Source: Acidobacteriota bacterium (GTDB lineage: Bacteria; Acidobacteriota; Thermoanaerobaculia; Thermoanaerobaculales; Sulfomarinibacteraceae). Taken from it: a stretch of 45,956 nt of DNA. How positions within the stretch are numbered: position 1 is the first letter of the stretch; each line of letters opens with the position of its first letter. The position numbers and the translations under genes are program-made. The notes beneath the pieces are model-generated. The model worked only from the letters and a program-made list of their open reading frames with translations, ran no database searches and had not been told where the DNA came from. Location of the stretch: assembly GCA_013152895.1 (NCBI GenBank), contig JAADFN010000025.1, positions 1-45,956 of the forward strand. The letters run 5' to 3'. Of the stretch, positions 1 to 45,956 are shown piece after piece.

Positions 1-809
1 GCGGAGCGGCGCCGGGTGGTCGGGGGGAGGGGACGGGAGACGAGCTCGACGCTGCCGCCGTCGAGCGTGAGCTGGAGCATCTCCGAACGGGTGGCGGCGG
101 TGACGGTGATGCCCGTGGGAAGGACGGAGCGCAATGTTGCTTCGACAAGCTCCGGCCGGTTGTTTTCGGCCGAGAGGTGCATGCCGATGACGGCCTTGAG
201 GGCCGGACCCGCCAGCTGGTCGAGAGCGTCCTGGGCCTGGTGGTTGGCCAGGTGGCCGTGGCGCGAGGCGATACGTTGCTTGACGACCCAGGGATAGGGG
301 CCGTGCCGGAGCAGATCGGCATCGTGGTTGGCTTCGAGCAACAGGAGATCGCACCCGCGCAGCCTCTCGATCAACAGTGGCGTCATGACGCCGGTGTCGG
401 TGCACAGGCCGACCCTGACATCGCCGTCGTCGATGATCATCGCAACCGGCTCGGCGGCATCGTGACTCGTGGCGACCGGAGTCAGTTCGAGGCCGCCCAG
501 ACGCACGCTCCGCCCGGAGAGCAGCTCCCCGCCGCCGTCCGCTTTGAGCTCCAACGCCGACCACGTCCCCGGCGTGGCCCAAACCGGGAGCGGGTTGTGC
601 CGGACCAGGACCTCGACGCCCCGCACGTGATCCGAATGCTCGTGGGTCAAGGCGATGGCGCCAACCTCGGCGATCGACCGTCCACAGGCGGCGAGCCGGC
701 GGCGGATCGCCAGGGCGGAGATGCCGGCGTCGACGAGCACGGTGCTCGAGCCGGAGCAAAAAAGCACGGCATTGCCCGAAGACCCGGAGGCGAGAATCGA
801 TACCTCCAT
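1..809 (-). CDS. walJ: WalJ/YycJ-family metallo-beta-lactamase-fold hydrolase (partial, 3' end outside window)
   Basis: Translating the minus strand from ATG at 809 gives an N-terminus MEVSILASGSSGNAVLF, the typical opening of the WalJ/YycJ family. The metal-binding motif THEHSDH (HxHxDH) follows at about residues 60-66, and a later HLSAENNRPEL segment is also typical. These proteins are probable metal-dependent nucleases/phosphodiesterases; WalJ is linked to DNA repair and cell-wall control in Firmicutes, but the substrate here is unknown. No stop codon is reached before base 1, so 269 codons are visible and the family's usual length (about 260-270) suggests only a few are missing. The start lies 1 base after the dUTPase stop, so it is probably the tail of the same transcript. 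Confidence 0.88.
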   Translation of the reverse strand, partial: MEVSILASGSSGNAVLFCSGSSTVLVDAGISALAIRRRLAACGRSIAEVGAIALTHEHSDHVRGVEVLVRHNPLPVWATPGTWSALELKADGGGELLSGRSVRLGGLELTPVATSHDAAEPVAMIIDDGDVRVGLCTDTGVMTPLLIERLRGCDLLLLEANHDADLLRHGPYPWVVKQRIASRHGHLANHQAQDALDQLAGPALKAVIGMHLSAENNRPELVEATLRSVLPTGITVTAATRSEMLQLTLDGGSVELVSRPLPPTTRRRS

Positions 810-810
810 C

Positions 811-1257
811 TCAGCGCCCCGTTGAACCGAACCCGCCGTCGCCACGGTGCGTGGCGCCCGGATCGCCGATCTCTTCGAAGCGTGCTCGCACCACGGGGGT
901 GATGACGAGCTGGGCAATCCGCTGGCCGCGCCTGATCGTCACCGGGTCCGTCCCGAGGTTGACGAGGAGCACCTTGACCTCGCCCCTGTAGTCGCTATCG
1001 ATCGTCCCCGGCGCGTTGGCGAGCGTCACCCCCTCTTTCAGGGCCAAGCCCGATCGTGGCCGCACCTGGCCCTCGAACCCCTCCGGAATCTCGAGCACCA
1101 GGCCCGTCGGCACGGCGGCGCGTTCCATCGGTCGAAGGACCAGGGGCTCCTCGAGCGCTGCTGCGAGGTCGGCGCCGGCGGATCCCGGCGTGGCATACGC
1201 CGGAAGCTCGAGCCCGCGGGCGTGGCCGAGCCGCTGAACGCCGATCCGGACCTTCAT
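811..1257 (-). CDS. dut: dUTP diphosphatase (dUTPase)
   Basis: Hydrolyses dUTP to dUMP and pyrophosphate, keeping uracil out of DNA and feeding dTMP synthesis. All five trimeric-dUTPase motifs are visible in the 148-residue protein: PGSAGADL (motif 1), PRSGLA (2), [10 protein letters not shown] (3, with the catalytic Asp/Tyr), RGQRIAQLV (4) and the C-terminal glycine-rich [10 protein letters not shown] (5). Length is normal. I chose the ATG at 1257 (MKVRIGV) because it overlaps the stop of the upstream M16 peptidase by 4 bases (ATGA); the longer reading frame to 1290 lies inside that peptidase. Cytoplasmic and cotranscribed with its neighbours. Confidence 0.95.
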
Positions 1258-2480
1258 GCGACCCGCTCCTCGATCCCATCCGGCCCGCACAACGCCGTGG
1301 CTGCAACGCCGAGATCGATCACACGGCGCGCCAGCCTGCGAACGTCGCCGAGCGTCACCCGTCTCACCTCCTCCAGGACGGCCGTCAGATCGAAGCGGCG
1401 GCCCCGGTCAAGCAGCTCGTCAGCCTCGAGGGAAACCCGCACAGACGGTTCTTCAGCGTCCATGACGAGGCCGCGGGAAAGGGCCTGGACGGCGATCTCC
1501 ACCTCATCCGCCACGAGTGTGGCGCTGAGTCGTTCGAGCTCCTCCATCACCAGGCGGCGGGCCTGAGCAAAAGCTCCTTTTCCGCACGCCCACCCAACCT
1601 CGAGCAGTCCGCCGGGCCGACGCAGGACCAGGGCCGAGAACACGTCGTAGGCCAGGCCCTCGTCCTCGCGCAATCGCTGAAACAGCCGGCTCGAAGCGCC
1701 CACGCCAAGAATCCTGTTGAGGACCGCCAGTGCTGCGATCTCCGGCGAGCCGGATCCTGGCGCCGGAAAACCGAGCCGCGCATGAACCTGGTCGCTCGAA
1801 CCGATGTTCTCGCTCAGTCTCCCCCCGATCCACCGCATGGGGGCGATCTCCTCGTGGGAGGGCGGCCTGCCGAGGGGCAGTCGGCTCAAACGGGACCCGA
1901 GCTCCCCGGCGTCCACGTCCCCCGCCACGGTGACCAGGAGGCCACCCGGCCGGATGAGCGCGGCGTGGTGGCGCCGCAGCACGTCCGGAGTCAACCTCCC
2001 AAGCGACGTCACATCGCCGATGATCGGCCGGGCAAGCGGATGGCGCCCCCAAGCCGCTTCGAGCAACAGCTCTTCGACCCGGTCCTCGGGATCCGAGCGG
2101 GCCAGCTCGAGCTCGGCACGGGCGACGCGCCGTTCGAGGTCGACATCTTCGGGCGCGAACGTCGGATCGAGCACGGCGTCTTCGAGAAGCCCGACCGCCT
2201 CGTCCAGGGCATCCACGGTCGTCTCCACGGTGAGCCCCATCGACTCGGCGCCCGTCCAGGCATCCACGCCGCCGCCCAGCCGGTCGACCAGCTGGGCAAG
2301 CTCAAGCCGCTGCCGGGCGCCGCACCGCCGAAGCATCAGATGCTCCACGAGGTGTGTCGCGCCGGCCATCGCCTCGCCATCGTGGCCGGCGCCGTGCAGA
2401 ATGCGAACGCTGAGACAGACCGTCCGCCGTCCGGGGAAGGGCTGCACTAAAAGCGCGGGGAGAGAACCGAAACGTCCCAT
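1254..2480 (-). CDS. M16-family zinc metallopeptidase (insulinase-like, PMPCB type)
   Basis: Protein of 408 residues with the inverted zinc motif HxxEH at residues 43-47 (HLVEH) and a third ligand Glu near 123, the spacing expected for M16. The second half carries the characteristic arginine/tyrosine region ([13 protein letters not shown]). It resembles single-domain-pair processing proteases such as YmxG/PqqL-type enzymes, which degrade or process small peptides; the natural substrate is unknown. No signal peptide is visible, so it is probably cytoplasmic. ATG at 2480 was chosen because homology begins there ([18 protein letters not shown]); the open frame runs upstream without recognisable protein. 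The ribosome binding site is weak. The stop overlaps the dut start. The 124 bases separating it from the pseudopilin gene show no feature. Confidence 0.88.
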
Positions 2481-2604
2481 GCTCAGTGCGGAGTGTACAC
2501 CACCCGCAGGGCACGATCCGCCGACGTGCGAGTCGTGGCCCGCCACGGCGGGAGTACGCTCCGCGCCTGCATCCCAGCCGTCCCAACGCGCACCGGGCCA
2601 CGGG

Positions 2605-3360
2605 TCAGCGGCGGTAGACCGGCGGACGCCGGCGCACCGGGGGACGGTAGCCTCCGGGGCGTCCGCCGCCAGGCGGGCGAAGGCCGCCGGGGGGCCTGCC
2701 GCGAGCTCCTGGGAAGCGCCCGCGCGACGCCCGCTTGAGGACGAACTTCCACTCGCAGTACTTCTGCCGTCCGTCGACGATCTTGATGCTCCTGGCGCAG
2801 CTCCTGGAGAAGACTCCCATGATCGGGCCAGTTTCCTTGGGTGGCTCGCCAAAGCCACTCCCGCCGCCGGCAGCGGGAGTGGGCGTCGGCGCCGGGGTGG
2901 GTGTCGGGGTCGGCGCGAATCCACCTCCCCTCACGCGGGGCGGACGGATCTTGTGAACTCCCTGCCCCGGATGGATGAGCCCCCAGTTGTACGAGTTCGT
3001 AATCGGATCCTTCCATTTCTTCCGGATGACCCGGGGCTTGGCCTTCCAGATTTCTTTGAGCGACATCGGGTACCGGCCGTACTTCTTTCGGAACAGGCGG
3101 ATCGCCTCGACGTACTGGTGGCCACGGAAGATCAGCTCTTCTTCCTTTTCCCGCTTCATTTCGAACGTGGCTGTCTGGATGACGACGCTCAACATGATCG
3201 ACATGACCGCGATGATGACGAGGACCGCAACCAGGGTGAACCCCCTCTGTGCGTCGGACCGAGCGGCTCGCGCGGTGCGCCTTCCACCGGCCGCCATGCC
3301 GTGCCCTGATGGAGAGCCCGCCGGGCCTGCCGGCGGGGAAGCCAGAGTCTGGCGTATCAC
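2605..3360 (-). CDS. Minor pseudopilin-like protein lacking Glu5, with Pro-Thr linker and Arg/Pro/Gly-rich tail
   Basis: A prepilin leader ends in QRG and is followed by FTLVAVLVIIAVM, so prepilin peptidase should cut after Gly. Position +5, normally Glu, is Ala. In type II secretion the tip pseudopilin GspK also lacks Glu5, so this may be the tip or initiating subunit. A mature domain of about 110 residues contains DPITNSYNW, like the GspG paralogues. A proline-threonine linker (PTPTPTPAPTPTP) follows, then a segment with two Cys (SRSCARSIK and KYCEW), and a highly basic R/P/G-rich tail. GTG at 3358-3360 is supported by GGAGG 7 bases upstream. It lies 12 bases after the gspG stop and is the last pseudopilin of the operon. 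The exact role is inferred. Confidence 0.75.
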   Translation of the reverse strand: MIRQTLASPPAGPAGSPSGHGMAAGGRRTARAARSDAQRGFTLVAVLVIIAVMSIMLSVVIQTATFEMKREKEEELIFRGHQYVEAIRLFRKKYGRYPMSLKEIWKAKPRVIRKKWKDPITNSYNWGLIHPGQGVHKIRPPRVRGGGFAPTPTPTPAPTPTPAAGGGSGFGEPPKETGPIMGVFSRSCARSIKIVDGRQKYCEWKFVLKRASRGRFPGARGRPPGGLRPPGGGRPGGYRPPVRRRPPVYRR

Positions 3361-3372
3361 GACCCCGCCTCC

Positions 3373-3816
3373 TTACCAGTCGGCGTACGTCGTCCCATCC
3401 AGGGCCGTACCCGGCGCCCCGGAGTGAACGTCGATGATGCCCGGGCCCCCACCCTGTCCCTCGGGCGGTTGCAGGTCGGTATCCTGGTCGCTCTCGGCAT
3501 AGACGACCTTCCAGCTCTCGGTCGATCTCGTGATCGGATCCTCAGGAATACGCCGGATGTAGCCCGCATCGACGAGCGCTTTCAAGGAGGGCGGATAGTG
3601 TCCCTTGTCGGCCAGGTACTGATCGATGCACGAGCGCAGCGTGAAAAGATCTTCCTTGAGCGCAGCTTCCCTGGCCTTCTGTGGAGCGGTCTTCATCGCG
3701 GGGACGGCGATCGTGGCGAGAATGCCGATGATCGCGACCACCACGATCAGCTCGATCAAGGTAAAGCCGCCCGGCGCCGGCCCCCTTACACGCGTCTCAC
3801 GTCTTGTTTCATCCAT
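3373..3816 (-). CDS. gspG: Type II secretion major pseudopilin GspG-like
   Basis: A 147-residue pseudopilin. The cleavage site GG before FTLIELIVVVAIIGILATIAVP includes the assembly-critical Glu at +5. The soluble part has the GspG layout: helix (QKAREAALKEDLFTLRSCIDQY), then HYPPSLKALVDAGYIRRIPEDPITRS, an acidic calcium-loop-like section, and the C-terminal GTALDGTTYADW. This C-terminus recurs in the paralogue just upstream. It should polymerise into the periplasmic pseudopilus driven by GspE and GspF and be cut by a prepilin peptidase, which is not encoded in this window. ATG at 3816 gives the short leader expected before the cleavage site. Confidence 0.9.
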   Translation of the reverse strand: MDETRRETRVRGPAPGGFTLIELIVVVAIIGILATIAVPAMKTAPQKAREAALKEDLFTLRSCIDQYLADKGHYPPSLKALVDAGYIRRIPEDPITRSTESWKVVYAESDQDTDLQPPEGQGGGPGIIDVHSGAPGTALDGTTYADW

Positions 3817-3824
3817 CGTTCGTC

Positions 3825-4295
3825 TCACCAATCCTTGTACTTCGTCCCGTCGATCGCGGTCCCATCCGAGAGCGTGTAGACGTCGTACACGTCCTGGCCT
3901 CCCCATGTCGTCGAATCCGGCTCATCCTGGTACGATCGCAGGCCCCACTTCTTCTCGCCCGTCATCGGATCTCTCGGGATGCGCCGCAAGAATTTGTGTT
4001 TCGTCGTCTTGCCGACGATCTTCACCCCCTCGACGAGGGTCTCCAGCGTGGGCGGATACCCCTCCGTCCCGAGCTTGACCTGGATCATGCCCTGATCCGC
4101 CAGGCGCTTGTACTCGTCGATGGCGTTTCGCATCATGCGAAGGTCCAGGCGAAGCTCCGCCTCCTTGCGCCTTTTCACCGCATACTTCGCCACGGGAATC
4201 ACGATCCCAGCCAGGATCGTGATCAGGGCGGCCACCATGACCAGCTCGGCCAGTGTGAACCCGCGTTCCCCGCGTCGCGGACGAATGCTCGTCAT
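3825..4295 (-). CDS. Type II secretion pseudopilin GspG paralogue
   Basis: A 156-residue pseudopilin with leader ERG before FTLAELVMVAALITILAGIVIP (Glu at +5 present). It is longer than its neighbour by an insertion (QGMIQVKLGTEGYPPTLETL and KIVGKTTKHKF) but keeps RRIPRDPMTGEKKWGLR and the same C-terminal TAIDGTKYKDW. Tandem GspG paralogues suggest two major subunits or subunit specialisation. ATG at 4295 lies 4 bases after the secretin stop, and its own stop is 8 bases before the next pseudopilin start, so the pseudopilins and secretin are translated from one message. Confidence 0.88.
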   Translation of the reverse strand: MTSIRPRRGERGFTLAELVMVAALITILAGIVIPVAKYAVKRRKEAELRLDLRMMRNAIDEYKRLADQGMIQVKLGTEGYPPTLETLVEGVKIVGKTTKHKFLRRIPRDPMTGEKKWGLRSYQDEPDSTTWGGQDVYDVYTLSDGTAIDGTKYKDW

Positions 4296-4299
4296 CACG

Positions 4300-6720
4300 T
4301 CAGCTCCCGTCTCCCGCCGCACCTTCCGCGCGGAGCACGAACACGGTCGCCTGACCGGCCGACACGGCCAACAGCTTCCCGCTGGCATCCATGGCCCCCT
4401 GGGAGGAGAGAACCACGGGAATCTGACCGGGCTGAAGCGCTTCCACCGTCAGCGTGGCGACGACCTGCGCGGATTCGGCATCTGGATGAGCAACCCCAAG
4501 ATCCAGGTTGAGCCATCCTGCAGAGGGCGCCTCCTGGTTTCCCAGCTCGTCAACGCCTCTTGCCAGGGCGATGTGCGTGATCTTGAGCCGCCTCGAGTTG
4601 TACGAGATTCCGACGGGAATGTGGAACGAGCCTGGCGAGCCCTCCATGACCACCTGGATTTTCGTTGTGTTGCCTGGCCGCAGCGAGATGACGGCCGGCT
4701 GCAAGCTCAGCGAGAGTGCCTTCCCTGCCGGCCCGCCGACGCTCTGGGACGCCGTTCCGCCGGCCTCGCCAGCCGGTTGGACCGCATCGCCCGAACCGGG
4801 AGTTCCCTGGGTTGTTTGGAGGCCCTGGGCATTGATCGGCCCGCTGCCCGGTACAAGCGACCGTCCCCTCTTGCCAACCGGCACGATGCGCTTCGACACC
4901 CTGGGCTTGATGCGGCGGAGCCGGAGCCGCTGGTTCGGGAACCGGCGGCGGGTCTTGACACCCGATTCTCCGAAGGGGCCCGCAAAGCCGCGGCCAGACC
5001 GCACCCGGGGCGAGTTGCCATAGTACGAGATCCGCTTCTCGGTCCCGACCCACATCGGCGCCAGGTCCGATTCCTCGATATCCGGGTACCGGATGATATG
5101 GGGCGTCAACGTCAGGACGAGGTCGGTGGTTGTCTTGTTGGTAGATGTGTTCGTAAACAGCTTGCCGAGGATGGGAATATCCGACAGGAGCGGAATCTTG
5201 TTCTTGGTCGTCGTCTTGTCCTCTTTGTACAGGCCGACCAGCATGTTGGTCTCACCGTCCTTGAGACGGATGACGGTGTCGATGGTCCGGGTTCCGATAA
5301 TCGGCAACCCGCCTTCCGCAGTCCCGGCAACCTGGGAAACCTCGACCTTGACCTTGAGCGTGATCTCCCGGTTGTGGTGGACGCGGGGCTCGACGTTGAT
5401 CTTGATGCCGACGTCCTGGTACTGGTACGAGGTCAATGGCACGATACTGCCGCCGATGGTGTTGGACGTGTTGAAGCTCGTCACGGGAATCGGCGTTCTC
5501 TGGCCGATCACGAGCGATCCCTTCTCGCCGTCCGTGATCCGCATCTGCGGTTCCGCCAGGGAGGTCGCGTCGGTCGTCGACTTCACCAGGTTGATCAGGA
5601 CGTTGGGAACCGTTACCGTCCACGCGCCGTTGGTGATATTCGAGAGCTGATTGAGACGGATCGGCGTGTCGGCGCTCGAGCTCCCCGTTACCTTCGTGTT
5701 GTCCAGGTTCAGGTTGACGCCGTAGGTCGAGAGCTCGGTACCGAGCTTTTGAAGCTTGGTCGAGTTGACCTCCAGTAGCTCGACGTCGATCATGACCTCG
5801 CCCTTGGCCTTGTCCAGCGTCTTGATCAGCTTTTCCGCAATGGCAACCTTGTCGGCGGTATCCCGGATCGTAATGGCGTTGAGCTGTTCATCCGTGGCGA
5901 TCCGCCGGGTCTCGATCAACGACCGGAGGGCCTTGTCGACGTCCTTGACATCCGCGTTGGACAAGAAGAATGTCTTGATGACGAGATCCTCGTAATCCCG
6001 GCGATTCTGGGGCGTATCGTCCGCAATGATGATCGTGTTGGGATCGATGACCTTGTAAAACTGGCCGGCCGCCTGCATGACGATTTCCAGCCCTTCTTTC
6101 GCCGACACATCCCTTAGCTCGATGGAGAGCTTGGGGTTCTTGAGCTTGGGGTCGAACAACACGTTGAACCCGTATGCCTTCCCGAGGGCCCGGTAGATCT
6201 CCTTGACCGGCTTGGCCTTGGGAAAGCTCAAGGTGATCGGCTCCGGCGACCGGGGATTCAGGATTGGTGGCTTCACCTTCATCTCCCCGGCCTTCTTTTT
6301 CATCTCCTCGATGGTCTCTTTCCCGTTGGGGCGAGCCAGGATCTCCAGGTCCTTCTTGACCTTTTCGAGCTCCTGGGCGGCGTACTGGTGGGTCGGATCG
6401 AGCTGAACGGCCATCTGGAGCTCGTTCCTGGCCGACATCATCCGCCCGAGCTTTTTCAGGGCCATGCCACGCTTGAAGTGCTGCTCCGCGGCGCGCTGCC
6501 GGGCCCGGATCAGTGCGATCTTGTAGTGGATGTTGGTGGGATCGGCCGCCAGCGCCTCGAGGTAGTAGTACACCGCACCATCCCAGTTTTGGCGCTCCAC
6601 GGCCTCCTTGCCCTGGTGGGCGGCCCGTTGGGTCGCGCACCCCCCCATGAAGACGAGCCCGGCCAGGCTCAACACCAGGAAGATTCGAGATCGACTATTT
6701 CTTTGTTTCAAGCGGTACAC
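4300..6720 (-). CDS. gspD: Lipoprotein secretin (GspD/PilQ family) with N-terminal TPRs and C-terminal cohesin-like domain
   Basis: Outer-membrane channel of the secretion/pilus machine. In the 806-residue protein a lipobox (LVFMGGC, Cys28) predicts a lipoprotein. Residues about 40-125 form tetratricopeptide-like helices (NWDGAVYYYLEALAADPTN, MSARNELQMAVQLDPTH). About 155-240 is an N0/STN domain, followed by a short-repeat N1 domain. The secretin beta-barrel domain contains the conserved GQRTPIPV and VGLYKEDKTTTKNKIPLL stretches and the closing TPHIIRYP. The last 138 residues resemble a cohesin fold (LSLQPAVISLRPGNTTKIQVV). GTG at 6720 is chosen because AGGAGG sits 9 bases upstream and the start precedes the lipoprotein signal; it overlaps the PilP-like gene by 26 bases. 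A TTG at 6711 is the alternative. Confidence 0.9.
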   Translation of the reverse strand: MYRLKQRNSRSRIFLVLSLAGLVFMGGCATQRAAHQGKEAVERQNWDGAVYYYLEALAADPTNIHYKIALIRARQRAAEQHFKRGMALKKLGRMMSARNELQMAVQLDPTHQYAAQELEKVKKDLEILARPNGKETIEEMKKKAGEMKVKPPILNPRSPEPITLSFPKAKPVKEIYRALGKAYGFNVLFDPKLKNPKLSIELRDVSAKEGLEIVMQAAGQFYKVIDPNTIIIADDTPQNRRDYEDLVIKTFFLSNADVKDVDKALRSLIETRRIATDEQLNAITIRDTADKVAIAEKLIKTLDKAKGEVMIDVELLEVNSTKLQKLGTELSTYGVNLNLDNTKVTGSSSADTPIRLNQLSNITNGAWTVTVPNVLINLVKSTTDATSLAEPQMRITDGEKGSLVIGQRTPIPVTSFNTSNTIGGSIVPLTSYQYQDVGIKINVEPRVHHNREITLKVKVEVSQVAGTAEGGLPIIGTRTIDTVIRLKDGETNMLVGLYKEDKTTTKNKIPLLSDIPILGKLFTNTSTNKTTTDLVLTLTPHIIRYPDIEESDLAPMWVGTEKRISYYGNSPRVRSGRGFAGPFGESGVKTRRRFPNQRLRLRRIKPRVSKRIVPVGKRGRSLVPGSGPINAQGLQTTQGTPGSGDAVQPAGEAGGTASQSVGGPAGKALSLSLQPAVISLRPGNTTKIQVVMEGSPGSFHIPVGISYNSRRLKITHIALARGVDELGNQEAPSAGWLNLDLGVAHPDAESAQVVATLTVEALQPGQIPVVLSSQGAMDASGKLLAVSAGQATVFVLRAEGAAGDGS

Positions 6721-7267
6721 GCTTCGTGACCTCCTCCGGATAGCCGACATACCCGATCTCGACCGAGTCGTAGCCGACCTTTCGAATGATGAAGACATCG
6801 TCAAGGATCCCGCCCTGTGGCGCCACCTCGACCCGCTTTCCTTTCCGGAACACGGCGACGGGAAGCTCAGAGGGCCCAAAGTACCCGATGTAAACCGCGG
6901 TGAATGACGGAGGCGGGCCAAGGGTCCGGCCGTCGCTCGTGTGAATCCTGTACGGGGTTGGCGTCGGCCGCGGCGTCCGCGTGGGTCTCGGCGGCAGCGT
7001 TGGCCGTGGGGTCAGGTTCGGCGTCGGCGTTGGGGGCCGGCCGAACGTGAACGGATTTCGTTCAAAGTGAGCGCTCGTTTCCGGAAGCGGCGTCAGGGCC
7101 GCAAGGTCCAGCGCCGGTACGGTCCGGGCCGTGTAGGAGACCTCGGCCCCGCCCGAGGCGCCGCCCGCCTGCGCGCCGCTGCGATGGCGCAGGACGAGCC
7201 ACACCAGCAGCAGGACTGCAAGGATGGCCAGCAGCACGGTGACCCGGTTGCGCTCAGCTTTGTCCAC
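6695..7267 (-). CDS. PilP/GspC-like inner-membrane protein with proline-threonine linker
   Basis: About 190 residues: a short cytoplasmic N-terminus, one transmembrane helix (VTVLLAILAVLLLVWLVL), a long Pro/Thr/Arg linker (PRPTLPPRPTRTPRPTPTP), then a compact beta domain (FTAVYIGYFGPSELPVAVFRKG ... DSVEIGYVGY). This layout matches PilP and GspC, which connect the inner-membrane platform (PilNO/GspLM) with the secretin periplasmic domains. Primary sequence similarity is weak, so the call rests on architecture and on its place between pilO and the secretin. GTG at 7267 is preferred because GGAGG is 5 bases upstream; the GTG at 7312 lacks a ribosome binding site. Confidence 0.7.
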   Translation of the reverse strand: MDKAERNRVTVLLAILAVLLLVWLVLRHRSGAQAGGASGGAEVSYTARTVPALDLAALTPLPETSAHFERNPFTFGRPPTPTPNLTPRPTLPPRPTRTPRPTPTPYRIHTSDGRTLGPPPSFTAVYIGYFGPSELPVAVFRKGKRVEVAPQGGILDDVFIIRKVGYDSVEIGYVGYPEEVTKRVPLETKK

Positions 7268-7327
7268 TGCACCCTCCAACACATGCCGGAGACCGGTCCT
7301 GCGACCCCCCACCAGTGGGGCGCGGCC

Positions 7328-7972
7328 TCATGGCGCTGCGCTTCCCGCAGCTCCATCGGCGGGAGCCGCCTGGTCAAATCCACCGGTCAGTTGCTTGAGA
7401 AGCTTCTCGTCGGCCTTGGCAAGGTACGTGCTCAGATGCACGGACACCTTGAGCTGATTCGTCGTCGTCCCTGCCTCGCCACCGAGCCGGATCTGGTCGA
7501 TGATGAAGAATTGCCGGCTCGCCTGAAGCGCCGCCAGTAGCTTGCGGATCTGAACGTACGTGCCGGATACGGAAAACCGGATCCCGAATCTGACAAGATC
7601 GAGTTTCTGGTCCCGCTTTGCGCCGTACGCGTAGGTCTGGGGAAAGAGCCCTGCGTCCTGGGTCGCGGAACCGATCGCCTTGAGAATCCCTGGGAGCCGG
7701 CCAGAAAGAGATCCGAAAACGTTGTCATACACGGAGTGCAGGTCCTTGTCGAGCGTGACCATGGCGGCCCTGTTTGCCGATGCCTGCCGGTCGAGCTCCC
7801 TCAGGTGAGCAACCTGCTTCTCCAACCGCGTCACGTCCTTCTGCACCTGGGCCTGGCGGCCGACGTTCTTCCCGTTGAGCCAGACGTAGCCGGCCAGCGA
7901 GGCGGCCAAGACCACGGCCGCCGGCACCCAGGCCGGCCACAGGGCTCGCCACGGGGCGCTGCGCGTCATCAT
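7328..7972 (-). CDS. pilO: PilO-like inner-membrane assembly protein
   Basis: A 214-residue bitopic protein. A cytoplasmic tip (MMTRSAPWRALWPAW) precedes one transmembrane helix (VPAAVVLAASLAGYVWL), then a coiled-coil region (VQKDVTRLEKQVAHLRELDRQ) and a ferredoxin-like domain with the PilO signature (FGIRFSVSGTYVQIRKLLAALQASRQFFIIDQI). PilO forms heterodimers with PilN that align the secretin with the assembly platform. The first of two consecutive ATGs (7972) has AGGAGG 8 bases upstream. It overlaps the pilN stop by 4 bases. Confidence 0.85.
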   Translation of the reverse strand: MMTRSAPWRALWPAWVPAAVVLAASLAGYVWLNGKNVGRQAQVQKDVTRLEKQVAHLRELDRQASANRAAMVTLDKDLHSVYDNVFGSLSGRLPGILKAIGSATQDAGLFPQTYAYGAKRDQKLDLVRFGIRFSVSGTYVQIRKLLAALQASRQFFIIDQIRLGGEAGTTTNQLKVSVHLSTYLAKADEKLLKQLTGGFDQAAPADGAAGSAAP

Positions 7973-8544
7973 TGTGCAGCCTCCTGGCCACTCCGGTATC
8001 CGACGCGGAGCCTGAACTCGTACTCCGCGCTCTTGGACGCTTCCGGCGTGCTTTCGGAACGCGGAAGCGGATTGAAGAAATGAGGATCGGCGATCATGTT
8101 CTCCAGCATCTTGATCATCGCCATCCGCGTCCGGGCCGTTCCGCGGATCGTCAGCCGGACGCCGTCGGGGGTAACAGCCGGCGAGACCTGGAACAGCCTC
8201 ACCTGCCGCGGAAGAACCCTCCCGAGGTCGTCGAGCAGCTTGAGCCACGAAAAAGCGTGGCCGCCGAGAATTGCGTTCAGCCGGACGACCCTCGCATCGA
8301 GGGCCCGCCACGGCACCTTCGACAGGCTGGAAACGTCCCGGCGAACCCTCTGGTCGAGCTCGGCCTGCTGCGCCACGAGGCGCGAGCGCTGGTTCAGCAG
8401 CTCGTCCAGCTTACGGCTCCCCGAGTAGTACAGGTGAACATCAATGGCGAGCAGGAGCATGGCCAACACGCCGGCGACAGCCGTCAGCCACCACACGGGC
8501 CGGGTGTTCATGAATGGGCGCGAGGCGAGGTTCGGAACCGTCAT
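7969..8544 (-). CDS. pilN: PilN-like inner-membrane assembly protein
   Basis: A 191-residue protein beginning MTVPNLASRPFMNTRPVW, which matches the PilN N-terminal motif (INLL/NLASRPF) that docks into a groove of PilM. One transmembrane helix follows (WLTAVAGVLAMLLLAIDVHLYY), then a coiled coil (LDELLNQRSRLVAQQAELDQRV) and a periplasmic domain (LPRQVRLFQVSPAVTPDGVRLTIRGTA). ATG at 8544 overlaps the pilM stop by 4 bases (ATGA), the same coupling used through this part of the operon. Confidence 0.88.
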   Translation of the reverse strand: MTVPNLASRPFMNTRPVWWLTAVAGVLAMLLLAIDVHLYYSGSRKLDELLNQRSRLVAQQAELDQRVRRDVSSLSKVPWRALDARVVRLNAILGGHAFSWLKLLDDLGRVLPRQVRLFQVSPAVTPDGVRLTIRGTARTRMAMIKMLENMIADPHFFNPLPRSESTPEASKSAEYEFRLRVGYRSGQEAAQ

Positions 8545-9449
8545 ACGCCCCCGCCATGAATCATGGCCCACGCCGATGGGAGCAAGCTCGCATCGAGTCC
8601 GTCTTGCCCCTGGCACGCGGGCGCCGGGAGATCCGGCAACCTCTGAATCATCGCCCGTTCCAGCATCCAACCATCGACTATATCCGGCCTCATGCCCCCC
8701 TCGGCGGCACACAGGACCGAGATTTCCCCTTCGACCTTCAGGCGTTCACGCAGGTACATCATCGTCAGGTTGAGCTCCCCCGCCACGATCGCTTCGAGCG
8801 GCCTTCCCTGGGGCAACCACTTGGTCCTAAGCAGCTCGATGCGCCCCGTCCGGGTCACCAGGATCGACAGGACGGCGCGGTCGAGATGAACGATCATCGC
8901 CGTTTCAAGAGACTGGGGGACCGCCGCCGAGAGGGCGAACACGCGGGGTGTCACCACCGCCGGCTGCATCCCGGCATCTTCAAATGCGGCCTCCAGCTCG
9001 GCGCAGGCACGATCGAGCACCGCGACGCACACCAGCCTCACTCCATCGTGACCGGAGCGGACCGGGACAACGTCGATCCGAAGCTCCTCCGGCCGCACGG
9101 GCAGCACTTTCTTCAGCCGCCACCTCACGACCTCATCGAGGTCGGCCCGGCGGCGCGGCGGCGTGTCAAGCTCGAGGAGATGGACGCGCACCCATCCCGT
9201 GGGAACGATGACCGTCGGACGGCGTGTCCCGCGCACCTGTTCCTGGAGGCTGGCCAGCAGCGGCTTCAAACGTTCCCGGTCGACCGTCTGCAGGCCCACG
9301 GGGCCAACACCGAGAATCCCAGGCTCCAGAAAGGCGCCCGCACACACGTCCTCCTCCTTCCTGTCGTGGCTGAGCACCGCCAGGCCATCCTCCGCAAGGG
9401 ACCAGGCGGTCCGTGGAGGGGGGGTCGTGAGAAACCGTTCCCATCTCAT
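8541..9449 (-). CDS. pilM: PilM-like actin-fold assembly protein
   Basis: A 302-residue cytoplasmic protein with the weak actin-like pattern of PilM/GspL: early beta strands (TAWSLAEDGLAVLSH), the segment PTVIVPTGWVRVHLLELDTPP, and EVVRWRLKKVLPVRPEELRIDVVPV, which corresponds to the PilM region following the first actin subdomain. Lower similarity than its neighbours and slightly short for PilM (about 350), so it may be a divergent or GspL-cytoplasmic-domain-like form. Position directly upstream of pilN and the ATGA overlaps on both sides support the assignment. It should recruit PilN and couple to the GspE motor. Confidence 0.75.
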   Translation of the reverse strand: MRWERFLTTPPPRTAWSLAEDGLAVLSHDRKEEDVCAGAFLEPGILGVGPVGLQTVDRERLKPLLASLQEQVRGTRRPTVIVPTGWVRVHLLELDTPPRRRADLDEVVRWRLKKVLPVRPEELRIDVVPVRSGHDGVRLVCVAVLDRACAELEAAFEDAGMQPAVVTPRVFALSAAVPQSLETAMIVHLDRAVLSILVTRTGRIELLRTKWLPQGRPLEAIVAGELNLTMMYLRERLKVEGEISVLCAAEGGMRPDIVDGWMLERAMIQRLPDLPAPACQGQDGLDASLLPSAWAMIHGGGV

Positions 9450-11089
9450 TCGACGAACGTCACCTTGTTGACCTCGCGCAGGGTCGTCTCCCCCGCGAAG
9501 ACTTTTTGCAGCGCGATTTCCCTGAGGAACCGCATCCCCTCCGCCTTGGCGGCCCGCTTGATCTCCGCCGCCGACCGCCGCTGCATGATCAGCTCACGGA
9601 TGTTGTCGGAGAGGTTCAAGAGCTCCGAGATGGCACACCGTCCCAAGAAGCCGGTTCCGTTACACTCGACGCATCCCGCCCCCTCGTAGAACGTGAAATC
9701 GGCGTACTGATCCGGCTCCAGCCCCGATTCTTCCAGGAGATCTGGATCAACGTGGACCGGGCGCCTGCACTGGTTGCAGATCTTGCGGACGAGACGTTGG
9801 GCCAGCACGCAGTTGAGCGCCGAAACAAAGTTGTAGAGATCGACTTTCATGTTGAGAAACCGTCCGAGCACGTCGACCACGTTGTTTGCGTGCACGGTCG
9901 TGAACACGAGGTGCCCGGTCAAGGCGGACTGGACCGCGATCTGCGCCGTTTCGGCATCGCGGATCTCACCAATCATGATCTTGTCAGGGTCGTGCCGGAG
10001 GATGGAGCGCAGGCCGCGCGCGAAGGTCAGTCCCTTCTTCTCGTTGACCGGGATCTGGGTGATGCCGCGAAGCTGGTACTCCACGGGATCCTCGATCGTG
10101 ATGATCTTGTCTTCGGAGCTGACGATCTCGGAAAGACATGCGTACAGCGTTGTCGTTTTCCCGGAGCCAGTCGGACCGGTGACCAGGACCATGCCGTACG
10201 GCTCGCGGATGAACTTCCTCAACTGCCGCTTGGTCTCCTCGTCGAAGCCGAGGACGTCGAGGCTCAGCGTTTTGAACTCGGCGTTGGCCGATTCCTTGTC
10301 GAGAATCCTGATCACCGCATCTTCGCCGTGCACGGTGGGCATGATCGACACGCGGAAATCGATCGTTCTTCCCGAGAACCTGACCTTGAAGCGGCCGTCC
10401 TGGGGAATCCGTTTCTCGGCGATATCGAGCTCCGACATCACCTTGATCCGGCTAATAATCGTGGAATGGTGGCGCTTGTCGATCGGCTCCATCGCCTGGT
10501 AGAGCACCCCGTCGATCCGGTACTTGACCACGACCTCGCGATCGCGGGTCTCGATATGGATGTCGGAGGCGCGGCGTTGAATCGCGTTGAAGAGGATCGA
10601 GTCGACCAGGCGGATCATCGGCGACGCATCCGCCGTGATGCGGTCGATCGACAGGACCTCTTCCCCGTCCTCCGCCTCCTGGACGAGCTGCATCCGGAAA
10701 CCCTCGGTCGCCTCGTCGAGCACCCGTTGGGTCGACTCCGACTTTTCGAGGATGTCGGAGATACGGTGAGCCGGTCCAACCGACAGCTCGAGCGGGCGCG
10801 CGAGAATCATCTCCAGCTCGTTGACCATCACGACGTCCGAAGGATCCGCCATCACGACCTGCAACACTCCGTCGACCGCCCGCATCGGAACGAACTGGTA
10901 CCTCAGCATCGTCTCGACGGGGATCGTCCTGAAAAGATCGGGGTCCACGTGAAACTCATCCAGAGGATCGAACGGGAGGCCGAGCTTCTGCGCAAGCTCC
11001 TGGGCTGCAGCAAGGCCTTCGTCCTGGTGGACGCTGGCCTCCGAGCTCAGCATAGCGACAGCTCTGTCAAGATCTCGATCGTCGGTCAT
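9446..11089 (-). CDS. gspE: Secretion/pilus assembly ATPase GspE/PilB
   Basis: Hexameric cytoplasmic ATPase that powers pseudopilus extension. In the 547-residue protein residues about 35-140 are the N1E-type domain. The catalytic core has Walker A GPTGSGKTT at 305-313, an Asp box (IITIEDPVEYQL), Walker B IMIGEIRD at 371-378 and the His box (TGHLVFTTVHANN). The tetracysteine zinc module C438/C441 ... C473/C476 is intact. All catalytic residues are present and length is normal. ATG at 11089; the stop overlaps pilM by 4 bases, and gspF ends 9 bases upstream. Confidence 0.96.
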   Translation of the reverse strand: MTDDRDLDRAVAMLSSEASVHQDEGLAAAQELAQKLGLPFDPLDEFHVDPDLFRTIPVETMLRYQFVPMRAVDGVLQVVMADPSDVVMVNELEMILARPLELSVGPAHRISDILEKSESTQRVLDEATEGFRMQLVQEAEDGEEVLSIDRITADASPMIRLVDSILFNAIQRRASDIHIETRDREVVVKYRIDGVLYQAMEPIDKRHHSTIISRIKVMSELDIAEKRIPQDGRFKVRFSGRTIDFRVSIMPTVHGEDAVIRILDKESANAEFKTLSLDVLGFDEETKRQLRKFIREPYGMVLVTGPTGSGKTTTLYACLSEIVSSEDKIITIEDPVEYQLRGITQIPVNEKKGLTFARGLRSILRHDPDKIMIGEIRDAETAQIAVQSALTGHLVFTTVHANNVVDVLGRFLNMKVDLYNFVSALNCVLAQRLVRKICNQCRRPVHVDPDLLEESGLEPDQYADFTFYEGAGCVECNGTGFLGRCAISELLNLSDNIRELIMQRRSAAEIKRAAKAEGMRFLREIALQKVFAGETTLREVNKVTFVE

Positions 11090-11098
11090 GATGCTCCC

Positions 11099-12307
11099 TC
11101 ATCGCATCCGGCTCGCCATGGTCAACAGAGGATAATAGACTGACAGAAGCAAACCTGCCACAACCACGCCCATGAACACCAGTACCGCCGGCTCCATCAG
11201 GGTAACGATCCTGTTGAGAACAAAGTCGATCTCTTCATCGATAAACTCCGACGTGGTGGTCAACAGCTCGGCGAGAGCGCCCGTCGATTCCCCCACACGC
11301 ATCATCGCCAGCGCCAGCGGTGGGGCCAACCCCGTCTTCTCGATCGAATCCGATAGCGATTGTCCCTCCCTGACCTCGGGCACACAGCCCAGGAGACGCT
11401 CGGAGACGTAGCCGTTGCTGACCGACGTCGATGCGGTTTCCAGCGCCGGCACCATGGGCAACCCCCCGGCCAGCATCACGCCCAGGGACCTGGTGAACTG
11501 TGACAGCGCAACCATGTGGACCAGCCGCCCGACGATCGGAATTTTCAGCTTGAGACGGTCGATCGTCCGGCGGCCGCGCGACGTTCTCGCCCACAAACGC
11601 GCGCCCCAAACGATCCCGATGACCCCGCCCACAATGAACACGACATCGTCGTGCATGGTTTTGGCCAGGGAGATCACGATCCGTGTCGGAAGCGGCAGCT
11701 CGGCGCCCATCTGGGCGTAAAAATCGGTAAAGTTCGGGATCACGTACGTCATCAGGAGAAAGACCAGGCCGATGGCAAGCACGATCAGCACCGCCGGATA
11801 CGTCAGGGCGCCGACGATCTTCTTGCGGGCCGATTCCATCAGCTTCTGATACGCCGTGAACCGCTCCAGCATCCCGTCGAGGTCTCCCGAGCGTTCTCCG
11901 GCGCGGAGCGTGTTGGCATACAGTGGGGGAAAGGCATCCCCCATCGAGCGGAAGGCGTCCGACAGCGAGATCCCGGTCGTCACCTGCTGGTATACCTTGT
12001 TCAAAACCGCTTTGAAGTGGGGGTTCGTTTGCTGAGCTGCCAGCAGCTCGAGCGACTGAGCCAGCGGGAGGCCGGCGCGTACGAGCGTCCTGAGCTGCGT
12101 ATTGAAGATCATGAAATCCTGGTTTGGAATCTTCTCCCGCTTGCCGAAGAATGGGAGACGAAGCCGCAGCCGCGGGGCCGCGATCGAGAAGACGTGGAAG
12201 CCCTCGGTCTCCAGCTCGCGCCTGAGGGCGTCGGCGGAGAGCGCAATTCTCTTCTGCTCCACCACCGATCCATCCGGCCTCCCGAGACGGCAGACGAACT
12301 GCGGCAT
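11099..12307 (-). CDS. gspF: Inner-membrane platform protein GspF/PilC
   Basis: A 402-residue polytopic protein. Two tandem T2SSF domains are visible: the first opens QDFMIFNTQLRTLVRAGLPLAQSLELL and the second has LSQFTRSLGVMLAGGLPMVPALE. Each is followed by the helix/GLAPPLALAMMRVGE-type core, with transmembrane segments near residues 165-190, 215-235 and 370-395. It anchors the GspE ATPase at the inner membrane and is thought to move pseudopilin subunits into the growing fibre. Full-length and well conserved. ATG at 12307; a 46-base gap separates it from the frameshifted gene upstream. Confidence 0.95.
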   Translation of the reverse strand: MPQFVCRLGRPDGSVVEQKRIALSADALRRELETEGFHVFSIAAPRLRLRLPFFGKREKIPNQDFMIFNTQLRTLVRAGLPLAQSLELLAAQQTNPHFKAVLNKVYQQVTTGISLSDAFRSMGDAFPPLYANTLRAGERSGDLDGMLERFTAYQKLMESARKKIVGALTYPAVLIVLAIGLVFLLMTYVIPNFTDFYAQMGAELPLPTRIVISLAKTMHDDVVFIVGGVIGIVWGARLWARTSRGRRTIDRLKLKIPIVGRLVHMVALSQFTRSLGVMLAGGLPMVPALETASTSVSNGYVSERLLGCVPEVREGQSLSDSIEKTGLAPPLALAMMRVGESTGALAELLTTTSEFIDEEIDFVLNRIVTLMEPAVLVFMGVVVAGLLLSVYYPLLTMASRMR

Positions 12308-12353
12308 CAGCCCACCGTTCCCTGGCGTACAGGAAGCGCTTTCAACAGAAGGA

Positions 12354-13135
12354 TCAACGCTTTCTGGCTGTGCTCATCGGGGCCAGGACGATCCTCTGCG
12401 AGGGAGAGAGGATAACGTTGCTCCGCAGCACCTCGACCTCGACCGTCCGTCCGTTGTGGACACGGCTCGCTGTCAAGCTGAGGTTCTCGAGCACGACACG
12501 GTGTACGCGCAGGAGCGCCCGGAGCAGGCTGGCCCCTCCCAGCTTCCATGCCATCAGCATGTCGTTGGCACCGAGCGCCGGTATCGGGGTCGCCGATTTG
12601 ACGTTGGTCCTGCCCCCCTGTGTTTTCACCTCGAGGGTCACCGGCGCCCCGGTTCCCAACCGCCTCGCTAGGGCGCGGGCCCGGAGCCGGTACCCGCCCC
12701 CCAGATCCGCCTCGATTGGTCCGGGCTGATCCCACTCGAGCACCGTGCTGGCCAGAACCCCGCCTTGAAGTGGAACATTCGCATGATCCTCGGATCGAGA
12801 GCCGGAGCGGCGGCGCCGCGCTTGGCGGGATGGTTGGTCGCCTCCAGAAGCCGCACCTGGACCCGGTAGACCGGGGGCGTGACATCCACCTCCTTGAGCA
12901 CCTCGGTAATCATGCGAACCGTCGCCGGCGTATCTTGAACCGTGAGCACCGAGGTCCGCGGATGAACCGTCAGACTTCCCTGAGCCGAGAGCAAGCCCTG
13001 AACGACCTGGCTGACCTCGGTGACGGAACGGTGTTTGAGATGGAAGGTCCTGACGACGGACTCCGAAGCCGCCCACGAGACGGCCACGGCGCCAAAGAGC
13101 ACACAGACAACGATCGCGAAGATCCTGCGCATCAT
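12354..13135 (-). pseudogene. Secretin-N0/STN-like exported protein, interrupted by a single-base frameshift
   Basis: The first part, from ATGATG at 13135, encodes a signal peptide (MMRRIFAIVVCVLFGAVAVSWA), then a secretin N0/STN-like domain (SVTEVSQVVQGLLSAQGSLTVHP and SVLTVQDTPATVRMITEVLKEVD). Around the C-run at 12758-12761 the coding signal moves to another frame, which continues LASTVLEWDQPGPIEADLGGGYR through RIVLAPMSTARKR to the TGA at 12354. One extra base in the run would restore a single 260-codon protein. Sequencing error or a real recent mutation cannot be told apart here. It sits between the anti-sigma factor (stop immediately before the start) and gspF, so it probably assists secretin or pseudopilus assembly. 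Confidence 0.75.
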
Positions 13136-13642
13136 CTAAAGCTCCATACCCGGATTGACCACGTAGGTCACGGCCAGGTCGTTGCCGCGTACCGCGAACT
13201 GATAGATCCGAACGTGATCGTTGGGCATCTCGACGTCGATTTCCGGCGCCGGCGCCGCAACGTGGATCCGGGATGCGGCCGACGGGACGGCGGCACGGCC
13301 GGCCTCGGAACCCACCTGGGCGCGCCACAGGAGCCCACCACCCAGGATGACAACGACAGCGGCAGCGGCGGCCAACCACCGCCGGCTGCGTACGTGAAGC
13401 CGGTGCACGAGGCTGTCCCTGTGAATCAGGCTCCTGACGCCCTGTGCACAGGCGGACACGGCCCCGGCGTCCGGAAGACGCTTCGGCAAGGCTGCAAACA
13501 TCAGCGTGGGCTCCTTGGCGAGCGCCCGCTCCCGGCACGCCGGGCACCCCGCCATGTGCTCCCGCCACGCGTCCCGATCCCCACCGTCGAGGCGATCCGC
13601 GAGGTACTCATCGATCAACGCCACAAATCGATCGCAGTTCAT
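13136..13642 (-). CDS. Zinc-finger anti-sigma factor (membrane-anchored)
   Basis: A 168-residue protein opening MNCDRFVALIDEYLADRL with the anti-sigma zinc motif H29-x3-C33-x2-C36 (HMAGCPAC). A transmembrane helix lies at about 88-107 (WLAAAAAVVVILGGGLLW) and the rest is a periplasmic tail. Such proteins hold the cognate ECF sigma factor inactive until an envelope signal releases it. The gene starts 1 base after the sigma factor stop and its stop directly abuts the next gene. This makes the secretion operon a plausible target, or cargo, of an envelope-sensing circuit. Confidence 0.85.
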   Translation of the reverse strand: MNCDRFVALIDEYLADRLDGGDRDAWREHMAGCPACRERALAKEPTLMFAALPKRLPDAGAVSACAQGVRSLIHRDSLVHRLHVRSRRWLAAAAAVVVILGGGLLWRAQVGSEAGRAAVPSAASRIHVAAPAPEIDVEMPNDHVRIYQFAVRGNDLAVTYVVNPGMEL

Positions 13643-13643
13643 G

Positions 13644-14279
13644 TCAGCCCCTCCCGTTCCCGGGCAGGTACTCCGGAAACCTCCGCTCGAGCTCCCTCTT
13701 CAGAGCCCGGCGGGCATGGAAGATATGGTTGCGGACGGTGGCAGCCGAGCACCCCAGCACCCGAGCCACCTCCGACGTGTCGAGACCCTCGACCTCGCGA
13801 AGGATGAAAGCGGCCCGTTGCTGGGGGCTCAGGCAGCTCACGAGCCGGTTGAGCACCTGCTCCACCTCCCGTTCGCTGGCCAGCGCGGCCGAGCCGCCCA
13901 GAGCGGGCGCCGGACGCAGCCAGACCGCCCCGCCCTCGTGGTGGGCGCGTTCCCGGCTCGACCGGGCGCGAATGACATCGATCGTTAAATTGGTGGCGAT
14001 CCGGTAGACCCACGTTGAAAAGCTCCATCTGCGGTCGTACTTCCCCAACCGCTGCCACGCTCGAAGCCATACCATCTGGACCACGTCCCACGCTTCCTCC
14101 TCATCGCCCAGCATCCGAGAAACGATGCGATGCAACCCTCCCGAATATCGTTGGACGAGGGCGCCGAACGCCCCCTCGTCGCCGTTCCTCGCCGCCTCGG
14201 CAAGCTCGCGATCATCCATCGGCTTGTGCTCCCGGCCCTCGCGGCGTGCAACAACAATTTTCAGACGGTTCTTCGCCAT
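13644..14279 (-). CDS. ECF-family RNA polymerase sigma factor
   Basis: A 211-residue protein with region 2 (ALVQRYSGGLHRIVSRMLGD, EEEAWDVVQMVWLRAW, FSTWVYRIATNLTIDVIR) and region 4 helix-turn-helix (LSPQQRAAFILREVEGLDTSEVARVLGCSAATVRNHIFHAR). It should direct transcription of a small regulon controlled by the adjacent anti-sigma factor, possibly including its own operon. ATG at 14279 has a GGAAGGGG stretch just upstream; ATG at 14219 (MDDRELAEAA) is a shorter alternative that still keeps region 2 whole. First gene of the minus-strand operon. Confidence 0.92.
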   Translation of the reverse strand: MAKNRLKIVVARREGREHKPMDDRELAEAARNGDEGAFGALVQRYSGGLHRIVSRMLGDEEEAWDVVQMVWLRAWQRLGKYDRRWSFSTWVYRIATNLTIDVIRARSSRERAHHEGGAVWLRPAPALGGSAALASEREVEQVLNRLVSCLSPQQRAAFILREVEGLDTSEVARVLGCSAATVRNHIFHARRALKRELERRFPEYLPGNGRG

Positions 14280-14619
14280 CGCCCCTTCCTCTTCTTCCTC
14301 TGCTCAATACGGAGCAAACACTCCGGGCGTTGAGGCAGGGACCGCCATCGTACCACCGGATCACGCCGGTCTCCCGGCACATCGACACCCGGGAAGGTCG
14401 GGTTGTGGCAGGGGATGCGGTCAACGGATAACCGGGAACGGTCCCGCGCGCGGCGCGAGGCCGGTCCGCAACGAGATGAGCGGCCATTCCGCCCGGAGAC
14501 CGTCGAGAGGCCGAGCGCAGGCTGCTCGGCCCGGTATCCTGCGAGGGTACGTGGCCGAGCACGGCTCCGGGCCACGGTACAATGGCCGCGTGTGCAGCGG
14601 GAAACGAAGGGAAAACGCC
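14280..14619. other. Divergent intergenic region with imperfect inverted repeat
   Basis: This 340-base gap separates the sigma factor operon (leftwards) from the selenoprotein gene (rightwards). It holds an imperfect dyad at 14303-14334: arms CTCAA and TTGAG outside, CGGAG and CTCCG inside, centred on CAAACA. This dyad lies 24-55 bases upstream of the sigma factor start and could be an operator or a leader hairpin; that is inference. A TACAAT hexamer at 14578-14583 could be a -10 element for the selenoprotein gene, but no convincing -35 goes with it. I see no credible gene in the stretch. Confidence 0.4.
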
Positions 14620-14865
14620 GTGCGAATCATCATCGAATACTGCGTCGTGTGAAATTACAAGCCCCGGGCCGCCAGTTTGGCGGCCGAGATCGAACGGCAG
14701 CTGGGGGAGGACGTCGAGATCGTGCGCGGCAGCACCGGCGCGTTCAACGTCATCGTCGATGATCGCCTGATCTTCTCGAAACATCAAAGTGGGCGTTTCC
14801 CCGATTCCGGTGAGATCATCGCCACGATCCGGCGGATGGCTGGAGACGCTCACCCCTCGTCATGA
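14620..14865 (+). CDS. SelW-like (Rdx family) selenoprotein, in-frame TGA read as selenocysteine
   Basis: GTG at 14620 starts VRIIIEYCVV, then TGA (14650-14652), then NYKPRAASLAAEIERQL and on to the TGA stop at 14863. With the TGA read as Sec the protein has 81 residues and a redox motif C8-x-x-U11, exactly where SelW/Rdx proteins carry CxxC or CxxU in a thioredoxin-like fold. The remainder fits the family: VEIVRGSTGAFNVIVDD, LIFSKHQSGRFPDSGEI. An AAGGG stretch lies about 9 bases before the GTG. A hairpin fitting the bacterial SECIS rules follows the TGA. Without Sec, translation would end after 10 residues. The role is probably a small thiol/selenol oxidoreductase. No Sec synthesis genes are in the window. 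The 3' end overlaps the convergent nuclease gene by 16 bases. Confidence 0.85.
14667..14685 (+). promoter_or_regulatory. Bacterial SECIS-like hairpin
   Basis: Perfect 7-bp stem (GGCCGCC at 14667-14673 with GGCGGCC at 14679-14685) and a five-base loop AGTTT. The loop begins 21 bases after the in-frame TGA and has G as its second base. Published bSECIS models ask for a small apical loop with a G among its first two bases at roughly 16-37 bases from the UGA, so this element qualifies. It would be bound by SelB to deliver Sec-tRNA. It lies inside the coding sequence, as bacterial SECIS elements do. Confidence 0.75.
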
Positions 14866-15818
14866 TCCAGCCGGCGGCGGTACACGTACCGCTCCAAGAT
14901 CGGCGAGTAGGCCGTCCACGCTTCCTGGGTCTCTCCCCCATCGTGGATCGCCTGGAGCATGCCGGTGATCTTTGCGTCAAGATTATCGGTCATGTGGACG
15001 AGCAGGGCCTCCGGCGTCTTGGGGCGCCGCGGCGAGCCAAACGCGTATTCCCCGTGGTGCGCGAGCAGGATGTGGAGGAGCTGCCGCCTCGTCTCCGCGG
15101 GAAAGCTCTCGAGCTCCCCGATCTTGCGTTCGACGTAGAGCACTTCCATCGGCAGATGCCCGAGGAGGCGCCCGTCGTCCGTGTACTCGATCGAGGGACC
15201 AAGCTCCAGCTCCCAGATCTTCCCGAGATCGTGGAGCACGGCGCCGGCCACGACCAGATCGCGGTCAAGATGATAGTGTTCGGCGAGCATCTTGGCCGCG
15301 GTCGTCATCGAGACGGTGTGCTCGAGCAGGCCGGAGCGGAACGCGTGATGCATGGAGCGGGCCGCTGGCGCGGTGCGAAACCGTTGCGCAACGTCGGGGT
15401 CCGCGAAGATTCTCGAGAGGAGTTGCCGGAGATGCTCGTCGGCGATCCCCTCGATGAGCCCCGTCAACCGCTCCCACAGGATACCGGGGTCGATCTCGGA
15501 TGCGCGCACGAACATCGTCTCGTCGACCTGCTCCGGGGGGACTGCCTGTGCGTTACGAATCACGATCTGGAGCCGCTGGTTGTACTTCTGGACCTGTCCC
15601 TTGATGTGCACGACGCGACCGGGCCGGCACACAGCGGCGATGTTCTCGACGCCCTCCCAGACGAGCCCCGCGACCTGGCCCGTCCGGTCAGCCAGGCTCA
15701 ACGCAAGGTAGTTGCCGCCCCCACGCCGTTTCCGCACATCGGCAGAACGGACGACGTACGATTCGGCGACCTCGGTTCCAGGACGAAGATCCTTGATCCA
15801 CAGCCTGGCGTCAGCCAT
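14850..15818 (-). CDS. YhaM-like 3'-5' exoribonuclease (OB-fold plus HD domain)
   Basis: A 322-residue protein. Residues about 12-95 form an OB-fold nucleic-acid-binding domain (YLALSLADRTGQVAGLVWEG, VVHIKGQVQKYNQRLQIVI), and about 150-290 an HD hydrolase domain with H167, H196-D197 (AVLHDLGK) and a later LAHHGEYAFGSPRRPKTPEA segment. The combination and length are those of YhaM/CBF1-type 3'-5' exoribonucleases that trim single-stranded RNA or DNA in the cytoplasm. The start is 5 bases upstream of the surA stop and the 3' end overlaps the selenoprotein gene on the opposite strand. Confidence 0.88.
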   Translation of the reverse strand: MADARLWIKDLRPGTEVAESYVVRSADVRKRRGGGNYLALSLADRTGQVAGLVWEGVENIAAVCRPGRVVHIKGQVQKYNQRLQIVIRNAQAVPPEQVDETMFVRASEIDPGILWERLTGLIEGIADEHLRQLLSRIFADPDVAQRFRTAPAARSMHHAFRSGLLEHTVSMTTAAKMLAEHYHLDRDLVVAGAVLHDLGKIWELELGPSIEYTDDGRLLGHLPMEVLYVERKIGELESFPAETRRQLLHILLAHHGEYAFGSPRRPKTPEALLVHMTDNLDAKITGMLQAIHDGGETQEAWTAYSPILERYVYRRRLDHDEG

Positions 15819-16800
15819 CGGTCTCGCCCCGGAGAATCTTGTCCAGAAGGTCCTTGTGGATTTCCACGAGGTACTGCTTCTTCAGGCTATTGATCAATCC
15901 GTCCGTCTGTTCCTGGTACCTCTTGCGCGAGACTTCCCTCCGGATCTGTTCCTCGACCTTGGAAAACGGCTCATACCCCGCAGGCGTCCGCGTGACCAGG
16001 CGGATGACCTGAAACCCCCCAGCCGTTGGAATCGGGTCCGTGATCTGGCCGGCTTTCAGGCCCACGATCGCATCGCGAACCTCGGCGCGAAGATCCCCGA
16101 CGGGGATATCGCCCAGATCCTGGATCGCCACTCCGGCCAGGGTGGCCTCGGCCTTGAGATCGGCGCCGTTGCGAACGCGGCTCACCAGGCCCCGCACGCG
16201 GTTGATCACCTCCTGGCGGCCCTTCGCCGTATCCGACACGGGGAAGAACAGTTGCTCGAGGTGGACCTTCTCGGGCCTCCTCCACTTCGCCTTTTCCTTC
16301 TCGTAGACCTGCCGCAGCTCCTCGGTCGTGATCTGGCTTGGCTTGATCTCCGATTGGAGGACCCGTTGCGACAACATGTTCTGCCGGTACCGCTCGCGAA
16401 GCATCGCCTCCGTCAAGCCCGCGCTCTTGAGGGCTTCACGAAACGCCTGGTCGCTCGCCAGGTGATTACGCTTCTTGAGCGCCTCGATCGCCCGGTCGAT
16501 GTCCTTCTTGCTCACCGTGAGCTTCTTCTCCGTGGCGCGCTCCAGGAGAATGTCCTGCTCCACCATCGAGTTGAAGAGGTTGTGGGCAAACGTGTCGAAT
16601 TCCTTCGGCGTCAGTCTCTTGGGGAGCTGAGCCGCCTCTTGCGCCAGCCTCTTCTTGAAATCGCTGATCGTGATGATCCGATCGTTGATCCGCGCCAGGA
16701 TCCCTTCAACGAGGACTTTCTGACCCGCCCCGGCAACAGCTGTTCCCAACAGCATCACCACAACACTCATGAGTATCAACGCCTTACTTCTTCGAATCAT
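15811..16800 (-). CDS. SurA-like periplasmic peptidyl-prolyl isomerase/chaperone
   Basis: A 329-residue exported protein. Signal peptide MIRRSKALILMSVVVMLLGTAVAGA; SurA-type N-domain (VLVEGILARINDRIITISDFKKRL, about 30-150); one parvulin PPIC domain (about 175-265: EKVHLEQLFFPVSDT to GDIPVGDLRAEVRDAI, GGFQVIRLV); C-terminal helix (FSKVEEQIRREVSRKRYQEQ). It helps fold outer-membrane proteins, in keeping with the diderm envelope. ATG at 16800 was chosen because the signal peptide begins there. It overlaps the upstream ppiC-like gene by 17 bases and the downstream nuclease by 8. Confidence 0.88.
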   Translation of the reverse strand: MIRRSKALILMSVVVMLLGTAVAGAGQKVLVEGILARINDRIITISDFKKRLAQEAAQLPKRLTPKEFDTFAHNLFNSMVEQDILLERATEKKLTVSKKDIDRAIEALKKRNHLASDQAFREALKSAGLTEAMLRERYRQNMLSQRVLQSEIKPSQITTEELRQVYEKEKAKWRRPEKVHLEQLFFPVSDTAKGRQEVINRVRGLVSRVRNGADLKAEATLAGVAIQDLGDIPVGDLRAEVRDAIVGLKAGQITDPIPTAGGFQVIRLVTRTPAGYEPFSKVEEQIRREVSRKRYQEQTDGLINSLKKQYLVEIHKDLLDKILRGETDG

Positions 16801-17650
16801 GCTTTGCCTCCGCGTAACGCCCACTGTACGCAAACCACAGGTGGTTCTGAAAAACTCGAACACCGATGTCGCCGGCCAGCCGGTCCACGCATGCGCGCAG
16901 ATGCTTCTGACGCAACTGTGCCGCCATATCCCGTCTGACTTCGTTCTCCGTCCGCCGGAGATCCGGATGACCTGGCGGGATTCTCTCCAGCACTTGAAAA
17001 ATGTGGTACCCGGCCGGGCTGCGCACCGGTCCGGAAATCTCCTTGGCATGCAGGGCGAATACAACGTGCTCGAGCTCTGGCGGCAACGTTCCCTTGGCGA
17101 TGATACCAAGGTTGCCACCGTCAGCTGCATTTGGCGCCAGGCTCATCTTCCGTGAAACCGTGACGAAATCCTCGCCATTCCGGAGCCGTTTCTCAGCCGC
17201 AAGAGCCTGAGCCCGCGTCGCCAGGAGCATCTGGCGGACGCGCACGCGCTCCGGCTCCACCTGGCGCATCCGCCGGGCAACTTCCAGCTTGACGAGCGCA
17301 GGATCCGGCAGGGGCGATGGACCGCACACGCCGTCGAGCAGGCTCCGCACCACGGCCGATCTCCTGCCTGGGTTGACCGGAATGTCAACCCGCCGATGGC
17401 GCCGCGCCGCCGCCGCAATGACCTCCTGATCGAGAAACTGGTCCAGCAGCCCGCTCGCCAGGCGCCCGTCAACGGATTGCCACGGCTCCTCGAGCACGTA
17501 CGACAAGTATCCCTGGAACGCCTTGATCTCCACCCGATGACCACCGACGGTCGCGATCACATTGACAGATGCTCTCTCCCGGCACCCGGGAGTCACCCAA
17601 ATAGCCAGCGCCACCGTGGCCAGCATCGTACGCACCAGGAATCGTTTCAC
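16784..17650 (-). CDS. PpiC-type peptidyl-prolyl isomerase lipoprotein
   Basis: A 288-residue protein with lipoprotein signal (VKRFLVRTMLATVALAIW, then VTPGC), a SurA-like N-terminal helical part (FQGYLSYVLEEPWQSVDGRLASGLLDQFLDQEVI) and a parvulin domain (RVRVRQMLLATRAQALAAEKRL, GGNLGIIAKGTLPPELEHVVFAL, AGYHIFQVLERIPP). The periplasmic foldase role is shared with the SurA-like protein it overlaps downstream. GTG at 17650 is chosen as the start that gives a clean lipoprotein signal; an open frame extends to 17737 without recognisable content. The 228 bases between it and the next gene hold only a 6-bp GC hairpin at 17801-17817 with no U-tract. Confidence 0.82.
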   Translation of the reverse strand: MKRFLVRTMLATVALAIWVTPGCRERASVNVIATVGGHRVEIKAFQGYLSYVLEEPWQSVDGRLASGLLDQFLDQEVIAAAARRHRRVDIPVNPGRRSAVVRSLLDGVCGPSPLPDPALVKLEVARRMRQVEPERVRVRQMLLATRAQALAAEKRLRNGEDFVTVSRKMSLAPNAADGGNLGIIAKGTLPPELEHVVFALHAKEISGPVRSPAGYHIFQVLERIPPGHPDLRRTENEVRRDMAAQLRQKHLRACVDRLAGDIGVRVFQNHLWFAYSGRYAEAKHDSKK

Positions 17651-17878
17651 GAATGGAAGCCTACCACGAGACGCCCATCCCCGGACACCGTCCGAGCCAA
17701 GCCCATCAGGACTTTCGTTGCGAGACCGTGGAGGCACCCGTCAATGAGCCACCCCGTGGAGCTTCCGAGAGCGGGCCACGGCCCAGGGTGGCATCGATTG
17801 CGGCCCACGGCGGGCCGATTTGAACAGCGCAGGGAAGAAGATACCGCTTCCCAACCTGTCATATCCCCGGTGCAGGGC

Positions 17879-20587
17879 TCAGGGGCCGGCAGAGGCAGGC
17901 CTGACCCGGCCGCGGGAGCGGCGGGGGCGGGGCGGAATCGAGAGGTGGAGGACGCGGGCCTGGGCGGCGTCGAGGGCCAGCGTGATGCTCAGGGCGGCGC
18001 CGTTTCGGACGTACGGGACCGCCGCGCCGGTTTCGTCGTCGACGAGGCGCAGGGTGGACGCCCCGGACAGGCCAAGGGCGTCGAGATCGACGGTGAGCGT
18101 GGCCTGGCGGGCCGCGGCGGCCCGGTTGTAGACGGTGAAGAAGATGCCGGGAGGGGCCGCGGGATCCTGCGGCGGGCCCGCTCGCCCGAAACGCTCGATC
18201 AGGACGTCGGGATCTCCGCTGCGCGCGTCGGTCAGAGGCTCCCAGCCGGCGGCCCAGAAGGTGAAGATCAGCTGCGCGGTGCGATCGACTTCATCCGTGG
18301 CCCCGGGCTCCCACTGGTGCCCGTTCGGCCCGTCGGAGGGGGGAACGCCGTACAGGATCGCGGGCCCGATGAAGAGATGCGCCTGGTCCGCCGAGAACCC
18401 CGGGGTCTGGTTCGTGAAGAGGTAGGGGCGGCGATCCGCGATCGCGCGGCGGTAATCGAGGATTTCCAGGTTCCAGTTCGTGCCGGTGCCGTCGCCCTTG
18501 ATGTTTCCCTCGCTGCCAAAGCCGTCGATGAAGGGCGCGAGGAAATCGGGGTGGCCGACGCCCCAGAAGTTGATCGTGATGCCGCGGTCCCGTCCCCACG
18601 TCTCGTCCAGGTGGCGGCGCAGCCAGGACAGGTACTCCCAGACGGCAGAGGCGTTGTGCACGGCGGGCTCGTAGGTGTGGGGAGAGTATCCGAGCGTCTG
18701 CGTGGCCGCGGCGAGAGCCTCGGGCCGGAAGTCGAATGAGGCCGTGGACATGAAGTTGTCGATCTGGACGCCGTCCAGGTGGGCGCCGGCCGCGTTGCAG
18801 GCGGCAAAGGACGCATCGATCCGGTAGCGGAGGTTCCACTGCGCCTTGCCGCCGCCGATGTCCGGATCCATGTCCGCGATCCAGCTTCCTTCCCACCAGC
18901 CCTGGGCCCACGCCGGGACGATGACGTGCTTGAGCATCCACTCGCCGTTCGTATCGACGACGGCGCTCGAGCCAATCGCGTCCGCGAACGCCCGCGTTGA
19001 CTCGTCGGAGCTTTGCGCCATCTGATCGACGGTGGCGAGGAGATCGTCCAGAACGGGCCGGGGATTCCCGGAGGGCGTCACCTTGATGGCGAGATCGCTC
19101 GACGTGTACTGGGCAGTGTAGATGTTGGCCGCGTCCTCCTCCAAGGCCTGCTCGACGCCGGCGGGCGTGTAGAAATCCCCCTGGCTCCGCCCGCTGAACC
19201 CATAGAGGCGGACACGGGGTGCGAAGGCGGTGGGAAAGAGGTCCCGGTACCGCTCGATGATGTCGCGAAAGCCCCACGCCGGATCGGCGCGGAAGACGAG
19301 CGCATGGAAACGCGCCTGGCCGCCGAGCTGGACGGCCAGGGGCGAAATCCCAAGGTGGAAGGTCACTCCGAGGACGCCGTGCGCGGCATCGTACGCGATC
19401 TCGCCGAGCTGGGGCACGCCGGGGGGCAGCGCCATGGCCAGCCCGGCGCCGGCGGAGGAGGTTCCCAGCCCGCCGTACGGGTACAACGAGATCGGCAGCC
19501 ATCCATCGGCCACCGCGCTGATGGCATGCTCGTACCTCCCGGTCCGTTCGATCGGCCGGCTGACGTGGGCGTCGTCCCACCAGGTCCATCCTTCGTCCGC
19601 CGCCACGGGGACCTGGACTCTCAGGTCGAAGGCGCGCGCGGCGCCCGACACATCCGTCACCGTGCCGTCGATGGCGATGGCGCCCGAGGCAGCCGAAAGT
19701 CGCGCCGTCACCTGGAGCCCGCCGATCCCGGAGCCCGCGAGCTCGATGCAGTCCGCCTCGCCCTGGCACGGCGTCGCGGCCACGGGCACCGCGATGTCGG
19801 GCTCGGTCGCGGGAACCAGCGACAGGTCGTCGACCCACACCGTCTCGCCCAGGAGCTTCGCCCCGATGATGACGCGGAGGGCGGCGGCGCCGGCGGGCGC
19901 AACCAGCTCGCGGCGGGTCAGGCGCCAGTCGGAGCAGTTCATGTGCAACGGTGTGGCAAGCTCGGCCTGCCCCAACGTTGCACCAGCGCCGTCGAGCCAC
20001 TGCACGTACAGGCCGGTGTGGTGATCGAACTGGCGCCACTGCACCATCTGCAGGGCCGGCGCCGTTCCGGAATCTTCCACCAGAAACCCCGCCGGGCTCT
20101 TCCACCAGGCCGCCACCCTCAGGCGCTCGCCGGGAGAGACGCTCACGGGATCGGCAGCCCAGGCCGCCCAGCCGGCCCCGTCCTCGGAACCCCCGGAGAG
20201 CTCGAGGGCGCCCGAGCCGGAGTGAGCTTCGCCGGTGACCCGCCGTCCCTCGACGCCGGCGCCCTGCACCTCCTGCCAGTGGGCCAGGCCATCCTCGAAC
20301 CCCGGGTTGGCGAGAAGATTTGGCTCGAAGTCGGCGCCGGCCGCGCTGAGATCCCGCAGCACCAGCAGCGGCGCGGGCGCACCGGCGAGCTCGGTGGCGC
20401 CGATCCGGACGGAGGTCACCGATCCGTTCGGCGACAGTCCGAGCGCCAGGCCATCGCCGGAGTGAATCTCGAGCTGCCCCGCGAGGCTGGCGCCGGCGAC
20501 GAGGCACACGATCCCGGCGGCCAGACCCTCCCGCCAGCGGCGCGGCCCGCCTCCGCGAGCGTCTTTCCCGTCTCGGCCGGTTTCCAT
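17879..20587 (-). CDS. Large secreted protein, probable glycoside-hydrolase-like enzyme of unknown specificity
   Basis: A 902-residue exported protein (signal WREGLAAGIVCLVAGASLAGQ). Residues about 90-270 look like a carbohydrate-binding, galactose-binding-like domain (NLLANPGFEDGLAHWQEV ... VWVDDLSLVP). A beta-rich section follows to about 430, then a probable TIM-barrel region with several acidic/aromatic clusters (VVDTNGEWMLKHVIVPAWAQ, SWIADMDPDIG, HLDGVQIDNFMS, ITINFWGVGHPDF). The C-terminus forms a beta-sandwich. The layout resembles glycosidases, but I cannot name a family or a catalytic pair. ATG at 20587 has GGGGAG 5 bases upstream. It stands alone, divergent from mraZ. Possible acquisition by transfer is untested. 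Confidence 0.6.
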   Translation of the reverse strand: METGRDGKDARGGGPRRWREGLAAGIVCLVAGASLAGQLEIHSGDGLALGLSPNGSVTSVRIGATELAGAPAPLLVLRDLSAAGADFEPNLLANPGFEDGLAHWQEVQGAGVEGRRVTGEAHSGSGALELSGGSEDGAGWAAWAADPVSVSPGERLRVAAWWKSPAGFLVEDSGTAPALQMVQWRQFDHHTGLYVQWLDGAGATLGQAELATPLHMNCSDWRLTRRELVAPAGAAALRVIIGAKLLGETVWVDDLSLVPATEPDIAVPVAATPCQGEADCIELAGSGIGGLQVTARLSAASGAIAIDGTVTDVSGAARAFDLRVQVPVAADEGWTWWDDAHVSRPIERTGRYEHAISAVADGWLPISLYPYGGLGTSSAGAGLAMALPPGVPQLGEIAYDAAHGVLGVTFHLGISPLAVQLGGQARFHALVFRADPAWGFRDIIERYRDLFPTAFAPRVRLYGFSGRSQGDFYTPAGVEQALEEDAANIYTAQYTSSDLAIKVTPSGNPRPVLDDLLATVDQMAQSSDESTRAFADAIGSSAVVDTNGEWMLKHVIVPAWAQGWWEGSWIADMDPDIGGGKAQWNLRYRIDASFAACNAAGAHLDGVQIDNFMSTASFDFRPEALAAATQTLGYSPHTYEPAVHNASAVWEYLSWLRRHLDETWGRDRGITINFWGVGHPDFLAPFIDGFGSEGNIKGDGTGTNWNLEILDYRRAIADRRPYLFTNQTPGFSADQAHLFIGPAILYGVPPSDGPNGHQWEPGATDEVDRTAQLIFTFWAAGWEPLTDARSGDPDVLIERFGRAGPPQDPAAPPGIFFTVYNRAAAARQATLTVDLDALGLSGASTLRLVDDETGAAVPYVRNGAALSITLALDAAQARVLHLSIPPRPRRSRGRVRPASAGP

Positions 20588-20798
20588 AGGCTCCCCTTCC
20601 CGTGAACCGTCACGTTTTCGACGAGCGCGGCGCCCTCCGGTTGACAACGTGGCGGAGCGTGCACCGCAGGGCCCCTGCCCGGTCCGAGCTCATCGCCGAT
20701 GCGTGCAAGCGCACCCCGAGGAGCGCGTTCCTCGTCGGCTTTTCGGATCCAGCCATGAGCCGGGGCCGAAAACGCTGCGCCCGACGCGCTTGCAGGGC
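20588..20798. other. Intergenic spacer upstream of the dcw promoter
   Basis: About 210 bases between the divergent secreted-enzyme gene and the mraZ promoter. A TTGACA at 20641-20646 on the plus strand has no -10 partner at normal spacing. Open frames here are short and unlike any protein I recognise. With the promoter and operator described separately, the whole mraZ upstream gap is 323 bases. Confidence 0.4.
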
Positions 20799-20827
20799 TT
20801 GACAACGCGGGATCTTCCGGCCAAGAT
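20799..20827 (+). promoter_or_regulatory. Sigma70-type promoter of the division/cell-wall cluster
   Basis: Consensus -35 TTGACA at 20799-20804, a 17-base spacer and a -10 of CAAGAT at 20822-20827 (3 of 6 matches). It is followed immediately by the MraZ box array and, 84 bases further on, by the mraZ GTG start. Position and the match of the -35 make it the likely main promoter for mraZ to ftsZ. Confidence 0.6.
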
Positions 20828-20830
20828 GGA

Positions 20831-20870
20831 GTGGTCAGAAGTGGCTCAAAATGGCCTGATGTGGAAAACA
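20831..20870 (+). promoter_or_regulatory. MraZ operator: four 10-bp direct repeats
   Basis: Four repeats with exact 10-base period: GTGGTCAGAA, GTGGCTCAAA, ATGGCCTGAT, GTGGAAAACA. MraZ proteins in Escherichia coli and mollicutes bind three or four TGG-containing repeats one helical turn apart upstream of mraZ. Here they lie just downstream of the -10, so MraZ binding would block transcript initiation or escape, giving autoregulation of the cluster. Confidence 0.75.
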
Positions 20871-20910
20871 CCTTCCGTTGGCGCGTTTCCCATCGGTCCG
20901 GGAGGGTTTG

Positions 20911-21354
20911 GTGGAACGTTTTCGCGGTGGATTCCCGGCAACGATCGACGCCAAGGGGCGTGTCAAGCTGCCTGCCAAGCTGCGGGAGCAGCTTGACGAC
21001 GGCTTTGGCAGAGAGGTGTATGTCTGCTCCTTCTTCCCTCACGAGCTGCGAGTGTACCCGCTCCCGGTCTGGGAAGGAGTCGAGGAACGGTTGCTGGCCA
21101 AGCCCGGGATGAAACCGGCGGTCCTCAAGCTGATCGAACGGGTCAATTACGGGCAGCAGGTCGAGATGGACGACCAGGGGCGAATCCTGATCCCGGCGCT
21201 CCTGCGGGAGATGGTCGACGTCGGGGGCGAGGTGGTCGTTTCCGGCCGCATCAACCATCTCGCCCTGACGCGCCGCGACCGGGCGGCCTCGTTCCTCGAG
21301 CGGCCGTCCCTGACCGACGAAGAGCTCGAAGAGCTGGCCGAGCTGGAGCTGTGA
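20911..21354 (+). CDS. mraZ: Transcriptional regulator MraZ
   Basis: A 147-residue double SpoVT/AbrB-fold protein. The first half has FRGGFPATIDAKGRVKLPAKLREQL, the second has VNYGQQVEMDDQGRILIPALLREM; these two DxxGR-type repeats define MraZ. It forms a ring that binds the repeats upstream of its own gene. GTG at 20911 is chosen because GGGAGG sits 6 bases before it and it gives the canonical N-terminus; the ATG at 20878 would add 11 unconserved residues. First gene of the dcw operon, 12 bases ahead of rsmH. Confidence 0.94.
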   Translation: MERFRGGFPATIDAKGRVKLPAKLREQLDDGFGREVYVCSFFPHELRVYPLPVWEGVEERLLAKPGMKPAVLKLIERVNYGQQVEMDDQGRILIPALLREMVDVGGEVVVSGRINHLALTRRDRAASFLERPSLTDEELEELAELEL

Positions 21355-21366
21355 TGGGAGCTGAAC

Positions 21367-22305
21367 ATGTCAACGATCCACGTGCCCGTGCTCCAAGACG
21401 AGGTGGTCGCGCTTCTTGCGGCCGTCCGGGACGGGCTATTCGTGGATGCAACCCTAGGGCTGGGGGGTCACGCATCGGCCGTCCTCGCGGCAGCGCCGGG
21501 CCTCCGGCTCATCGGTCTGGATCGTGATCCGCGCGCCCTCGAGCTGGCGCGCGAGCGGCTTGAACCCTGGTCCGATCGAGTGTGTCTCGTCACCCGTCCC
21601 TTCGCCGATCTTCCCGAGGTGCTCGACGAGCTGGACGAAGAACGTCCCATCGCGATTCTCGCGGATCTCGGGTGCTCGTCGCTCCAGCTTGACTCACCCG
21701 GACGCGGTTTTTCTTTCCTCGCCGACGGTCCGCTCGACATGCGCATGGGCGCCTCCGGACCGACGGCGGCCGACCTTGTCAACAACGCCGAGGAGGAGGA
21801 GCTGATGCGAATTCTCTGGAAGTACGGGGAGGAGCGGCGGTCGCGGGCGATCGCACGGGCGATCATCGAGCGCCGCCGCCACCGGCCGTTGACGCGGACC
21901 GGCGATCTCGTCGAGGTGGTGCTCGGCGTCCTGGGTCCCGGCCGCAGGGGCCGGATCCATCCGGCGACGAGGACGTTCCAGGCGATCCGGATCGCCGTGA
22001 ACGATGAGCTGGGGCAGCTCGAGCGTTTCCTGGAACCGGCCGCCGAACGGCTGGCGCCCGGAGGGCGGCTGGCGGTGATCAGCTTCCATTCCCTCGAGGA
22101 CCGGATCGTGAAGCACACGCTGCAAAGACTCGAAGGCCGTTGCACGTGTCCGCCGGACCTTCCGGTCTGCCGGTGTGGCACGCGCTCCCTGGTGCGCCGC
22201 CTGACCACCAAGCCGGTCCGGCCTTCCGAGGCCGAGATGCGGGCCAACCCGCGATCGCGGTCGGCGCGGCTGCGCGCGGCGGAGCGCGTGGAGGACGAGC
22301 CATGA
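21367..22305 (+). CDS. rsmH: 16S rRNA (cytosine-1402-N4)-methyltransferase RsmH (MraW)
   Basis: A 312-residue SAM-dependent methyltransferase that modifies C1402 in the ribosomal decoding centre. Motifs visible: HVPVLQDEVV at the N-terminus, SAM-binding VDATLGLGGHASAVL and LIGLDRDPRAL, ILADLGCSSLQLD, and the C-terminal ISFHSLEDRIVKHTL and CRCG segments, all characteristic of RsmH. Full-length. The start is 12 bases after mraZ with GGGAGC upstream; the stop overlaps ftsL by 4 bases. Confidence 0.96.
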   Translation: MSTIHVPVLQDEVVALLAAVRDGLFVDATLGLGGHASAVLAAAPGLRLIGLDRDPRALELARERLEPWSDRVCLVTRPFADLPEVLDELDEERPIAILADLGCSSLQLDSPGRGFSFLADGPLDMRMGASGPTAADLVNNAEEEELMRILWKYGEERRSRAIARAIIERRRHRPLTRTGDLVEVVLGVLGPGRRGRIHPATRTFQAIRIAVNDELGQLERFLEPAAERLAPGGRLAVISFHSLEDRIVKHTLQRLEGRCTCPPDLPVCRCGTRSLVRRLTTKPVRPSEAEMRANPRSRSARLRAAERVEDEP

Positions 22306-22646
22306 TCGAGCTTCCCGTCGCCAGGCCGTCGAACCTCTGGGTCCGTCGTGAACGCGACCGGCGCTGGCTCCGCGCCCTTGCGGCGATGTTGATCACGGCG
22401 GCGATCGTGGGAGCGATCCTTTTCCTGATCGGCTGGCCGCGCCTCCAGACGACGTCGATCAATTACAACCTCATCAAGCTGCGGGCCCAGGTCGACGAGC
22501 TGGCACGGCGCGAGCGGGCGCTCGAGGTCGAGGTCCAGGCCCAGATGGGCCCCGAACGGCTGGCGGCGCGTGCCCGGGCGCTCGGTCTCCAGCCGCCCCC
22601 GGCCGCGCAGGTCAGCGTGATGCGGGCGGAAGGGACGGCCCGATGA
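22302..22646 (+). CDS. ftsL: FtsL-like division protein
   Basis: A 114-residue bitopic protein: a basic cytoplasmic N-terminus (LWVRRERDRRWLRALA), one transmembrane helix (AMLITAAIVGAILFLIGWP) and a periplasmic coiled coil (INYNLIKLRAQVDELARRERALEVEVQAQM) ending in a short RARALGLQPP motif. Sequence is poorly conserved in this family, but size, topology and location between rsmH and ftsI identify it. It partners FtsB-like protein and FtsQ to activate FtsWI. ATG at 22302 overlaps the rsmH stop (ATGA). Confidence 0.85.
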   Translation: MIELPVARPSNLWVRRERDRRWLRALAAMLITAAIVGAILFLIGWPRLQTTSINYNLIKLRAQVDELARRERALEVEVQAQMGPERLAARARALGLQPPPAAQVSVMRAEGTAR

Positions 22647-24322
22647 GCCGGCGCCGGCTGGTCCTCGTGGCGAGCCTCCTGGCCGCAGCGGAGCTCGTGA
22701 TCGGGGTCCGCATCGTCCAGGTCATGGTTTTCGGCCACGCCAGGTTCGAGCGGATGGCCCGGCGCCAGCAGCAGCGCACCCTGACGGTCCCAAGCCTGCG
22801 CGGAGAGATCCGCACCGCCGACGGTTCGATCCTGGCAGCCAGCCTGGAGCGCGTGGCCATCGAAGTCGACTCGCGCGCGCTGCGCTATCCGAAGCTCTTC
22901 GCACAGGCGGCCGCCCCGCTGATCGGCGCAACCCCCGGCGGCATCGCCCGGCGCCTGGCCCCCGGCGGGCGTGCCGTGTGGCTGGCGCGCCACGTCACCC
23001 GGGAGGCCGGCCGGAAGGTTCGTTCGCTGGCACCGAACGCCGTCGTCCTGATCCCCGATTCGGTCCGGGTCTACCCGCTCGGCGCACTCGCCGCCCCGGT
23101 CGTGGGTTTCGTCGGCCGGGAGGCGCTCCGGACGGTGGGGCGCGCCGGCCTCGAGCACCGGTTCGACGCGCTGCTCGCAGGAACGCCCGCGCGGTACCTG
23201 GCCGTCCGGGATGCCGTGCAACGCACGATCCGGCTCCGCAGAATCAGCGAGGGGCGCCCCGGCTTCGATCTCGTGTTGACCCTCGACGCACGGCTCCAGG
23301 CCGCCTGCGAGGCCCAGCTGCAATCGGTGTTGAAACGGGTGGGCGCTCAGAGCGCCTCGGCCGTCGTCCTCGATCCCAACAACGGACGGGTGCTGGCCCT
23401 CGCGTCGCTGCCATCGTTCGACCCCCAGGTCCCGGGCGCCAGCGCGCCCGCGGCGTGGCGCCTCCACCCCGTTCAGGACGCCTACGAGCCCGGATCGACC
23501 GTCAAGCCGCTCATCGCCGCCGCCGCGCTGGCGGCGGGCGTCATCCGGCCCGGCGAGACCTTCGATTGCCGCAGGGGGGGAATCACCGTCGACGGCCACT
23601 GGATCCGGGACCACGCGGACCCCGCGCGCTACACGCTCGACGGAATCATCTGCCACTCCTCGAACGCCGGGATCATCATGGTCGCCGAGCGTCTGGCCCC
23701 CCGGTTCCTGTTCAGGAGCCTGACGGCCTACGGCCTGGGCCACCGCCCCGGCCTCGGGTTTCCCGGGGAAACTCCCGGCATTCTGCCATCGCCGGACCGC
23801 TGGTCGCGGATGAGCGAGGCCAGCATGTCGTTGGGGCAGGAGGTGACGGCGAGCCCCCTCCAGATGGCGGTGGCCTACGCAGCGATCGCCAACGGCGGAT
23901 GGCTGCCCCAGCCAAAGCTGGTGCTCAGCGTGAGTGGGGGCCGCGAAACCGCCGCGTTTACGCCGTCGTGGCGGCGGCGGGTGATGGGCGAGGCTCTCGC
24001 CGCTCGGATCAGGAGCATGCTCGAGAGCGTGGTCACAAGCGGGACGGGACGGGAGGCGGCGCTGGCGGGCTACCGGGTAGCCGGCAAGACGGGAACCGCC
24101 CAGCGTGCGTTCGACGGGGCCTTCGATCACAAGCACTACGTCGCCTGGTTTGCCGGGTTCCTCCCGCTGCCGCATCCGCGGGCCGTGATCGTCGTGGCGG
24201 TCGAGGACCCGGTCAAGGACTACTGGGGCTCGTCCGTGGCGGCGCCGGCGTTCCACGGGATTGCCGCCGCAACCGTGCGCCTGCTGGGCATCCCGCCGAT
24301 GACCGGGGAGAGGGTCTCGTGA
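22643..24322 (+). CDS. ftsI: Penicillin-binding protein FtsI (PBP3, transpeptidase)
   Basis: A 559-residue class B PBP that crosslinks septal peptidoglycan. N-terminal transmembrane anchor (LVLVASLLAAAELVIGVRIVQV), a dimerisation domain with RGEIRTADGSILA, and the transpeptidase domain with active-site S285-T-V-K288, S339-S-N341 and K482-T-G484. No PASTA domain is present. The start overlaps the ftsL stop by 4 bases; the end overlaps murE by 4. Confidence 0.95.
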   Translation: MSRRRLVLVASLLAAAELVIGVRIVQVMVFGHARFERMARRQQQRTLTVPSLRGEIRTADGSILAASLERVAIEVDSRALRYPKLFAQAAAPLIGATPGGIARRLAPGGRAVWLARHVTREAGRKVRSLAPNAVVLIPDSVRVYPLGALAAPVVGFVGREALRTVGRAGLEHRFDALLAGTPARYLAVRDAVQRTIRLRRISEGRPGFDLVLTLDARLQAACEAQLQSVLKRVGAQSASAVVLDPNNGRVLALASLPSFDPQVPGASAPAAWRLHPVQDAYEPGSTVKPLIAAAALAAGVIRPGETFDCRRGGITVDGHWIRDHADPARYTLDGIICHSSNAGIIMVAERLAPRFLFRSLTAYGLGHRPGLGFPGETPGILPSPDRWSRMSEASMSLGQEVTASPLQMAVAYAAIANGGWLPQPKLVLSVSGGRETAAFTPSWRRRVMGEALAARIRSMLESVVTSGTGREAALAGYRVAGKTGTAQRAFDGAFDHKHYVAWFAGFLPLPHPRAVIVVAVEDPVKDYWGSSVAAPAFHGIAAATVRLLGIPPMTGERVS

Positions 24323-25776
24323 AGCTGGGCGAGCTGATGCGCCGTCTCCCCTCGGCCGTGCTCACCGGCGATGCCGGGATCGAGGTCACCGGGATCCACC
24401 ACGATTCCCGGCGCCTCGAACCCGGCCAGATCTTCGCGGCGATGCCGGGCGAGCACCGGCACGGCCTCGATTTCCTCGGCGAGGCGCTCGGGCGAGGCGC
24501 TGCGGCCGTGCTGACCGACCGCGAACCGCCGGAAGGTGTCACGGCCGCCTGGATCACGACCGCCTCGCCGCGGGCTCACATGGCGCTCGCCGCGTGGGCG
24601 CTTGCGGGCGACCCGCAACGTCGCCTGGAGCTCGTGGGGATCACCGGCACGAACGGCAAGAGCACCGTGGCCGGGCTCGTCGCGTCGATGCTGGAGGCCG
24701 CCGGACGGCCGGCCGGCCTCTTCGGAACCCTGGAGTACCGGTTCGCAGGGATGCGCGTCCCGGCCCCCCGTACGACCCCGGAAGCGACCGATCTCGCACC
24801 GAAGCTGGCCCGGATTGTCGCGGAGGGCGGCGATGTCGCCGTCATGGAGGTGTCCTCCCACGCGATCGCGCTTGACCGCGTTGCCGGCCTGGATTTCGAC
24901 GTGGCCGTCTTCACGAACCTGAGCCGGGATCACCTCGATTACCATCGCACGATGGACGCCTACTTCGCCACCAAGAAACGCCTCTTCACCGAGCTGCTCG
25001 CGCCGGACGGCCGCCGCGTGCTGCCATCGGGCGACCGGTGGGGCACGGCGCTTGGGGCCGAGCCCCGCGCCGGGGACGTGACATGGGGTCTCGACGACGC
25101 CGACGTCACGGCCTCCGCGCCGAGGTACTCGCTCGACGGCACGTCGTTCGAGCTGCGGACACCGGCGGGCAGCGCCGGGATCGTGCTGCCGTTGATCGGC
25201 GAGCACAACCTGGAAAACGCGCTGGCCGCCGCGGCGGCCGGGTTCGCGCTCGGCCTTCCGTTCGAGGCGATCTCGCGCGCCCTGAACGGGGCCCGCCCGT
25301 TACCGGGGCGTCTCGAACCGGTCCGGACGGAATTGGCCTTCCCGGTCTACATCGATTTCGCCCACACGCCTGACGGCTTGCGCGCGGTGCTGAGGGCGCT
25401 GCGGCGCGTGACCGATCGCAGGCTGATCGTGGTGTTCGGCGCCGGGGGCGACCGGGACCGCGGCAAGCGCCGCCCGATGGGGCGGGCGGCCGGCGAGCTT
25501 GCCGATGACGCCATCGTCACCTCGGACAATCCCCGGACGGAGGATCCCGCCGCGATCGCCCGGGAGGTCGCCGCGGGCGTGCGCGAGGCGGGGATGGAGC
25601 CGGCGGTGATTCTCGACAGGCGCGAGGCGATCGCGACCGCCCTGAAGCGGGCAGACGCCTCATCGCTGGTCCTCGTCGCGGGCAAGGGCCACGAAACGGA
25701 CCAGGAGATCGGGGGGCGGCGGCTCCCGTTCTCCGACGTCCAGGTGATCCACGAGCTGGCGGGGGGGGCGTCATGA
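24319..25776 (+). CDS. murE: UDP-MurNAc-tripeptide synthetase MurE, meso-diaminopimelate type
   Basis: Adds the third amino acid to UDP-MurNAc-L-Ala-D-Glu. The 485-residue protein has the ATP loop GTNGKST (residues 110-116), the central Mur ligase motifs (VMEVSSHAIALDRV, NLSRDHLDYHRTMDAYFATK with the probable carbamylated Lys) and the C-terminal domain. The specificity motif DNPRTED is the meso-DAP version, so the peptidoglycan should be of the Gram-negative A1gamma type. GTG at 24319 overlaps the ftsI stop (GTGA); the long frame upstream is a shadow of ftsI. Confidence 0.95.
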   Translation: MKLGELMRRLPSAVLTGDAGIEVTGIHHDSRRLEPGQIFAAMPGEHRHGLDFLGEALGRGAAAVLTDREPPEGVTAAWITTASPRAHMALAAWALAGDPQRRLELVGITGTNGKSTVAGLVASMLEAAGRPAGLFGTLEYRFAGMRVPAPRTTPEATDLAPKLARIVAEGGDVAVMEVSSHAIALDRVAGLDFDVAVFTNLSRDHLDYHRTMDAYFATKKRLFTELLAPDGRRVLPSGDRWGTALGAEPRAGDVTWGLDDADVTASAPRYSLDGTSFELRTPAGSAGIVLPLIGEHNLENALAAAAAGFALGLPFEAISRALNGARPLPGRLEPVRTELAFPVYIDFAHTPDGLRAVLRALRRVTDRRLIVVFGAGGDRDRGKRRPMGRAAGELADDAIVTSDNPRTEDPAAIAREVAAGVREAGMEPAVILDRREAIATALKRADASSLVLVAGKGHETDQEIGGRRLPFSDVQVIHELAGGAS

Positions 25777-27152
25777 GGATGACCGCCGCCGAGGTCTCCC
25801 GTGCGACCGGAGGCCGTCTCGCCGGCTCTCCAGGCGTCGTGATCACGGGGGCGACCGTCGACTCCCGGCGCCTACGGCCGGGGGACCTCTTCGTCGCCCT
25901 GCCCGGCGAGCGCCGCGACGGCCACGAGTTCGTCGCCGGGGCGCTGAGCGTCGCGGCGGCCGCGCTCGTCCGTCTCGGCGTCGAGCTTCCGCCGCCGCCC
26001 GCAGACCGGGCGCTGATCGCCGTCGACGATCCGCTGGCCGCTTTCCACCGGCTGGCCACCGCCGAGCGGGAACGGCGTTCCTGGCGGATCGCCGGCATCA
26101 CCGGCTCGGTTGGCAAGACGACGACGAAAGAGTTCCTCGCCCACCTGCTGGCGGCGCGCTGGGTCTGTGGCGCGTCCGCGGGCAATCGTAATTCGACGCT
26201 CGGCCTGCCCGCCGAGCTCCTGAGCCAGCCCGAGAACGTCGAGGTCTTCGTCGCCGAGATGGGGATGAGCCGCGCGGGAGAGCTGGACGTGCTGGGCCGG
26301 ATCGTCCGTCCAGACGTGGTGCTCTACACGAGGCTGGCGCCAACCCATACCGAGTTTCTCAAGGACATGGACGCCATCATCGAGGCCAAGGCGGAGTTGC
26401 TCCAGCACCTTCGGCCGGGAGGCGTGCTCGTCCTCAATGCCGACGACCCCGCCCAGGAGAGATTTTCCAGCGCCGCAGCCGGCCGGGTCGTTCGCTACGG
26501 CCGGCCGGATGCGGCGGTCCGCGCCGAACGGCTCGAGGACCTCGGGCTCGGTGGAACGCGGTTCGACCTCGTGATCGGGGAGGCGCGCCATCCGGTGACG
26601 CTCCAGCCGCCGGGCGCCCACCAGGTCGAGAACCTCGTCGCCGCAGCCGCGGCCGCCTGGGTGCTCGGCGTCGATCCCGGCGCCATCGCCACGGAGGCGG
26701 GCGAGCTCCGCGCCGCACCCCGGAGGGGTCGTCTCCTCCACATCGGCGACGGCATCGAGCTCGTCGACGACAGCTACAACGCTTCGCCCCTGGCCGTCGG
26801 GCGGATGCTCGAGCTGCTGCGGCGGGCACCTGGACGCCGGGTCGCCGTGCTCGGCGAGATGTACGAGCTCGGCGAGCGAGCCACCGGGGCGCACGCCGAG
26901 GCGGGCCGCCAGGCTGCGGCCTCCTGCGACCTGTTGATCGCCGTCGGCCACCGAGACGCCCGGACGCTGGCCGCGTCGGCTCGCGAGGCCGGCCTCGATC
27001 CTGCGGCCGTATATCATGCCGATGACGCGGAAGCTGCCGCCACGCTGCTCAAGCGGGTGCTCCGGACGGGCGACGTGGTGCTCGTCAAGGGGTCTCGCGG
27101 CGTCGGCCTCGACCGGGCCGTCGACGCCCTGGTCGGGGAGGAGGCTGCCTGA
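25773..27152 (+). CDS. murF: UDP-MurNAc-tripeptide:D-Ala-D-Ala ligase MurF
   Basis: A 459-residue enzyme that attaches D-Ala-D-Ala to complete the pentapeptide precursor. N-terminal domain (VVITGATVDSRRLRPGDLFVAL), ATP loop GSVGKTTTKEFLA, AGNRNSTLGLPAELL, EMGMSRAGELDVL, and the C-terminal DDSYNASPLAVGRMLELL all match MurF. Start overlaps murE by 4 bases (ATGA), stop overlaps mraY by 1 (TGATG). The D-Ala-D-Ala ligase gene itself is not in the window. Confidence 0.95.
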   Translation: MRMTAAEVSRATGGRLAGSPGVVITGATVDSRRLRPGDLFVALPGERRDGHEFVAGALSVAAAALVRLGVELPPPPADRALIAVDDPLAAFHRLATAERERRSWRIAGITGSVGKTTTKEFLAHLLAARWVCGASAGNRNSTLGLPAELLSQPENVEVFVAEMGMSRAGELDVLGRIVRPDVVLYTRLAPTHTEFLKDMDAIIEAKAELLQHLRPGGVLVLNADDPAQERFSSAAAGRVVRYGRPDAAVRAERLEDLGLGGTRFDLVIGEARHPVTLQPPGAHQVENLVAAAAAAWVLGVDPGAIATEAGELRAAPRRGRLLHIGDGIELVDDSYNASPLAVGRMLELLRRAPGRRVAVLGEMYELGERATGAHAEAGRQAAASCDLLIAVGHRDARTLAASAREAGLDPAAVYHADDAEAAATLLKRVLRTGDVVLVKGSRGVGLDRAVDALVGEEAA

Positions 27153-28237
27153 TGCTGTTCGAGCTTCTCTTCCACCTCACGGACATCTGGACGGGGTTCA
27201 ACGTCTTTCGGTACATCACGTTCAGAACGGGGCTCGCGATCGGCACCGCGTTCTTCCTGACGCTGCTCCTCGGCCCGCCGGCCATCCGCTGGCTCGCCGG
27301 GCTCCGCATCCGGCAGACGATCCGCAAGGAGGGCCCCGAGCGGCACCTGGCGAAGGCCGGAACGCCGACGATGGGCGGCATCGCGATCGTCGGGGTCTTC
27401 ACCCTGACGACCCTCCTGTGGGCGGACCTGAGGGATCCGTACGTCTGGATCGTCTTGCTGACAACGCTGGGGTTCGCCACCGTTGGATTCGCCGATGACT
27501 GGATCAAGGTGACCCACCACCGCAGCCTCGGCCTGAGGGCGTGGCAGAAGATCGTCCTCCAGGCCGTCATCGGCCTTGCCGCCGGGCTGGCGGTCCGGAT
27601 CGCCGCGGACGGCGCGCCGTTCGCGGGAACCCTGGCCGTCCCGTTCTTCAAGAACGTCCTCGTGCCGCTCGGTATCCTCTACTTCCCCTTCGTCATGATC
27701 GTCCTGATGGGGGCGTCCAACGCGGTCAACCTGACCGACGGCCTCGACGGCCTTGCGATCGGCTCCATCGCGATCGCCGCCGCCACGTACACGATCTTCG
27801 TCTACGTTGCGGGGCATATCAAGATCGCCGATTACCTGCGGATCGTCTACGTCCCCGGGTCGGGCGAGGTCGCGATCTTCACCGGGGCCGTCGTCGGCGC
27901 GGCGATGGGATTCCTGTGGTTCAACTGCCATCCCGCCCAGGTGTTCATGGGGGACGTCGGCTCGCTCGGCCTCGGCGGGGCGATCGGCATCGTCGCGGTC
28001 ATCGCCAAGCAGGAGCTCCTGCTGATCGTCGTCGGCGGGCTCTTCGTCATCGAGGCGCTCTCGGTCATCATCCAGGTCGGCTCGTACAAGCTGCGCGGCA
28101 AGAGGGTCTTCCGGATGGCCCCGCTGCACCACCACTTCGAGCTGGCCGGCTGGACCGAAACGCAGGTCGTCGTTCGCTTCTGGATCATCGCCGCAATCTT
28201 TGCGCTTGCAGGGCTCGGGACCCTGAAGCTGAGGTGA
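27152..28237 (+). CDS. mraY: Phospho-MurNAc-pentapeptide translocase MraY
   Basis: A 361-residue polytopic enzyme forming lipid I from undecaprenyl phosphate and UDP-MurNAc-pentapeptide. Conserved cytoplasmic motifs are present: GTPTMGGI, the DDWIK aspartates, NLTDGLDGLA, and the histidine loop PLHHHFELAGWTETQVVVRFWI. About ten membrane helices can be drawn. Full-length. ATG at 27152 shares one base with the murF stop. Confidence 0.96.
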   Translation: MLFELLFHLTDIWTGFNVFRYITFRTGLAIGTAFFLTLLLGPPAIRWLAGLRIRQTIRKEGPERHLAKAGTPTMGGIAIVGVFTLTTLLWADLRDPYVWIVLLTTLGFATVGFADDWIKVTHHRSLGLRAWQKIVLQAVIGLAAGLAVRIAADGAPFAGTLAVPFFKNVLVPLGILYFPFVMIVLMGASNAVNLTDGLDGLAIGSIAIAAATYTIFVYVAGHIKIADYLRIVYVPGSGEVAIFTGAVVGAAMGFLWFNCHPAQVFMGDVGSLGLGGAIGIVAVIAKQELLLIVVGGLFVIEALSVIIQVGSYKLRGKRVFRMAPLHHHFELAGWTETQVVVRFWIIAAIFALAGLGTLKLR

Positions 28238-28239
28238 AC

Positions 28240-29580
28240 GTGGATACCTCGACCCCCCGCCGCGTCCTGATCGCCGGGCTTGGCGCCTCCGGCCTGGCGG
28301 CCGCGCGCCTCGCCGAAAGGGACGGTGCGCGTCTCGTGCTGACCGATCGGCGTCCCGAAGAGGAGCTCGCGGAGGAGCTTGGAGGGCTGCGCGCGATCGA
28401 CGCGACTTTTTTGGGGGGCCATCCTCTGGAAAGCCTCGACGGGGTCGATCTCGTCGTGGCCAGTCCTGGCATCCCGGCCGATGCGCCCCTCTTCGCCGAG
28501 GCGCGGCGCCGCGGGATCCCGGTCGTTCCCGAGGTCGAGTTCGCGTGGCGGCGCCGGCGGGGAAGCCCGCTCGCCGCGGTCACCGGCTCCAACGGCAAGA
28601 GCACGGTGACCACGCTGATCACCGCCATGCTCTCCGCCGGCGGGATCCGGGCGGCTGCGGGGGCCAACCTGGGGACGCCGGCCTCCCAGCTCGTGCTCGA
28701 CGGCGGATGGGATGCCTGGGTGCTCGAGATCTCGAGCTTCCAGGCCGAGCTGATGACCGAGATGGCGCCGCGCGTCGCCGTCTTTCTCAACCTCAGCGAG
28801 GATCATCTCGAGCGGCACCCGGGGCTCGACGCCTACCGTGATGCCAAGCTCCGGCTCTTCGCCCGGCAGGGGCCGCGGGATACGGCGGTGCTCAACCTCG
28901 ATGATCCCCACGTCGCCGGCCTCCGGGTGCCGGGACGCACGGTATTCTTCTCGGTGAAGAAGCCGGCGGACGCCTGGCTCGACGGATCGATGCTGCGCCT
29001 GGGGGACGAGCCGCTGCTTGGCGAGGAGGAGCTTGGAATCCCCGGCCGCCATAACGTCGCCAACGCCCTGGCCGCCGCCCTGGCCGCCCGCGAGCTCGGC
29101 GCGGACCGCGACGCGATCGCCGCCGCGCTCAGGCGGTTCGAGGGGCTGCCCCACCGGCACGTCACGGTGTTCGAGGCGCGCGGCGTCCGGTGGATCGACG
29201 ACAGCAAGGCGACCAACGTCGGCGCGACCCTGGCGGCGCTCGGAGGGTATCCTCCGCACTCCGTACACCTGATTCTCGGCGGGCTCGGCAAGGGACAGGA
29301 CTTCTCGATCCTGGCGCCCGAAGTTCAAAGGACCGCGCGCCGGGTGTACCTGATCGGGCGGGATGCGCCCCTGATCGCCGCTGCGCTCGAGGGCTCGGCG
29401 CCGCTCGAGATGTGCGGCACGCTTGGCGGGGCCGTCGCCCGGGCCCGCCGGCAGGCTTCGGCGGGCGAGACCGTGCTGCTGGCCCCGGCCTGCGCCTCGT
29501 TCGACCAGTTCTCGGGATACGCCGAGCGGGGGGACGCCTTCGCCCGTCTCGCGGCTCAGGAGGCCGGGCCATGCCGCTGA
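28240..29580 (+). CDS. murD: UDP-MurNAc-L-Ala:D-glutamate ligase MurD
   Basis: A 446-residue cytoplasmic ligase adding D-Glu. N-terminal Rossmann domain (RVLIAGLGASGLAAARLA), ATP loop GSNGKSTVTTL, EISSFQAELM, FLNLSEDHLERH, and C-terminal WIDDSKATNVGATLAALG with LILGGLGKGQDF. GTG at 28240 is preferred because GAGG sits 5 bases upstream; a GTG at 28234 that would overlap the mraY stop (GTGA) is the alternative, adding two residues. Ends 10 bases inside ftsW. Confidence 0.94.
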   Translation: MDTSTPRRVLIAGLGASGLAAARLAERDGARLVLTDRRPEEELAEELGGLRAIDATFLGGHPLESLDGVDLVVASPGIPADAPLFAEARRRGIPVVPEVEFAWRRRRGSPLAAVTGSNGKSTVTTLITAMLSAGGIRAAAGANLGTPASQLVLDGGWDAWVLEISSFQAELMTEMAPRVAVFLNLSEDHLERHPGLDAYRDAKLRLFARQGPRDTAVLNLDDPHVAGLRVPGRTVFFSVKKPADAWLDGSMLRLGDEPLLGEEELGIPGRHNVANALAAALAARELGADRDAIAAALRRFEGLPHRHVTVFEARGVRWIDDSKATNVGATLAALGGYPPHSVHLILGGLGKGQDFSILAPEVQRTARRVYLIGRDAPLIAAALEGSAPLEMCGTLGGAVARARRQASAGETVLLAPACASFDQFSGYAERGDAFARLAAQEAGPCR

Positions 29581-30662
29581 AGCAGCATTTCGACCGTCTC
29601 CTCCTCGGGGCCACGATCCTGCTGACGGCGGTGGGTCTGGCCATCATGACGTCCGCGTCCTGGCTGATCGCCGTCGAACGCTACCACCGGCCCGGAACGT
29701 ACTTCCTGGTCTGGCAGGCGGCCGCCGCGCTGATCGGCCTCGGCGCGTTGATCGCCGCCATGCACCTGCGCCGGGAGGTCCTGCTGGACGCGAAGGTGGC
29801 GTGGGTCCTGCTCGGCGGGTGCTGGCTCCTGCTGGCTGCCGCGTTCCTTCAATCCCCCGTTGCGCACACCCACCGCTGGCTCCGGATCGGGGGGCTTTCG
29901 ATGCAGCCCTCTGCGCCCGCGCGCCTCGCGCTGATCCTCGTGCTCGCCATGTCGTTCGTCAGGGCCGCCGAGGCTGGCTGGACCTGGCGCGCCCTGGCCC
30001 CGCTCGGCGTCGCCACCGGCGTGACCGTGACCCTGGTCCTGGCCGAGCCGGACCTTGGCACCGCCGTGTTGCTGCTCCTGGTCGTCGCCGGCATGGCCGT
30101 GATGGCCAGTATCCCCTGGAGAATCGTCATCGCTCCGGCCGTGATCGCGACCGTCCTGATTGTCGCCGCCGTCGCGTTCTCGCCGTACCGTCGCGCGCGG
30201 GTCAAGGCGTTCCTCGATCCTGGCGCGGCCTCCGCGACCTCCTGGCAGACCCGGCAGAGCCTGATCGCGCTGGGCTCGGGGGGAATCCTCGGCAAGGGGT
30301 ACGGCGCCGGCCTGCAGAAGCTCTTCTTCCTTCCCGAGCCTCATACCGACTTCATCTTCGCGATTGCCGGCGAGGAGATGGGGCTCGGGGGCGTCGGCGT
30401 TCTGCTGGCCCTGGCGACGATCATCACGTGGAGGGGGCTCCGGATCGCCTCCCGCCAGAGCGACTCCGTCCTGGCCTTGCTGGCATTCGGCGTGACATTC
30501 GCGTTCGCCGTCCAGACCGTGATCCACATGTCCGTCTGCCTTGGGCTCGCCCCGCCAAAGGGCATCCCGCTCCCCCTGGTCAGCTACGGCAAGACCGATC
30601 TTGTCGTCAACCTGACGTCGCTTGGAGTCCTGCTGAACCTCTCACGGGAGGTGACTGCATGA
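29571..30662 (+). CDS. ftsW: Septal peptidoglycan glycosyltransferase FtsW
   Basis: A 363-residue SEDS-family protein with about ten membrane helices that polymerises lipid II together with FtsI. The catalytic region LPEPHTDFIFAIAGEEMGLGG with the essential Asp is intact, as is QTRQSLIALGSGGILGKGYG. Two usually invariant motifs deviate: QPSE..K is QPSAPAR (bases 29904-29924) and the SYGGSS loop is SYGKTDL. Length is normal and the gene is embedded in the operon, so it is probably functional. ATG at 29571; the stop overlaps murG by 4 bases. A RodA paralogue is less likely given location. Confidence 0.92.
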   Translation: MPLKQHFDRLLLGATILLTAVGLAIMTSASWLIAVERYHRPGTYFLVWQAAAALIGLGALIAAMHLRREVLLDAKVAWVLLGGCWLLLAAAFLQSPVAHTHRWLRIGGLSMQPSAPARLALILVLAMSFVRAAEAGWTWRALAPLGVATGVTVTLVLAEPDLGTAVLLLLVVAGMAVMASIPWRIVIAPAVIATVLIVAAVAFSPYRRARVKAFLDPGAASATSWQTRQSLIALGSGGILGKGYGAGLQKLFFLPEPHTDFIFAIAGEEMGLGGVGVLLALATIITWRGLRIASRQSDSVLALLAFGVTFAFAVQTVIHMSVCLGLAPPKGIPLPLVSYGKTDLVVNLTSLGVLLNLSREVTA

Positions 30663-31735
30663 CGCGGCGGGTCATCATCGCCGGAGGCGGAACGGGGGGG
30701 CACATCTTCCCGGGCCTCGCCGTCGCCGACGAGCTCGCCGCGATGGGCGTGGCGGTCCACTGGCTGGGCGCCAGCCGCGGGTTGGAGTCGGAGCTCGTCG
30801 GCGCCCGGGGCATCCCCTTGACGCTGGTCAACATGGAGGGGATCCACGCGCGCGGCGCCGCAGCAGCCGTGCGGGCCCTCGCCGCGATGCCGGCGGCCGT
30901 CTCGCACGCGGTGGGGACGGTGCTCCGGCTTCGGCCAGTTTCCGTGCTGGGCGTCGGCGGCTACGCCTCGGCGGCTGGCGTGCTGGCGGCGGGGCTCCTT
31001 GGCATCCCGTGGGTGCTGCAGGAGCAGAACGCGGTCCCCGGCTGGACCAACACCTTCCTCGCGCCCTGGTCGGACCTGGTGTGCTGCGGCTTCGCGGATG
31101 CCGTCGGGGCATTCGCCTCGCTCAACGCCCAGTGGACCGGCAACCCGGTCCGGCACCACTTCTTCGATGTCGGACCGGTCGCTCCCGAGAATCCCCCGCG
31201 CCTGCTCGTGCTCGGCGGCAGCCAGGGCTCGTTATTCATCAACCGGCTCGTCCCCCGCGCGCTGGCGCTGCTCGCGCGCACAGGCCGGACGCCGCGCGTG
31301 GTGCACCAGGCCGGTGCGCGATGGGCCGAGGTCGTACGCACCGCGTACAGCGATTTCCACGTCGAGGCCGAGGTCAAGGCATTTCTCAGCGAACCGTGGG
31401 CGGCGCTCGCTGGAGCCGACCTTGTCGTGGCCCGCGCCGGTGCGCTGACCGTGGCCGAGCTCGCCGCCTCCGGACGGCCAGCGCTCCTGATCCCGTTCGC
31501 CGCGGCCGCTGGAAATCACCAGGAGCACAACGCGCGTTCGGCCGAAGGGGCCGGCGGCGCCGTCGTGCTCACCGAGCGGGAAGCCTCCCCCGAGCGGCTG
31601 GCTCGCACGCTCGACCAGCTCCTCGGCGATCCCAACCGCCTCGTCCGGATGGGCGACGGCGCACGGAAGCTCGCACTGCCGCAGGCTGCCCGCCGGATCG
31701 CCGAGCGGCTGCTCGCCGTCGGAGGCGCGCCATGA
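30659..31735 (+). CDS. murG: UDP-GlcNAc:lipid I N-acetylglucosaminyltransferase MurG
   Basis: A 358-residue GT-B enzyme making lipid II on the inner face of the membrane. N-terminal glycine loop GGGTGGHIFPGLAVA, GVGGYASAAGVLAA, LQEQNAVPGWTN, TGNPVR, and the C-terminal donor-site VLGGSQGS and ARAGALTVAEL (usually SRAGA), then GNHQEHNA. Complete. ATG at 30659 overlaps the ftsW stop (ATGA). Confidence 0.95.
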   Translation: MTRRVIIAGGGTGGHIFPGLAVADELAAMGVAVHWLGASRGLESELVGARGIPLTLVNMEGIHARGAAAAVRALAAMPAAVSHAVGTVLRLRPVSVLGVGGYASAAGVLAAGLLGIPWVLQEQNAVPGWTNTFLAPWSDLVCCGFADAVGAFASLNAQWTGNPVRHHFFDVGPVAPENPPRLLVLGGSQGSLFINRLVPRALALLARTGRTPRVVHQAGARWAEVVRTAYSDFHVEAEVKAFLSEPWAALAGADLVVARAGALTVAELAASGRPALLIPFAAAAGNHQEHNARSAEGAGGAVVLTEREASPERLARTLDQLLGDPNRLVRMGDGARKLALPQAARRIAERLLAVGGAP

Positions 31736-33105
31736 GGCCCGGCCGGATCCGCCGCCTGCACTTCATGGGCGCCGGGGGAGCCGGCATGTGCGCCCTGGCC
31801 GAGCTGATGCTGGCCGAGGGCTTCGAGGTCAGCGGCTGCGATCTGCACGTCTCGGAACGGACCCGGTCGCTGGAGCGCCGGGGCGCGGCGATCGTCACCG
31901 GCCACGACCCGGCCCATGCGGAGGGGGCCGACGCGCTGATCGTCACCGCGGCGGTCGATCCGGCCCACCCGGAGATCGCGGCCGCCCGGTCGCGGGGGAT
32001 CCCCGTGGTCACGCGGGCCGCGCTTCTCGGCGAGGTCATGCGTGGACGGACCGGCATCGCCATCGCTGGCACGCACGGCAAGACGACGACCTCCGCGTTG
32101 GCCGGGTTCCTGCTGACCCGGTGCGGGCTCGATCCCACCGTCGTGATCGGCGGACGCAGCCCCTTCCTCGGCGGGCACAGCCGCCGCGGGTGCGGCCGCG
32201 TGCTCGTCTGCGAGGCGGACGAGTACGACCGCTCCTTCCTCGAGCTGTGGCCTTCATGGCTCGTCGTCACCAACGTCGAGGCCGAGCACCTCGACATCTA
32301 TGGTTCCGTCGGCGCGCTGGAGGACGCCTTCGCGACGCTGGCCGGCAGGGTCTCGTTCGACGGCGCTGTCATCGCGTGCACCGACGATCCCGGCGTGCGC
32401 CGGGTATGCGGCCACGTCGAGCGGCGGATCGTCGCGTATGGGCTGGACGCCGGGGCGTGGCTGCGGGCGGTGGATCTCGAACCGGGCGCCACCGGGGTGA
32501 GGTTCACCGTGATCGCCGGAGACGACCGGCTGGGCGCGATGACCACCCCGCAGCACGGCGAGCACAACGTTCGCAACGCGCTTGCCGCCGTGGCGGTCGG
32601 CCTCGAGCTCGGCCTGGGCTTCGAAGCGATGGCCGATGCGATCACGAGCTTTCCCGGCGTTGCACGGCGCTTCGAGATCGTCGGCGAGCGGGACGGCGTC
32701 ACCGTCGTCGACGACTACGCCCACCACCCCACCGAGATCACGGCCCTCCTGGCCGCCGCGCGGGAGCGCTTCCCCGGCCGCCGCCTCGTGGTCGCGTTTC
32801 AACCCCACCTGTACAGCCGAACGCAACGGTTCGCCGGCGAGCTCGGCGAGGCCCTCGCCGCCGCGGACGCGGTCGTGCTGACCCCGATCTTCCCGGCGCG
32901 CGAGGCCCCGGTCCCCGGCGTGTCATCCGCGCTGGTAACGGACGCCGTCGCGCGTCATGCGGCGATCCCGGTCGTGCTGGCCGGCTCGATCGACGACGCC
33001 GGCACGAAGCTCGCCAGCATCGTCCGCACCGGCGACGTGCTGCTGACCGTCGGCGCGGGCGATGTCAACCGCCTCGCCACGATGTGGCTCGGGGGGATCC
33101 GATGA
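31732..33105 (+). CDS. murC: UDP-MurNAc:L-alanine ligase MurC
   Basis: A 457-residue ligase adding the first amino acid to UDP-MurNAc. N-terminal HFMGAGGAGMCALAELM, ATP loop GTHGKTTTSAL, CEADEYDRSFLEL, TNVEAEHLDIYGS, C-terminal DDYAHHPTEI and FQPHLYSRT. Complete and canonical. ATG overlaps murG by 4 bases and its stop overlaps ftsQ by 4. murB, often next to murC, is absent from this cluster. Confidence 0.95.
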   Translation: MRPGRIRRLHFMGAGGAGMCALAELMLAEGFEVSGCDLHVSERTRSLERRGAAIVTGHDPAHAEGADALIVTAAVDPAHPEIAAARSRGIPVVTRAALLGEVMRGRTGIAIAGTHGKTTTSALAGFLLTRCGLDPTVVIGGRSPFLGGHSRRGCGRVLVCEADEYDRSFLELWPSWLVVTNVEAEHLDIYGSVGALEDAFATLAGRVSFDGAVIACTDDPGVRRVCGHVERRIVAYGLDAGAWLRAVDLEPGATGVRFTVIAGDDRLGAMTTPQHGEHNVRNALAAVAVGLELGLGFEAMADAITSFPGVARRFEIVGERDGVTVVDDYAHHPTEITALLAAARERFPGRRLVVAFQPHLYSRTQRFAGELGEALAAADAVVLTPIFPAREAPVPGVSSALVTDAVARHAAIPVVLAGSIDDAGTKLASIVRTGDVLLTVGAGDVNRLATMWLGGIR

Positions 33106-33827
33106 CGCTTGCGCCTCCCCCGTTCCCGGATCGGCTCAGGATCGTCACCAGGCGGCGCGGCCGGCGACGGTGGGCCGCCCTCCTCGGCGGCAGCCTGCTC
33201 GCCGTGATCATCACGGTGCTTCTGCCCCTCTGGCAGGTTACGAGCGTGAAGACGGCGCTTGGTCCCGGCGTGCCGGGGGCTGCCGCACGGAGCCTCGCAC
33301 ACCTGCGCGGAACGCCCGTCGTGCTTCTCAGCCTCGGCTGGGTGCGCCGGCTCGTCCAGGTCTGGCCCGCAGCCGGGGACGTCGAGGTCCGGCTCCAGAT
33401 GCCGGGAACGCTCCTGGTGCGCTCCACGCCGGCCGGTATCGCCGGATCGGTGCGGATCGGCGGACGCTGGCGCGCCGTCACCTCGCGCGGCAGCCTCGGC
33501 GCCCGCCTGGATACGCCGGTATCGCCCATCTTGACCGGGTTCGACCTGCGGCCGGGACCGCTGCGGACGGCGCTGTCCGTGGCGGACCGCGTGGCGCGGG
33601 AGACCGGCGGACGGGTGGAGTCCGTTCGTTTCATTCTCCCCGGGGACTTCGAAGTGAAAGTTGTGACGGCGAGCCGCGCGGCCGGGCCGCTCGTGCTCCA
33701 CGTCGCCGAAGCGGCGACGGCCGGTGAGACGCGGTGGACCCGGATGATTCGCGAGGGACGCACCCCCGCCACCGGCTGGGCCGATCTCCGGTTCGACAAC
33801 CGGGTCGTCGTGGGAGGCGCGGGATGA
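33102..33827 (+). CDS. ftsQ: FtsQ-like division protein
   Basis: A 241-residue bitopic protein: an Arg-rich cytoplasmic tail (RLRIVTRRRGRRRW), a transmembrane helix (AALLGGSLLAVIITVLLPLW) and an extracytoplasmic part with a degenerate POTRA-like stretch and an FtsQ-type beta domain (VEVRLQMPGTLLVRSTPAGI). Conservation is low, as usual; the assignment leans on topology and on location between murC and ftsA. It should bridge FtsA/FtsZ-stage proteins and the FtsLB/WI synthase. Start and stop both overlap neighbours by 4 bases. Confidence 0.85.
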   Translation: MTLAPPPFPDRLRIVTRRRGRRRWAALLGGSLLAVIITVLLPLWQVTSVKTALGPGVPGAAARSLAHLRGTPVVLLSLGWVRRLVQVWPAAGDVEVRLQMPGTLLVRSTPAGIAGSVRIGGRWRAVTSRGSLGARLDTPVSPILTGFDLRPGPLRTALSVADRVARETGGRVESVRFILPGDFEVKVVTASRAAGPLVLHVAEAATAGETRWTRMIREGRTPATGWADLRFDNRVVVGGAG

Positions 33828-35062
33828 ACGGGCCCAGCGCGCTGACCGGGATCGACGTGGGCTCCCGCGCGGTCTGCGTCGTGGTGGCCGCCATCGAGGA
33901 CGACCGCCTGGTCGTCAAAGGGTGCGGGCACGCCGCCCACGACGGCGCCAAGAAGGGCGTCATTTCCGATCTCGACCAGGTTGTCAGCGCCGTCAGGGCC
34001 GCTGCGGACGAGGCCGAGGCGATGGCCTCGCTCCCGGTCGAAGACGCCGTCGTCGGCCTCGGTGGCACGCCGATACAGGGGGTCCGGGCCACGGCGTCCG
34101 TCCCCGTCACGGGCCGGCGTCACACCGTGACCGAGGATGACGAACGTCGGGCGCTCAGAGCCTGCGGGCGTATCACCATTCCGCCGGATTACCGGGTCTT
34201 GGACATCATCCCGTGCGCGTTCGCAGTGGATGGTCAGGGCGGGATGGAACGCGCCGTCGGCATGCCCGGCAACCGCCTCGATGCGTCGGGGTTCGTCCTG
34301 TACAGCCACAAGACCCACGCGGACACCGTGGAACAGGCGGTCAACCGTGCCGGCGTCAGGGTCACGCGGCTCGTTTTCGAGCCCCTGGCCGCGGCGGAGG
34401 CGGTGCTGACGGCCGACGAGAAGGATCTCGGGTGCCTGCTGATCGACATCGGTTACGGCTCCACCGAGTGGATTCTCTACGCCGACCGGGCGGTTGTCGC
34501 CACCGGATCGACGCCCGTTGCCGGCCGCGTCTTTACGAACGACCTCGCGGTCGTGCTCAAAACGACGACAGCGGCCGCGGAAGACGTCAAGCGCCGGGTC
34601 GGGATCCTGGAAGCGGCGCGGAACCCCGACACCGGGCTCGAGGTCCCGGCTCAGGGAGGCGAGGGAATGCTCGTCTATGCGAAGAGCCTGGTGGGCGACG
34701 TGCTCCGGGAGCGCGCGCGGGACCTGTTCGTCCGGATTCACCAGGTCCTCGCCGCGAACGACCTGGCCCGGGTTGCACGGGCCGGGGTCGTCCTCACCGG
34801 GGGGGCCGCCCAGCTCGACGGGCTGGTGGAGCAGGCCCAGGAGATCTTTGGATCGCGCGCACGCGTCGGAACGCCGCAGGGGTTCGTCGGCCTGACCGAG
34901 CCGGTTTCGAGTGCGGACTGGTCCGTGGCGTGCGGCCTGGCCCTCAAGGAGTACCACAGGATTGTCAATCGCGAAGTCTCGCCCGCCGATGCGCGCGAGA
35001 GCTTCTTCGCCAAGATCAAGGGCGTTTTTGGAGAGATTTTTGAGCTAGGAGGTGGATCGTGA
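33824..35062 (+). CDS. ftsA: Cell division protein FtsA
   Basis: A 412-residue actin-like ATPase that tethers FtsZ to the membrane. Phosphate-1 strand [16 protein letters not shown], the FtsA-specific 1C subdomain ([32 protein letters not shown]), phosphate-2 [15 protein letters not shown], adenosine motif [15 protein letters not shown], and a C-terminal amphipathic helix ([16 protein letters not shown]) for membrane binding. Complete. The end carries the ftsZ ribosome binding site, and the stop overlaps ftsZ by 4 bases. Confidence 0.95.
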
Positions 35063-36255
35063 TCGAGCTCGACTATGAAGCGATGGGAGAAGGGATCACT
35101 GAGAAAGGCGAATCCCCGGTCGAGGAGCTGATCCTCCTTGACGAGGCCCGCTCGCCGGCGGTCATCAAGGTGTTCGGGGTTGGAGGTGGGGGGTGCAACT
35201 CCGTCAACCGGATGATCGATTCCGGGCTTCGCGGGGTCGAGTTCATCGCCGCCAACACCGACGCCCAGGCACTCGCCGCGTGCAAGGCGCCGGTCAAGCT
35301 GCAGCTTGGGGGCGAGCTGACCCGGGGGCTGGGCGCAGGGGCCGACCCCGATATCGGGCGTAATGCGGCCATTGAGGAGACCGATCGCATCTGCGACCTG
35401 CTTGCAGGCTCGGACATGGTCTTCGTCACGTGCGGGATGGGCGGCGGCACGGGGACCGGCGCCGCGCCCGTGATCGCCCGGATGGCCACCGACGCCGGGG
35501 CGCTGACGGTCGCCGTGGTCACCAAGCCGTTCGCCTTCGAAGGATCGAGGAGGCGCACGGTCGCCGAGGAGGGGATCCGCGAGCTTGCGGACAACGTCGA
35601 CACGTTGATCACCATTCCAAACGACCGGCTTCTCAAGTTCATCGAACGCACGACGACCCTCGACGAGGCGATGCGCGTCGCGGACGATGTGCTGCGGCAG
35701 GCCGTGCAGGGGATCGCCGACATCATCACTGTTCCCGGGCTGATCAACAGGGACTTCGCCGACGTCCGCACCGTGATGAAGGGCATGGGGCACGCAATCA
35801 TGGGAATCGGCTCCGCATCGGGTGAGCACCGGGCCGTCGAGGCCGCCCAGCAGGCGACGTCTTCCCCGCTGCTCGAGGAAACCTCGATCGAAGGGGCGCG
35901 CGGCGTGCTGATCAACATCACCGGCGGCAAGGACCTGACCCTCAACGAGATCAACGATGCCGCCGAAATCGTCACCGAGGGCACCGACCCCAACGCCCAG
36001 ATCCTCTTCGGCGCCGTGATCAACCCCGAGATGGAGGGCAACATCCAGGTGACCGTCATCGCCACCGGCTTCCGCTGGGAGCGGGAGGACGCCCAGCTTC
36101 CGGCCCAGAAGCCCGATTTTGCGGGCGCCGAGAGGGACGAGGGCGACACGAAACGCAAACGGTTCTTCGTGCCCCCGAGCTCCGGCTACGGCATCAATCT
36201 CGGGGACAAGGACGAGTACGAGATCCCGGCGATATTGAGGAAACAGATGGATTAG
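35059..36255 (+). CDS. ftsZ: Cell division protein FtsZ
   Basis: A 398-residue tubulin-like GTPase forming the division ring. It has [15 protein letters not shown], the tubulin signature [21 protein letters not shown], the synergy loop [10 protein letters not shown], and the C-terminal peptide [12 protein letters not shown] that binds FtsA. GTG at 35059 is preceded by a near-perfect AGGAGGTG (35047-35054). The N-terminus is extended by about 30 residues before the first conserved strand. Last gene of the dcw cluster. Confidence 0.97.
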
Positions 36256-36778
36256 CGAACCGTGAAACCCCGTCCGGCTTGGACTGCGAGGAGCGGGCAC
36301 CGCCTCCGAAACGTCCCAGGTCGTGTGCGGCCGGTAGGCCCTCCCTCAAACGCCCACCGGAAGACGCCGCCTCTTGGTGCAGCCCAGAGGGGGCGTGACC
36401 CGGTCGACCCCGACGCCGCAGCTCAGGTACCGGCCACGACTCATTCGGGGCAGAACCGGACTCTTCCATACGTCCACGAAAGCGCGGGGTCCATGCACAC
36501 CGCGTCGCGGCGACAGAACGCTCGCAATCCGCGTTCCATGGTGAAGCTCCATGAAGCGCACATCCCCGGAAACGAACGATCCGGAAGCCAGCACGGCGAA
36601 GAATGAGCTGAGCGTGCGGCCTCACGACGCCAACCGTCGGTGCGCGGTTCTTCGCCTGTGCAAGCCCGATCGACAACAGGCGCCAGGATCCAACGCACAC
36701 CGTGCCTTCGGCAGTGATGCCGCCTCCGGAGTAAGGAGCGCAGGTACGATTGACGACCAACTGACGGGCTGTCGTCAG
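36256..36778. other. Intergenic region, no recognisable gene
   Basis: About 520 bases follow ftsZ before the ATPase promoter. Several open frames exist on both strands (for example minus 36346-36594) but none resembles a protein family, has a good ribosome binding site or shares the codon pattern of the neighbours. No tRNA-like cloverleaf or U-tract terminator is seen. It could hold decayed sequence at the junction between the core dcw cluster and the accessory region. Confidence 0.4.
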
Positions 36779-36816
36779 ATGGTCTTGACCATTCTACGCC
36801 AGAGCGTATAATGGTC
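36779..36816 (+). promoter_or_regulatory. Strong sigma70 promoter with overlapping operator-like inverted repeat
   Basis: -35 TTGACC (36785-36790), 16-base spacer, consensus -10 TATAAT (36807-36812). The -35 lies inside a perfect inverted repeat ATGGTC-TT-GACCAT (36779-36792), and ATGGTC recurs at 36811-36816 across the end of the -10. The ATPase ATG is at 36822, only 9 bases after the -10, so the message is probably leaderless or nearly so. The repeats look like repressor sites; the regulator is unknown. Confidence 0.65.
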
Positions 36817-36821
36817 GTATC

Positions 36822-38033
36822 ATGAAGCGCACGTACGAGGCACTCATCCGGAGCCATTTCAACGACAACAGGCAGATGTTGTTCTTGATGGGTCCACGCC
36901 AGGTTGGCAAGACGACCACGGCGCGAGAGATTGCACGAGAGCTCGGAGAGCATGTATACCTGAACTGGGACAACATCGGTCACAGGCGAACGATCCTGGC
37001 CGGACCCGAGGCCGTCGCGCGGTTGGCAGAACTCGACCGTCTGCACGCCGCGCCTCCGCTATGCGTGCTCGATGAGATCCACAAGTTTGCCCGGTGGAAG
37101 CTCTTCCTCAAGGGTCTCTTCGACAGCTATCCCGGCGCATTGAGGATCCTCGTGACGGGAAGCGCCAAGCTGGACGTCTTCCGATTGGGGGGCGACAGCT
37201 TGATGGGACGTTACTTTGCCTACCGGATGCACCCGCTCTCGGTGGCGGAGATCGTACGGCCGGCGCCCCACGACGGACTCATCGATCACGATCCACAACC
37301 CATCCCGGATGATGCCTGGGAGGCGCTGCTGCGGTTTGGGGGATTCCCCGAGCCGTATCTCAGGAACAATATGCGGTTCTGGCGACGGTGGCGGAGGACC
37401 AGGACGCAGCAGCTTCTCCGGGAGGACCTCCGCGATCTCACGCGGGTCCAGGAGCTGGACCGCATCGAGGTTCTCTCCCAGATTCTCGTGGAGCGTGCCG
37501 GCCAACTCCTCAACAAGTCGTGGCTGGCCCGGACGCTCTGCGCCTCGGCCGACAGCGTCCGGCGGTGGCTGGTGATGCTCGAGTCTCTGTACGTCTGCTT
37601 CAGCCTGCCTCCATGGTCCAAGAATGTGGCCCGCGCTCTGCGAAAGGAGCGCAAAGTGTACCTCTGGGACTGGTCCCACGTGGATGATCCGGGCGCCCGG
37701 GCCGAAAACTTCGTTGCGTCTGCACTGCTGAAATCCGTGCATCTCTGGACCGACAGGGGGGACGGCGAGTTCGGCCTGTTCTTCCTCCGTGACAAGGAGA
37801 AGCGGGAAGTCGACTTTCTCGTGACGCGGGATGGCGAGCCCTGGTTCCTCGTGGAGGTCAAGACATCCGGGAAGGCCAGCCTGTCGCCCAGCCTGGAACG
37901 TTTCCAGGAGCAGACGGGGGCCAGGCACGCCTTCCAGGTGGCTCTCGATCTTCCCTTCGTGGGCTGGGACTGCTTTACCGTCGCCCGGGCCGTGATCGTT
38001 CCCGCCAGGACCTTCCTCGCCCAGCTCGTCTGA
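36822..38033 (+). CDS. AAA+ ATPase with C-terminal DUF4143 domain
   Basis: A 403-residue protein of the AAA_14/DUF4143 family. Walker A GPRQVGKTTT (residues 24-33), Walker B with LDEIHK (83-88), sensor-like ILVTGSAKLDVF, then a winged-helix-like middle (LLNKSWLARTLCASADSVRRWLVMLESLYV). The C-terminus has a PD-(D/E)xK nuclease-like pattern (Asp near 331, E345-V-K347). The family is widespread, often mobile, and mostly of unknown function; some members sit in defence or toxin-like settings. ATG at 36822 has almost no leader. The gene has its own promoter and is followed at once by a nested inverted repeat, so it looks like an independent insertion. Confidence 0.9.
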   Translation: MKRTYEALIRSHFNDNRQMLFLMGPRQVGKTTTAREIARELGEHVYLNWDNIGHRRTILAGPEAVARLAELDRLHAAPPLCVLDEIHKFARWKLFLKGLFDSYPGALRILVTGSAKLDVFRLGGDSLMGRYFAYRMHPLSVAEIVRPAPHDGLIDHDPQPIPDDAWEALLRFGGFPEPYLRNNMRFWRRWRRTRTQQLLREDLRDLTRVQELDRIEVLSQILVERAGQLLNKSWLARTLCASADSVRRWLVMLESLYVCFSLPPWSKNVARALRKERKVYLWDWSHVDDPGARAENFVASALLKSVHLWTDRGDGEFGLFFLRDKEKREVDFLVTRDGEPWFLVEVKTSGKASLSPSLERFQEQTGARHAFQVALDLPFVGWDCFTVARAVIVPARTFLAQLV

Positions 38034-38115
38034 GCCACACAACCCACCTGGTAGGCGCCCCTGCCGGCGTCTCCTCGGGGGTGACGGGGCGCCGCGGGCG
38101 CCGCTCGTGTGGCTC
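38032..38115 (+). repeat. Nested inverted repeat after the ATPase gene (terminator or module end)
   Basis: Two perfect inverted repeats lie one inside the other. The outer arms GAGCCACAC (38032-38040) and GTGTGGCTC (38107-38115) overlap the ATPase stop codon. The inner arms GGCGCCCC (38054-38061) and GGGGCGCC (38086-38093) enclose a 24-base loop. There is no U-tract, so a classical intrinsic terminator is unlikely; an RNA structure protecting or ending the message, or a cruciform at a module boundary, would fit. Confidence 0.6.
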
Positions 38116-38133
38116 CCGGCGTCGATCCCGATC

Positions 38134-38162
38134 TTGACCGGGTCCGGTGTGCACCGTATGCT
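38134..38162 (+). promoter_or_regulatory. Sigma70-type promoter for rubrerythrin
   Basis: TTGACC (38134-38139), 17-base spacer, TATGCT (38157-38162), about 175 bases upstream of the rubrerythrin ATG. Together with the repeat described separately this accounts for most of the 305-base gap between the ATPase and rubrerythrin; the remaining leader has no other clear element. A later TTGACA (38300-38305) has no -10 partner. Confidence 0.5.
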
Positions 38163-38338
38163 CCTGGTGTATCTTCCGGCCGCTCCGGATGTGGATGAGG
38201 TGGATTCAGCACCACGCGGGAGGCCATCGTAGGAACCGAACACCGGTGCCGGGAATCATGCGAAGAACTGGTTCCCCGCCCGAATCGGTCCTCGATCGAT
38301 TGACAGACAGAGCAATCCAGATTCAAGGAGGAATCATC

Positions 38339-38911
38339 ATGTCGCTCAAGGGAACCAAGACCGAAGTCAACCTGCTCACCGCGTTCGCAGGTGAGTCGCA
38401 GGCACGCAACCGGTACGCGTTCTTCGCGTCAAAAGCACGCAAGGAAGGCCTCATGCAGATGGCGGCTATCTTCGAGGAAACTGCCGACCAGGAGCGCGAA
38501 CACGCCAAGCGTTTGTTCAAGTTTCTCGAGGGCGGCGAGGTGGAGATCACCGCGTCCTTCCCCGCCGGTGCGATCGGTTCGACCTTTGACAACCTCAAGG
38601 CTGCGGCCGACGGTGAGCATTACGAGCATGCCACGATGTACCCCCAGTTCGCCGAGACGGCGCGCACGGAGGGGTTCGACACGATCGCCAAGGTTTTCGA
38701 AGCCATCGCCGTCGCGGAGAAGCAGCACGAAAAACGCTACCGCGACCTGGCGGCCAACCTCGAGGCGGGAAGGGTATTCAAGCGCAACGGTACGGTGATC
38801 TGGCGCTGCCGCAACTGCGGCTACATCCACGAGGGCAACGAGGCGCCCGCGGTCTGTCCGGCGTGCGCGCATCCCCAGTCGTACTTCGAGCTTCTGGGGG
38901 AGAACTGGTAA
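38339..38911 (+). CDS. rbr: Rubrerythrin
   Basis: A 190-residue peroxide-reducing protein of anaerobes. The N-terminal four-helix diiron domain holds the ExxH pairs (AFAGESQARNRYAFFA, FEETADQEREHAKRL and FEAIAVAEKQHEKRY). The C-terminal rubredoxin-like FeS4 site is C157-x2-C160 ... C173-x2-C176 (CRNCGYIHEG, CPAC). All iron ligands appear present. ATG at 38339 follows AAGGAGG closely. The ferritin gene begins 125 bases downstream, so both are probably on one transcript for oxidative stress and iron handling. Confidence 0.96.
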   Translation: MSLKGTKTEVNLLTAFAGESQARNRYAFFASKARKEGLMQMAAIFEETADQEREHAKRLFKFLEGGEVEITASFPAGAIGSTFDNLKAAADGEHYEHATMYPQFAETARTEGFDTIAKVFEAIAVAEKQHEKRYRDLAANLEAGRVFKRNGTVIWRCRNCGYIHEGNEAPAVCPACAHPQSYFELLGENW

Positions 38912-39035
38912 CCGTTTGGGGTCGGCCGGACAAGATCTCTTTGCGAGGCGTCGTGTCCCGTGGCCGTTTACGGCCCGCCGGGCGCCGCCAAGGCGCACGG
39001 GGATGCGGGACGATAACAGGAAAGAAGGCGTTGCG

Positions 39036-39545
39036 ATGATACAAGAAAAGATACAGGACGCATTGAACAACCAGGTGGCCGCGGAGTTTTACTCGGCTCA
39101 CCTCTACCTCTCGATGTCGTCATACCTCGAGTCGATCGATTTGCCCGGGGCGGCGAACTGGATGCGCATACAGTACCGCGAGGAGCTGGCGCACGCCGAG
39201 AAGATATTCGACTTCGTCATCGAACGCGATGGCAGGGCGATTCTTGAGGGGTTCGATGCTCCGCCGCGGGAGTGGAGCTCCGCGCTCGGGGTTTTCCAGG
39301 CCGCCTACGAGCACGAGCAGAAGGTAACCGCCATGATCGAGAAGCTCGTCGAGCTCGCCCGCGAGTTGAAGGACTATGCCACGGAGGTATTCCTCCAGTG
39401 GTTCATCAGCGAGCAGGTCGAGGAGGAAGCGTCGGTCAAGGCGATCGTGCAGCAGCTCAAGCTCGTGGCCGAGTCGAAGAACGGCCGGTTCATGATTGAC
39501 CGGGAGCTCGCGTCGCGCACGTTTGCACCATCATCAGGCGCCTGA
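39036..39545 (+). CDS. ftnA: Bacterial non-haem ferritin
   Basis: A 169-residue ferritin of normal length starting MIQEKIQDALNNQVAAEFYSAHLYLSM. Ferroxidase residues are visible in EFYSAHLYL, REELAHAEKIFDFV (ExxH), AYEHEQKVTAMI and WFISEQVEEEASVKAI. It stores iron as a ferric core in a 24-mer. ATG at 39036 has an AAGG stretch 8 bases upstream; the frame upstream to 38916 is not conserved. The start of the broken egtD overlaps its 3' end. Confidence 0.95.
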   Translation: MIQEKIQDALNNQVAAEFYSAHLYLSMSSYLESIDLPGAANWMRIQYREELAHAEKIFDFVIERDGRAILEGFDAPPREWSSALGVFQAAYEHEQKVTAMIEKLVELARELKDYATEVFLQWFISEQVEEEASVKAIVQQLKLVAESKNGRFMIDRELASRTFAPSSGA

Positions 39546-40098
39546 CGGAGACGGGAGTAATCTTCGCCGGGCTCAAGGCGGTCCCAACACACATCCCGAG
39601 CAAGTACTTCTACGACGAGCGAGGCTCCAAGCTCTTCGAGCAGATCACCCGGCTTGAGGAGTACTACCCGGGCCGGACGGAGAAGGCCATCCTGGCGCGT
39701 CATGCGGCGGAGCTTGGGCACGGTTGCGATGGCGCATCCTTCGTCGAATTCGGAAGCGGGGATTGTTCCAGGATCACCATCCTGCTGAGTCAGCTCGCCC
39801 CGGAGATGCTCGGGACGGTCACGTAGTTCCGGTCGATGTCAGCCTGAGTGCGATCGAGGAGTCGAGATGCGACCTGTAACGCAAGTTCGGCACCGTCGAG
39901 GTGCAGGGCATGGAGGTCACTTCGCCCCTCCTCGATCAGCCGATCCGGATCCGGCGTGGGGAACCGGTGCACAACGAGAACTCGCACAAGTTCACCGAAG
40001 CGCACGTTCGGGAATTCGCCGAGGCCCCGGGGCTGTCGGTTGGCCCGGTGTACACGGACGCCGACGGCTGGCTCACCGTTGTGGAATACGTCAAGTGA
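39530..40098 (+). pseudogene. egtD: egtD remnant (L-histidine N-alpha-methyltransferase), frameshifted and internally deleted
   Basis: EgtD makes hercynine, the first step to ergothioneine. The N-terminal third is clear: PSKYFYDERGSKLFEQITRLEEYYPGRTE and the SAM-site FVEFGSGDCSR. The frame ends at TAG 39824-39826, but the next frame continues VPVDVSLSAIEES, showing a frameshift. The middle of the enzyme (roughly 150 residues) is missing. The C-terminal part reappears at about 39900-40098 (IRIRRGEPVHNENSHKFTEAHVREFA ... GWLTVVEYVK), ending in TGA. The product cannot be active. No egtB-like gene is nearby. Confidence 0.82.
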
Positions 40099-40174
40099 TC
40101 TTGAAGCTCGCGGTGAGCCGAACCGCAACGGAGCCCGTGTTCCCCACAAGGTTTGCCCGCGATCTCCCCGCCGA

Positions 40175-40195
40175 GGGGGCCCTGAGGCGGCCCCC
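40175..40195. terminator. GC hairpin between convergent genes
   Basis: Stem GGGGGCC (40175-40181) with GGCCCCC (40189-40195) and a 7-base loop, between the egtD remnant and the oppositely directed NO reductase gene. No U-tract follows on either strand, so it is only a possible bidirectional termination or RNA-stabilising structure. The rest of the 110-base gap shows nothing. Confidence 0.35.
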
Positions 40196-40208
40196 CCTCT
40201 CGAGATAC

Positions 40209-42497
40209 CTATCGAAGCTCGGGTTTCAGATCGCGCTTTATGTACGAACGGACAGCGGCCAGCACGATGGGAACGACGCCGAGAAGCAGGAAAACCAGGT
40301 CCCCCACGATCCGCAGCCATTCCAGCGTGTGGAATGTGCCGCCCAGAATGAACGTCAAGCGCCTGGCATGCCAGTATCCGTGGGTCAGCACGTCCCAGAG
40401 CTGCAGGACACCAGCCGGGAAAAGGTCGAGGAGGATCATCAGGGCGAGCCCAACGTTGAGCCCCCAGAATCCGAAACGGACCAGTTTCTCGGTTTTGGCC
40501 CACACGGCGTCGCTCTGCATGGAGCGTAATCCGAAGACGAGCACGGCCAGGGCCAGCATCCCGAACACGCCGAACATGGCGGCGTGGCCGTGGTTCGCAG
40601 TCAGCGTCGTGCCGATTTCGAAGTAGGAGACGATCGGCGTGTTGATGAGGAATCCGAAGATGCCTGCGCCCACGAAGTTCCACACGCCCACGGCAATGAG
40701 AAAGTAAATCGCCCACTTTTGCTTGGACGCCGAATCCACCACAGCGCTCTTCGTCCGCTCGCGTAACCGCATGAATCCCGCCGCGTCAAGCGTCAGAAGC
40801 GTCAACGGCACGACCTCGAGAGCCGAGAAGCACGAGGCGAGACCCATGTTGAGCACGCCCTGCCCGGTGAAGTACCAGTGGTGGCCCGTGCCGATGATAC
40901 CGCCAGCCAGGAACAGGATGGCGTCGAGGTACACGAGGCGGGTGGCGCTTCGGATCGTCACCAATCCCAGCCGGCGGAACATGATCGCGACCAGCACAGT
41001 TGCAAACAGCTCGAAGAAGCCCTCGACCCAGAGGTGAATGATCCAGAATCGCCAGTTATCGATGACGGCGAAGTTCGTGTGGGGACCGTAGAAAAACGCG
41101 GGGAGGTAGAACAGGGGGATCGCCGCTGCGGCGTAGAGGAAGAGCGCACTGAGCCCGGACCTACCTTCCTTCTTCATGGCCGGCTTGAGGGCCCTGAACA
41201 TGAGGAAGAGCCAAAAGACGAGGCCAGCGGCCAGGAGCGCTTGCCAGAACCGGCCGAGGTCCAGGTATTCGGACCCCTGGTCGCCCAGCCAGAACCAGAG
41301 CTTACCGAGCATCCCGTTCACGCTCAGGTATTCACCGGCGAGGCTGCCAAGAGAAACCACGAGCAGCGCGATGAAGAGAATGTTGACGCCGAGCTTCTGG
41401 CCCTTCGGCTCTTTTCCGCCGACCCAGGGTGCCAAGAAAAGCCCTCCGGCCACCCAGGCGACGGCGATCCAGAAGATGGCGAGCTGGAGGTGGAAGGTGC
41501 GTAGAAGGTTGAAGGGGAGAAACTTGGTAATAAGGCCGATGCCGTAGAACGCGTGCGGCTCCACCCGGTAGTGGGCGAGGGCGCCTCCAATGGAGGCCTG
41601 CAAGAGAAACAGTATAGCCACAACGAGAAAGTACTTGCCGGTCGCCCACTGGCTGGGTGTGAGGCTCCACGGGGCGTCGGGAACGGCGAGGGAGACCCCC
41701 TCCCCCTCGTCTCCCTCCCAGCCGAGGAAGTGGAACTTGCCAAAAAGCAGGAGAACGAGCCCCAACCCGGCGAGAAGCGCGAGGAGGCTGATGGCGCTCC
41801 AGAGGTAGGCCGGGGCGGACGGGACGTTGCCGACCTGAGGATCGTAGGGCCAGTTGTTGGTGTACGTGTAGCTCTTCCCCGGCCGGTTCGTAACCGTGGC
41901 CCAGGTCGCCCACGCAAAGTAGGCCGTCAGATCCTTGATCTCCTCAGGATCGCTGATGTAGCCCGCCGGCAGGCCGGGCGCAGCCTTCCCCGTCATGAAA
42001 TACTGAGACCAGTACGGGATCAGCTTCCTGTACGCGGCCGCCTCACCCGCCGAGAAGATCAGCTCTCCGGTGGAGGGGTCATACCGGTTCTTCTTGAGCT
42101 CCTTCTTCAAGGTCTTTGTGAGGAACGCCTGCCTGACGGGCGTGAGGTCGGCGAAGTCCTTCTGAAACAGCTCGTGAGCCCGCTCATCGAGGGCGATGGC
42201 CGCCTCCCTGTGAAGGTACTCGGCGGTGTAGTCGGGCCCGAGGTAGGCGCCGTGCCCCCAAAGGGTCCCGTGCTCCATCAGGTCATGCTTGAGAAAGACC
42301 GCCTGACCGGCCTCGATCTCCGCACCCGAGAAGAGCAGCGCGCCATTCTCATCGACCACGCGCGATGGAATTGGGGGCGCATTCCGGTACGTGAGGCCGG
42401 TGACGATGCCAAGAACGCTGAATCCAAAGATCATCACGAGGATCAGGGAATGCTTCCACCATGGGGAAATAAGATTTGCGCGCTTTTCTCCGGTCAT
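40209..42497 (-). CDS. norZ: Quinol-dependent nitric oxide reductase (qNOR)
   Basis: Reduces two NO to N2O with electrons from the quinol pool, in the cytoplasmic membrane. The 762-residue protein has the fused NorC-like periplasmic domain (about 30-230, without a haem c motif) and 14 predicted helices. FeB ligands are visible as H488-x3-E492 (HLWVE) and H539-H540 (GTGHHWYF), and later HGHAAMFG. The HxxxE pair argues against the related NO dismutase, where these residues are replaced. ATG at 42497 has AGGAGG directly upstream. It follows the Rrf2-type regulator gene by 66 bases and is likely NO-induced. Confidence 0.95.
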   Translation of the reverse strand: MTGEKRANLISPWWKHSLILVMIFGFSVLGIVTGLTYRNAPPIPSRVVDENGALLFSGAEIEAGQAVFLKHDLMEHGTLWGHGAYLGPDYTAEYLHREAAIALDERAHELFQKDFADLTPVRQAFLTKTLKKELKKNRYDPSTGELIFSAGEAAAYRKLIPYWSQYFMTGKAAPGLPAGYISDPEEIKDLTAYFAWATWATVTNRPGKSYTYTNNWPYDPQVGNVPSAPAYLWSAISLLALLAGLGLVLLLFGKFHFLGWEGDEGEGVSLAVPDAPWSLTPSQWATGKYFLVVAILFLLQASIGGALAHYRVEPHAFYGIGLITKFLPFNLLRTFHLQLAIFWIAVAWVAGGLFLAPWVGGKEPKGQKLGVNILFIALLVVSLGSLAGEYLSVNGMLGKLWFWLGDQGSEYLDLGRFWQALLAAGLVFWLFLMFRALKPAMKKEGRSGLSALFLYAAAAIPLFYLPAFFYGPHTNFAVIDNWRFWIIHLWVEGFFELFATVLVAIMFRRLGLVTIRSATRLVYLDAILFLAGGIIGTGHHWYFTGQGVLNMGLASCFSALEVVPLTLLTLDAAGFMRLRERTKSAVVDSASKQKWAIYFLIAVGVWNFVGAGIFGFLINTPIVSYFEIGTTLTANHGHAAMFGVFGMLALAVLVFGLRSMQSDAVWAKTEKLVRFGFWGLNVGLALMILLDLFPAGVLQLWDVLTHGYWHARRLTFILGGTFHTLEWLRIVGDLVFLLLGVVPIVLAAVRSYIKRDLKPELR

Positions 42498-42529
42498 GAT
42501 TCCTCCTCCTGGGTCACACATGCGATTAA

Positions 42530-42558
42530 TAGATGTTGATATCCACTGATATGGTCAA
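42530..42558 (-). promoter_or_regulatory. Candidate norZ promoter with dyad operator in the spacer
   Basis: On the minus strand a -35 TTGACC (42553-42558) is followed by 17 bases and a weak -10 CATCTA (42530-42535). The spacer contains the dyad ATATC-CACT-GATAT (42539-42552), in an AT-rich island unlike the surroundings. It could be bound by the adjacent Rrf2/NsrR-type protein to repress norZ. It does not fit the textbook NsrR or FNR consensus, so the regulator is inferred from proximity. Confidence 0.45.
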
Positions 42559-42563
42559 AAAAA

Positions 42564-42974
42564 TCACCCGGGATCCACCCCGCCTTTCTCACGAAGATCA
42601 CCGATGGTCACCGAGTGGAGCATCGCCTCATACGCCTTGCGAACCGGTTTCCAACGGTCATGCAGGGGACAGGGGTTCGCGTCGTCGCACGCACCAAGCC
42701 CAAAGATGCAATCAAACTCCCCTTGGACCCCGTCGAAGACCCTCAGGACGTCGATGATCGGGATGGACCGGGCTTCCTCCCTGAGCTGGAAGCCCCCTCC
42801 CCAGCCCTTCCGGCTCAGGACGAAACCGCGTTTTCTGAGCTGGTTGAGGATCTTGGAAAGGTAGTTCGCGGGGATCCCGGTCGCCGCCGCAATATGGTCG
42901 CCCCCGCACCATTCGTGCCGGTGGCTCTCCAGGTAACTCAGGATTTTCAAGGCGTACCGGCTCGTTTGGGACAT
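42564..42974 (-). CDS. Rrf2-family transcriptional regulator, NsrR-like
   Basis: A 136-residue winged-helix protein (SRYALKILSYLESHR, GIPANYLSKILNQLRKRGFVLSRKGWGGGF) with the three-Cys iron-sulfur cluster region C-x7-C-x5-C (DCIFGLGACDDANPC). In NsrR this cluster senses NO and its loss derepresses NO-detoxification genes; IscR and RirA are less likely given the adjacent qNOR. ATG at 42974 is preferred over a GTG one codon upstream, with GAGGTGG about 8 bases ahead. Confidence 0.9.
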   Translation of the reverse strand: MSQTSRYALKILSYLESHRHEWCGGDHIAAATGIPANYLSKILNQLRKRGFVLSRKGWGGGFQLREEARSIPIIDVLRVFDGVQGEFDCIFGLGACDDANPCPLHDRWKPVRKAYEAMLHSVTIGDLREKGGVDPG

Positions 42975-43307
42975 CACAATACCACCTCAAGACATGATCA
43001 TATGGGGTGAGATTCGAAAAATCAAGTGATCGTCCAGGCCGCGGGCACGGCACAAGCTTCGGGCGGGATCTCCTGGTGAGAGCCGAGGCACAGCCCGCGA
43101 CGGTCGAGGTACCCGCGCTCGGTGTTGTCGAGCGGGCGTGAGAGCTTCCAATGATCACCCACCGTTTGGAGCCGCGTGCCCTGTTCGGAGACACCGCCAC
43201 GAGACCGGATCCGGCCACAGGCGGCCGCCACGGCGGCCTTCTCCCCAATAAGCTCGCCGCCCACGCCTCCTGTGGCGCTCCGGCCAGGGGCATGTTAGAA
43301 ACGGGGG
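42975..43307. other. Divergent intergenic region between regulator and lytic transglycosylase
   Basis: A 333-base gap. It holds a GC palindrome at 43223-43238 (GGCCGCC-AC-GGCGGCC), whose inner pairs must open to form a hairpin. An open frame on the minus strand (43022-43264) has no recognised homology or ribosome binding site. No clear promoter hexamers are seen for either flanking gene. Confidence 0.35.
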
Positions 43308-45548
43308 GTGAGCTTTCGAAGGATTCCGATTCTCTTCATGATGATCGCGCTGGCAGGGACGCTCGAAGCGGGGGGACTTGCCGAGCTCGCCCGCGCCGGA
43401 CGGTGGCGCAAGGTGCTCGAGATCGCGCGCCTGAGGGCTGCGCAGTTGCCGCTGAGCCCGCAGGAATCGTTGATCGCGGCGCGCGCGGCGGCGATGACCG
43501 GGAGGAGGGACGCCGAGCTGGAGTACCTCGAGCGTGCGCGCGGGGACCCCGATATCGGACCGGTCGCCACCGTCATGCTGGCCGCGTTGATCGTGGAAAA
43601 GAAACCGGCCGAGGCATTCGATCTCGTGGTCCCCGTGTTGCGGAAAGCCCCTTCAACCGAGCTGCGGAGCGAAGCCGCGCGCATCACGCGGGCAGCCGTG
43701 CTCAAAGGCGTCGGGCGCGGACGGCGGCGGCGCCTGGAGCGGAAACTCCGGCGAGTACCCCGGTCCGTGCGCAGGCAAGTAACCGAAGCGCTGGCCGAGG
43801 CCCTGGGAACGCGGGGACGGCGAAAGCTGGTCACGCTTCTCAAGCGCTCGGACGCGGATCTTCCCGCGTGGCGGGCGGCCGCCGCACTTCGCCGGATCGG
43901 CGTGAAATCGGACTTCGAGCGATGGCTCGTTGCGCGGACGCTCTTCAGGCACGCGGCCTACGGACAGGCCGAGGCGCTGCTCGACCGCCTTGTACGCGGC
44001 GCGGTTCGTGGCGTGCCGGCATGGAAGATCCGGTTTTTGCGTGGCCGGTGCGCGTTTCGCCACGCGCGATGGAAGGAGGCCGCGAGCTGGTACGCCCGCG
44101 CGTTGTCCGCCGCCTCACGGAGATCCGACCGGGCCGATCTCCTCGTCCACATGGCCCGCGCCCTGGAGCTCGACGGAGATCTTGCAGGCGCCGCCTCCGC
44201 CGCACGGACCGCGGTCCGAACGCGTGCGAACGACGGCTGCAGAATTGCCCTCCTCCGGCTCGAGCTGCGCCGGGGCCGTTTCAAAAGCGCGGCCCGCCTC
44301 CTGCGCACCGTTCGCTCGCGCCGCGCGCGGGACCGGGGGCGAATCCTCATGGCCATTGCGTGGAACAAACGCCACCATCCTGCCATGGCGTTGCAGCTGC
44401 TCCGCAGCGTCCGTAGCCGCCCGTGGCGAGGCCCGGCCCTGACCGTGGCGGCCGGCATTGCACTCGTGCGAGGCGATCCCGAGCTCGCCCTCACGCTGTT
44501 GCAGCCGGCGGCGCAGGCGGGACTTGGCCCGTTCTGGAGCGATGCGGCACGGCGGGTGATGGCGCAACTCCCGACGGGTCTCGTCACACGATGGCGCGCT
44601 TCCCAGGCGCAGACCCTCGCCCGGACCGCCTCGCACCGGAGAATCAGCTCGATGCTCCGCCGGTGGGCCAGCCTCGAACCCAGTGCCGGCGTCCGGGCGA
44701 CGTTGGCGTCGCGTGCAGCCCTGCAGCTCAGCGATGACGGCGCCCCGGCATTCGCGTGGCGAAGCCGGATCGCCGGCACGCTGTGGCGCCTCGGGCTGAG
44801 CAGGCTCGCGGCTCGCTGGGATCCCGGAGGATTCCCCGTCAACGGTGCCACCGCGGCAGCCTGGTCGGCGGAGCAGATGCTCATCTTCGACCGGCCGTCC
44901 TGGGCGGTCCGGTACGCGGACGCCGCCGCCCGGAAACTTGGACCCCGGGCGCCCGGATGCTTGCTTCCGCCCTCCGTCCGGATCGCGCGGGATCCGCTGC
45001 CGCTTGCAAAGCTCGTCGTCTCGGCCGCCGGCACGTCCGGCGTCCCACCGAGCTTGCTCGCGGCCCTCGTCCGGGAAGAGTCCCGTTGGAAACTCAAGGC
45101 GCGATCGCGGGTCGGCGCCCGGGGTCTGACCCAGCTCATGCCAGCCACAGCCGTCCGGATCGCCGCTTCGCTCGGCCTGAAACCGCCCGCCCGCGACGCG
45201 CTCTTCGATCCAACGATCTCCCTTCGCCTCGGTGCTGCCGAGCTCGCGCGGCTGCTGAAAGCCTTTCACGGCCGCCGCGCGCCAGCCATCGCCGCCTACA
45301 ACGCCGGCGAAGCCCAGGCGAAGCTGTGGCTCGACACCTGCGGCCCGGCCTGCTCCGACGAGTGGTACGTCTTGACCATCGATTTTGCCGCCACCCGCGC
45401 CTACACCGCCGCCGTCCTGTCCACCGCCCGCCGCTACGCCGCCCTCTATCCCGAGCTTGCCACGACCATCGTCCAGGCCCCACGCCAAGGCACCACAGTC
45501 CCATCGAAGCCGCCAGCACCCACCGCCACGCCAAAACACCAACCCTGA
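43308..45548 (+). CDS. slt: Soluble lytic murein transglycosylase (Slt family)
   Basis: A 746-residue periplasmic enzyme cutting peptidoglycan glycan strands with anhydro product formation. A signal peptide (MSFRRIPILFMMIALAGTLEAGG) precedes about 500 residues of Arg/Ala-rich alpha-helical superhelix with TPR-like repeats. The catalytic SLT domain begins near residue 575: VREESRW with catalytic Glu591 followed by Ser, GARGLTQLMPATA and APAIAAYNAGEA. The short C-terminal tail is rich in Pro and Thr. Length is somewhat above Escherichia coli Slt70. GTG at 43308 gives the signal peptide. The gene stands alone, divergent from the NO-response pair. Confidence 0.9.
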   Translation: MSFRRIPILFMMIALAGTLEAGGLAELARAGRWRKVLEIARLRAAQLPLSPQESLIAARAAAMTGRRDAELEYLERARGDPDIGPVATVMLAALIVEKKPAEAFDLVVPVLRKAPSTELRSEAARITRAAVLKGVGRGRRRRLERKLRRVPRSVRRQVTEALAEALGTRGRRKLVTLLKRSDADLPAWRAAAALRRIGVKSDFERWLVARTLFRHAAYGQAEALLDRLVRGAVRGVPAWKIRFLRGRCAFRHARWKEAASWYARALSAASRRSDRADLLVHMARALELDGDLAGAASAARTAVRTRANDGCRIALLRLELRRGRFKSAARLLRTVRSRRARDRGRILMAIAWNKRHHPAMALQLLRSVRSRPWRGPALTVAAGIALVRGDPELALTLLQPAAQAGLGPFWSDAARRVMAQLPTGLVTRWRASQAQTLARTASHRRISSMLRRWASLEPSAGVRATLASRAALQLSDDGAPAFAWRSRIAGTLWRLGLSRLAARWDPGGFPVNGATAAAWSAEQMLIFDRPSWAVRYADAAARKLGPRAPGCLLPPSVRIARDPLPLAKLVVSAAGTSGVPPSLLAALVREESRWKLKARSRVGARGLTQLMPATAVRIAASLGLKPPARDALFDPTISLRLGAAELARLLKAFHGRRAPAIAAYNAGEAQAKLWLDTCGPACSDEWYVLTIDFAATRAYTAAVLSTARRYAALYPELATTIVQAPRQGTTVPSKPPAPTATPKHQP

Positions 45549-45956
45549 CAACGGGCACGACCTCCCGCCAGAATGCCCCGAGGAACGAGCTCACAACCCG
45601 TTCAGAGGGGCGCACGTTCCTTCTTCCCTGTCATCCTGAGCACCGTCATGCCACAGGAGTGGCACCAAGTCTGCGGACGAACAAAGGGGGTGTGGCCTCG
45701 GCAAGACGCGCGGTGACTGTGACATAGACGAGATTCCCGATTGACCGGCATTCCTGTTCGTCGAGAGACCGTGGAGGCGCCCGGGAGGTCCTGCTTGCAG
45801 CAGGCCCGCGGTCTTGAACCCGAGCCGTTCTGCGCGCGAGCGTGCAGCCCGTCTCGCGCTCAATTCCGCCGGGGCTGGCGCCCCGCCCCGGGCTTATCGC
45901 TTCGTTGGGGCGGATCGCAGCATTGCTTTGAGGGGAGGGGATCGCGAGGATCGCCC
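45549..45956. other. Non-coding tail with three small hairpins
   Basis: About 400 bases after the transglycosylase, to the window end. Hairpins: TGCCAC-AGGA-GTGGCA (45649-45664), CCTGCT-TGC-AGCAGG (45790-45804) and GGGGC-TGGC-GCCCC (45871-45884). None has a U-tract. The open frame on the minus strand (45591-45863) resembles no family. The stretch could be an extragenic repeat or the leader of a gene beyond the window. Confidence 0.35.

Follow-up and report, generated by a model that had tools for sequence, protein, structure and literature searches.

The selW-like gene and its surroundings

The window, a stretch of 45,956 nucleotides from contig JAADFN010000025.1 of an Acidobacteriota bacterium, carries a short selW-like frame between the genes of an ECF-type sigma factor and an OB-fold/HD-domain protein (Table 1). 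The order sigma factor–selW–HD protein–SurA (13644–17130) is common to the same genus, to the same family, and to the Acidobacteria MAG L021. As a rough guide to kinship, IF-2 of the window's genome shows 75% identity to its counterpart in a MAG labelled Acidobacteria bacterium ALJrbin.24 and 57% to that in a Holophagae MAG, which makes the source a probable acidobacterium.

By direct reading, the frame 14620–14862 opens with GTG and contains a single in-frame TGA as codon 11, and the next in-frame stop closes the gene. This is the arrangement that the first-pass annotation had described, with the TGA in a YCVV-TGA context. With the TGA read as selenocysteine (Sec), the product is VRIIIEYCVV-U-NYKPRAASLAAEIERQLGEDVEIVRGSTGAFNVIVDDRLIFSKHQSGRFPDSGEIIATIRRMAGDAHPSS. 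The Pfam profile Rdx (PF10262) matches residues 2–71 with an E-value of 3.5e-21 and 75.6 bits against a cut-off of 22.6, and the NCBIfam SelT/W/H models NF041051 (90.6 bits, cut-off 88) and TIGR02174 (62.9 bits, cut-off 34.2) match as well. Such scores are far above chance. The matches span the TGA, and the SelW/Rdx layout that had been suggested for the part past it is borne out. An Rdx domain that scores above the curated cut-off and takes up most of its length places the product in the SelW-like (Rdx) family, and the CxxU motif (YCVVU) aligns at the UGA with Cys homologues carrying YCVVC, as in SelW-like selenoproteins.

The GTG is preceded by a weak Shine–Dalgarno-like stretch, which lies within ggaaacgaagggaaaacgcc; relatives carry aaggagg, gggagg, or cggaggt at about this position, and several of these are clear Shine–Dalgarno sequences. 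The GTG aligns with ATG or GTG starts of relatives at the same residue. The frame is also open well upstream of the GTG, giving an ORF of 175 aa (14125–14652) that ends at the Sec-TGA and has no Pfam match. A naive gene caller could also report this spurious ORF. The first-pass annotation had expected ordinary annotation to truncate the gene to 10 codons or to start it at 14677; the 175-aa ORF is a further possible outcome.

Table 1. Features of the selW-like locus and Cys-containing relatives.
Feature	Position	Strand	Description
selW-like selenoprotein gene (predicted)	14620–14865	+	GTG start; 81 aa; stop TGA 14863–14865; Rdx and SelT/W/H profiles
CxxU redox motif (predicted)	14641–14652	+	TGC GTC GTG TGA; C-V-V-U = residues 8–11 (Cys8, Sec11)
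Sec-UGA codon (predicted)	14650–14652	+	In-frame TGA kept across the phylum sample; selA, selB, selD, and tRNA-Sec in the genome
Shine–Dalgarno-like stretch	14604–14612	+	Weak, purine-rich, upstream of GTG; direct reading
Bacterial SECIS hairpin (predicted)	14667–14685	+	Stem 14667–14673/14679–14685; loop AGUUU 14674–14678; covariation, fold energy, published model
ECF-type sigma factor	13644–14279		Divergent from selW
OB-fold/HD-domain protein	14850–15818		Convergent with selW; 16-base tail-to-tail overlap
SurA-like PPIase	15811–17130		
PilB/GspE-like ATPase	9446–11089	-	Type II secretion/type IV pilus
PilC/GspF-like protein	11099–12307	-	Type II secretion/type IV pilus
Nitrospira-labelled Cys relatives	L031:1597–1830; L032:268–501		YCVVCNY; same residues as in the window near the site save Cys for Sec

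The SECIS hairpin

The predicted SECIS element features a perfect 7-bp stem, GGCCGCC/GGCGGCC, with the loop AGTTT, and its stem starts at the 15th base past the TGA, exactly where the first-pass annotation had placed it. The published bSECIS model asks for a loop of 3–9 nt with a G in the first two positions, a stem of 4–16 bp, a distance of 16–37 nt from the UGA, and an energy of at most -7.5 kcal/mol (PMC13188914). The hairpin satisfies this model with a 5-nt loop carrying G at loop position 2, 7 bp, 21 nt from the UGA, and about -17 to -20 kcal/mol. The fold energy of 14650–14700 is -19.6 kcal/mol, with a z-score of -1.95 against shuffles, which is only mildly unusual on its own because the region is GC-rich. 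Rfam assigns no RNA family to these bases, which is unsurprising for so short an element lying within a reading frame; the sole match, mir-1275 at 15059, is due to chance.

Since the stem consists of R-A-A and L-A-A codons, three of its pairs have a third codon position on either side, and these positions are largely free to vary. Among the 45 TGA-bearing sequences described below, the wobble–wobble pairs Ala1–Ala3 and Ala2–Leu keep standard pairing in every case, where shuffling would give 36.2 and 33.2, and do so via C-G, G-C, U-A, A-U, and G-U combinations. The third and outermost wobble pair, Arg–Ala4, is looser (35/45). Compensation also occurs at the expense of the protein sequence: Ser/Glu codons in L028 give U-A and Thr/Val codons in L036 give A-U where the others have G-C. 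For the 34 distinct sequences, 93.3% of the stem cells are paired, the covariation score is 0.283 compared with 0.087 when shuffled, and two-sided stem changes number 20 compared with 3.7 in shuffles—a significance that is overstated, since the aligned sequences are related to each other. Sliding the register in the same set destroys the covariation signal, and no slide comes near it. RNAalifold recovers essentially the same hairpin unprompted. The hairpin is convincing through conservation and covariation rather than through fold energy alone, and what had been noted as a SECIS-like hairpin now appears as one that covaries across relatives.

Conservation at the TGA site

Relatives with an Rdx match occur in 93 genomes of a phylum sample of 297, the window's own genome being one of the 93. 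The match contains a TGA in 86 of them; in the remaining seven, it lacks a TGA or begins past the site. The site was read base by base in 47 sequences, comprising the window, 29 phylum loci, and 17 loci from named genomes. TGA stands at the CxxU position in 45 of the 47: in the window, in all 29 phylum relatives, and in 15 of the 17 from named genomes. The two exceptions bear the labels Nitrospira and Nitrospirales; they read YCVVCNY, in which Cys occupies the very position of the window's TGA, and the SECIS hairpin is absent from both of these sequences when read base by base. Judged by their sequences, these relatives and the window form a natural Sec/Cys exchange pair. The prediction that homologues would carry Cys or Sec at position 11 agrees with all 47 sequences.

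Conservation continues past the TGA, where IFSK, GRFP, and other residues are retained. Compared with a relative of the same genus, 28 of the 53 base differences past the TGA fall on third codon positions, and synonymous changes carry on in the same frame.

Selenocysteine machinery of the genome

A search of the window's own genome, which the first-pass annotation had proposed for selA, selB, selD, and tRNA-Sec, finds all four, and the organism, hence, ranks as a predicted selenoprotein producer. SelA lies on contig C20 (397.7 bits), SelB on contig C175 (328 bits, with the C-terminal winged helix SelB-wing_3), SelD in its Cys form on contig C112 (361.8 bits), and tRNA-Sec on contig C113 with the anticodon TCA (UCA) and 76.8 bits against a cut-off of 47. 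The selW-like gene, with one TGA inside, is the only Rdx match in this genome.

A NifS-like cysteine desulfurase forms the N-terminal part of the SelD protein of this genome; the 802-aa frame of the fusion (L009:336–2744, minus strand, contig C112) contains Aminotran_5 and AIRS domains. A survey of 2015 reported only two NifS–SelD fusions in prokaryotes (PMC4561486).

Across the phylum sample, a SelA match is present in 80 of the 86 genomes with a TGA-bearing Rdx, compared with 129 of the 211 others (Fisher p 8e-9, in a test that ignores kinship). Three of the six genomes with a TGA-bearing Rdx and no SelA match are only 64–72% complete. The other three, G046, G140, and G193, are listed as 91–100% complete; assembly gaps, a divergent SelA, or a recent loss of Sec synthesis may account for them.

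Interpretation and alternative readings

In bacterial selenoproteins, SelB bound to the SECIS delivers Sec-tRNA-Sec at the UGA. The locus very probably represents a stand-alone selW-like gene in which the UGA of codon 11 is decoded as Sec via SelB and the SECIS, yielding a CxxU-containing Rdx/SelW protein of 81 residues. SelB with GTP and Sec-tRNA-Sec would bind the hairpin 21 nt 3′ of the UGA and deliver Sec to the ribosome at 14650, and the product would be a small thioredoxin-like protein using the Cys8/Sec11 pair. At the level of sequence, this reading draws support from homology, the exchange of Sec for Cys between relatives, the covariation of the SECIS, and complete machinery; we infer actual Sec insertion, redox chemistry, and physiological partners. 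Likeness to solved Rdx structures suggests a thioredoxin-like fold and redox activity, and the product most likely acts in the cytosol as a thiol/selenol redox protein. The first-pass reading of the locus as a SelW-like selenoprotein gene is, hence, supported.

An Rdx gene that encoded Cys and was inactivated when its TGC mutated to TGA would likewise show one in-frame stop in an otherwise intact frame, as a fresh pseudogene does. However, the same TGA is retained in relatives of many genera, the frame beyond it is preserved while many synonymous changes have accrued, and the hairpin covaries, so that a pseudogene is extremely improbable and, in practice, refuted by what these genera have in common: TGA, frame, and hairpin. 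Readthrough or reassignment of UGA occurs in some bacteria, and the codon might accordingly be read as Trp or by a near-cognate tRNA with no Sec being made. This scarcely fits the presence of SelA, SelB, SelD, and tRNA-Sec next to a conserved SECIS, nor the relatives, in which the replacement is Cys and not Trp, and we give it next to no credence. A general reassignment is rejected on the grounds of conservation, Cys alternation, and the Sec machinery; moreover, the selW-like gene itself ends at a TGA, which, thus, also serves as a stop.

It is likewise very unlikely that the true gene is a protein started downstream, at TTG 14677 or later, or the antisense ORF 14212–14853 (minus strand), with the likeness ahead of the TGA arising by chance. 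Both frames are mechanically open, but the conserved IEYCVV and the CxxU motif lie upstream of 14677, the Rdx match begins at residue 2, and relatives have their start codons at the same residue as the GTG; neither the antisense ORF nor the other-frame ORF has a Pfam match.

Relation to known SelW-like selenoproteins

Among the selenoproteins of the Sargasso Sea set, SelW-like proteins were the most abundant family; bacterial SelW has an unclear function, with a redox role suggested by the CXXU motif (PMC1088965). SelW-like selenoproteins occur in several groups of bacteria (PMC1794560) and have been noted as missed by annotation (PMC4607533). For SelW of C. jejuni, full-length translation past the UGA was demonstrated by Ribo-seq (ribosome profiling) and proteomics (PMC11955535).

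The window protein resembles the bacterial SelW-like selenoproteins, such as C. jejuni SelW and those of the Sargasso Sea set, in its length of approximately 80 aa, the CxxU motif near the N-terminus, the in-frame UGA with a bacterial SECIS hairpin after it but still within the coding sequence, and the occurrence of Cys homologues in some bacteria. It differs in its lineage, the Acidobacteriota, and no defining difference was found in this comparison. Among solved structures, human C17orf37 (2ljk) matches over nearly the full length with an E-value of 7.9e-12, as do the bacterial Rdx structures 2fa8 (E-value 3.9e-7), 3dex, 2ojl, and 2obk. We take the latter four to be Cys forms, whereas the window protein would have Sec at the motif position; it is also shorter than all five. 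The selW-like gene is, thus, almost certainly a well-supported, ordinary addition to the known family of SelW-like selenoproteins.

Five single-family searches of the own genome, Rdx included, bear on its further selenoproteins: the molybdopterin-oxidoreductase (formate dehydrogenase), AhpC/peroxiredoxin, CMD/AhpD, and HesB families yield no TGA-bearing match, and SelD is the Cys form. That this lineage has the SelW-like protein as its only or main selenoprotein, with the whole Sec machinery kept chiefly for it, is a speculative and rather unlikely proposition; if true, the lineage would be a test case for the role of SelW.

The finding changes no principle, as SelW-like selenoproteins, their SECIS elements, and their being missed by annotation have already been described (PMC1088965, PMC1794560, PMC4607533). 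It illustrates that a real gene would be lost or truncated where annotation treats TGA only as a stop, and it contributes, from little-studied bacteria, a well-documented group of SelW selenoproteins whose in-frame SECIS covaries.
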